DNA of 40,302 bases from Acidobacteriota bacterium (GTDB taxonomy: Bacteria; Acidobacteriota; Terriglobia; Bryobacterales; Bryobacteraceae). Positions 1 to 40,302 of the stretch are shown one piece after another. The stretch is from positions 1 through 40,302 of the forward strand of contig VFZO01000022.1 in assembly GCA_016871155.1 (NCBI GenBank), in the 5' to 3' direction. The first letter of the stretch is position 1; every line of letters starts with the position of its first letter. Under the pieces are notes generated by a model. It did not search any database. It had not been told where the DNA came from and saw nothing but the letters and a program-made list of their open reading frames with translations. The translations under genes and the position numbers were made by a program.

Positions 1-555
1 CGCGGTTTGTTGCGCGGCGGCCGTGTGGTCGGCCTCATCGGCGAACTGAAGGCCAAGAAGCGGATTCCGTTTTGGTTGGAGGCGGTGCGCGACCGCGGGC
101 TGCTCGGTGGTTTGCGACTTTTGATTATCGGAAATCTCGACGGCCCGTCCGCGGCCATCCTCGAAGATCCGGCAATCGCCCCGCGCAGCCTGCGCCTGCC
201 CTTTTGTCCACCGGACGAATTGGCGGGTCTCTATGCCGCCTGCGATTTTGTCGCGCTGCCTTCGATGTATGAAGGCATGCCAAACGTTTTGCTGGAAGCG
301 ATGGCGTGCGGAGTTGTTCCCATCGCGTCCGACGCGGGCGGAATGCGCGATGTTCTTGCCGACGGCGAGAACGGGTTTCTGTTCGCCGCCGAATCCCGTG
401 AGGCCGCCGGAGAGGCCACGGCTTGCGCACTGTCCCTGGACGACGCATCGCTGCGCGCGATGTCCGTCCGCGTGCGCGCCAGTGTTGAAGCCGGGTACAG
501 CCTGGATCGGGAAATCGAAGCCTTGCTGACCCTGTTCCGGGCCGCGCGCCCGTGA
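1..555 (+). CDS. Glycosyltransferase family 4 (C-terminal part, truncated by window edge)
   Basis: The reading frame is open from base 1, so the gene begins upstream and only the C-terminal nucleotide-sugar-binding half is visible. A beta strand followed by an EL.AKKR segment and later the stretch PSMYEGMPNVLLEAMACG carries the E-x7-E type donor-binding motif of GT-B, family GT4 enzymes, followed by the usual DGENGFLF loop. It would transfer a sugar from a nucleotide donor in the cytoplasm; the acceptor cannot be told. It overlaps the next gene by four bases (GTGA), so the two glycosyltransferases probably act in the same glycan or glycolipid pathway. Confidence 0.85.
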   Translation, partial: RGLLRGGRVVGLIGELKAKKRIPFWLEAVRDRGLLGGLRLLIIGNLDGPSAAILEDPAIAPRSLRLPFCPPDELAGLYAACDFVALPSMYEGMPNVLLEAMACGVVPIASDAGGMRDVLADGENGFLFAAESREAAGEATACALSLDDASLRAMSVRVRASVEAGYSLDREIEALLTLFRAARP

Positions 556-1295
556 TTCTCTACCATGCGCCGGGCGCCGGTTTGGGCCACCTGACCCGCG
601 CGCTGGCCATTTGCCTTCCACTGCGGGATGCGGGCATCGATGCACGGATCGTCACGAACTCGCCGTTCGCAATGGGCCTGGCCGCACTCGCACGCTGCCC
701 GATTCTTCACGGTTCCGGCGCAGCCGTCGCCTCTCTCCCGGCAAGCCTGCTGATCACCGACACGTTTCCGCTCAAGGGCACCGGTCATCCTACGGTGCAC
801 ATCGCCCGGCGGACCAAGCTGCTGTTCGACCTCAGCGGCGCTTTGGCTGTCATCGAAGCTGAGCCGTTGGCGCTGGCGGGCGCCGTGCGATTGCCGGGGC
901 CCATCCGCCTGCCTCCACTGCGAATCGGTCCTCCGCCCATGAACGTCCAAGGGAAGACTCTGGTTGTGCATAGCGGGGTACGGGAAGAGTTGGATACGCT
1001 GTGTGCGCTCGCGGAGCCGCCGCTTCAGGTCATCTCACCATGGAACGAACCGCAGTACTACCCGGCCGAAAACCTCTACGCCGATGCCCGCCGTGTGATT
1101 ACCGGCGCCGGCTACAACGCGATGGCCGGAATGCTCTGGTACCGCGGCAAGCACACCGCTGTCCCGTTCGAACGCCGCTATGACGACCAACACGCGCGCC
1201 TGCGCGAGTTCTTCACCGAGCCCGTGGACGGAACGCCGGTCGCCGTCGAGACCATTATTGACGTTTGGCGTACTTGCCGATCAGCGCGTCCGTAA
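552..1295 (+). CDS. Glycosyltransferase, MurG/UGT-like
   Basis: The 247-residue product starts with GTG overlapping the stop of the preceding glycosyltransferase. The N-terminus YHAPGAGLGHLTRA resembles the glycine-rich GxGH loop of GT-B enzymes of the GT1/GT28 type, and near the C-terminus TGAGYNAMAGML followed by VPFERRYDDQ resembles the donor-binding region of that fold. It is shorter than typical MurG (about 350 residues), so part of the two-domain fold is reduced. Acceptor and sugar are unknown. Its last 41 bases overlap the 3' end of the convergent dehydratase gene, leaving no room for an intergenic terminator. Confidence 0.7.
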   Translation: MILYHAPGAGLGHLTRALAICLPLRDAGIDARIVTNSPFAMGLAALARCPILHGSGAAVASLPASLLITDTFPLKGTGHPTVHIARRTKLLFDLSGALAVIEAEPLALAGAVRLPGPIRLPPLRIGPPPMNVQGKTLVVHSGVREELDTLCALAEPPLQVISPWNEPQYYPAENLYADARRVITGAGYNAMAGMLWYRGKHTAVPFERRYDDQHARLREFFTEPVDGTPVAVETIIDVWRTCRSARP

Positions 1296-2430
1296 GTTCC
1301 ACGCCGAATCCGGGTTTCTCCGGCGGATAAAGAAAGCCGTTTGAGAATCGCGGCGACATGGCTTCCATGATTTCGTTGCCCTTCTCTCCGACACCGAAGC
1401 TCTCGGCCAGCTCGCAATGTGCCGTGGCGAGAATCAGATGAAGGCCATAGAGCGAACCGCCCCGGTGGGGAATCAACGGCAGTTGGTGGGCGCTCGCCAA
1501 TGCCGCGATCTTTCGGAGTTCGGTCAAACCGCCGCTCCAGGTTATGTCCGGCTGCAGGATATGCGCGGCTTTTCGCGCGATCAGATTTTCAAAGCCGTAG
1601 CGGGTGTATTCGTGTTCGCCGCTCGCGATTCGCGTGGACTGCACACGCGCGCACAACTGCGCGTAGCCCGCCATGTCGTCCGGTTGCAACGGCTCCTCAA
1701 TGAACATGAGGCGCGACGGCGCCAGGCGATCCGCCATCTCCAGCGTGTAGGGAACGTTCCACCGGCACAGCACATCGATCATCAATTCGCTGTCCGCGCC
1801 AACGGCCTTCCGCGCGGCCTCCACCTGATCCACTGTTTTCTTCATTCCCTCCTTCCCTTCGTGCGGGGCCGATGCCACGGCGAGCTTGAAGTTCCGGATG
1901 CCGTTCTTTACGCCGGTCTCGACGTTGTTGCTGGTCAGGTAGACGGCCACCTTGTCTTTTGTCGCACCGCCCAACAGCTTGTAGACCGGCTTCCCGGCCG
2001 CCTTGCCGGCCAGGTCCCACAGCGCCAAGTCGATACCGCTGATCGCTTGAATCGCGACGCCCTTTCGTCCGTAGAAAATCGACGAGGAGTACATCTGCTC
2101 CCAGAGCAATTCGATGTTGGCTGGGTCCGCCTTCAGTAACAAGTCTTTCAGATGGGTTTCGATCACATGGACTGCCGCGGAACCGCCGCCGCCTAAGCCG
2201 TATCCCGCCAGTCCTCCGGTGGTCTTGACTTCCACCAGAATTGAGCCAGCCAGTTGTGAGAACGGACCGAACCAGCGCATCCGCGCTGGGTCGTGATCGC
2301 CGCTAAAATTCGCCGTGCCGAAACACGCGGCGGGCAGCAACGGCATCACCCACGCCCTCACAGAATCGATTTTCTGCGCCGGTTGCGCGGCCAGCGGCAT
2401 GGCGAGGAGAGCGCGCCTGGAGAGCCTCAT
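1255..2430 (-). CDS. L-rhamnonate dehydratase-like enolase superfamily enzyme with Tat-type leader
   Basis: The 391-residue protein belongs to the mandelate racemase/muconate lactonizing branch of the enolase superfamily. Visible residues match L-rhamnonate dehydratase: metal ligands D219 (LMIDVL), E245 (FIEEPL) and E272 (GEHEYTRYGF), and the catalytic D295 (LQPDITW) with H322 (LIPHRGG). The family removes water from a sugar acid to give a 2-keto-3-deoxy acid. The chosen start gives MRLSRRALLAMPLAAQ, a twin-arginine leader; longer in-frame starts add unrelated sequence. It overlaps the upstream aldolase gene by ATGA, consistent with dehydratase and aldolase acting in sequence. Export is unusual because characterised homologues are cytoplasmic. 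Exact substrate uncertain. Confidence 0.85.
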   Translation of the reverse strand: MRLSRRALLAMPLAAQPAQKIDSVRAWVMPLLPAACFGTANFSGDHDPARMRWFGPFSQLAGSILVEVKTTGGLAGYGLGGGGSAAVHVIETHLKDLLLKADPANIELLWEQMYSSSIFYGRKGVAIQAISGIDLALWDLAGKAAGKPVYKLLGGATKDKVAVYLTSNNVETGVKNGIRNFKLAVASAPHEGKEGMKKTVDQVEAARKAVGADSELMIDVLCRWNVPYTLEMADRLAPSRLMFIEEPLQPDDMAGYAQLCARVQSTRIASGEHEYTRYGFENLIARKAAHILQPDITWSGGLTELRKIAALASAHQLPLIPHRGGSLYGLHLILATAHCELAESFGVGEKGNEIMEAMSPRFSNGFLYPPEKPGFGVELTDALIGKYAKRQ

Positions 2431-3362
2431 TTCCCAACGGCCTCCCACAATAGTTTCAACGTCCGCTTGCCGGCATCGTCGAGCTTGAATCGTGTGGCCA
2501 CCGCCCCGACGTCTCCGTTCCGAGGTCCTCGCACCACATGGTTCTTGAATACTCCTCGAAGAACCAACAGGTACTTCAGACCTTCGATGCCGTACTGCTC
2601 GAACTCCGGGACGAACACGGCCGCCTTCGCGAATGCCGCCGCCGCTTCGCGTTCGCGCTTCTTCTCCCACAGGTCGAAGGCTCGCGCGTACAGATCGGCC
2701 GGTCCGGCCGCCGGCATGGAGCCGGAGGCGCCGCGCACAAGCTCGTCGATCATCGTCTTGCCGTGCGCGCCCGTGAAGACGCCGAGCCCTGGCGCCTTGC
2801 TCTGAAATTCGCTGATCCGGGGAAGCGTCAGGCCGGCTTCGTCCTTCACGAAACGAACCACCGGCACCGCTTTGTTCAGGTCGATCACATCGTCTACAGT
2901 TATCTTGCCGACGGCCTGCAGGAAGAACGGCAGGTTCACGCCGGCGCTGACTCTTCGGAAAAAGTCCACAAGGCCGACGCCGGTCGGAGGCAGCGAAATC
3001 AAAGCGTGCGCGCCATGCTCCGCCGCGTGTTTGGCCAGTTTCACGCTGATGTCAGGATCGTCGGATTGAACACCAATCACCATCGTGATCCGCTTCCCGC
3101 GTCCGGCCGCGAGCAGCGCCTCCGCTCCGCGCAGCCGCTCCTCTGGGGTCAGCGACCAGAACTCGCTGGCCAACTGTGGCCATGCCACGCCATGGGCGCC
3201 GATGCGCGCCAGAAATTCGATTTGCTTGCCGAGCGTTGGAGCGTCCAGCGATCCATCGTCGTGAAACGGCGTTTGCGCAATGGGAAAGATCCCGCGGAAA
3301 GCGGGTGTGCCGGCGGCGAACAGGGAAGGAGCCGCGAATAGGGCGCGTCGGGAAAGTGTCAT
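2427..3362 (-). CDS. DapA/NanA-superfamily class I aldolase-like protein, Tat-type leader
   Basis: The 311-residue protein has the N-acetylneuraminate lyase/dihydrodipicolinate synthase fold: IFPIAQTPFHDDGSLD near residue 25, LTPEER at 71-76 and VRFVKDEAG with the Schiff-base lysine K173. Two usual active-site parts are changed: the GTTGE/GSTGE loop reads PQLASE, and the YNxP segment with its catalytic tyrosine reads FFLQAVG around 146-152. Substrate choice or even catalysis is therefore uncertain; a 2-keto-3-deoxy acid aldolase is the natural guess beside the dehydratase. The N-terminus MTLSRRALFAAPSLFAAG is a twin-arginine leader like that of the downstream enzyme. ATGA overlaps on both sides indicate one mRNA. 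Confidence 0.8.
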   Translation of the reverse strand: MTLSRRALFAAPSLFAAGTPAFRGIFPIAQTPFHDDGSLDAPTLGKQIEFLARIGAHGVAWPQLASEFWSLTPEERLRGAEALLAAGRGKRITMVIGVQSDDPDISVKLAKHAAEHGAHALISLPPTGVGLVDFFRRVSAGVNLPFFLQAVGKITVDDVIDLNKAVPVVRFVKDEAGLTLPRISEFQSKAPGLGVFTGAHGKTMIDELVRGASGSMPAAGPADLYARAFDLWEKKREREAAAAFAKAAVFVPEFEQYGIEGLKYLLVLRGVFKNHVVRGPRNGDVGAVATRFKLDDAGKRTLKLLWEAVGK

Positions 3363-4252
3363 TTGGGGAGTCTCTTCAATATTTCTCGGGCAAACGGGGA
3401 GCCCTTCTCCACGTGGGTCATGATCACCGCAGTCAGGCGCTTCCCGGGATGGATGTAGAGGTAGGTCCCGAACGCGCCGCCGTGTCCGAAGGCGCCGTCC
3501 TCCAACAGTTGCCAACCGATACCGTAGTTCGCGGATAGCGTGCCGGTCTGCTTCCTTGTCATCTCTGCGCGCGATTTCTCATTAAGCAGGCGCGGGTAGG
3601 CGCGCGCGAACTGCAACAGATCGGCAGCGTTTGATTCGACACCGCCCGGAACGAGCACGAAACGCCCCTTATACTGGGCGGTGGTCATGCCTGCCGGATC
3701 GAACACGGTGCGTTTGGCGAACTGGTCGAACGGAGTGCCACTCACGATCTCCGCGATGCGCCCGGCCACGCAGAACGAGGCGCCGCCGTACTGATACCGC
3801 GCGCCCGGCTCATAGGCGAGTGGCGTCTTCACAATCCGGTCCACCGACTCGCTCAAAAGCTGGTTCGGGTTGCGAATCATTCGCATCTGTTCGCCCGGCG
3901 CGTTGTTTCCGAAGATTCCGGAGGTGTGGGAAAGAAGCTGCCGAATGGTCGAGGAATGCTCGAATGCCGGAAGATACTTCGCAACTCTCTCGTCAAGCGA
4001 AAGCCGTCCCTGCTCGACTAGGGTCATGATCGCCGTCGCAGCAATTGGCTTCGATGTCGAAGCAAGGGCATACACATCGTCGCGGTTCGCTCCGGCGGCG
4101 CGCTCATAGACGATCTTGCCGTTCTGCTCGATCAGCACAACCGCGTGCGGAATCTCTTTTCGCTCAAACGCCGCGCGAATATAGACGTCGACATCCGCGA
4201 AGGCGGAGGCGATCAGCAGGAGAAACGTCACAACAGAGATAATACCCCTCAT
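3359..4252 (-). CDS. Serine beta-lactamase-fold hydrolase (class C/esterase family), secreted
   Basis: The 297-residue protein has a hydrophobic Sec-type leader ending near residue 19 (ASAFA). It contains the nucleophile motif S65-T-S-K68, LLSHTSGI downstream, a YQYGGAS segment in the place of the Y-x-N motif, and HGG (FGHGGAFG) in place of the KTG box. These are the marks of the class C beta-lactamase/penicillin-binding/esterase superfamily, which includes true lactamases, D-aminopeptidases and esterases, so the substrate is open. It is the first gene of the minus-strand operon with the aldolase and dehydratase. Its ATG shares bases 4251-4252 with the ATG of the divergent gene at 4251. Confidence 0.85.
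   Translation of the reverse strand: MRGIISVVTFLLLIASAFADVDVYIRAAFERKEIPHAVVLIEQNGKIVYERAAGANRDDVYALASTSKPIAATAIMTLVEQGRLSLDERVAKYLPAFEHSSTIRQLLSHTSGIFGNNAPGEQMRMIRNPNQLLSESVDRIVKTPLAYEPGARYQYGGASFCVAGRIAEIVSGTPFDQFAKRTVFDPAGMTTAQYKGRFVLVPGGVESNAADLLQFARAYPRLLNEKSRAEMTRKQTGTLSANYGIGWQLLEDGAFGHGGAFGTYLYIHPGKRLTAVIMTHVEKGSPFAREILKRLPK
4238..4243 (+). promoter_or_regulatory. Possible -10 element for a leaderless start at 4251
   Basis: GATAAT matches TATAAT at five of six bases and ends seven bases before the ATG at 4251, the distance expected for transcription starting at the start codon itself. No clear -35 element or Shine-Dalgarno sequence was seen. On the other strand CACAAT lies seven bases before the ATG at 4252. 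Both assignments rest on short matches only. Confidence 0.3.
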
Positions 4253-4544
4253 GCGAAGAATTGTGCTGATGCCGTTCGCCGCCGTCGCCGCCGCCCATGA
4301 GCCGGCGATTCTGCCGCAGCCTCCGGCGTTCAACGGACCCGGCATCGTGTTTGGCTACGCCACCAATCTGTGGCGCGTGGGAACGGGCGGCGGCAACGCG
4401 GTCCGGCTCACGGCGGGTGCGGAGGCGGGGAGCTATTCGTGCCTTTCTCCAGATAGCAAGACAATCGCCTTGGTGATGGAACCTGTTCAGAAGAATCCCA
4501 AGAAACCGTCGGTTGAGCCGGTGGATCCGGACTACGCAAAATGA
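4251..4544 (+). pseudogene. Internally deleted tricorn-type protease remnant (N-terminus joined to C-terminal tail)
   Basis: This 97-codon frame starts with a signal-like stretch and then IVFGYATNLWRVGTGGG and RLTAGAEAG...SPDSKTIAL, the first beta-propeller blade of tricorn/TolB-like S41 proteases. It then passes directly into VMEPVQKNPKKPSVEP.DPDYAK, which looks like the extreme C-terminal tail of the same family (normally a KNPPKKP-type sequence after the protease domain). The central propeller, PDZ and catalytic domains, roughly 900-1000 residues in intact homologues, are missing, apparently in frame around residue 75. I infer a deletion remnant, without protease activity; an assembly collapse is the alternative. 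Its stop overlaps the next start by ATGA. Confidence 0.6.
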
Positions 4545-5440
4545 TTCATTACGATCCTCACAAATGGACCGATCACTTCTTCGATGTCCGCGGTTCGCTG
4601 GTGCGCGAGATCAGCGGACGCGTTGCGCTCTGCGTGGCGTGGGCCGCCGCCGTCGTCGCCGTGCACAAGCATGTACTTCCCGTGGGAATGCCTTCCACGC
4701 TTCACACGCTGATGGGCGTCGCGATGGGAATGCTGCTGGTATTCCGTACCAGCTCCAGCTACGAACGTTTTTGGGAGGGCCGGAAACTATGGGGCGGCAT
4801 CGTCAATGAAACGCGAAATCTCGTACGCGGCGCATCGATTCACATGGCTTCGGACAGGGAACTACTGACGCGCCTGACGCGCTGGACCTGTGCTTTTCCG
4901 TGGGCGTCCATGAACGGATTGCGCGGCGTAGACGGTTTGGGACCGCAAGCGCACGAACTTCCACCCGGTCAGGCCGCTGAGGCCATCGCCGCGCAGCACA
5001 CGCCGATGGCTGTTGCTCTAAGAATGACCGAATGCCTTCGCGAAGCGCGTGAAAAAGGGCTGATCTCCGACATCGTGTTCGTGGCGCTAGACGCCAATGT
5101 GCAGCAGTTGGTGGACTATCTCGGCGGCTGCGAGCGGATTCGCAAAACGCCAATGCCGTTCGCCTATGCCGTGCACCTGCGGCGCGCCTTGGTGCTCTAC
5201 ACCTTCTCGCTGCCGTTCGCGCTCGTTGAAAGCTACGGTTGGACGACCGTCGTCGACGTGCTTCTGCTTGCCTACACGTTTTTCGGCATCGAGGAGATCG
5301 GCGTGGAGATTGAAGGTCCGTTCGGCCACGACGACAACGACCTCCCGCTGGAGGATATTTGCGAGACCATCCATAAGAATCTCTACGCCATGGCCGGCGT
5401 GGAGCGACAGCCGCGTGAGGCCCTGCCGGAAGGCTTGTAG
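4541..5440 (+). CDS. Bestrophin-like (YneE/UPF0187) anion channel family protein
   Basis: The 299-residue protein carries the bestrophin-family signature near residue 67: FRTSSSYERFWEGRKLWGG followed by IVNETRNLVR. Hydrophobic segments lie near residues 25-42 and 50-68, with two more around 215-255, as expected for this pentameric inner-membrane channel family. The C-terminal part IEGPFGHDDNDLPLE is also typical. Bacterial members conduct ions; anion or cation preference differs between members and cannot be read here. The ATG overlaps the stop of the tricorn remnant, and a sugar-acid transporter follows three bases later, so the genes are likely cotranscribed without an obvious common function. 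Confidence 0.9.
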   Translation: MIHYDPHKWTDHFFDVRGSLVREISGRVALCVAWAAAVVAVHKHVLPVGMPSTLHTLMGVAMGMLLVFRTSSSYERFWEGRKLWGGIVNETRNLVRGASIHMASDRELLTRLTRWTCAFPWASMNGLRGVDGLGPQAHELPPGQAAEAIAAQHTPMAVALRMTECLREAREKGLISDIVFVALDANVQQLVDYLGGCERIRKTPMPFAYAVHLRRALVLYTFSLPFALVESYGWTTVVDVLLLAYTFFGIEEIGVEIEGPFGHDDNDLPLEDICETIHKNLYAMAGVERQPREALPEGL

Positions 5441-5443
5441 TCC

Positions 5444-6682
5444 ATGTATCCATCCCTGCGCTGGCTGATGATCGGCTTGGTCTTCCTCGCCACGCTCATC
5501 AATTTCATTGACAGGCAGACGGTCGCCACGCTCGCGCCCATCATTACCAAGGAACTCAACCTCACCAATACGGAGTACGCGGCGATCGCCTCGTGGTTCC
5601 TTGCCGCATACTCGGCCAGCCATGCCCTTTCCGGACGGCTCTACGACCGGGTCGGGCTCAAGAACGGTTTCGCGTTCTCCATCACGCTGTGGTCTATCGC
5701 CGCCATGGCCCACGCCGCGGCGCGCTCGGCAGGCGCGCTCAGCGCTTTCCGCTTTCTGCTCGGCCTCGGCGAGGCGGGCAACTGGCCAGGTGCCGCCAAG
5801 GTATGCACGGAGTGGTTCTCGGTGAAGGAGCGCGCCTTCGCCATGTCGATCTTCAACAGCGGCGCGGCGCTCGGCAACGTAATCGCGGCGCCGCTCATCG
5901 TGCTACTACAGCAGTCCTTCGGGTGGCAGGCCACGTTCTTAATCACCGGCTCCCTCGGATTCGTTTGGCTCCTGTTGTGGCTTTGGATTTATCAGCCGCC
6001 GGCGAGCCATCGCTGGCTGCGCCCCGAACAACGGGCCGTATTCCAAGCGCCGGCGCCGCGTGCGGCGCGCACTCCGTGGCGAAGCCTCATGCGCCACCCG
6101 CCTGTTTGGGGAATCGTTCTGGCGCGCTTTTTCACTGATCCGGTTTGGTGGCTGTACCTGAACTGGCTGCCGTTGTACCTGACTCGCGTTCACGGGCTCG
6201 ATCTCAAGACAGTGGCCGGTTTTACAGTCATTCCGTTTCTGGTCTCCGACGTGGGCAGCCTGTCCGGCGGCGGCTTGGCCGCCGTGCTGCTCGGCCGCGG
6301 CTGGACCGTAAATGCCACGCGAAAAACGCTTATCGTGATCGGTGCGCTCTGCATGGCCTGCGGCTGCGGCGTGATCTTCTCCCGGAACGTCTACGAAGCG
6401 TTGGCCTGGATGTCGGCCGCCACGTTCGGCTTCCAGTTCTGGGTCAACAACGTGCAAACGCTGCCGTCCGACTACTTCGCGCCGGAGTCCGTCGGAAGCG
6501 TAGCCGGCATGGGTGGACTCGGCGCGGGTCTGGGCGCGCTGCTTTTTACAATGTCCACCGGTTGGCTGGTGGATCACTTTGGCTACGGGCCCGTATTGGC
6601 GATCTGCGCTGTCCTGCCGCTCATCGGAACCGCGCTGCTGTTCGCGCTCGGCGGCCGTGTCCAGCAACGCAGCGAAGGATAG
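5444..6682 (+). CDS. MFS transporter, anion:cation symporter (hexuronate/sugar-acid) family
   Basis: The 412-residue product has about twelve hydrophobic segments and the features of the ACS family (ExuT/GudP type): LATLINFIDRQTVATLAP in the first helix, the loop GRLYDRVGLKNGF between helices 2 and 3, and FLLGLGEAGNWPGA in helix 4. Family members import hexuronates, galactonate or glucarate with protons across the inner membrane. A sugar-acid substrate suits the neighbouring minus-strand dehydratase/aldolase operon. It starts three bases after the bestrophin-like gene. Its final 100 bases overlap the 3' end of the convergent HEAGH protein gene. Confidence 0.88.
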   Translation: MYPSLRWLMIGLVFLATLINFIDRQTVATLAPIITKELNLTNTEYAAIASWFLAAYSASHALSGRLYDRVGLKNGFAFSITLWSIAAMAHAAARSAGALSAFRFLLGLGEAGNWPGAAKVCTEWFSVKERAFAMSIFNSGAALGNVIAAPLIVLLQQSFGWQATFLITGSLGFVWLLLWLWIYQPPASHRWLRPEQRAVFQAPAPRAARTPWRSLMRHPPVWGIVLARFFTDPVWWLYLNWLPLYLTRVHGLDLKTVAGFTVIPFLVSDVGSLSGGGLAAVLLGRGWTVNATRKTLIVIGALCMACGCGVIFSRNVYEALAWMSAATFGFQFWVNNVQTLPSDYFAPESVGSVAGMGGLGAGLGALLFTMSTGWLVDHFGYGPVLAICAVLPLIGTALLFALGGRVQQRSEG

Positions 6683-7119
6683 GCACCCCGGTCGCACAGG
6701 CCCAGCCATTCGAGCATCGGCACTCCCACATACCGGCCGGCAAGGAAGTTCTCCAGCAGCGCGCCCCCGCCGCCCTTATATCCGTCCGCGTGGAAGACCA
6801 CCGCCGCATGAATCCCCAGATGCAGCGCCGCCGCGAACGACCACGCGATGGCGGCCATCTCCTCCCCGCCGTCGCCGCCGGGTGTTCCGCGCCGCGCCGG
6901 TTCCTGCACCGCCAGGTGGCCCGCTTCATGAAGCAAGTCCCCCGCGTACAGCCAGCGCTCCGTGTCGATCATGATCGCACCGCCCTCGATACGCAAGCCC
7001 GGCACGAAACCGTCCGCCACAGCGCCATACCGCACACCGATGCCGATCGATTCCAGAAACGCGATCATGCGTCTTTGCGCATCGACAGGCATTTGATCCA
7101 AGATACAAGAGAGCCGCAT
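6583..7119 (-). CDS. HEAGH-motif zincin-like protein, conserved-hypothetical type
   Basis: The 178-residue product contains LLHEAGHLAV with HEAGH at residues 64-68, the zinc-binding and catalytic motif of many metallopeptidases, followed by a GEEMAA segment whose glutamate could be the third ligand. There is no signal peptide or strong membrane segment. I do not recognise the family, and protease activity is only inferred. The start is uncertain: ATG at 7119 shares bases with the divergent cytochrome start, while ATG at 7092 (MPVDAQRR) leaves 25 bases between the genes and has TATCTT seven bases upstream. The C-terminal 33 codons lie inside the transporter's 3' end on the other strand and look low in conserved character. 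Confidence 0.6.
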   Translation of the reverse strand: MRLSCILDQMPVDAQRRMIAFLESIGIGVRYGAVADGFVPGLRIEGGAIMIDTERWLYAGDLLHEAGHLAVQEPARRGTPGGDGGEEMAAIAWSFAAALHLGIHAAVVFHADGYKGGGGALLENFLAGRYVGVPMLEWLGLCDRGAYPSLRCWTRPPSANSSAVPMSGRTAQIANTGP

Positions 7120-7513
7120 GACCCCCGCCGCCTTCCTGTTTTTGCTAGCCGCCGACGTGTTCCCGCATGCCCGTCACGGCGAGCTGAACTTAAAGTGCAC
7201 CTTCTGCCATTCCGCGGCGGAGACGAAGGAGCGCGCGTCGTTCCCCGAATGGAGCCGCTGCAAGACCTGCCACTTGGAAAAGACGGAAGTGAAGTTTCCG
7301 ACGCGGCGGACCTACCGCCTGCCGGATTTCGTATTCTTCAGCCACACGCGCCACGCTGCCGCGAAGGTGGAGTGCGCCGGCTGTCACGGCGAGGTAAAGG
7401 TACAGCCAATGCCGGAAAAGAAGGCGGTCACCAGCATGGCGGCTTGTGTCAATTGCCATCGCGAGGCAAAGGCCACCATCGTTTGTACGGCGTGTCACGA
7501 ACTCGGACAGTAG
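7118..7513 (+). CDS. Exported pentaheme c-type cytochrome (cytochrome c7/c3-like)
   Basis: The 131-residue protein has a short hydrophobic leader (TPAAFLFLLAADV) and five CxxCH haem-attachment motifs: CTFCH, CKTCH, CAGCH, CVNCH and CTACH. Two segments of the form FPHARH/FFSHTRH precede haem motifs and supply the distal histidines for bis-His ligation, as in class III multihaem cytochromes. It would be a periplasmic electron carrier. Three haems are usual in c7 proteins of this size, so this is a dense variant or an extended two-unit form. AAGAGAG upstream of the ATG gives a plausible ribosome binding site. No partner oxidoreductase is encoded nearby. Confidence 0.88.
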   Translation: MTPAAFLFLLAADVFPHARHGELNLKCTFCHSAAETKERASFPEWSRCKTCHLEKTEVKFPTRRTYRLPDFVFFSHTRHAAAKVECAGCHGEVKVQPMPEKKAVTSMAACVNCHREAKATIVCTACHELGQ

Positions 7514-7846
7514 CTACCGCTGCCGGTCGCCGGCCTGCCGCGTCCAAAGCCGCGAGTTCATGCCATAGCTCTTGGGAGTCCCGCCCGGTATTTGCGCGGA
7601 AATTGTTCCACCGAACAAGTATTTGCTCCATCCCCGGCTCCCCTTAGCCTTCGTGCCGCTCGAATCCGGGTACAGCGGCCTGCGCAGAACATTCGGAAGC
7701 GCGAACTCAGTGGTTCCAACCAGCCCGCTTTTTGCCACAGGCCGGGTGGAAGTGTCTGAGCGGAAACGGCGATTCCCGCGCCAAAGGAAACAAATGCGCC
7801 AGGCCTGAACCGGATCAATTCCAGCCCCGCTTCAACTTTTTTTCGT
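7514..7846. other. 333-bp region without a confident gene
   Basis: Short open frames exist on both strands (minus 7514-7738 and 7558-7818, plus 7572-7808) but none has a recognisable domain, signal peptide or clear start. The two minus frames overlap and might be pieces of a decayed gene; I cannot show this. Two GGAAAC hexamers at 7762-7767 and 7786-7791 resemble the -35 element of ECF-sigma promoters and lie upstream of the ECF sigma gene, but a convincing -10 at the usual spacing was not seen. A T-rich tract (7836-7843) precedes the sigma gene. Confidence 0.5.
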
Positions 7847-8440
7847 TTGTCTGCGTCATGCTCAATAGAGAGTACCCGAGCCTTGATCTTTCGTGAGGTG
7901 GAAGACCGCGATCTGATCTTAAAGGCGCGCCAGGGGGATGTGGACGCCTACAACCTGCTGGTTTCGCGCTGGGAGAAGCGTGTTTTCAACTACATACTGA
8001 AGCTGGTCCGGAACCGGGAGGATGCACTGGACCTGTGCCAGGACGCGTTCCTAAAGGCCTACCAGAACCTCAAGAAGCTCGACGACCCGTCCAAGTTCGC
8101 CGGGTGGCTCTTCCGCATCGCCCACAACGAAGCGTATTCGCTGTTAAGAAAACGGAAACCCGAGGACGGTATCGACACCGCGCTCCTGGACGCCGCCCCA
8201 ATGGGTGGCCACATGCAGCCGGTCGAAACCGCTCTGGCGGTCGAATCCGCCATGACCCGGCTCTCGCCCGAACAGCGCGAGGCCGTGGTTTTGAAAGTGT
8301 ATCAAGGCTTCAAATTTGAAGAGATGGCGGAGATTCTCGATATCCCGCTGTCCACCGTGAAATCGCGCCTCTACACGGCGCTGGACCTGCTGAAAGACGC
8401 ATTGGCCCCAACCGGAGTCTCCCATGCCCGTAACGCCTGA
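7847..8440 (+). CDS. ECF-type RNA polymerase sigma factor
   Basis: The product has sigma region 2 (RQGDVDAYNLLVSRWEKRVFNYI, then DALDLCQDAFLKAYQNL and FAGWLFRIAHNEAYSLLRK) and region 4 (LSPEQREAVVLKVYQGFKFEEMAEIL, then IPLSTVKSRLYTAL), with no region 3, which defines extracytoplasmic-function sigma factors. The longest frame begins at TTG 7847; TTG 7883 and GTG 7898 are in-frame alternatives, and GTG 7898 would start just before the conserved DRDLILKARQGD. It overlaps the anti-sigma gene by 17 bases and is followed through overlapping genes by the type II secretion operon, so it may control that operon and itself. Confidence 0.9.
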   Translation: MSASCSIESTRALIFREVEDRDLILKARQGDVDAYNLLVSRWEKRVFNYILKLVRNREDALDLCQDAFLKAYQNLKKLDDPSKFAGWLFRIAHNEAYSLLRKRKPEDGIDTALLDAAPMGGHMQPVETALAVESAMTRLSPEQREAVVLKVYQGFKFEEMAEILDIPLSTVKSRLYTALDLLKDALAPTGVSHARNA

Positions 8441-9002
8441 CCAATTGAAAGACTACATCTTCGGCGAATTGAACGCCGCTGAACGCCGCGATGTGGAGGC
8501 CGCCCTGGCCTCCGACGCCGCTCTGCGCGACGAATACGCCCGCCTGCAGATCACGCAAACCGCCCTTATGACCGTGCACGAAGAGGAGATCCCGCGCCGC
8601 ATCGCCTTCGTCTCCGACAAAGTCTTCGAGCCGAAATGGTGGCAGGTTTGGATGAATTCCGGCCCTCGCATGGCCTTCGCCTCGGCGGCGCTGCTGGCCG
8701 GCGCCATCGTGTTTCATGCTGTGAATCAACCGGTTCCGGCCGCTGCGCCCGCCTTTGACCAGGCGCAATTGGAACAGCGAATCGCCGAAGGCGTAGCCCG
8801 CTCGCTGCCCGCGGCGCTGGAGCAGGTGGAACAGCGGCACCGGATGCAATTAGCCTCCGCCATGCAAGCCGCGGAAGGTAAATACCAGCGCCTGCGCCAG
8901 GACGACGTGTTGGCGATGGAAGCCGCCTACTCGCTGTGGCGCGAAAAGCAGGCCGCGCAGTATGTGGCGGCCGTGGAACGTCAGCGGAGCGCAATGCAAT
9001 GA
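8424..9002 (+). CDS. Membrane-anchored anti-sigma factor
   Basis: The 192-residue protein begins with a short helical domain (PDQLKDYIFGELNAAERRDVEAAL) of the kind that binds sigma factors, without the HxxxCxxC zinc motif. One membrane segment lies near residues 76-93 (MAFASAALLAGAIVFHAV), and the C-terminal part, presumably periplasmic, is rich in Glu, Gln and Ala and likely forms a coiled coil (about 112-185). Overlap with the ECF sigma gene by 17 bases fits a coupled sigma/anti-sigma pair. Its stop overlaps the next ATG. The signal it senses is unknown; a periplasmic coiled coil next to secretion genes suggests an envelope or secretion cue. Confidence 0.8.
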   Translation: MPVTPDQLKDYIFGELNAAERRDVEAALASDAALRDEYARLQITQTALMTVHEEEIPRRIAFVSDKVFEPKWWQVWMNSGPRMAFASAALLAGAIVFHAVNQPVPAAAPAFDQAQLEQRIAEGVARSLPAALEQVEQRHRMQLASAMQAAEGKYQRLRQDDVLAMEAAYSLWREKQAAQYVAAVERQRSAMQ

Positions 9003-9517
9003 GAATCTTCTGCCTGTTGCTCGCCTCTACTTTGTTCGCCACGCCGGTGAACCGGGCGTTAATCTCCGGCGTCGAGGTGTCGATGAATAAGCGCATTGAG
9101 GCGCTGTGGCCGGGCGAACCCTATCTGCTGCTGGGCCACACCCACGGCGTTTATCTGGATGGGTTCGGTTGTGTTTTCACCACCCGCGTCAATTTGGCGG
9201 AGGGTCCCGGCGTAAGCCCGTTCCGTCCCCAGATTCCAGAGGCCGAGAAGGCCGCCCTGCGGAAGAAAAAGCTGGAGCGTCTTCCAATGCTGCGCGGCGC
9301 CATGCACGACATGATGATCGCCGCCGCCGGCGTCATGGACCCGCTGCCGGCCTGTGAAAAAATCGTTCTATCCATTCTGCTGTTTCACATGCCGCATGAG
9401 GATACCCGCGAACTGCCCACGCAAATCGTGATGGAGTCCACCCGCCAAAATCTCCAAATGGCGCTGACCGGCCAGAAGGAAAAGGCTATCGCCGGCATCC
9501 AGGTGAAGCAGTTCTGA
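8999..9517 (+). CDS. Secreted protein of unknown function between anti-sigma factor and gspE
   Basis: I do not recognise this 172-residue protein. Starting at ATG 8999 (overlapping the anti-sigma stop) gives an N-terminal signal peptide MRIFCLLLASTLFATPV, probably cleaved near residue 16. The mature part contains LLGHTHGVYLDGFGCVF and, later, a basic segment KKKLERLPML and hydrophobic helix IVLSILLFHM. No catalytic motif is evident. It overlaps gspE by one base (TGATG). Its position between a sigma/anti-sigma pair and the secretion genes suggests a periplasmic role in sensing or assembly, which is inference from context only. Confidence 0.75.
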   Translation: MRIFCLLLASTLFATPVNRALISGVEVSMNKRIEALWPGEPYLLLGHTHGVYLDGFGCVFTTRVNLAEGPGVSPFRPQIPEAEKAALRKKKLERLPMLRGAMHDMMIAAAGVMDPLPACEKIVLSILLFHMPHEDTRELPTQIVMESTRQNLQMALTGQKEKAIAGIQVKQF

Positions 9518-11160
9518 TGCGCCTGGGCGAAATTCTCGTCGCCAAGGGCCTGCTCCAGACCGGCGATCTGGATCGCGCGCTGGAATTGCAAAAGGAGCGC
9601 GGCGACAAGATCGGCAAAATTCTCGTCGATCTCGGCTTCGTCGCCCAGCGCGACGTGCTCGCTGGCTTAAGTGCGCAGTTGCAGGTGCCGCTGGTTCCCA
9701 TCGACGCCGCAAATTTCTCCGCGCCGGAGACCGAGGCGCTCTCCGCGCGGTTTCTCCGGCAGAGCCGCTGCTTGCCTCTCGGCGTGGGGGAGAACGGTTT
9801 GACCCTGGCCATGGCCGATCCGCTCGATTTCGAAACCATCGCCGCCGTGCGAGGCTTCACGGGTCTGCGTGTCGCGCCGGTTCTCGCCGCCGAGAACGAA
9901 ATCCTGGAGGCCATCGACAAGCACTACGGCGAATCCGCCCGCGCTGACGCCGGTACAAGCTTCGAAGACGGCGCGGCCGGCAACGAAGACCTGGAGCACT
10001 TGCGTGACATGGCCAGCGAAGCGCCGGTCATCCGCATGGTGAACGCCACCATCGCGTCGGCCGTCGAAAAGCGCGCCAGCGATATTCACATTGAGCCATT
10101 CGAAAAGATCTTTCGCATCCGGTTCCGCATCGACGGCGTGCTCTATGAGCAGGACCCGCCGCCCCGCGAAATGAAGGCCGCGCTTATCAGCCGGGTGAAG
10201 CTGATGGCCAAGCTCAACATCGCCGAGCGCCGTCTTCCGCAGGACGGCCGCATCAAGGTCAAGACCCTCGGCCGGGAAGTCGACTTGCGCGTCTCCACGT
10301 TGCCCACTCTCTACGGCGAAAGCGTCGTCATGCGCCTGCTCGACCGTTCCGCGGGCGACCAGTTTTACGATCTCCGCCGCCTGGGTTTCACCGACAAAAT
10401 GCTGGACCGGATGGAGCACTACACGCAGCTTCCGCACGGCATCATGTTTGTCACCGGGCCCACTGGAAGCGGCAAGTCCACTACGCTCTACTCCGCGCTA
10501 AAGCGCATCAACGGCACGGAGCGCAAGATCATCACGATCGAGGATCCCGTCGAGTACCAGATGGACGGCATCAATCAGATCCACGTGAATCCGCAGATCG
10601 GATTGACCTTCGCCTCCGGTTTGCGGCACATTGTCCGGCAGGATCCCGACGTGATCATGGTCGGCGAGGTGCGAGACCGTGAAACCGCCGACGTCGCGAT
10701 TCGTTCCGCGCTCACCGGCCACTTCGTGTTTTCCACGCTCCACACCAACGATGCTCCCAGTGCAATCACGCGCTTGACCGACATGGGCGTGGAGAACTAC
10801 CTGATCTCATCCTCAGTCGTCAGCATCCTCGCGCAGCGCCTGGTCCGGAAAATCTGCCCGCACTGCAAGGTGCCCGGCCCAAGGCGCGTCCGGCCGGAAG
10901 GCGAGGAGATCTCCACCTGGCGCGGCTCCGGCTGCTCCCATTGCTTCGGCTCCGGCTACACGGGGCGCGTCGGCATTTTTGAATTGATGGAGCTAAACGA
11001 CGAGATTCGCCGCCTCATTGTCCGTAACGAAGACGCCACCGTTCTTACCGCCGCGGCCAAGAACAACGGCATGCGGACGCTGCGAGAGGACGGCTGGAAC
11101 AAGGTGGCGGAAGGGGTCACCACGCCTGAGGAGGTCCTGCGGGTCACGCAGGAGTTCTAA
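9517..11160 (+). CDS. gspE: Type II secretion/type IV pilus assembly ATPase
   Basis: The 547-residue cytoplasmic ATPase has an N-terminal MshEN/GspE-N domain (residues 1-140) and the secretion-ATPase core: Walker A GPTGSGKST near 314-322, the Asp box IEDPVEYQMDG, the His box and Walker B around VGEVRDRETA (about 382), and SALTGHFVFSTLHTNDA. A zinc-binding CPHC...CSHC arrangement near 446-474 is typical of GspE/PilB. It powers pseudopilus assembly at the inner membrane through GspF and GspL. The start overlaps the preceding gene. Placement before gspF and four pseudopilin genes supports GspE over PilB, although the two are hard to separate by sequence. Confidence 0.93.
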   Translation: MRLGEILVAKGLLQTGDLDRALELQKERGDKIGKILVDLGFVAQRDVLAGLSAQLQVPLVPIDAANFSAPETEALSARFLRQSRCLPLGVGENGLTLAMADPLDFETIAAVRGFTGLRVAPVLAAENEILEAIDKHYGESARADAGTSFEDGAAGNEDLEHLRDMASEAPVIRMVNATIASAVEKRASDIHIEPFEKIFRIRFRIDGVLYEQDPPPREMKAALISRVKLMAKLNIAERRLPQDGRIKVKTLGREVDLRVSTLPTLYGESVVMRLLDRSAGDQFYDLRRLGFTDKMLDRMEHYTQLPHGIMFVTGPTGSGKSTTLYSALKRINGTERKIITIEDPVEYQMDGINQIHVNPQIGLTFASGLRHIVRQDPDVIMVGEVRDRETADVAIRSALTGHFVFSTLHTNDAPSAITRLTDMGVENYLISSSVVSILAQRLVRKICPHCKVPGPRRVRPEGEEISTWRGSGCSHCFGSGYTGRVGIFELMELNDEIRRLIVRNEDATVLTAAAKNNGMRTLREDGWNKVAEGVTTPEEVLRVTQEF

Positions 11161-11163
11161 GGC

Positions 11164-12375
11164 ATGGCATCGGCGTTCCACTTTAGGGCGGTGAACTCGG
11201 AAGGCAAGGTCCGTACGGGAACGCTGTCCGGTGAGAACGACAAGGAAATTGCCCGCGAGCTTCGCAAACAGGGACTCACGCCGGTTTATGTTGGCCTTGA
11301 GAAGAAGCGCGGCCTGGAGATCAAGCTGCCCGATTTCGGCGGCTCCCGGAAGAAAGACGTTCTCTTCTTCACCACCGAACTGACGACGCTGTTGAACTCC
11401 GGAATCCCGGTCGATCGCGCCCTGCAGATTTCCACGGAGCTCACGGAAAAGCCACAGTTCCGCATGGTCGTGCTGGACGTGCTGCGCGTGCTTAAGGGAG
11501 GCCGCTCTCTGGCCGACGCCATGGCCACGCATCCGGAGTACTTTGGCGACCTGTACGTGAACATGGTGCGCGCCGGTGAGGCCTCCGGCTCGTTGGGCGT
11601 CGTCTTCGAAAGGCTCAGCGAGTTCGAGAAAACGCGCGACGAACTGCGCAGCTACATTATTTCTTCCATGGTGTACCCGGTTCTACTCAGCCTTGTGGGC
11701 GTCGGCAGCGTCTTTGTACTGATGAACTTCGTCGTACCGCGATTCGCGCAGGTGTTCGATCAGGGCAACATCCCCATGCCCTTGCCTACGAAGATCATGA
11801 TCGAAGCCAGCAAGGCGACCCAAGCCTATGCCCCCATCGTCATCGGGCTCTTGATCGCCGGACTGCTGGCGCTCCAGGCTTATATCCGCACTCCAGATGG
11901 CCGGCTCTGGTGGGATCGCGCGCGGTTGAAAATCCCGCTTCTGGGCGATGCGCTGCGCAAGGCCGAAACGGCGCGTTTCGCCCGCGCCATGGGCACGCTG
12001 ATCTCGAACTCCGTGCCGCTTGTCCAGTCGCTCGGCATCGCGGGGGCCATCATGAACAACCGGATTATGTCCGGTGCGCTGGACGCCGTGTCCATGGGGG
12101 TGAAGCGCGGCGAAGGAATCTCGGCACCTCTCAAGCGCACCGGCGTTTTTCCACCGCTGGCCGCCCACCTGTTAAGCGTCGGGGAGGAGACCGGCAAGCT
12201 CGACCTGATGTTCCTGCGCATGGCCGACGTTTATGAGGCCGACACGCGTGCCGCCATCCGCCGTTTCACATCCCTGTTTGAGCCGCTCATTATCCTCGTC
12301 ATGGGCGTTATCATTGGCGCGTTGGTGATCAGTTTGCTGCTCGCCATCTCGTCCATCAACGAAGTCGCAGTTTAA
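11164..12375 (+). CDS. gspF: Type II secretion inner-membrane platform protein
   Basis: The 403-residue protein has the two repeated cytoplasmic GspF/PilC domains (FTTELTTLLNSGIPVDRALQ near 70-90 and FARAMGTLISNSVPLVQSL near 275-293), each with the L-x-S-G/N-x-P-x-x-x-A/S-L pattern. Membrane segments lie around residues 164-192, 222-242 and 373-398. It forms the central inner-membrane platform contacted by GspE and the pseudopilins. The gene begins three bases after gspE ends. Length and topology are normal for the family. Confidence 0.94.
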   Translation: MASAFHFRAVNSEGKVRTGTLSGENDKEIARELRKQGLTPVYVGLEKKRGLEIKLPDFGGSRKKDVLFFTTELTTLLNSGIPVDRALQISTELTEKPQFRMVVLDVLRVLKGGRSLADAMATHPEYFGDLYVNMVRAGEASGSLGVVFERLSEFEKTRDELRSYIISSMVYPVLLSLVGVGSVFVLMNFVVPRFAQVFDQGNIPMPLPTKIMIEASKATQAYAPIVIGLLIAGLLALQAYIRTPDGRLWWDRARLKIPLLGDALRKAETARFARAMGTLISNSVPLVQSLGIAGAIMNNRIMSGALDAVSMGVKRGEGISAPLKRTGVFPPLAAHLLSVGEETGKLDLMFLRMADVYEADTRAAIRRFTSLFEPLIILVMGVIIGALVISLLLAISSINEVAV

Positions 12376-12388
12376 TGGAGTAATCGCT

Positions 12389-12835
12389 ATGATTCGTCCA
12401 GTCACTCAACGCCGCCGCCGCTTGCAGGCCGGCCTCACGCTCATCGAAATGCTGGTCGTGGTTACCATCATCGCCGTCTTCGCCGCGGTGGTGGGTCCGC
12501 GCATGCTGCGCCGTGCCGACGTGGCCAAACAGACCGCCGCCCGCCAGCAGATTCAGTCGTTCAGCACCGCGCTGGGCGCCTACAAGCTGGACACCTCGTT
12601 GTTCCCCACCACCGAGCAGGGTTTGAACGCGCTCCGAACCAAGCCCGAGGGCGTGAATGGATGGCAGGGCCCCTACCTGCCTCAGGAAATCCCCACCGAT
12701 CCCTGGAGCCGCCCGTTCGTCTATAAATATCCCGGCGAACATGGCGATGAGCCAGACATTATCAGCCTGGGCGCCGACGGTCAGCCCGGCGGTACCGATA
12801 TCGCCGAAGATATCGTCTCCTGGAAGTCGAAGTAG
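12389..12835 (+). CDS. gspG: Major pseudopilin
   Basis: The 148-residue prepilin has a basic leader and a type IV prepilin cleavage site after G15, then LTLIEMLVVVTIIAVFAAVVG with the required glutamate at position +5. The globular part has LFPTTEQGLNAL, WQGPYLPQEIPTDPW and GADGQPGGT...DIVSW, the hallmarks of GspG including its calcium-binding C-terminal loop. It polymerises into the pseudopilus that pushes substrates through the secretin. A prepilin peptidase is required but none is encoded in this window. Confidence 0.95.
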   Translation: MIRPVTQRRRRLQAGLTLIEMLVVVTIIAVFAAVVGPRMLRRADVAKQTAARQQIQSFSTALGAYKLDTSLFPTTEQGLNALRTKPEGVNGWQGPYLPQEIPTDPWSRPFVYKYPGEHGDEPDIISLGADGQPGGTDIAEDIVSWKSK

Positions 12836-12840
12836 CCGCT

Positions 12841-13320
12841 GTGTCCCTGCGGCGCGCCAGACAATCCGGCGTCACGTTGATGGAGATGCTCATCGTCGTC
12901 ACCATCATCGGCGTCATGGTTGGCGTCGCGTTCCCCTCCATCACCGCCGGCCTGGAAACCCTCCGGCTGCGTTCGGCCAGCGATTCGATCGTCAGCTCCT
13001 TGAATTCCGCCTTGAACTTGGCGGATCGCAGGCAAACCCCGGTCGAGATCCGGATCGACAAGGAAGCCAACCGGCTCACCATGGCCAGCGCCGTTCCCGG
13101 CTATCAACGGGAGGTCGTGCTGAGTGACGGCGTCGTCATCGAAAAGATCCACCCCGCGATTCCCCAACTCGACGAACGGGAGCCCCGCGTGTTCCTTGTC
13201 CATCCGGGCGGCACCGTGCCGCGCATCGGCATTGAGATTCGGAACAGGAAGAACGCCCGGCGCCTCGTGATGGTGGATCCCATCACCGGCGTGGCTCAGG
13301 TGCGGGAGATGGCGCCTTGA
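12841..13320 (+). CDS. gspH: Minor pseudopilin GspH
   Basis: The 159-residue product starts with GTG and has a short leader ending at G10 followed by VTLMEMLIVVTIIGVMVG, with glutamate at +5. The following helix and beta-rich region (LRSASDSIVSSLNSALNLADRR, then VEIRIDKEANRL) match the GspH/FimT pattern. Together with GspI, J and K it would form the tip of the pseudopilus. Spacing from gspG is five bases and its stop overlaps the TTG start of gspI. Assignment as GspH rests on motif and position between G and I. Confidence 0.87.
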   Translation: MSLRRARQSGVTLMEMLIVVTIIGVMVGVAFPSITAGLETLRLRSASDSIVSSLNSALNLADRRQTPVEIRIDKEANRLTMASAVPGYQREVVLSDGVVIEKIHPAIPQLDEREPRVFLVHPGGTVPRIGIEIRNRKNARRLVMVDPITGVAQVREMAP

Positions 13321-13742
13321 GAGAGCGGGGCTTCAGCCTTCTCGAAGTCATGGTCGCGACGCTCATCATGGCCGTGGCCGTTGTGGCGCTGCTGTCGAAT
13401 CTCTCCACATCGCTCCGGAATGCAGCGCGGCTGACGAACTACGACCGGGCGGCGATGCTGGCGAAAAGCAAGATGGACGAGCTGTTGCTCGTTCCACGTT
13501 TCCCGCCGGGCGCTGTCATCGACGGCCAATTCGATCTCTCCCAAACCTCCGGCGTGCCGGCCGCTTGGCGCGCCCGCGCGACGCTGTTCGAGGCGGCCCC
13601 GGGTGCCGGGCCGGGCATGCCGGCACTGGAGCGAATCGAACTCGAAGTTCGCTTCGAACAGGGCGGCCAGACCAAGACTTTTCAACTCGAGGGCTACCGG
13701 AAGCGCAACCTTTTTCCCGGCGAGGCGATGGCGCTCCCATGA
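13317..13742 (+). CDS. gspI: Minor pseudopilin GspI
   Basis: The 141-residue protein starts at TTG, overlapping the gspH stop by four bases (TTGA). A very short leader MRERG precedes FSLLEVMVATLIMAVAVVALL with glutamate at +5 after cleavage. The mature domain is small, as in GspI. The TTG start and overlap suggest translation by coupling to gspH. Position between gspH and gspJ supports the call. Confidence 0.87.
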   Translation: MRERGFSLLEVMVATLIMAVAVVALLSNLSTSLRNAARLTNYDRAAMLAKSKMDELLLVPRFPPGAVIDGQFDLSQTSGVPAAWRARATLFEAAPGAGPGMPALERIELEVRFEQGGQTKTFQLEGYRKRNLFPGEAMALP

Positions 13743-14458
13743 AAATCGAACGCGGCGTCACGCTTCTCGAACTGCTCATTTCAATCTCGCTCGTTTCGCT
13801 GTTGAGCCTGGGAGTTCTGTACTCCATGCGCGTCGGCATCGACGCGATGGATAAGACGAATCAACGCTTCATGAAGAACCGCCGCGCGCTGGGCGCGGAG
13901 AAGGTCCTGGCGCAGCAACTCGCCGGCCTCATGCCCGCCACCGTCGAATGCGGCGGTCCGGGCGCGCCCAAGGCGCCGATGTTTCAGGGCGAACCGCAAA
14001 CCATGCGGTTTGTCTCCAGCTACTCCTTGGCCGAAGGGGCCCGGGGCTATCCCAAGCTCCTCGAGTTCACGGTCATCCCTGGCGAGAACAACGAGGGGTA
14101 CCGCCTGATCGTCGCGGAAACGCCGTTCGCCAGCGCCAATTCTCTGCGCGGCCTCTGCGTTGGAATCCGCGCCGACCCGCTCACCGGCCAGCCGTCGCCG
14201 CTGTTTCCGCCCGTCCTCTCACGGCCCGATTCCTTCATCCTGGCAGATCGCATGGCGGCCATTCGCTTCGTCTATCGCAACGAAATGCCGCCGCCTGTCT
14301 TTGAACAATGGTTCCCGGCCTGGCAGTTTGGCAAGTGGCCTTCCGCCGTCCGGATCGAAATGATTCCCATGCAGCCGGATCCCGCCAATTTGCACACCGG
14401 CAGCGTCACGATTCCAATACGCCTAACCGCGAATCCCTACTATGTGCAAACGGACTAA
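13739..14458 (+). CDS. gspJ: Minor pseudopilin GspJ
   Basis: The 239-residue product begins at an ATG overlapping the gspI stop (ATGA). It has leader MKIERG and then VTLLELLISISLVSLLSLGVLY with glutamate at +5. The remainder is a larger beta-rich domain than in GspH or GspI, as expected for GspJ. A longer upstream frame exists but would place the prepilin leader internally, so this start is preferred. It overlaps gspK by 17 bases. Confidence 0.87.
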   Translation: MKIERGVTLLELLISISLVSLLSLGVLYSMRVGIDAMDKTNQRFMKNRRALGAEKVLAQQLAGLMPATVECGGPGAPKAPMFQGEPQTMRFVSSYSLAEGARGYPKLLEFTVIPGENNEGYRLIVAETPFASANSLRGLCVGIRADPLTGQPSPLFPPVLSRPDSFILADRMAAIRFVYRNEMPPPVFEQWFPAWQFGKWPSAVRIEMIPMQPDPANLHTGSVTIPIRLTANPYYVQTD

Positions 14459-15422
14459 TCGGAAGGGCGGCGCCCTGTTGACCGTGCTCTGGCTCTCTGC
14501 CGCGCTCTCGGCCATCGCCTTCTCCGTCGCCACCACGGTCCGGGGCGAAACCGAGCGCACGTCCACCCACATGGACCACGTTCGCGCCTACTACCTGGCC
14601 ACCGGCGCCGTCGACCGGGCCCTGCTTTGGATGCAAATCGGCCCTGGCCCACGCCGTCCGGACGGGCAGGCGATGTTTTTCGAATACGGGTGGCCGGTGT
14701 TGACCATGCCGTTCCCCACCGGGCTCGCCACGGTCGAGCTGATTCCCGAATCCGCCCGATTGAACGTCAATCGCGCCACGCCGCAGGAACTTGGGCGGCT
14801 GCTGCTGGCCATGGGCGTCGCGGCGGAGCCCGCGCAGGCCATCGTCGCCGGAATTCTCGATTGGCGGACCACCATTCCCGGTCCGTCGCCCTTGGATGGC
14901 TTTTATTCTTCGCTGGGGCCGGCTTTTCAGCCCCGGCGCGCGTCCTTGGAACAGATCGAGGAGCTTCTCTACGTTCGTGGCGTCACACCGGAGCTGTTTC
15001 ACGGCACTTGGTCGCGCGACGCCTCCGGTGTTCTGGTTCGCCTCCCAGGTCTGAAAGACTGCCTGACCGTGTACGGTTTCAACACAGCCTACGACATTAA
15101 CGTTACCCCCGCTCCCGTGCTGATGGCGGCCGGCGTCCCGGCGGACGTCGTCGCCGCCATCGTGGAAAGGCGGTCTCGCCAGCCCTTCCTGCGCGCCGAG
15201 GAGTTGAATCCGTTTACAGGCCCGGCCCAGGGCAAGGTCCGTCTCGGCGGCAACTCGATCTTCACACTGCGCGCCACCGCTACGCTGAAAGCGCCGGCTC
15301 CCAATGGCCTCTCCGATGTGCGGCGCACTGTGGCGGCCGTCGTGAAGTTCAACGTGGATGTGAAGGACGATCCGTCGCCCTACTGGATTCTGCGTTGGTA
15401 CGACAACGCGGGGACCAACTGA
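14442..15422 (+). CDS. gspK: Minor pseudopilin GspK
   Basis: The 326-residue protein has leader MCKRTNRKG and then GALLTVLWLSAALSAIAFSV; the +5 glutamate of other pseudopilins is absent, which is the known peculiarity of GspK. RAYYLATGAVDRAL and LNVNRATPQELGRLL (a helix-hairpin-helix-like segment) are characteristic of the family, as is the large inserted alpha domain. GspK caps the pseudopilus tip with GspI and GspJ. Its stop overlaps the next start by TGATG. Confidence 0.92.
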   Translation: MCKRTNRKGGALLTVLWLSAALSAIAFSVATTVRGETERTSTHMDHVRAYYLATGAVDRALLWMQIGPGPRRPDGQAMFFEYGWPVLTMPFPTGLATVELIPESARLNVNRATPQELGRLLLAMGVAAEPAQAIVAGILDWRTTIPGPSPLDGFYSSLGPAFQPRRASLEQIEELLYVRGVTPELFHGTWSRDASGVLVRLPGLKDCLTVYGFNTAYDINVTPAPVLMAAGVPADVVAAIVERRSRQPFLRAEELNPFTGPAQGKVRLGGNSIFTLRATATLKAPAPNGLSDVRRTVAAVVKFNVDVKDDPSPYWILRWYDNAGTN

Positions 15423-16681
15423 TGCTGCGAAAATGGCTGGCGTTCGGAACGGGCGTCGGCGTCGAGATCGGGCCGGAGCACCTCACCGTATCCGTCGTGC
15501 GCGTCCGCCCCTCGGGCGGAGTATTGCGCGGCTCCGGCGTGATTGAGAATTTTCGCCAGCGCCCCGCCGCGGAGTGGGGCCGCGAATTCTCCGATATCGT
15601 CAAGAAACACGGCGCCGCCCATGTAGCCGTGGCCGTTTTGGTGCCGCGAGGGGAGGTCATCGTTCGCACGCTGCCGTTTCCTGGCGTGAAGGACGATGAG
15701 TTGTCCGCCGCGGTCGGCTTTCAGCTCGACTCGCTGCATCCGTATGGCGAGGAGGAGGCCCGCGCCGGTTGGGCGCGCCTGGATGCCTCGAACGTTCTGA
15801 TTGGCGTTGCCAAACGCGATGCGGTCGACCACTACACCGCTCTGTTCGCCGAGGCTGGCATCAAAGTTTCGACTCTCACCTTTTCCGCGGCGGCGCTGCG
15901 GGGCGCGCTTCGGATGGTCGACTCGCCGCCCAGGAATTTCCTCGCCGGACTGGCCACCTCCGAAGGATTCGAAGTGTACGGCGAAAGCGAAGCCAAGCCC
16001 GTGTTCTCGGCGGTATTCGACATGCCGCCGGAGCGGGCCTTCGCCTTCGCCAACGCCGAACTGCGACTGCCCGCCGAGACGCAGCCCAGCGATCTCGGGA
16101 TCAGTCTGAGCCATGCCGCGGCCATGACCAGCGCCTGCCCGAGCCTGGCCATGGATGCGAATCTCCTGCCGGAGGCTGAGCGCCGCACCAGTTCCAAACT
16201 CCGCTACGCGCCCACTGCCGTGCTCGCCACGATCCTCGCCGGGTTGTGTACGGCCATCGTGTTCCACGAGCCATACGACGAAAAGGTATATCGGGATGCG
16301 CTGGAGGCCGAACTGAAGCGTGTGGAGCCGATCTCCTCGCGCGTCGGAAATCTCGACAGGAATTTCGAAACCACGAAGAAGCGCATCGAACAGTTAGACG
16401 AGTTCCGCCGCCGCACCCGCGCGGATCTCGATCTGATCCTCGAACTCACCGGCACCTTCGCCGCACCCGGCTTCTTGAGCGCTCTGGATACAACGCGCGA
16501 TACCGTGACTATGACCGGTTACACCGATCAGGCCGCCCCCATGTTGCGGGTTCTGGACGGCTCGCCGCGTCTGGCGGGCAGCGAATTCACGGTGCCGATC
16601 GGCCGTACCACCAGCGGCGAATCGTTCCGCATCCGCAGTCAGCGTGAGATGCCGCCGCAGGGGGCGCCGCCCAAGCCATGA
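15422..16681 (+). CDS. gspL: Type II secretion protein GspL-like (PilM- and PilN-like halves)
   Basis: The 419-residue protein has an actin-like PilM/GspL cytoplasmic domain (about 1-250, with VEIGPEHLTVSVVR, VLVPRGEVIVRTLPFPG and DELSAAVGFQLDSLHPY), one membrane segment near 263-280 (VLATILAGLCTAIVF), and a periplasmic coiled-coil/ferredoxin-like half resembling PilN. It would link the ATPase GspE to the periplasmic GspM. The start at ATG 15422 overlaps the gspK stop. A C-terminal proline-rich tail follows. The sequence is divergent from proteobacterial GspL, so the call rests on architecture and gene order. Confidence 0.82.
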   Translation: MLRKWLAFGTGVGVEIGPEHLTVSVVRVRPSGGVLRGSGVIENFRQRPAAEWGREFSDIVKKHGAAHVAVAVLVPRGEVIVRTLPFPGVKDDELSAAVGFQLDSLHPYGEEEARAGWARLDASNVLIGVAKRDAVDHYTALFAEAGIKVSTLTFSAAALRGALRMVDSPPRNFLAGLATSEGFEVYGESEAKPVFSAVFDMPPERAFAFANAELRLPAETQPSDLGISLSHAAAMTSACPSLAMDANLLPEAERRTSSKLRYAPTAVLATILAGLCTAIVFHEPYDEKVYRDALEAELKRVEPISSRVGNLDRNFETTKKRIEQLDEFRRRTRADLDLILELTGTFAAPGFLSALDTTRDTVTMTGYTDQAAPMLRVLDGSPRLAGSEFTVPIGRTTSGESFRIRSQREMPPQGAPPKP

Positions 16682-17268
16682 GCCTCTCCGAACGCGATCA
16701 ACGCGCACTGAAGCTGCTGGGCGGAGCGCTCGCGTTGGCCGCGGTCCTCTACTTTTGGCCGGGTGGCGAAGTGTCCACGGCCACAGCCGTGCAGGCCGGT
16801 TCGGCCGATGCTCTGGAGAAGCGGCTGAAAAAGTCGCGCGACCTGATGATGACGGTGCCCGATAAGCAGGCATTTCTGAAGCAGGCCCAGGCCGACTTGG
16901 CCGTGCGCGAAAAGGGCCTCATAATCGCCGACACCGCCGCGCAAGCGCAGGCGCAGTTGTTCCAAATCTTGCGGCGGATCGGCCGGTCGCAGAGCCCGCC
17001 CGTGGAGATACGCGCCAACGAGATTGGCAACGCGAAACCGTATGGCGACGCCTATGGCGAGGTGTCCGTCACGGTCTCCTTCGAATGCGCCATCGAGCAG
17101 TTGGTCAACCTCCTGGCAGATCTCGGCGCGCAACCGGAGGCCCTGGCCACCAACGAAGTACACATCGGCGAGGCGAATCAGCAACAAAAGCTCATTCCCG
17201 TCCGGCTCACGGTGGCCGGTGTGGTGCCCCGCAAGATCATTCCGGAGAAGAAGGCGGTGACGTTCTAG
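16678..17268 (+). CDS. GspM/PilO-like secretion protein
   Basis: The 196-residue protein has a short cytoplasmic start, a membrane segment near residues 13-28 (LLGGALALAAVLYFWP), a coiled-coil region (about 40-90) and a small ferredoxin-like periplasmic domain, the layout of GspM and PilO. It overlaps the gspL-like gene by ATGA, which is where gspM normally sits. Sequence similarity to characterised GspM is not obvious by eye, so the name depends on topology and position. Confidence 0.75.
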   Translation: MSLSERDQRALKLLGGALALAAVLYFWPGGEVSTATAVQAGSADALEKRLKKSRDLMMTVPDKQAFLKQAQADLAVREKGLIIADTAAQAQAQLFQILRRIGRSQSPPVEIRANEIGNAKPYGDAYGEVSVTVSFECAIEQLVNLLADLGAQPEALATNEVHIGEANQQQKLIPVRLTVAGVVPRKIIPEKKAVTF

Positions 17269-17269
17269 C

Positions 17270-17986
17270 ATGGGCCGCCTGTTCCTCATAAACGTCCTGC
17301 TGCTGGCCGGTATCGCGGCGGCCGCCTTGAAGTGGATGGATCTCCGCGACGAAACGGCGAAACGGGAGGCCCTGGTTAGCCAGTCGGCTCCAAAATTGCC
17401 CGAAGCCAAACCGGCGGCCTCCGTGCCCATGCCGGAAAAAACGGTGGCGGCAAACTATTTGGACATCGCGGCGCGTCTTCTCTTTTCGAGGGACCGCAAT
17501 CCTACTGTCGTTGTGGCGCCTCCCCCGGTTAAGCAAATGCCTGCCCTGCCCCTTACCTACGGAGTTCTCATGTTGGCCGACCCGCCGATTATCATGATGG
17601 CGGCCAAGAAGGGCGACGCGCAGAAGGGTTTCCGGCCCGGCGACCAAGTGGGCGATTTCAAAATCGTCACCTTTGACAACCGCAACATAACGCTAGAGTG
17701 GGACGGCAAACGGGTGCTTCGAACCGTGGGCGAGTTGGCGGATCGCGATCCGGCGACGCAACAAGTACACCAGCAGAATATTCCCGCGACTGAGGCTCCG
17801 AAGGCCGTCGTGCAAACCGTTCAGACGGTGATGACCGCCAGCGGTCCCGGTGTCGATACCGGCGGCGGCATTCGCGCCTGCAACGCGAACGACTCCACGC
17901 CCGCCGGCGCCGTTCAGGACGGGTATCGAAAAATCGTCAGCGAGACGCCGTTCGGCAAAGTCTGCCGCTGGGAAAAGATCAAGTAA
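17270..17986 (+). CDS. GspC-like inner-membrane secretion protein
   Basis: The 238-residue protein has one N-terminal membrane segment (residues 4-20), a proline-rich linker, and a region near 80-155 (LTYGVLMLADPPIIMMAAKKG, RPGDQVGDFKIVTFDNRNITLEW) that resembles the homology region of GspC/PilP, the part that contacts the secretin. No PDZ domain follows; instead there is a low-complexity stretch and a short Cys-containing C-terminus (IRACNAND, GKVCRWEKIK). It begins one base after the GspM-like gene. The role as a link between inner-membrane platform and GspD is inferred. Confidence 0.72.
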   Translation: MGRLFLINVLLLAGIAAAALKWMDLRDETAKREALVSQSAPKLPEAKPAASVPMPEKTVAANYLDIAARLLFSRDRNPTVVVAPPPVKQMPALPLTYGVLMLADPPIIMMAAKKGDAQKGFRPGDQVGDFKIVTFDNRNITLEWDGKRVLRTVGELADRDPATQQVHQQNIPATEAPKAVVQTVQTVMTASGPGVDTGGGIRACNANDSTPAGAVQDGYRKIVSETPFGKVCRWEKIK

Positions 17987-17994
17987 GGAAACCA

Positions 17995-18534
17995 ATGAAG
18001 CTCTCTTTCGCGACCCTGTTTTTGTGCTTCGCATTGCTCGCGCAATCGAAGGTAGCTCCCGCGCCCCCGGCCGGCGTACCGGCCGGGGCAAAAATCGTCG
18101 ATAGCTCGACGTGGCGCTGGGTCGACAAATCCGGCAAGGCGTGGTTGTACCGGACGTCGCCGTTCGGCGTCATGAAGACCGAGGAACCGAAAGACGGCGC
18201 GAATGCCCGCCCGGACGGAGTGCCGGCCGGGGCAACTGCGATCGCCGCCGATACCTGGAGAGCGGTCGACGCACTGGGCAAAACCTGGCTCTACAAGGTC
18301 ACCCCGGCCGGTCTCCTAAAAACCGAACAGCCAGCCGATTTCAAGCCGGCGGCGGCGCCGGACACAGACGCGGCCTTGGAGCTGATCAGCGCCAAGGACG
18401 AAGGCGAAGTACTCAGATTCTCAAAGCCGGGCCCGTTCGGCACCTACTCCTGGACTCGCAAGAAGACCGAGCTGAACGCCGACGAAACGGCCGTCTGGGA
18501 GCGGGTTCGTAAAGAGAAGGTAGCCAAGAAGTGA
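17995..18534 (+). CDS. Secreted protein with two 39-residue repeats, inside the secretion operon
   Basis: I do not recognise this 179-residue protein. It has a signal peptide (KLSFATLFLCFALLAQ) and two copies of a roughly 39-residue unit, residues 27-65 and 75-113: GVPAGA..I...TWR.VD..GK.WLY...P.G..KTE.P. The C-terminal third (ISAKDEGEVLRFSKPGPFGTYSWTRKK) may hold a decayed third copy. It lies between the GspC-like gene and gspD and overlaps gspD by one base. Its location suggests an accessory part of the secretion channel or a pilotin-like helper, but it lacks a lipobox, and no function is demonstrated. Confidence 0.75.
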   Translation: MKLSFATLFLCFALLAQSKVAPAPPAGVPAGAKIVDSSTWRWVDKSGKAWLYRTSPFGVMKTEEPKDGANARPDGVPAGATAIAADTWRAVDALGKTWLYKVTPAGLLKTEQPADFKPAAAPDTDAALELISAKDEGEVLRFSKPGPFGTYSWTRKKTELNADETAVWERVRKEKVAKK

Positions 18535-20777
18535 TGCGGATTGCGCTCTTCCTTGCGGCCTCCTGCCTGCTCGTCGCTCAGCCTCCCGTTCTGCCGCCCG
18601 GCTTCGGCCCGCGCGCCACGGATCTCCCGAAACCGCAGGCCGCGCCCCCGCAGCAGCCACCTGCCGGAACCCCTCCCGCCGCCGCGGCGCAGGGAACGCC
18701 GGCGCCCGCCGCCGGAGCGCCCGCCGGTGGCGGAACGGGTGGGCTTCAATTGGAAAACGCTTCGTTGACCGCCGTCATCGATATTCTGGCCCGTCAACTG
18801 AAGCTGAACTATATTCTCGATCCGCGCGTCAAAGGCGGCATCGTGCTAAACACCTACGGCGAGACCAAGCAGCTTTCCAACCGGGAGCTGTTGGACATGA
18901 TCCTGCGCATCAACGGATTTGCCATGGTGCAAGTGGGTGACGTGCATCGCATCGTTCCCATGGCGGACGCCGCGCGGCTGCCCATCAAGCCCTCCATCAA
19001 TCAGCGGGAGTTACCGGAGACCGAGCAGATCGTCCTGAATCTGATCTTCCTGAAGTACGCCAATGTTGACGAATTGGCGAAACTCTTGGAGCCGTTCATG
19101 GGCGAGAACTCGAAGACCTGGGCCTATGGCCCGGCCAACCTGCTCATGATCCTGGATTCGTCCCGTTCCATGCGCCGGACCATGGAACTGATCTCGCTGT
19201 TCGATCAGGATACGTTCGCGGGTAATCGCGTCCGCCTGTTCGAAACGACGCATTCGCGCCCCAGCGATCTCTCCAAGGAAATCGAAAACGTCTTCAAGGG
19301 CATCTCGCTCAATGAGAAGTCGTCGCCCATCAAATTCATTCCCGTCGACCGGATCAATACGCTGGTCGTTGTCACGGCCAATCCCAGCGCTTTCGACGAG
19401 GTCGAGAAGTGGATCAAGAAGCTGGACATCCCGGTCAAGGTCACGGCCGGCTCCATCGACAACTACGTCTACCGCGTCAAGTATGGACGATCCGACATGC
19501 TGGCCATGGCGCTGATGATGCTTTATGGCGGCTACGGCGGCATGGGCGGAATGGGCATGATGGGGATGGGCGGCATGTACGGCGGTATGGGCGGCATGTA
19601 TGGCGGGATGGGCGGCATGTATGGCGGGATGGGCGGTATGTACGGCGGCATGGGCGGCGGTGGCATGACCGGCCCTGTCGGCATGAGTTCCGTCGCACAA
19701 GGTCTCTACGGCATGGGTCCCGGTGTCACGATGGGGTACAACATTGGCGCCGGCAATGGCTATGGCGCGCCCCCGAACGCCGCTCAAACCGGTAACCTCC
19801 CGCCTGTCGATCAAACGGGCACTTTCCTTGGGGCAGGTGCCGGAATGATGGGCGGTTCGCAGGCGCGGATCCCCAGGATTATTCCAAACCCGATGGATAA
19901 CTCGCTGATTATCCAGGCCACTCCCGCCGAGTATGAAGGCATTCAGAAAGTGCTTCGGCAGTTGGACGTTCCTCCGCGCCAAGTGCTGATTGAAGCGAGA
20001 ATTTACGAGGTCTCTCTGAATGGCGCGTTCGCCAATGGTGTCTCGGCGTTTCTAAACTCGCGGAACAAGCCGGCGTCCGGCGCGCCTCAAGGCGCGGGGC
20101 GTGAGTTCACCGCCGCGCTCGCCAACGGCAGCGTCGCGCTCACCGCGGGAGCCCTGGTCGGCCAAAGCAAGGAGCTGCTCGCGTTCCTATCGACCCAGGA
20201 GTCCGAGTCGCGGGCCCGCGTGCTTTCCGCGCCGTCTGTCATCGCCACCGACTCAATCGCGGCGAACATCAACGTCGGAATTGAAGTGCCGACGCTGGCG
20301 TCCCAAGCTGTCACCGGCGTGCAGTCTGGAGGCAACTCCCTGTTTGCCAACACGGTCCAGAACCGCCAGACCGGCGTGACGCTCTCCATTACGGCGCGTG
20401 TCAATCCGAGCGGCATCGTAACTCTGGTTATCAACCAGGAGGTGAGCGCTCCGCAGGCGCCTTCGGCTGGCCAGATCCAGTCGCCCTCCTTCTCGCGCCG
20501 TTCCGTAAACACCCAAGTGACCGTCGAGGATGGCGATACTGTCGCCATCGGTGGAATCATCAACGAATCCAACGGTATGGCGACCGCCGGCATCCCCGGA
20601 TTGCACCGGTTGCCGATCATCGGAACTGTATTCGGCAGCCGGTCCTACAGCAAGGAACGCACGGAGCTCATTATTTTCATGAGCCCGCGCGTCATCTACG
20701 ACACCAACGAAATGGCCGAGGCCAGCGAAGAGCTGAAAAACCGGCTCAAGCGTTTACGCAAGTACATCAAGGACTGA
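18534..20777 (+). CDS. gspD: Type II secretion secretin with Gly/Met-rich insert
   Basis: The 747-residue protein has a signal peptide, a Pro/Ala linker (about 20-70), N-domains beginning LENASLTAVIDILARQLKLNY, and a C-terminal secretin domain with VLIEARIYEVSLNGAF, VLSAPSVIATD, GVTLSITARVNPSG, VEDGDTVAIGGII and GIPGLHRLPIIGTVFG. It forms the outer-membrane pore. A tract of about 50 residues (roughly 330-380), almost only Gly, Met and Tyr, interrupts the periplasmic N-domains and includes four identical GGMYGGM units. GTG 18531 is one codon earlier; ATG 18534 fits the TGATG overlap seen elsewhere. It closes the operon. Confidence 0.95.
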   Translation: MRIALFLAASCLLVAQPPVLPPGFGPRATDLPKPQAAPPQQPPAGTPPAAAAQGTPAPAAGAPAGGGTGGLQLENASLTAVIDILARQLKLNYILDPRVKGGIVLNTYGETKQLSNRELLDMILRINGFAMVQVGDVHRIVPMADAARLPIKPSINQRELPETEQIVLNLIFLKYANVDELAKLLEPFMGENSKTWAYGPANLLMILDSSRSMRRTMELISLFDQDTFAGNRVRLFETTHSRPSDLSKEIENVFKGISLNEKSSPIKFIPVDRINTLVVVTANPSAFDEVEKWIKKLDIPVKVTAGSIDNYVYRVKYGRSDMLAMALMMLYGGYGGMGGMGMMGMGGMYGGMGGMYGGMGGMYGGMGGMYGGMGGGGMTGPVGMSSVAQGLYGMGPGVTMGYNIGAGNGYGAPPNAAQTGNLPPVDQTGTFLGAGAGMMGGSQARIPRIIPNPMDNSLIIQATPAEYEGIQKVLRQLDVPPRQVLIEARIYEVSLNGAFANGVSAFLNSRNKPASGAPQGAGREFTAALANGSVALTAGALVGQSKELLAFLSTQESESRARVLSAPSVIATDSIAANINVGIEVPTLASQAVTGVQSGGNSLFANTVQNRQTGVTLSITARVNPSGIVTLVINQEVSAPQAPSAGQIQSPSFSRRSVNTQVTVEDGDTVAIGGIINESNGMATAGIPGLHRLPIIGTVFGSRSYSKERTELIIFMSPRVIYDTNEMAEASEELKNRLKRLRKYIKD
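19569..19652 (+). repeat. Four 21-bp tandem repeats encoding GGMYGGM in gspD
   Basis: Four consecutive 21-base units (19569, 19590, 19611 and 19632) encode identical heptapeptides and differ only at synonymous third positions. They sit in a longer Gly/Met/Tyr-rich tract (about 19520-19690). Identical protein but varied codons indicates selection on the peptide or older duplication, while unit length divisible by three keeps the frame if copy number changes. Confidence 0.9.
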
Positions 20778-20803
20778 GAACAACTTCCGGGCGGCGATCG
20801 GGT

Positions 20804-20809
20804 TAGAAT
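20804..20809 (+). promoter_or_regulatory. Possible -10 element upstream of the giant LGFP-like protein
   Basis: TAGAAT matches the consensus -10 at five of six bases and lies between the end of gspD and the start of the next gene. The implied transcription start is near 20816. No convincing -35 was found, so read-through from the secretion operon is also possible. Confidence 0.3.
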
Positions 20810-20838
20810 CCGAGTTGGCCTTCCGTCTCGAATTCTCC

Positions 20839-23800
20839 ATGCCGATCCTCCGATTCTTCGCCTCGCTGGCTTGTTTGGCGAGCCTGCGCGCCCAAACAAC
20901 CGTTGACGTCGGAACCGGCGCCCCGGACTCGGTCATTGCACAGCAGTTCGTAAACGCCTATTTCCGCAGCGGATTCGCCAATACCGTTGTCCTGCCGCCG
21001 CTAGGCAATGTACGCCGTTTCGGCACGACCGGCTATATCCAGGAGTTTCAGGACGCCGCCAAGAACCGCTACGCGCTCGTGAAGCCAAACTCTTCGACCG
21101 CCAGCGTCGAGGGCGTCCCAGACGTTTTCCAGGTGAATTATCCCCTCCACGACTACTATTCGTCCGTCGGCGTGGGGACCGCGGGATTCCCCACGACCGA
21201 CACGGCGCAGTGCCCGAACCAGCCGTCCAACTTCTGTTTCTGGCAGCTGTTCGACAAAAAGTTCGCCCTGTTCGCCTTCACCTCGGCGCCCGCCACGGGC
21301 GGGTCGACCACCTTCACCGTGAAGGATCCCTTTTATACGGAGTGGAGCAATGCGAGCGGAATCGTCACCATGGGACCGGCGTTTTCGGCCGAAACCGCGG
21401 TCACCTCGGTGGCCGGCACCGCGGCGACCGTGCAGACCTTTCATAACGGGCTGGTCGCCAACATTACCTCCGGCATCTTAAACGGCCGCTTGGTCAGCGT
21501 CCGCGCTCCGGTCTTCGCCGTCTACTCCGGCAACGGAGGCGCCACCGGATTTCTGGGTCTGCCAACGGGCCCCGAGATCGTCGTGGGCGCGCGGAGGCGC
21601 CAAGTGTTCGAGGGCGGCGCGATCGAGTACGAACCGGGCCAGACCGCCGTACTGCGCCTGCCGGTCGTGACCGTGAACCTTTCCAGCAACACGACCACCG
21701 TGCGGCTGAAGCTGAACGAGACCTTTACGCTTGAGGCGATCCCGAGGGCCGCAAACGGCGACGTGCTAACGGACCGGGTCGTCTCCTGGGTTACCACGAA
21801 CGGCCGGGTAGTCAGCATTCAGGCCAACGGGCGGGTCGCCACGCTCAAAGCGGCCGGCGGCGGCGTGGCAACCGTTACGGCCGTGAGCGAGGGCAAGATC
21901 AGCGCCGCCGTTGCCGTCTCCGTGCAGGCGCCCTGCTGCCAGGTCGGCGAGGGTGCGCCGAACGCCATACTGTCCCAGGCCTTCGCCGATGCCGTGACCC
22001 GGAACCGGCTGACGCTGCAATTGCCCGGTCCCAGCACCGTTAAGCGGACCGGCGCCGGGTACACGCAAGAGTTTCTGACCGCGGCCGGTCAGCGCGTGGT
22101 CCTTGCTCTGGCCGATCGCTCGCCGCAGGCGTGGGTGGTCTCCGGGCCGATCCTGACCCGCCACGAAGAGAGCGGCGGAGCGGCAGGCCTCCTCGGGTAT
22201 CCTCTCGCTGATGCCACCCCGGGCGGCCGGCAGTTGTTCGAGGGCGGTGCCCTCGCCGGCTCCCCGGTGCAAGCGGTAACGGGCGGAATACTCACCCGCT
22301 GGGCGGCCCTCAGCTATGAGACCGGCGCGGCCGGGCCTCCGGTTGGACCCTCCGTTATTTTCTCCACGTTTGCCGCCTCGTCCGGGCTGATGCAGAGCTT
22401 TCGCGAAGGTCTGATCTTAAATATTCAATCCGGGTTGAGTCCGAACCGGGCGCTGCTGGTCGCCGGCCGGGTGGCACGCAAGTACCTGGAATTGGGTGGA
22501 CCCTCGGGCCGGATGGGCGCCCCGGTGAACGAAGAGGTGACCGTCTCCGGCGTTCGCCGGCAAGACTTCGAGGGCGGTCACTTGGATTACACGCCCGGCA
22601 GCGATGTCGTGGATGTTGTTGAAAATACGAGACGGCCTACTGTTTCGGTGCTCCCTTCCATAGCCGTGGCCGGCTCGCGGATCCGCATCGCGGCCGGCGG
22701 GTTCCCGGATAACTCGGCACTTCGGATTTCGATGACCGGGCAGCCGGACTTCAACGTGCGGGTCCGTAACGGCGCCTATAGCTGGGACGCCTGGGTTCCG
22801 CCCGACTCTCCCAGCCGCTCCGTGACCGTTACGGCCCTCGATACGTCGACCAACACCCGCGCCGAAGCTGTGTATACGATTCGCTCGTCGATCGATGCGC
22901 GGCCGGCGCTGTCTATCGTTCGCGGCGACGCCCAGACCGGAGCGCCCGGTACCCGGCTGCCGATTCCGCTGCGGGTGAGTTTGAAGGATGAAAGAGGAAA
23001 TCCGCTCGTTGGCGTGAATGTGGATTTCAACGCTTCGCCCGGTGCCGAAGTGGCGCCGCGCTCCGCCCCTACCGATATTAACGGCGAGGCCGAGACTTCG
23101 ATGCGGCTCCCCGGCGCCGCTGGAACGGCACTGGCCACCGCCGAAGCGGTGCGCCGTGTTGTGACGTTTCAGGTGCGGGCCACCGGGACCAGCTCGCTCA
23201 ATGTACCCCGGCTGCCATTCGACGGCAACTCCTATGCCGGCGCCGCCGCCGCGATCCTCAAGTTCTTCCAGGACCGCAGCGAACTCGGGGCGGCGACCGG
23301 AACGGTCACCCCGGCCGCTGTGGAGACCCACCTGCGGAACTTTTGCGCCCTGGACCCACAGGCGAATCAGATTTGCGACGGCTATCTGAACGACCCGGAG
23401 GTTCCGAACCTTTGGCGCCTGATTCCCTATGCCGGCGGAGCTCTGGAACTGGTTCCGGTTTCGGCCAATGAGCTGGCGATTCGCGAGGCGCTGGCAGGGG
23501 GAACGCCCGTGTTGGTTTCGTTCGCGCAGGCCGGGGGCGCCTCGGCGGCGGCGGTGGCGACGGCCGTGACCGCGACCGGCGATCTGCGCCTTGTCGACTC
23601 GAACCCGAACCAGCCGAAGAGCTCGTTGAGCGAGTTTACGGCCGCCGGCGCGGCGATTGCCGGGGCCGTTCGATTTATTCCCCGCGCGCCCGCCGCCGGC
23701 GGATTTCTCTTCGTGGCCCGCGCCGGCGTAGGGTTCGTGACCGGTGCGGCCGGTACCTGCTCCCCCGCTTTTGGCGTTCCGTCGTCGAGCGGAGTCACCA

Positions 23801-24606
23801 ATTTCGCCTACTGCGACGGCACGCAGACCACCTATCAGGCCGAAATTTCCGCCGCCGGCAGCTATCGGGGATTCCTGGCCGATCTGACTCCGGGCGGTCC
23901 CCGGTTTGATTTGAACGGACTCCGCAGCGGCGTGTTTCGTGTCTCCAAACCGGGTGTGAACTGGGAGTTGGCACCGCTGGAGACTTCGTTTCAGGCCAAC
24001 AGCGTGTTGAACGCCGCCAGCTTCGCGCCGGATTTCGCGCCGGGTTCGGCGATTTCGGTCTTTGGGTTCGGACTGGCGAAATCGGGTATTCCGACGACGG
24101 TTGAGGTTGGTGGGCGGCCTGCGCCGGTGTTGTTTGCCACGCCTTTTCAGTTGAACGCAGCCCTGCCTTTGGACCTTCCGCCGGGATCCTGGCCGTTGCG
24201 AATTGTCTCCCCGTTTGGCGCGGCCGAAGCGCAGATCGACGTGCGGGACGTGGCGCCCGCGGTCTTCCGGCTGTCGCCGGCTCAGGCGGCTGTGACGAAC
24301 CAGGACAATTCGCTGAACGCGCCGAACAATCCGGCCGCCCGCGGCCAGGTGGTTGTTGTGTACGGTACCGGATTCGGCGAGGTTCGGGAGACGTCGTCTG
24401 CCCTGCGTCCAACGGCGGCGCCGGTCACCGCGCGCGTGTCCGATGTCGCACTAAACGTTGTATACGCTGGACTCACCCCTGGGGCGATTGGCCTCTACCA
24501 GTTGAACGTTCAGCTGCCGGTGGACCTGCCTCCGGGGCTGTTTCAAGCGCTGGAAATCAGCCAGGGCGGTGTGTCCGCGAACCCGGTTCCGCTCGCAATT
24601 CGTTGA
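20839..24606 (+). CDS. Giant secreted protein: LGFP-like repeats, Big domains, C39-like region, TIGR03437-like C-terminus
   Basis: From ATG 20839 the product is 1255 residues with a signal peptide (PILRFFASLACLASLRAQ); TTG 20815 is an alternative. Visible parts in order: LGFP-like segments near 109, 233, 444 and 552 (for example GATGFLGLP, GAAGLLGYP, each followed by FEGGxxxY/A), a Big_2-like Ig domain at about 274-364, an Ig-like stretch near 600-680, a Big_1-like domain at about 690-784, a region resembling peptidase C39 but lacking its cysteine (about 790-935), and a TIGR03437-like domain from about 1050 (SVLNAASFAPDFAPGSAISVFG). It is probably cell-surface or extracellular, binding cell wall or polymer. 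Directly downstream of gspD, so a likely secretion client. Confidence 0.85.
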   Translation: MPILRFFASLACLASLRAQTTVDVGTGAPDSVIAQQFVNAYFRSGFANTVVLPPLGNVRRFGTTGYIQEFQDAAKNRYALVKPNSSTASVEGVPDVFQVNYPLHDYYSSVGVGTAGFPTTDTAQCPNQPSNFCFWQLFDKKFALFAFTSAPATGGSTTFTVKDPFYTEWSNASGIVTMGPAFSAETAVTSVAGTAATVQTFHNGLVANITSGILNGRLVSVRAPVFAVYSGNGGATGFLGLPTGPEIVVGARRRQVFEGGAIEYEPGQTAVLRLPVVTVNLSSNTTTVRLKLNETFTLEAIPRAANGDVLTDRVVSWVTTNGRVVSIQANGRVATLKAAGGGVATVTAVSEGKISAAVAVSVQAPCCQVGEGAPNAILSQAFADAVTRNRLTLQLPGPSTVKRTGAGYTQEFLTAAGQRVVLALADRSPQAWVVSGPILTRHEESGGAAGLLGYPLADATPGGRQLFEGGALAGSPVQAVTGGILTRWAALSYETGAAGPPVGPSVIFSTFAASSGLMQSFREGLILNIQSGLSPNRALLVAGRVARKYLELGGPSGRMGAPVNEEVTVSGVRRQDFEGGHLDYTPGSDVVDVVENTRRPTVSVLPSIAVAGSRIRIAAGGFPDNSALRISMTGQPDFNVRVRNGAYSWDAWVPPDSPSRSVTVTALDTSTNTRAEAVYTIRSSIDARPALSIVRGDAQTGAPGTRLPIPLRVSLKDERGNPLVGVNVDFNASPGAEVAPRSAPTDINGEAETSMRLPGAAGTALATAEAVRRVVTFQVRATGTSSLNVPRLPFDGNSYAGAAAAILKFFQDRSELGAATGTVTPAAVETHLRNFCALDPQANQICDGYLNDPEVPNLWRLIPYAGGALELVPVSANELAIREALAGGTPVLVSFAQAGGASAAAVATAVTATGDLRLVDSNPNQPKSSLSEFTAAGAAIAGAVRFIPRAPAAGGFLFVARAGVGFVTGAAGTCSPAFGVPSSSGVTNFAYCDGTQTTYQAEISAAGSYRGFLADLTPGGPRFDLNGLRSGVFRVSKPGVNWELAPLETSFQANSVLNAASFAPDFAPGSAISVFGFGLAKSGIPTTVEVGGRPAPVLFATPFQLNAALPLDLPPGSWPLRIVSPFGAAEAQIDVRDVAPAVFRLSPAQAAVTNQDNSLNAPNNPAARGQVVVVYGTGFGEVRETSSALRPTAAPVTARVSDVALNVVYAGLTPGAIGLYQLNVQLPVDLPPGLFQALEISQGGVSANPVPLAIR

Positions 24607-24978
24607 TAACAATAATGATCTAGGTCATTCCGCGACACGGATACCGCGCCGGACCCCGGTTTGGCGATTCACTTGCACTAAAAAAGGCGCATTCTTCGTC
24701 CTGGTTCGGCAAGTGACTGGAAAAACAGCACTTGACTTGACCGCCAGAGGATGCTACTTGTAAAGGACAGCCTCCATGGTTAGGCGGCGTCCACTTCGCG
24801 AGAATCCGGCGAAGTCAAATAACAAAAAAACAACTCTTACAAAGCTCGCTCGTTGCTGATCGATCGCAACTAACCCGGCGGTAAAACGCCGGACCGGCAG
24901 ACCGGCAGGACGGGACGAAGCAAACACCTTGGGTTACACTTCTCAGTTTAAATTCTGATTCTTCTTAAGGAGAAGGAA
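24607..24978 (+). promoter_or_regulatory. 372-bp intergenic leader with predicted hairpins and promoter
   Basis: No gene was found here. The region holds a candidate promoter (24737-24764) and three stem-loops: 24765-24792 (7-bp stem with one bulged A), 24793-24815 (ACTTCGC pairing with GCGAAGT) and 24875-24892 (CCGGCG-GTAAAA-CGCCGG). A direct repeat GACCGGCA occurs twice at 24892-24899 and 24900-24907. The first hairpin's 5' arm would precede the predicted transcription start, so it would form only in read-through RNA. Leader RNA, small RNA or riboswitch function is possible; no known riboswitch class was recognised. Confidence 0.5.
24737..24764 (+). promoter_or_regulatory. Candidate sigma-70-type promoter for the 24979 gene
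   Basis: TTGACC (24737-24742, five of six matches to the -35 consensus) is followed after 16 bases by TGTAAA (24759-24764, four of six). A second TTGACT begins five bases earlier at 24732. A start near 24771 would give a leader of about 200 bases before the ATG at 24979. Confidence 0.45.
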
Positions 24979-26937
24979 ATGGCAGATTTCCGCAAACTGT
25001 TTCCGGCAATGGCCGGCCTCGCGCTGATGTTCGGCGCGGCGTCGACCGCCAATGCCCAGCAGGTTGCCGCGTTTTCCTGCGTTGGAAACGCTGGCGTTCC
25101 GCCGATTGTTCGCGCGGAAGGCATCACGGAGATCGTTGGTGATCTCGTTCTGAATTGTTCGGGTGGCACGCCCACCGCTCTCGGCGCCACCGTGCCGCAG
25201 ACGAACGTTCAGATCTTTTTGAACACCAACGTCACCAGCCGCTTGCTTGATGACCCCTGGAGTGAAGCTCTCCTGATGATCGACGAACCCGGCCCGGCCG
25301 CACAGCGTTATTGCACGCTGGCCGGCGGTTGCGCGATCTCCGGTGTGGGCTCCGCTGCGGGACTCGATGGCGTCGCCGATGGCGTGGACTACAACGAAGC
25401 TGGCACGAGCACGACTCTGCCGGCCAACGTGTTCATGGGCCGTCAGTCGGGCGCAAACTCGATCCTCTGGCAAGGTGTGCCGATCGATCCTCCGGGTACG
25501 ACCGCGACCCGTATCGTTCGCATCACCAACGTTCGCGCCAACGCGAACCAGCTGGGCGTTTCGAGCACCCTCATCCCAACCCAGATCGTTATGTTCATCT
25601 CGGCCACAGGCACGACGTCCGTACCGATCAACAACCCGCAACAGACGGTTGCCTTCATTCAGCCGGGCCTGAGCTTCAGCGTCCGTCAGGTGAAGAGCAG
25701 CTATCTGCAGTGCGTGTCCTGGAACAGGGACGCCTCGACGAATGACACCAAGGCCCTGAGCAACGGCGCCGGCACGGTTGTCCGTTATGGGGAAGGCTTC
25801 GCCAGCTCGTTCAAGCGCCGCAACGCGGCGATGAACCCGGATGGCGACACCGCCCCGACGGCTCTGATCAATCAGAACGACCCTGGCGCGATCTACAACA
25901 CCGAGAGCGGTTTCTATAACCAGAACGTGGTCCTCGGTGGCGGTTCGACCGCGTTGCGTGGCCTGACCTCCGCTGGCCTGGCCGATCATGGCACCCGCCT
26001 GATGGCCCGGTTTGCGAACATCCCGGCTGGGCTTGGCCTCTACGTCTCCATCTACACCGTCTCCTCGACGGGTGATGGTTGCGCGGGCAATCCTTGCATC
26101 AACGGCCGCAGCACGACGACGGCTCCGCTGTCCGGCCGCGCTGCCCGCTTGGTTTCGACGGATTCGGCCGGCGCCGGCGTGGGCTTCAGCCCCGTCAAGG
26201 CGACCAACACCGAGACCGTTTCGATCAACGGCGGCACCACTGGCTTCCAGACCGCTCCGATCGCGCTCAGCAATGGCGCGGGCACGGCGGTTTGGGAAGT
26301 GTACAATGCGGATCCGCTGCAGGTTCATACCTTTGAATTTGCGGTAGCCGCGGCGTATACGGCCAACACCTCGAACAACCTGCCGGGTCTCGGCACGGCC
26401 ACTGTCGCTGGCAGCTTCGCGCCGCTCAGCACGGTGACGACGGCTTCGGCCTCGGCGCCGGTTCCGCGTTTCGCTGACACCAGCGTCGCCCGGAACATGT
26501 TCGTGGTCAGCGCTTGCACGACCAACATCCTCTTCCAGTTCCTGACCAACCAGGCCGGCTTCGACAGCGGCTTCGCGATCAGCAACACGTCGACGGATCC
26601 GTTTGGTACGGCACCGCAGTCCGGTCCTTGCAAGCTGAACTACTACGGTGAGACCACCGGTGGCGGCGCTGCTCCGGCAGCCCAGACCTCCGCGGTCGTG
26701 CCGAGCGGCAAGCAGCTTGTGGCCGTTCTGTCCACTGGCGGTAACTATGGAATCGCGGCCACGCCGGGCTTCCAGGGTTACATGATTGCACAGTGCTCCT
26801 TCCAGTACGCACACGGCTTCGCCTTCATCAGCGACGTCGGCGCGAATCGCGTTTCGGAGTCTTACCAGGCTCTGATCCTCGACAAGGGCGGTATCGACCG
26901 GAACACTCCGTTCCAGTCCGAAATCCTGGGTCACTAG
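24979..26937 (+). CDS. Large secreted protein of unknown family
   Basis: The 652-residue product has a classic signal peptide cleaved after ANA (residue 26) and a strong ribosome binding site (AAGGAGAAGGAA before the ATG). I do not recognise the family. The mature protein is rich in Thr, Ser, Ala, Gly and Asn, with no membrane segment, and appears beta-rich; pairs of cysteines (for example CTLAGGC, CAGNPC and others near 505-545) suggest disulfides. The strong RBS, long leader and dedicated strong terminator suggest an abundant single-gene product, perhaps a surface-layer or extracellular structural protein. Its location behind the type II secretion operon makes it a candidate client. Confidence 0.8.
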   Translation: MADFRKLFPAMAGLALMFGAASTANAQQVAAFSCVGNAGVPPIVRAEGITEIVGDLVLNCSGGTPTALGATVPQTNVQIFLNTNVTSRLLDDPWSEALLMIDEPGPAAQRYCTLAGGCAISGVGSAAGLDGVADGVDYNEAGTSTTLPANVFMGRQSGANSILWQGVPIDPPGTTATRIVRITNVRANANQLGVSSTLIPTQIVMFISATGTTSVPINNPQQTVAFIQPGLSFSVRQVKSSYLQCVSWNRDASTNDTKALSNGAGTVVRYGEGFASSFKRRNAAMNPDGDTAPTALINQNDPGAIYNTESGFYNQNVVLGGGSTALRGLTSAGLADHGTRLMARFANIPAGLGLYVSIYTVSSTGDGCAGNPCINGRSTTTAPLSGRAARLVSTDSAGAGVGFSPVKATNTETVSINGGTTGFQTAPIALSNGAGTAVWEVYNADPLQVHTFEFAVAAAYTANTSNNLPGLGTATVAGSFAPLSTVTTASASAPVPRFADTSVARNMFVVSACTTNILFQFLTNQAGFDSGFAISNTSTDPFGTAPQSGPCKLNYYGETTGGGAAPAAQTSAVVPSGKQLVAVLSTGGNYGIAATPGFQGYMIAQCSFQYAHGFAFISDVGANRVSESYQALILDKGGIDRNTPFQSEILGH

Positions 26938-27156
26938 ACAGTCATCGCCTCTGGCGAGACAACGAAACGGGGGAGGCTTCGGCCTCCCCCGTTTTCGTTT
27001 CCGTAACGTAAAATTCGCCAAACCTCCGCGATTTCTAAGGTTTGCAGTCTATCCGGTAGACCCGGAAGGTGATATCCTCTAAGGTGACGCTGGCCCAGGC
27101 CAGCGCGCGTGACTCCGCTCTCCGCGTCTACTCTTACTCCACGACACGAGGTCTCA
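26938..27156. other. Intergenic region: terminator, small inverted repeat, start region of next gene
   Basis: After the terminator at 26961-26999 the only structure seen is a short inverted repeat at 27047-27061 (GTCTA-TCCGG-TAGAC). No convincing -10/-35 pair was identified for the next gene, although an A/T-richer patch near 27070-27080 could contain it. Confidence 0.4.
26961..26999 (+). terminator. Strong intrinsic terminator after the 24979 gene
   Basis: A perfect 10-bp stem CGGGGGAGGC (26968-26977) pairs with 26982-26991 across a TTCG tetraloop and is followed by TTTTCGTTT. A-rich bases upstream (AACGAAA) extend the pairing with the T tract. The element starts about 24 bases after the stop codon. 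Confidence 0.92.
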
Positions 27157-30100
27157 ATGTCCCTCCTTCGACGGACTCCGCAGCTTGCTGCATGCGTTAC
27201 TCTGGCCGCCATCGGCGCCTTTGCCCAGACGCAGTCCCCCACGAATCTGTTTCTCCTGCCGAATTCGTCGTCAACGACGCCCACGGTGAGTGCGTTTCGT
27301 ACCGATCCGTTCTCGATTTTCTCCACATTCCAGGCGCAGCCCGGCGCCAGTTTCATTCAACTGCATCCGAATGGGCAGAAGCTCTATGTGGGCGCCCGGT
27401 CCGGGGCCGACACACTGATTGTGGTGGACGCTGTGAATACGTCGAATATTCAAAAGCGCCTGAACCTCGGCCAGGGAGAGGCGATGGCAATTTCGCCGGA
27501 CGGACGACGGCTGGTTGTAGTCGCCGGTTCGGCCCACATCATCGATACCACCAGCGATGTCGTGGTGGCAGCGCTATCGGATGTCGGGAACTCCCCGAGC
27601 GATGTTGCCATCGCGCTGGACGGATCCCGGGCCTTCGTCTTGTCGCCCACCAGCAATCGCTTGACCGCGATCGACCTGAATACGAACCAGATCGCCGGCT
27701 CGCCTGTGACGGTGTCCGGGAACGCCAGCAGCGTCACGGTCGGTCCCGACGGCATGGTTTACGTCACCGCCACCAACGTCGTCCAGATCATCGATGGGCG
27801 CAGCATGACGATCGTCCGCGACATTCAACTCAACGCGACGCCCACCCGCCTTAGCTTTACCCCGGATGGCCAGTTCGCGCTATCCACCAATCGCACTCCG
27901 CTCACGGGATCGTCGATTTTGCTATTCGACATTCGCGATCCGAAGCTTGCCTCCTCGATTCCGAATTTCAACGTGATCTTCGACAAGATCCTGTTTGTAG
28001 CCGGCAATCGCGCATATGCGTTCTCGAATTCGAACCAGTCGATTGTGGAAGTCAGCATCAACCCGTTCAACGTCAATCCCGTGTCATTTTCGGGAATCGG
28101 CGACTCCGACATTCGCAACATCACCGACATCGCAATCTCCAACGAACTTCCGAATGCGAGATTCCTGTTCATTGCGCAGGCCGGCACGATCCGCCGGATC
28201 GATATGGGTTCGATTCCGGGCACGGCCGCGGGGCAGGTCGCGATTCCGGCGCAGCCCGGACCGCTTGTTTTCACTTCGGCGCAGAACACCGGAACTCCGA
28301 CGACCGTCCTGGCCTACAACAACGCCCAAACCACTACGCCGGGCGGCACCTACCGGCCGCTGGTCGCGCGTGTCACCGATTCGTTCGGCCGGCCGCTGTT
28401 TGCCGTGAACGTCACGTTCACTTCGGATAATCCGAGCGCCCAGATTCTAGGCGCGCAGGTGACCACCAACACCCAGGGATACGCCATAACCACCGTCGTG
28501 GCGCCCAGCACCTCCGGGACGTTTAACGTCACCGCGTCAGCGGGTCCAGGGCCTAACGCTCCTTCCGCCAACTACGTTTTGACAACCTCGGCGGGTTCGA
28601 CCGGCGGAACAGCGACCGGGCTGCTGAGTATCGCCAGCGGGAATGGTCAGATCGTCCCTGAACAGTTCCTGCTAACCGACCCGTTGAGCGTGCGTGTGCG
28701 CGACAGCGCGGGTAACCCGGTTGCCAACCAAACCATTACTTTCACGCTCGTCACCGGCAACGGTACGATGGCGAGTTCCACCGCCCAAGGCATTTCACTG
28801 CCGAACACCGTTTGCTCCGGCAACTCCTGCACGGCCACTACCGACGCTCAGGGCATCGCTTCGGCGAGCTTCCTGGCGACGGCGGTACCGCCTGGATTCT
28901 CCTTCCTGCCGCAGACCATTTCCGCCTCGAACGGGCAAGCCACGGTGAACTTCGTGGTCACGACGCTCCTGAGCGCATTGCCCGGCGGCGGGCAGGCGGC
29001 CCAGCCCGTCGTTGAGCGGATCAAGCCGACCGATGGGCTGATCGTCGCACAGGCCGGCACGACGCTGAATGAAGCCGTTGTTGTAAAAGTCATCGCCGCG
29101 TCCGGTATTCAAGCCGGCCAGGCGATTCCAAACATCGCCCTGCGCGTCAGGGCTGAAAATTCCGATCCGCTGCTCGGTCCCACGGCGACTTGCGCGGGAG
29201 AAGGGGAAGCGCCTTTGACCGATGCCCAGGGCGTCGCTACCTGTAATCTGCGCGTTGGCGGACGGTTAGGGCGAACGACTCTGACTGCCAACATCGGCAG
29301 CGCGCTGACGTTGGGCGGCGCTACCATCAATCTGGAGGTTCGGCCTGGCCCGCCGTCGGTTCTCCGGCTCGTGCAGGGTAACAATCAGAGCGGCAATCCG
29401 GGTCAGCGCCTGAGCCTCGCCTTTGTGGCCGAGGTCCAGGATGCGTTTGGCAACGTCCTCCCCGCACAGGCCGTCAACTGGGAAGTTGCCACTCCCAACT
29501 CAATCACGCTCGCCAATATCGTCTCGGTTTCCGATTCAAACGGCCGCGTTTCGGCCCTGGGAACGCTCGGTTCCATCGCGGGTACGAATCAGGTCCGCGT
29601 GCGTATCGGCAACGTCGTGACGACCTTTAACTTCACGACAAATCTGACCATTAGTGCGCTGAACAAGGTCTCAGGCGACGGACAGACAGCGATAATCAAT
29701 CAGCCGTTCCCGCAGTCGCTGGTTGTGGAAGTCCGCGACGAGCGCGGCGGGGCCGTACCGAATCAGAGCGTCGCCTGGGTGGTGGCCAGCGGTTCGGCAA
29801 CGGTTAGCAACTCCGCGGTCACGACGGATTCGAGCGGCCGGTCCTCGGTGACGGTTCGCGCCGGCGGCACGGCGGGGCCGGTTGAAGTTCGCGCCACACT
29901 CGGCGGCCGCACACAGTCGTTCAACCTGACGGTTCGTCCTCCGGGCCCGGTGGTTTCGGCGGCCGGTATCGTCACAACCGCCCGTAACCAGGCCGGCATC
30001 GTTCCTTGCGGACTCGCGACGGTCTTCGGCAGCAACCTGGCACCGGGAATCAACGGTATCGTCAACCTCAACTTCCTTGGGGTAGGCGCGCTGCCGACGT

Positions 30101-30693
30101 CCTACAACGGCCTGGAAATCATCATCGCCGGCGTGGCATCGCCGATCGTGGCGGTGGCGAATCAGAACGGTCAGGAATCGGTAATCATCCAGGTGCCCTG
30201 CGAAGTGGCGGCCCCTGGCACCACTTCGGTCACTATCCGCATCCCTGGCGCCGCCGGGCAGGTGGATGGTGTGCAGGTCTTCCGCGCTGCGCCGGGCATT
30301 TTCGAAACGCCTGCCAGCGGGAGCCAGCGCGCATACGCCGCCGTCATCCGCTCCGATGGGAGCTACGTGACGCCGGCGAATCCGGCTCTCCGCGGTGAAG
30401 TGGTGTATGCGGCGATGACGGGCCTGGGCCTGGTCAATCCCGCAACGGGCACGAATCGCACCGGAACCGGCGGCCAGCTCGTGAATGCCGGTCTGGTGGT
30501 TGGCGTGAACGATCAGGGCGTACGGATCGTCTCGGCCAGCTACGCCATCAGCATGGTGGGCGTGTACTGGGTCGGGTTCGAAGTTCCCGCCGATTCCGCG
30601 CCGGGGCTGTTCCGCAGCTTCAGCGTTGCGGCGGAGGCTCCGAACGGCTCTCTGGTGTTCTCCAACGGAAGCACGATCGCCGCGATTCAGTAA
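27157..30693 (+). CDS. Giant secreted protein: beta-propeller, Big_1-like repeats, TIGR03437-like C-terminus
   Basis: The chosen ATG follows GAGG at a normal distance and gives 1178 residues with a signal peptide ending at AFAQ (about residue 23); an earlier in-frame ATG at 27109 would bury the signal. Residues 40-370 form a YncE/WD40-like beta-propeller (repeated DG..LYV, ISPDGRRLVV, FTPDGQFAL). Then come about five bacterial Ig-like (Big_1) domains, roughly 388-478, 488-600, 620-728, 728-828 and 835-928, with the V.D..GNPV...V.F pattern and T.xxG.A hinge. From 928 on a TIGR03437-like domain (SAAGIVTTA, LATVFGSNLA) ends the protein. It is likely an extracellular or surface adhesin-type protein. 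Confidence 0.87.
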   Translation: MSLLRRTPQLAACVTLAAIGAFAQTQSPTNLFLLPNSSSTTPTVSAFRTDPFSIFSTFQAQPGASFIQLHPNGQKLYVGARSGADTLIVVDAVNTSNIQKRLNLGQGEAMAISPDGRRLVVVAGSAHIIDTTSDVVVAALSDVGNSPSDVAIALDGSRAFVLSPTSNRLTAIDLNTNQIAGSPVTVSGNASSVTVGPDGMVYVTATNVVQIIDGRSMTIVRDIQLNATPTRLSFTPDGQFALSTNRTPLTGSSILLFDIRDPKLASSIPNFNVIFDKILFVAGNRAYAFSNSNQSIVEVSINPFNVNPVSFSGIGDSDIRNITDIAISNELPNARFLFIAQAGTIRRIDMGSIPGTAAGQVAIPAQPGPLVFTSAQNTGTPTTVLAYNNAQTTTPGGTYRPLVARVTDSFGRPLFAVNVTFTSDNPSAQILGAQVTTNTQGYAITTVVAPSTSGTFNVTASAGPGPNAPSANYVLTTSAGSTGGTATGLLSIASGNGQIVPEQFLLTDPLSVRVRDSAGNPVANQTITFTLVTGNGTMASSTAQGISLPNTVCSGNSCTATTDAQGIASASFLATAVPPGFSFLPQTISASNGQATVNFVVTTLLSALPGGGQAAQPVVERIKPTDGLIVAQAGTTLNEAVVVKVIAASGIQAGQAIPNIALRVRAENSDPLLGPTATCAGEGEAPLTDAQGVATCNLRVGGRLGRTTLTANIGSALTLGGATINLEVRPGPPSVLRLVQGNNQSGNPGQRLSLAFVAEVQDAFGNVLPAQAVNWEVATPNSITLANIVSVSDSNGRVSALGTLGSIAGTNQVRVRIGNVVTTFNFTTNLTISALNKVSGDGQTAIINQPFPQSLVVEVRDERGGAVPNQSVAWVVASGSATVSNSAVTTDSSGRSSVTVRAGGTAGPVEVRATLGGRTQSFNLTVRPPGPVVSAAGIVTTARNQAGIVPCGLATVFGSNLAPGINGIVNLNFLGVGALPTSYNGLEIIIAGVASPIVAVANQNGQESVIIQVPCEVAAPGTTSVTIRIPGAAGQVDGVQVFRAAPGIFETPASGSQRAYAAVIRSDGSYVTPANPALRGEVVYAAMTGLGLVNPATGTNRTGTGGQLVNAGLVVGVNDQGVRIVSASYAISMVGVYWVGFEVPADSAPGLFRSFSVAAEAPNGSLVFSNGSTIAAIQ

Positions 30694-30706
30694 TTCCGGC
30701 AAAAGA

Positions 30707-30745
30707 AAAAAGCGGGACCGGCACTCGATGCCGGTCCCGCTTTTT
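30707..30745 (+). terminator. Intrinsic terminator between the giant protein gene and gatB
   Basis: A perfect 17-bp stem, AAAAAGCGGGACCGGCA pairing with its complement across a CTCGA loop, ends in TTTTT. It begins 14 bases after the stop. Because A and T runs flank both sides it could act in both directions. Its 3' end abuts the gatB -10 element. Confidence 0.93.
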
Positions 30746-30750
30746 ATAAT
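30745..30750 (+). promoter_or_regulatory. Perfect -10 hexamer immediately upstream of gatB
   Basis: TATAAT lies six bases before the ATG at 30757, which would place the transcription start at or next to the start codon and give a leaderless mRNA. The -35 position falls in the terminator stem and has no TTGACA-like sequence. GGTGG at 30751-30755 is too close to the ATG for normal Shine-Dalgarno use. Confidence 0.5.
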
Positions 30751-30756
30751 GGTGGA

Positions 30757-32187
30757 ATGTCCTCCGAATGGGAGCCCGTAATCGGGCTGGAAGTCCACTG
30801 CCAGCTCGCCACCAAGACTAAAATCTTTTGCAGTTGTCCGGTGGAGACCGGCAGCGACCCCAACACCAACGTGTGCCCGGTCTGCCTGGGGCTGCCAGGG
30901 GCACTGCCCGTGCTGAGCCGCGACGCCGTGGAACTGGCCATACAGGGCGCGCTGGCGCTGAATTGCGAAGTGCAGCCGGCCAGCGTTTTCGCCCGCAAAA
31001 ACTACTTCTATCCGGACCTGCCCAAGGGCTACCAGATCTCGCAGTACGACAAGCCGTACGCGCTGCGCGGCTGGCTCGACATCGGCGGGAAGAGAATTGG
31101 CATTACGCGGATCCATATGGAGGACGACGCGGGCAAGTCCCAGCACGACGGATTCCGGGATTCCGACCGCTATACCTATGTGGATTTGAACCGCTCCGGC
31201 ACGCCGCTAATCGAGATTGTCTCCGAGCCCGATGTTCGCTCCGCCGATGAGGCGGTGGCCTATATGACCGCGGTGAAGCAGGCGTTGGAGTTCGCCGGCG
31301 TATCCCTGTGCGACATGGAAAAAGGCCATCTCCGCTGCGACGCCAATGTGAGCGTCCGCCGGAAAGGCGAGGAGAGGTTCGGTACGAGAACGGAGACCAA
31401 GAACGTGAACTCGTTCCGGTTTCTGAAGCAGGCGATCGAATACGAGATTGAACGGCAGATCGGCGTGCTGGAATCCGGCGGGCGAATTGTGCAGGAGACG
31501 CGCCTGTTCGACGCCAATTCCGGCGAAACCTTCTCGATGCGGTCCAAGGAGGACGCGCACGACTACCGGTATTTTCCGGAACCCGATCTCGTGCCGCTTC
31601 GCATCGGTGAGAAGTGGTTGCGCGCCGTCTCCTCGGCGATGCCGGAGATGCCCCAGGCGCGCCGCGCGCGTTTTCGCAGCCAGTACGGGCTGAGCGAGTA
31701 CGACGTGGACGTCCTAACGGCCACACGCGATACGGCGGACTACTTTGAGCGCGCGGCCACGGCCGCCGGCGACGCGAAAGCCGCGGCGAACTGGGTCATG
31801 GGCGACTTGGCCGCGGCGCTGAAGGAGGCCGGGAAAGAGATCGGCGCGTGTCCGGTTCCGGCGGAAAATCTGGGCGCCCTGGTGCGGTTGATCGCAAGCG
31901 GCGAGCTTTCCGGCAAGTTGGCGAAAGAGATCTTTCCGAAGATGTTCGCCACCGGCGGCGCACCAGCCGAAATTATGGAACGCGAAGGACTGAAACAGAT
32001 TTCCGATGCCGGCGCGATCGAGAAGATCATCGACGGGATTATCGCCGCCAATCCGAAACAGGTGGAACAGTTCCGCGGCGGGAAATCCACGGTTTTGGGC
32101 TTCTTTACCGGCCAAGTGATGAAGGCGACCAAAGGGCAGGCGAATCCCGGAGTGGTGAACGCGCTGCTGGCCGAAAAACTCAAATAA
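30757..32187 (+). CDS. gatB: Aspartyl/glutamyl-tRNA(Asn/Gln) amidotransferase subunit B
   Basis: The 476-residue protein has the GatB kinase-like core: [17 protein letters not shown], zinc-type cysteines C25/C27 and C40/C43 (CSC...CPVC), [31 protein letters not shown], and [12 protein letters not shown], followed by the YqeY-like tRNA-binding tail. With GatA and GatC it converts Glu-tRNA(Gln) or Asp-tRNA(Asn) to the amide form in the cytoplasm. Length is normal. gatA and gatC are not in this window, so the complex genes are dispersed. It has its own compact promoter region just after a terminator. Confidence 0.97.
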
Positions 32188-32267
32188 ACACCTTCCCCTG
32201 CCAGGGGTTCCTGAGCGATATTGAAGAGTAGGTACGCCCTCGGCTGTATGACCCCGGAACCCGCGCG

Positions 32268-33506
32268 ATGCAGGACAATCTTTTCTTTACCGAGCTTGTC
32301 GGGCTCAAGGTCTACGACCTTAAGGGCCGGAAACTCGGCCGCGTTCGCGACGCCGCCATTGTCCCGCTTGTAGACCCCTACCGCGTAGACCGGTTCCTTC
32401 TGGCGGGCGGCTGGGCGTGGCTGACCGTTCGGCACGATCAGGTCCGGACCATCAATCTGGACGGCATCTGGCTGCGCGACGAGCAGTTGACCCCGTACCA
32501 CTCCGACGACTACATGCTGCGCCTGGAGCGCGACTTGCTCGACCAGCAGATTATCGATGTGCATGGGCGCAAGGTCGTCCGCGTCACCGACGTGACTTTC
32601 GTCAAGACCCTTGTCGACGGGCACGACGTTTTGCGCGTGCAAGAAGTGGACATCGGGTTGAGAAGCATGTTCCGCCGCCTGATGCAGGGGGTAGCGCCGC
32701 GGCGAATCGTCCGCCGCCTGATGATGCCGATTCCGGTTAACTCGATCTCCTGGGAGTATTGCAATATCGTCGAGAGCGACCCGCAACGGCGCCTGCGTTT
32801 GAACATCTCGAGCGAAAAACTAGAGGCGATGCACCCGGCCGATTTGGCCGACATTGTGGAAGAGTTGGGACCCTCCGACCGGCAGGCGATTATTGGCTCG
32901 CTCGATTCGGAGGTGGCGGCGGAAGCGTTGTCGGAAGTGGATCCGGACATTCAGGCCAGTATTCTCGAATCGCTGTCGGAAATGAAGGCGGCCGAGATCA
33001 TCGAGGAGATGGATCCGGACGAGGCCGCCGACGTGCTGGCCGAGATGGAGGAGGCGAGATCCGGCGCCATCCTCGAGGAGATGAGCGACGAGCCGGCCCA
33101 CGACGTCGAAGAGTTGCTGGAGCACGACGAGGATACCGCCGGCGGCATGATGACTACCGACTATGTGGCGGCGCCGCACGGCGCCGCGATTGCGGAGGCG
33201 CTGGAACTGATTCGAAACAACGTCGAAGCGCTGGAGGCGACGAATACCGTTTTTCTGGTTGGAAGCGACGACCAGTTGACGGGCGCGGTGCCGATCGCGC
33301 GGTTGTTTTCGCAGGACCCGGCGACGCCCCTGGCGAGCCTGCAGGCGGAGACGCTTATCTGGGTGTTGTCGAGCGAAACCAAGGAGCGGACCGCGGAGAT
33401 CTACGACAAGTACAACCTCGTCGCGCTGCCCGTCGTCGACGGCTCCAAAAGACTGTTGGGCGTGATCACCTCCGACGACGTGATCGCGGAGTTGCGCAGT
33501 GTTTAA
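32268..33506 (+). CDS. PRC-barrel/MgtE-N/CBS protein lacking the MgtE channel domain
   Basis: The 412-residue protein starts with two PRC-barrel-like segments (VGLKVYDLKGRKLGRVRDA near 11 and QQIIDVHGRKVVRVTDV near 94). Residues about 184-284 are the MgtE N-terminal superhelix (HPADLADIVEELGPSDRQAI, then MDPDEAADVLAEME), leading to DEDTAGGMMTTDYV and a CBS pair (about 290-412; last strand LLGVITSDDVIAEL). In MgtE these cytosolic parts bind Mg2+ and gate the pore; here there is no transmembrane domain at all. It overlaps the downstream Nramp-type transporter by eight bases, so it probably senses Mg2+ for that transporter. Confidence 0.88.
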   Translation: MQDNLFFTELVGLKVYDLKGRKLGRVRDAAIVPLVDPYRVDRFLLAGGWAWLTVRHDQVRTINLDGIWLRDEQLTPYHSDDYMLRLERDLLDQQIIDVHGRKVVRVTDVTFVKTLVDGHDVLRVQEVDIGLRSMFRRLMQGVAPRRIVRRLMMPIPVNSISWEYCNIVESDPQRRLRLNISSEKLEAMHPADLADIVEELGPSDRQAIIGSLDSEVAAEALSEVDPDIQASILESLSEMKAAEIIEEMDPDEAADVLAEMEEARSGAILEEMSDEPAHDVEELLEHDEDTAGGMMTTDYVAAPHGAAIAEALELIRNNVEALEATNTVFLVGSDDQLTGAVPIARLFSQDPATPLASLQAETLIWVLSSETKERTAEIYDKYNLVALPVVDGSKRLLGVITSDDVIAELRSV

Positions 33507-34740
33507 GCGGCTCCGCTACCATATCGCGGTGTTTTTCTCGGTCATCGGGCCCGGCTTTATCACGGCTGTCGTCGATAACGACGCCGGCGGCATTTTCACC
33601 TATTCGCAGGCGGGCGCCAAGTATGGCTATCTGCCGTTGTGGACGCTGCTGCCGATCACGCTGCTGCTGATTGTGACGCAGGAGATGTGCTCGCGCATGG
33701 GCGCTGTGACGGGCAAAGGGCTCTCCGATCTGATTCGCGAAGAGTTCGGTCTGCGCACGACGTTCTTCGTGATGCTGGCGCTGTTGGGAGCAAACCTCAC
33801 CAATGTGATGGCCAACTTCGCCGGCGTGGCGAGTTCGCTCGAACTGTTCGGAATTTCGCGATACATAACCGTGCCCATCGGCGCGCTGATCGTCTGGCTG
33901 CTGGTGGTGAAAGGAAGCTATGCGAGCGTAGAGCGCATCTTTCTGTTTGCCACGGCGCTGTATGTCTGCTACATCGTTTCCGGTGTGCTGGTGAAGCCCG
34001 ATTGGAAGGAGGCCGCCATCTATTCTGTCCGGCCGGTGCTGCTGTTTGAGCCGGACTACATCAAGCTGTTGATCGGCATGGTAGGAACCAGCGTGGCGCC
34101 TTGGATGCAGTTCTACTTGCAGGCGGCGATTGTGGAAAAAGGCGTTTCGGCAAAGGAGTACGCCGAGTCGCGGATTGAGGTGATCGTCGGTTGCGTGGTG
34201 ATGACCGTGATCGCGTTCTTCATCATCGTGGCCTGCGCCGGCGCGATTTGGAGCGTCCACCCGCGCGATATCAAGGATTCGACCGACGCCGCGCTGGCGT
34301 TAAAACCGTTCGGAAATTACGCATATCTGTTGTTTTGCGCGGGCCTGTTCAACGCCTCCCTCTTCGCCGCGTGCATACTGCCGCTGTCCACGGCGTACAC
34401 GGTGTGCGAGGGCCTGGGCTTTGAATCCGGAGTGAACAAGCGTTGGAACGAGGCGCCGGTTTTTTACTGGCTCTTCACGCTGCTGATCGCCATTGGCGGC
34501 GGCGTAATTCTGATTCCGGGTTTTCCACTGGTCCGGATGATTCTCCTGTCGCAGGTTATCAACGGTGTGTTGCTGCCGTTTGTCTTGATCTACATGACGT
34601 TAATCGTCAATCGAAAATATCTGATGCACGGATGGACCAACTCCCGCTTGTACAACGCCGTCGCGTGGTCGGCTGTGGCGATTATGATCGGACTGACGGT
34701 GGCGCTGGCGGGAATTTCACTTCGCGACATTTCCGGTTGA
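33499..34740 (+). CDS. Nramp-family transporter with NRMT-type (magnesium) binding-site residues
   Basis: The 413-residue membrane protein (about 11 helices) aligns with Nramp transporters through GPGFITAVVDNDAGG, where canonical proteins have D-P-G-N: D28 is kept but the asparagine is G31. In helix 6 the canonical MPHN reads A200-P-W-M, so the metal-binding methionine is alanine. As I recall, loss of exactly these two ligands marks Nramp-related magnesium transporters (NRMT), which take up hydrated Mg2+ rather than Mn2+ or Fe2+. It starts at GTG inside the end of the MgtE-N/CBS gene. Mg2+ import by proton or passive mechanism is inferred. Confidence 0.88.
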   Translation: MFKRLRYHIAVFFSVIGPGFITAVVDNDAGGIFTYSQAGAKYGYLPLWTLLPITLLLIVTQEMCSRMGAVTGKGLSDLIREEFGLRTTFFVMLALLGANLTNVMANFAGVASSLELFGISRYITVPIGALIVWLLVVKGSYASVERIFLFATALYVCYIVSGVLVKPDWKEAAIYSVRPVLLFEPDYIKLLIGMVGTSVAPWMQFYLQAAIVEKGVSAKEYAESRIEVIVGCVVMTVIAFFIIVACAGAIWSVHPRDIKDSTDAALALKPFGNYAYLLFCAGLFNASLFAACILPLSTAYTVCEGLGFESGVNKRWNEAPVFYWLFTLLIAIGGGVILIPGFPLVRMILLSQVINGVLLPFVLIYMTLIVNRKYLMHGWTNSRLYNAVAWSAVAIMIGLTVALAGISLRDISG

Positions 34741-34788
34741 GAATGTGAGCGCCAATGTGCGCTACACTCCCCCTTGTCCCTTTGCGTC

Positions 34789-35460
34789 ATGGTATCCACC
34801 GCCCAAGCTCCGGAACTCAGTTCCCCAATCTCAGAACCAACTTCCAAGGAAGTGCTCCAACACCTCGCTCATGAACTTCGTCAACCGCTCAGCGCGCTTG
34901 AGTCCATCGCCTATTATTTGCGGCTGACAGCGGGCGAGTCCTCGCCCATGAGTCATCAAGTGAGCCGTGTGCAATCGCTCGTGGACCACGCCAACTGGGT
35001 GCTCAGCGACATGCTGAACATCTTTCATATCGCGCCGCCTTCGCCGGGAGCCGTGGACTGCGAGGAATTGCTTCGCGAAGTGCTGGAGGAGCGTTGGGTG
35101 ACCGAAGGCCTGACCGTCCGCATGGAGGCGTCCGAGCCGCTCCCGGTTTTCGCCGACTGCGAACAGCTTCGCCATTTGCTGCGAACGACGATCTACTTTT
35201 TGCGTCCGGCGGGGAAGCAAGCGCGTGAAATCGCGGTGACAATGACCGAGGAGGCGGAGGCGCTGGCTATTGGGATGCGCGTCAATGCGCCGGAGATTCC
35301 GATGGAATCGCTCTACACGCCGCTGGCTTCGAAGAGTCTGCTGGCCTGCCAGAACATCGCGGAGCTGAACGGCGGGCAATTCCGTGTCGCACGAGATATC
35401 GATGGATGGCTGACCGTTCGCATCGAGCTGCCGTTCGCCGAACTTCAAAGACCCGACTGA
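34789..35460 (+). CDS. Histidine-kinase-like protein with degenerate ATPase domain
   Basis: The 223-residue soluble protein has a DHp-like helix with the H-box LAHELRQPLSAL (H28) and a C-terminal part resembling a HATPase domain end (SLLACQNIAELNGGQF). The N-box is altered (DCEQLRHLLRTTIYFL, lacking the asparagine) and no DxGxG motif is present, so ATP binding looks lost. It has no sensor or membrane segment. It may act as a histidine phosphotransferase like ChpT or as a modulator of another kinase. ATG 34789 is preferred over TTG 34774. TACACT at about 34763-34768 could be its -10. The last 16 bases overlap convergent lpxD. Confidence 0.65.
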   Translation: MVSTAQAPELSSPISEPTSKEVLQHLAHELRQPLSALESIAYYLRLTAGESSPMSHQVSRVQSLVDHANWVLSDMLNIFHIAPPSPGAVDCEELLREVLEERWVTEGLTVRMEASEPLPVFADCEQLRHLLRTTIYFLRPAGKQAREIAVTMTEEAEALAIGMRVNAPEIPMESLYTPLASKSLLACQNIAELNGGQFRVARDIDGWLTVRIELPFAELQRPD

Positions 35461-36464
35461 TCGCCGAGTTTCTTTTCGATCCGTTTGACACGCTCCACGA
35501 GCGAACCCAGGTTGGCGACGTGTGCCAACTGCTTGAGGTACTCCTTAAGCGGCCTTGCCGGCGTGCCCCAGTAGGTTTCCCCGCCGCGCACAATCTTTGA
35601 CGTCAGCACGCCGCTGCCGGAACCGAGCACGGCGCCCGTTTCCACGCGCACCTTGTCGCCCATTCCCACCTGTCCGCCGATGATCGCATCCTTTTCGATC
35701 ACGCAGCCGCCAGAGATGCCGGTCTGCGCGGCGATGACGACGTTGTCCTCGAGTACGCAGTTGTGCCCGATGTGGACCATGTTGTCGAGCTTGACGCCGT
35801 TGCCGATTCGCGTGACGCCGAGCGCCGCACGGTCAATGGTTGTGTTCGCGCCGAATTCGCAATCGTCGCCGGCGGCGACCGTACCGACTTGCGGGAACTT
35901 CTGATAGGAGGGTCCCACGCGCACGAAACCGAACCCGTCCGCGCCCACCACGACGCCGCTGTGCAGAATGGCGCGCGCGCCGATGCGGACACCATCGTAC
36001 AGCGTGACGCGCGGATGCAGGAGCGAGTTCGCACCGACCACCGCATCGTCGCCGATCACGCAGCCGGCGCCAATGACGCTGCCCGCCCCGATGGTTGCCC
36101 GCTCGCCGATCACCGCGCACGGTCCGATGGCAACGTCTTCCTCGACTACCGCCGACGGCGAGACGACGGCCGATGGATGAATTCCCGCGCGATAGGTTCG
36201 CGCCGGGTACAGCAGCCGCAGCGCCATGGCAAAATGGCCGCGCGGGTCGGGGGACCGCAACAGCGTTCTGCCGTTTGGAAACGAATCATCGACGATCAAA
36301 CAGCCCGCCTTGGAGGCCGCGCCGAGCACGACGCCCTTCCGCCCCCAGGCAAAGGAAAGGTCCGAGGCCGCGGCCTCCTCGGCGGAGGCGGCCCCGGTCA
36401 ATTCCCACTCGCCGTCGCCTTCCAGGACGAGGCCGAGCATTTCTGCCAATTCGCGAACACGCAT
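35445..36464 (-). CDS. lpxD: UDP-3-O-acylglucosamine N-acyltransferase
   Basis: The 339-residue protein has the LpxD layout: an N-terminal uridine-binding domain (SAASAEEAAASDLSFAW), then a left-handed beta-helix of hexapeptide repeats (HPSAVVSPSAVVEEDVAIGP and on), HSGVVVGADGFGFV, NTTIDRAALG and HIGHNCVLEDN with the active-site histidine, and a C-terminal helix. It adds the second acyl chain to UDP-glucosamine in lipid A synthesis on the cytoplasmic side. Starting at ATG 36464 gives MRVRELAEML; upstream in-frame ATGs add sequence inside lpxA. It diverges from lpxA with only 22 bases between the start codons and is not next to bamA/fabZ as in proteobacteria. Confidence 0.93.
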   Translation of the reverse strand: MRVRELAEMLGLVLEGDGEWELTGAASAEEAAASDLSFAWGRKGVVLGAASKAGCLIVDDSFPNGRTLLRSPDPRGHFAMALRLLYPARTYRAGIHPSAVVSPSAVVEEDVAIGPCAVIGERATIGAGSVIGAGCVIGDDAVVGANSLLHPRVTLYDGVRIGARAILHSGVVVGADGFGFVRVGPSYQKFPQVGTVAAGDDCEFGANTTIDRAALGVTRIGNGVKLDNMVHIGHNCVLEDNVVIAAQTGISGGCVIEKDAIIGGQVGMGDKVRVETGAVLGSGSGVLTSKIVRGGETYWGTPARPLKEYLKQLAHVANLGSLVERVKRIEKKLGDQSGL

Positions 36465-36470
36465 GCCTAG

Positions 36471-36477
36471 TATGATA
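36471..36477. promoter_or_regulatory. Symmetric -10 element for divergent lpxD and lpxA
   Basis: The heptamer TATGATA reads TATGAT on the plus strand and TATCAT on the minus strand, both five-of-six matches to TATAAT. The plus copy ends ten bases before the lpxA ATG at 36487 and the minus copy ends seven bases before the lpxD ATG at 36464, so both mRNAs would have almost no leader. No -35 elements were identified; they would lie inside the opposite coding sequences. Confidence 0.45.
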
Positions 36478-36486
36478 CGAAGACGG

Positions 36487-37302
36487 ATGCCCATCGATCC
36501 TTCCGCGCAGATAGCACCCACGGCGAGAGTGCATCCCGATGCCGTAGTTGGCCCGCAAACGTCTATCGGCGATTTTTGCGTTGTCGAATCCGATGTTGTG
36601 ATCGGCGCCCGGTGCCGGCTGGAGCCGTACGTCTACATCAAACGCTGGACGACGATGGGCGACGAGAATGAAATCTCGGCGCATACCGTGTTGGGCACCG
36701 ATCCACTGGACAAGGTCTTTACCGGCGAGCGCAGCTACCTGATCCTTGGGAACCGGAACAAGATCCGGGAGCACTACACGATCTCCCGCGGCACGAAGCC
36801 CGAAACCAAAACCGTGCTTGGCGACGGCAACTACATCATGACCAGCGGCCATATCGCGCACAACGCCGTAATCGGCAACCATTGCGTGATCGCCAGTTGC
36901 GCGCTAGTGGCCGGGTATGTGGAGATTGGGGATCAGGCTTTTCTTTCGGGCGGCGTGGTGGTCCATCAATATTCCAAAATCGGCCGGCTGGCGATGATCG
37001 GCGGCAACACGCGCGTAAACCTCGACGCCCCGCCGTTTTTTCTCTACTCCGGCTTCGACATTGAGCCCAGCGGTTTGAATGTCGTCGGGCTGCGGCGCGC
37101 CGGCATCCAGCTGCCTGGAATGCAAGCGTTGAAAAGCGCGTACCGGATGTTGTATCGTAGCGGACTCCGGCTTAGCGACGCGTTGGAACGAATTGCATCC
37201 GAAGCGGCGACGCCGGAGACCGTGCACCTGGTCGAGTTTGTGCGGAACTCCCAACGGGGAATCTGCCGGGAACGCGGTACAAAGCAGAACACCGGCGTAT
37301 GA
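36487..37302 (+). CDS. lpxA: UDP-N-acetylglucosamine O-acyltransferase
   Basis: The 271-residue hexapeptide-repeat acyltransferase begins MPIDPSAQIAPTARVHPDA, has VIGARCRLEPYVYI, LGTDPLDKVF and IREHYTISRGT, and the catalytic-histidine segment SGHIAHNAVIGN. The helical C-terminus (GLNVVGLRRAGI, ALKSAYRMLYRSG) is typical. It adds the first acyl chain to UDP-GlcNAc, the first step of lipid A synthesis. An ATG at 36472 (MIRRRMP) is in frame but lies within the likely -10 element. The stop overlaps the next gene by ATGA, joining lipid A synthesis to an efflux operon. Confidence 0.95.
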   Translation: MPIDPSAQIAPTARVHPDAVVGPQTSIGDFCVVESDVVIGARCRLEPYVYIKRWTTMGDENEISAHTVLGTDPLDKVFTGERSYLILGNRNKIREHYTISRGTKPETKTVLGDGNYIMTSGHIAHNAVIGNHCVIASCALVAGYVEIGDQAFLSGGVVVHQYSKIGRLAMIGGNTRVNLDAPPFFLYSGFDIEPSGLNVVGLRRAGIQLPGMQALKSAYRMLYRSGLRLSDALERIASEAATPETVHLVEFVRNSQRGICRERGTKQNTGV

Positions 37303-38630
37303 AGGTATTACCTCTCCTCCTGGCGTTGCCCCTCAGCGCCCAACTAACGCTGAAGGATGCTGTGAACAAGGCGTCCGAGCGATATCCGTCCATTCGAATC
37401 TCGCGCCAGCAGGTGGATGAGGCCGCGGCCGCCGTTCAATTGGCACGCACGGCGTTTCTTCCCCGCGTGGATGCCACGGCGCAGTTGAACCGGGCCACTG
37501 CGAACAACGTCTTTGGATTGTTGTTTCCGAACAACGTCATTCCTCCGATATCCGGTCCTCAGATCGATGGCGATCAATCGCGTACCGCCTTCGGCGCGGC
37601 CGTTGGAATGCTGGTTTCCTGGGAACCGTTCGACTTCGGCCGCCGGCAGGCGGAGGTGGATGCCGCCAGCGCGGGCCGGGCTCGTGCGGAAGCGTCCATC
37701 GCCCGTTCCAAGCTGGACGCCGGCGCCGCGGCCGCGGACGCATTTCTGGCTGTCGTCGCTGCGCAGCAGACCGTCGCCGTCGCGCAATCGGGCCTGGATC
37801 GCTACAAGCAGTTGGAGATCGTGATCGACGCGCTGGTGAAAGCCGAGCTTCGCCCGGGCGCCGATCTGGCTCGCATCCAAGCCGAGCGAATTCTAGCCGA
37901 GACGACGATTATCCGCGCCGAGCAGGCTGTGGCGCAGGCTCGCGCGCTGCTCGAGCAGTATACCGGTGAAGCCGCGGCGTCACTGGACGCAGCGCCGTTC
38001 ATCAAGGCTGCTGCGCAGCCCGTGGCCGCGGCCGGTGCGCCGCACCCGTATCTGCGGGAGCAGCAGTTCTCAATCGAAGAAGTGATCGCCAGGATGAAGG
38101 CCGTCGACAAGACCTGGTACCCGCGCTTCGCGGTTCAGGGGGCCGCCTTCGGACGTGGATCCGGCGCACGCGTCGACGGTCCGTTCGCGGGAAAGGGCTA
38201 CGGGCTCTATCCGGATCACGGCAACTGGGCCCTGGGATTCTCCGCGACGTTTCCGATTCTTGACTATAAGGCGATGCGCGCGCGCAAGGAGATTGAACTG
38301 CAGAAGCAGAAGCGAGAAGAGGCGCGCCGCGAATTAATTGAACGCGAGATCTCCGGACGAGTGGCACAGGCCAAGGCGCAGATCGACGGCGCGGTCCGTA
38401 TCGCGGACATCGCTCCGAAGCAGATTGGCGCGCTGCAAACTGCGTTGGATCAGGCCCAAGCGCGGTACAAAGCGGGCCTGGGCACGTTGATCGAAGTCGC
38501 CGACGCGCAGCGGCAGTTGACTCAAGCCGAGATCGAGACGTCGATTGCGCGTCTGGCCGTCTGGCGCGCCGAACTTGCACTGGCATACGCCCAGGGTGAC
38601 TTGGATCCGTTCCTGGCGAGGCTGCCGTAG
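37299..38630 (+). CDS. TolC-family outer-membrane efflux protein
   Basis: The 443-residue protein has a short signal peptide (VLPLLLALPLSAQ), then LTLKDAVNKASERYPSI, the usual opening of TolC/OprM-type proteins, and two similar halves rich in long Ala/Gln/Glu helices: first half about 15-220, second half about 245-435 with SFPI-like TFPILDYKAMRAR and YKAGLGTLIEVADAQRQL. These form the periplasmic tunnel and outer-membrane barrel. It overlaps lpxA by four bases and abuts the RND pump gene, so it is probably the exit duct for that pump. Confidence 0.92.
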   Translation: MKVLPLLLALPLSAQLTLKDAVNKASERYPSIRISRQQVDEAAAAVQLARTAFLPRVDATAQLNRATANNVFGLLFPNNVIPPISGPQIDGDQSRTAFGAAVGMLVSWEPFDFGRRQAEVDAASAGRARAEASIARSKLDAGAAAADAFLAVVAAQQTVAVAQSGLDRYKQLEIVIDALVKAELRPGADLARIQAERILAETTIIRAEQAVAQARALLEQYTGEAAASLDAAPFIKAAAQPVAAAGAPHPYLREQQFSIEEVIARMKAVDKTWYPRFAVQGAAFGRGSGARVDGPFAGKGYGLYPDHGNWALGFSATFPILDYKAMRARKEIELQKQKREEARRELIEREISGRVAQAKAQIDGAVRIADIAPKQIGALQTALDQAQARYKAGLGTLIEVADAQRQLTQAEIETSIARLAVWRAELALAYAQGDLDPFLARLP

Positions 38631-40302
38631 ATGCGTCTGGTCCTCGCGTCCCTTCAAAAACCGGTTGCCGTACTCGTGGCCGTGCTTGCCATTCTCGGCG
38701 CGGCGGCGATGTCGCTGACGCGCATGCCGGTCGATATCTTCCCGTCGCTTGGCGCGCCGACGATCTACGTTGCGCAACCCTACGGCGGCATGGACCCTGC
38801 CCAGATGGAGGGCTATCTAACCTATTACTACGAGTATCACTTCCTGTACGTCGCGGGAATCGAGCACGTCGAGTCGAAAAACATACAGGGCGCCGCGCTG
38901 ATGAAGCTCGTCTTCTATCCGGGAACGGATATGGATCAGGCGATGTCTCAGGTCGTCGGATACGTGAACCGGTCGCGGGCGTTCATGCCGCCTGGTGTTG
39001 TCGGACCGTTCATAACGCGCTTCGACGGCGGGAGTCTGCCAGTAGGCCAGCTGATCTTTTCCAGCCCTACTCGAAGTCCTGGCGAAATGCAGGACATCGC
39101 GCTGAACCGTGTGCGCCCGCTGTTCGCCACTTTGCCCGGAGTCTCCGCGCCGCCCCCGTTCGGCGGGAACCAGCGGACCATAGTGGTGCGCGTCGATCCG
39201 GACAAGCTGCGCACTCATCGCATTTCGCCGGACGAGATTATCCGAGTCGTGAACAAGGCCAGCACGGTGCAACCGAGCGGCAACATCCGCATCGGCGACT
39301 TCACGACGATCGCGCAAACCAACGCCGCGCTCGGCGGCAACCTCAGCGAACTGTTAAGCGCGCAACTGCGGCCCGGCGAAACTCCGCCAGTGTATCTGCG
39401 CGATGTCGCCGTGGTGGAAAACGGGACGGACATCGTCACCGCCTACGCGCACGTGAACGGCAGGCGCACGGTGTACATGCAGGTGACCAAACGCGCCGAC
39501 GCCTCCAGCGTGGACGTGCTGCGGCGCGTCCGGGAAGCGTTGCCGTCATTTAAGGCGGCGTGTCCGGAAGACGTCGATGTCCGGCTGGAGTTCGACCAAT
39601 CGCGGTTTGTGACCGCGTCCTTGCGCGCGCTGGTGAGTGAAGCGGCCCTGGGGGCGTTTCTAACTGCGCTGATGGTTCTACTGTTTCTGCGCGATTGGCG
39701 CGGCAGCCTGATTGTCGTCGCGACGATACCATTCTCGTTGCTGGCGGCGGTCATCGGTCTGTGGGCCCTGGGCCAGACCCTCAACATCATGACGCTGGCC
39801 GGCCTGGCGCTGGCCGTGGGCGTGCTTGTAGACGAAGCAACCGTGGAAATCGAGAACATTCATTCGCACATGGCGGAGGGAATGAATCGCGCCCGGGCCG
39901 TGTTTGAAGCCGCGTCGAAAACCGCGCAGGCGCGGTTCCTCTCAATGCTCACCGTGTTGGCCGTGTTCATTCCGAGTTTTTTCATGGGCGGAGTGGCGCG
40001 CCAACTTTTCGTGCCGCTTTCGCTGGCCGTCGGACTTGCGATGATCGCTTCGTTTCTGCTGTCATCCAGCCTGGTACCGGTGCTTGGGACATGGTTCATG
40101 CGGCATTCGTCGCGGCCGGCGATGGATTCGCAGCGATACCGTTCCTATCTGGTCTCGGTGATTGGAGCGCGCTCGATTGTGGTCCCTCTGTTTCTAATTG
40201 TCAGCGCGGCGGCCGTGTGGTTCCTGCTTCCGGGACTCGGGAAAGAGATCTTTCCCGGCGTCGATACCGGCCAGTTCAAGCTTCGCCTCCGGGCTGCCCC
40301 GG
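38631..40302 (+). CDS. RND-family efflux pump subunit (N-terminal half, runs off window)
   Basis: The frame is open from ATG 38631, directly after the TolC-like stop, to the window edge: at least 557 codons of a protein normally over 1000 residues. Helix 1 is followed by RMPVDIFPSLGAPTIYV, then porter-domain sequence, and helices 2-6 from about residue 338 (LGAFLTALMVLLFLRDWRGS). Helix 4 has VGVLVDEATVEIEN (D401, E402): one of the two relay aspartates of AcrB is glutamate here. IFPGVDTGQFKLRLR marks the second porter half. It pumps drugs, lipids or metals with protons. A membrane-fusion protein gene is not in view and may lie downstream. Confidence 0.94.
   Translation, partial: MRLVLASLQKPVAVLVAVLAILGAAAMSLTRMPVDIFPSLGAPTIYVAQPYGGMDPAQMEGYLTYYYEYHFLYVAGIEHVESKNIQGAALMKLVFYPGTDMDQAMSQVVGYVNRSRAFMPPGVVGPFITRFDGGSLPVGQLIFSSPTRSPGEMQDIALNRVRPLFATLPGVSAPPPFGGNQRTIVVRVDPDKLRTHRISPDEIIRVVNKASTVQPSGNIRIGDFTTIAQTNAALGGNLSELLSAQLRPGETPPVYLRDVAVVENGTDIVTAYAHVNGRRTVYMQVTKRADASSVDVLRRVREALPSFKAACPEDVDVRLEFDQSRFVTASLRALVSEAALGAFLTALMVLLFLRDWRGSLIVVATIPFSLLAAVIGLWALGQTLNIMTLAGLALAVGVLVDEATVEIENIHSHMAEGMNRARAVFEAASKTAQARFLSMLTVLAVFIPSFFMGGVARQLFVPLSLAVGLAMIASFLLSSSLVPVLGTWFMRHSSRPAMDSQRYRSYLVSVIGARSIVVPLFLIVSAAAVWFLLPGLGKEIFPGVDTGQFKLRLRAAP

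Follow-up and report, generated by a model that had tools for sequence, protein, structure and literature searches.

A gene pair for an NRMT-type Nramp transporter and a soluble MgtE-like protein, proposed as a Mg2+ importer and its cytosolic sensor in Acidobacteriota

What could a soluble protein built like the cytosolic sensor of MgtE be doing directly in front of the gene of a transporter with an unrelated fold? The question is raised by a stretch of 40,302 nucleotides from an Acidobacteriota bacterium of the Bryobacteraceae (the window), in which two genes follow each other on the forward strand. The first, at positions 32268 to 33506, starts with ATG and encodes a protein of 412 residues (SOL) with a PRC barrel, a barrel-like domain, an MgtE_N domain and a CBS pair (open reading frame, Pfam, AlphaFold and Foldseek), which we propose as a Mg2+-sensing regulatory partner. 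The second, at 33499 to 34740, starts with GTG and encodes an NRMT-type Nramp (SLC11) transporter of 413 residues (NR; open reading frame, Pfam, alignment and tree), the proposed importer of Mg2+ and probably also of Mn2+. The original prediction had described an overlap of eight bases between the transporter gene and a gene for PRC, MgtE_N and CBS domains without a membrane domain, and the open reading frames (overlap 33499 to 33506, both on the forward strand) and Pfam agreed with it. The sequence GGAG sits seven bases 5' of the GTG start of NR. Upstream, a gap of 80 bases separates the start of SOL from the end of the gene at 30757 to 32187, which we take from its sequence to be gatB. No tRNA was found in the window, and there was no Rfam match of any kind in it, to the M-box RNA or otherwise; an Rfam scan of 15 related loci returned two tRNAs and no other match, including none to the M-box. 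SOL and NR form one operon-like unit.

The only Pfam domain matched in NR was Nramp (E 2.4e-87). When NR was compared with solved structures, EleNRMT was the top match with 360 bits and MntH came next with 82 bits. The NRMT signature consists of DxxG in TM1 and TxxA/T in TM6, as stated in the sections of PMC8806188 drawn on here. In NR, the translation and the alignments gave D28-A-G-G31 at the TM1 substrate site (33580 to 33591, forward strand), where canonical Nramps have D-P-G-N, and T197-S-V-A200-P-W-M203 at the TM6 site (34087 to 34107, forward strand), where the canonical motif is A-x-x-M-P-H. The two motifs D-A-G-G and A-P-W-M and the NRMT assignment of the original prediction were thereby borne out. 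Both TM6b histidines tied to proton coupling are replaced in the alignment with EleNRMT, by W202 and L207. A tree of 39 rows was built after clustering at 72% identity, with relatives standing for the NR of the window; a 100/100 branch in it set two canonical Nramp rows apart from the rest, EleNRMT among the latter. Judged by its sequence, NR is an NRMT-type transporter, and its family falls with EleNRMT in the tree. The signature, the clade and the contrast in MgtE content described below indicate that NR most likely imports mainly Mg2+, and it can probably carry Mn2+ too. The genome of the window also encodes a separate canonical Nramp with D-P-G-N and M-P-H-N.

In SOL, Pfam matched PRC (E 1.2e-5), MgtE_N (1.2e-26) and CBS (1e-10), and the MgtE membrane domain (PF01769) was absent. 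Among 65 members of the SOL family scanned at E 0.01, MgtE_N and CBS were matched in all 65 and PRC in 58. The AlphaFold model of SOL, built with 65 sequences, had a mean pLDDT of 84.8 and a pTM of 0.49. The PRC barrel covers residues 4-69 (32277 to 32474, forward strand), where the model places the barrel strands. A second barrel-like domain with a helical hairpin covers residues 86-161 (32523 to 32750, forward strand); the model places the strands of this unit within residues 86-128, followed by the hairpin. This second unit has no Pfam match of its own in SOL and matched the profile of the first barrel weakly (hhalign probability 12%, E 0.0025 for one comparison), and its identity as a PRC barrel is weakly supported. 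After a poorly modelled linker at residues 168-180 come the MgtE_N superhelix at residues 182-284 (32811 to 33119, forward strand) and the CBS pair at residues 291-412 (33138 to 33503, forward strand), both placed by Pfam, alignment and AlphaFold. Foldseek superposed 230 columns of the model on 2yvy, the cytosolic domain of MgtE, at 1.6 Å, and the segment matching this domain in sequence is residues 182-409. The match is silent on the Mg2+ state: identical sequences are represented by a single chain in the Foldseek library, and 2yvy has the same sequence as the Mg2+-free 2yvz.

Do the metal ligands of MgtE persist in this soluble relative? Using the MgtE ligand positions given in the consulted part of PMC5882242, we aligned 121 SOL sequences with 10 MgtE of the same phylum and the segment of Thermus thermophilus MgtE. 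The ligands of Mg4, Mg6 and Mg7 are kept in SOL: D91 and D247 of MgtE (Mg4) correspond to D251 and D404, D95 (Mg6) to D255, and E59 (Mg7) to E219. Residues E219, D251 and D255 lie in the MgtE_N superhelix and D404 in the CBS pair. The Mg5 ligands are missing, D226 being replaced by N383 and D250 by A407. The C-terminus of SOL lies about three residues short of MgtE E258 in the alignment, so that SOL has neither the Mg2 (E258) and Mg3 (D259) ligands nor the end of the plug helix that contacts the gate. Across the 121 SOL sequences, 80 stop two or three residues past the profile; some extend by up to 14 residues and one by 40. In the 109 SOL that have the gene order of the window or are without a partner in the retrieved piece, the E59 position is acidic in 95, D91 is kept in 78, D95 in 107, D226 in 4 (N in 99), D247 in 85 and D250 in 4 (E in 13). 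The corresponding numbers for the 10 MgtE of the phylum are 10 (acidic), 10, 5, 6, 10 and 9. In 12 SOL with the reversed gene order, the D91 position is D in none, and D95 and D247 are each kept in 9. As read from the alignment, the SOL family retains part of the MgtE clamp, with variation, and does not have the portion responsible for moving the gate of MgtE. Without the gate-contacting plug-helix end, SOL cannot gate exactly like MgtE, and to judge from its sequence the gating mechanism of MgtE cannot be transferred to it unchanged.

The original prediction had proposed a survey of gene neighbourhoods, and the pairing proved to be conserved. One genome per species was used, and the best 80 of at least 576 confirmed NR relatives were retained. 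In 68 of these 80 loci (four of the 68 being partial matches) SOL was located upstream of NR in the same orientation, and the adjacency is therefore not due to chance. Within the same best 80 of at least 576, the spacing in the 68 loci was at most 52 bases in 44, 72-355 bases in 19 and more than 1 kb in 5, and the nearest titled relatives include Bryobacterales and Bryobacteraceae MAGs. A whole-genome search for 14 loci, 12 without SOL and two with partial matches, found a full-length SOL in 12 and partial matches alone in two. Over all loci there were 147 distinct NR proteins, 100 of them with SOL in the same locus; for the 47 without SOL in the retrieved piece, the flanks are short, the genes are separated or the protein belongs to another branch (among the 47 are 6 DPSG, 2 DAGA and 1 DPGN). 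A canonical DPGN/MPH Nramp 1.4 kb from SOL in one locus (L120) was considered as a SOL partner and counted as a non-partner, an NRMT being located between the two. With this protein left out, SOL came first in 87 and NR first in 12 of the 99 paired NR. The TM1 site was DxxG in all 98 readable sequences, position 197 was T in 97 and A in 2, and position 200 was A in 85, T in 10 and S in 4. Met at position 200 was found in 0 of the 99, and the paired Nramps are without the canonical ligands, in line with the original prediction. Long open frames had suggested natural SOL-NR fusions, a reading that was rejected: locus L032 consists of two genes on the minus strand, with 1483 as the end of the SOL frame and 1479 as the start of NR, and no fused frame was noticed among the retrieved loci.

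Pairs of this kind were also found on plasmids. NR matched 176 plasmid records, mostly at about 30% identity among the 40 matches listed, and SOL matched 72, many of the 60 matches listed being annotated as full MgtE. By coordinates, 11 of the 40 NR plasmid records listed had a SOL-type match in the same orientation no more than 1 kb away; both gene orders occur, and the hosts are Citrobacter, Serratia, Alicyclobacillus, Arthrobacter, Cellulomonas, Leifsonia, Pseudarthrobacter, Mycolicibacterium and, three times, Streptomyces clavuligerus. A Rhodococcus plasmid brings the neighbours to at least 12 among the 40 records listed. In all three plasmid regions inspected a CBS protein adjoins the Nramp. 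Pfam matched PRC, MgtE_N and CBS in all five further SOL-type partners scanned, of which three are encoded on plasmids of Alicyclobacillus, Citrobacter and Rhodococcus.

Of 199 genomes surveyed in the phylum, 56 have SOL and the same 56 have NRMT at the chosen thresholds and among the SOL matches listed, a 56/56 agreement that depends on our grouping and on a SOL threshold under which a weaker SOL could go undetected. For NR the 56 comprise 45 genomes with at least 479 bits and 11 genomes of reversed gene order with 306-338 bits; for SOL they comprise 55 genomes with a match into the barrel region (among the matches listed, to about E 1e-23) and one (G193) assigned through locus L163. Genomes with weaker Nramp matches were placed outside the 56, as were three (G009, G095 and G192) whose best match was a more distant relative of 253-295 bits with DPSG (L177, L178 and L179) and without SOL. 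In one genome that is 67% complete (G136), NR is broken by a contig end and SOL was not found. The two genes lie within about 2.1 kb of each other in 38 of the 56 (37 by coordinates, and G193 as L163), at 3.7-5.6 kb in 5 and far apart in 13, namely on different contigs in 12 and at 199 kb in one. Assembly breaks are possible in some of these 12; in at least four genomes (G181, G105, G149 and G173) more than 50 kb separate NR from the contig end.

The MgtE membrane domain was matched in 11 of the 56 genomes with the pair vs 106 of the 143 without it (Fisher p 2e-12, a value that overstates the contrast because relatedness among the genomes is ignored), and 6 of these 11 matches were weak (63-86 bits). 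In four families (f21, f25, f42 and f5), eight pair-less genomes had MgtE and one (G170) did not, and MgtE was missing in 8 of 14 pair-bearing genomes; in another family (f4), it was missing also from the three pair-less genomes. The contrast of 11/56 vs 106/143, with relatedness ignored, suggests that the SOL-NRMT pair replaced MgtE. Strong CorA matches were present in 34 of the 56 vs 90 of the 143, and CorA is thus not depleted in pair-bearing genomes. MgtE, strong CorA and MgtA were all missing in 23 of the 199 genomes, with four weak CorA matches (G000, G187, G162 and G186) scored as absent. The pair is carried by 15 of the 23; since the other eight do not have it, the absence of known importers does not require the pair. 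The co-occurrence data single out lineages of Acidobacteriota that may depend on the pair as their main Mg2+ importer. In the genome of the window the MgtE membrane domain had no match. A reading of this genome as being without CorA was dropped: its one match, of 46 bits, is a protein of 545 residues with a GMN motif at the C-terminal membrane end, and hence a divergent CorA-like protein exists there.

Taken together, we consider it probable that SOL is a cytosolic Mg2+ sensor that restrains the NRMT importer NR; the metal identity, the Mg2+ binding, the contact and the inhibition are what we infer in this reading. NR would bring Mg2+ into the cell without the proton-coupling histidines of classical Nramps. 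Cytosolic Mg2+ would be bound by SOL between its MgtE_N and CBS domains at Mg4, Mg6 and Mg7, as the retained ligands suggest, and by analogy with MgtE the Mg2+-bound, closed SOL would lower transport by NR when cytosolic Mg2+ is high. Without a plug-helix end to contact the gate, SOL would have to touch NR through other surfaces, perhaps, speculatively, the N-terminal barrels. When SOL and NR were modelled by AlphaFold as one chain with an artificial tether (L036, 827 residues), the pTM was 0.69 vs 0.49 for SOL alone, with no interface readable. A bolder version is possible though doubtful: SOL would be a Mg2+ brake that can dissociate and has no gating plug end, an MgtE-type sensor module docked by its barrels on a carrier of unrelated fold, and in Bryobacteraceae, Acidobacteriaceae and other Acidobacteriota the main role in regulated Mg2+ import would have passed from MgtE to the SOL-NRMT pair. 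If this is true, one sensor module serves two unrelated transporter folds and Mg2+ feedback is a separable part.

CBS pairs commonly bind adenosine nucleotides. The CBS pair of SOL might therefore bind ATP or AMP and tune transport to the energy state, the metal sites being remnants; SOL is without the Mg5 ligands and the plug-helix end, which would fit, and there is a structure of MgtE with ATP (5x9g, by its title). The Mg6 position speaks against such a sensor, being D in 107 of 109 SOL vs 5 of 10 MgtE of the phylum, and we regard it as very unlikely. PRC barrels are protein-docking modules in RimM, and SOL could be a metal chaperone, assembly factor or scaffold for NR that takes no part in metal-responsive regulation. 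Of these, a chaperone activity was also raised by Shin et al. (2014; PMC4072509). The acidic ligands retained in SOL argue against such a role, as do the Clostridium acetobutylicum NrmTs, which in the cited sections of the same paper transported in Bacillus subtilis without a partner, so that the partner was not required for NrmT assembly there; we give this role little credence.

A manganese system, with Mn2+ as the main substrate of NR and with MgtE-type sites by which SOL would sense Mn2+ or a different divalent ion, is unlikely in our view, although Shin et al. reached that reading for the pair of Acidobacterium capsulatum (PMC4072509) and Mn2+ was bound at the substrate site in EleNRMT crystals (PMC8806188). 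Several observations weigh on the other side: the separate DPGN/MPHN Nramp in the genome of the window, the depletion of MgtE in pair-bearing genomes, the pair in 15 of the 23 genomes without MgtE, strong CorA and MgtA matches, and the soft methionine ligand that is missing in NRMTs (PMC8806188). In the part of Shin et al. used here, rescue by A. capsulatum NrmT was complete for a manganese defect and confined to low millimolar Mg2+ for a magnesium defect, co-expression of the partner did not improve magnesium rescue, and the authors concluded that this NrmT probably carries manganese (PMC4072509). Since an inhibitory sensor would not improve rescue, that assay cannot reveal inhibition. The result is the closest experiment to the pair of the window, and it weighs against a magnesium-only reading. 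A Mg2+ sensor restraining NR remains our preferred reading.

How does the pair compare with known systems? The original prediction had regarded the modular reuse of the sensor as uncharacterised, which did not hold: Shin et al. (2014; PMC4072509) named NrmT, described, in the sections available to us, that the gene of a homologue of the MgtE cytoplasmic domain adjoins most NrmT genes, and proposed cytoplasmic feedback regulation or a chaperone role for it. In the open-access literature, judged mostly by titles and the beginnings of abstracts, we recognised no later work on the role of this partner. The pairing of NrmT with an MgtE-like fragment is thus already known since 2014 and the window holds a further member; added here are the barrel domains, the co-occurrence counts and the ligand pattern of SOL, none of which those sections mention. 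According to the same sections, an M-box riboswitch lies upstream in only some of the pairs, and the A. capsulatum pair (PMC4072509) is like that of the window in its MgtE-N-like gene upstream of nrmT, in having no M-box reported there and in belonging to Acidobacteriota, whereas the lineage is different. EleNRMT (PDB 7qia; Ramanadane et al. 2022, PMC8806188), described in the text consulted as a magnesium transporter of the Nramp family, is the best solved relative of NR and shares its DxxG-TxxA site and the tryptophan replacing the first TM6b histidine; the position of the second is N in EleNRMT and L207 in NR, and the text consulted mentions no SOL partner for EleNRMT. SOL resembles the MgtE cytosolic domain (PDB 2yvy and 2zy9) in its MgtE_N superhelix, its CBS pair and the Mg4, Mg6 and Mg7 positions. 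Unlike MgtE, it has neither a membrane domain nor the plug-helix end (Mg2 E258, Mg3 D259), and it has added N-terminal barrels. Its Mg5 changes, N383 and A407, are the same two as in the laboratory MgtE mutant D226N/D250A.

The transporter gene precedes that of the soluble PRC/MgtE_N/CBS protein in one branch of the paired loci, which consists of L160-L170 and the plasmid locus L118. In the soluble proteins of this reversed-order branch, the position equivalent to the Mg4 ligand D91 of MgtE is substituted, with proline found in 7 of 12. In L022, from a genome of the window's class, a 371-aa open frame (2708-3823) lies between the soluble gene and the transporter start, and all are on one strand. 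Acidobacteriota-like pairs were also found on contigs titled Bifidobacterium breve and Bacteroidetes (L084 and L065), and the names of these records look wrong.

The pair is followed by a canonical-type Nramp gene about 0.2 kb downstream in G185:C30 (L120) and about 1.2 kb downstream in G119:C17, placing two Nramp kinds in one run; the substrate site of the downstream gene was read in L120 alone. The Nramp relatives of L174-L179 form one branch with the sites DPSG and TTISPYL, and no soluble partner was found in the fetched pieces of these loci.

A 545-aa protein is encoded elsewhere in the window's genome (G000:C46, locus L116, 1402-3039, minus strand). A CorA match of 46 bits and a GMN motif were both observed at its C-terminal end, which makes this protein a possible CorA-type importer of divergent sequence.

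Models of the FliG middle domain also matched the soluble family, in 63 of 65 members and at 32829-33134 in the window. In this respect the putative Mg2+ sensor resembles a flagellar switch protein.
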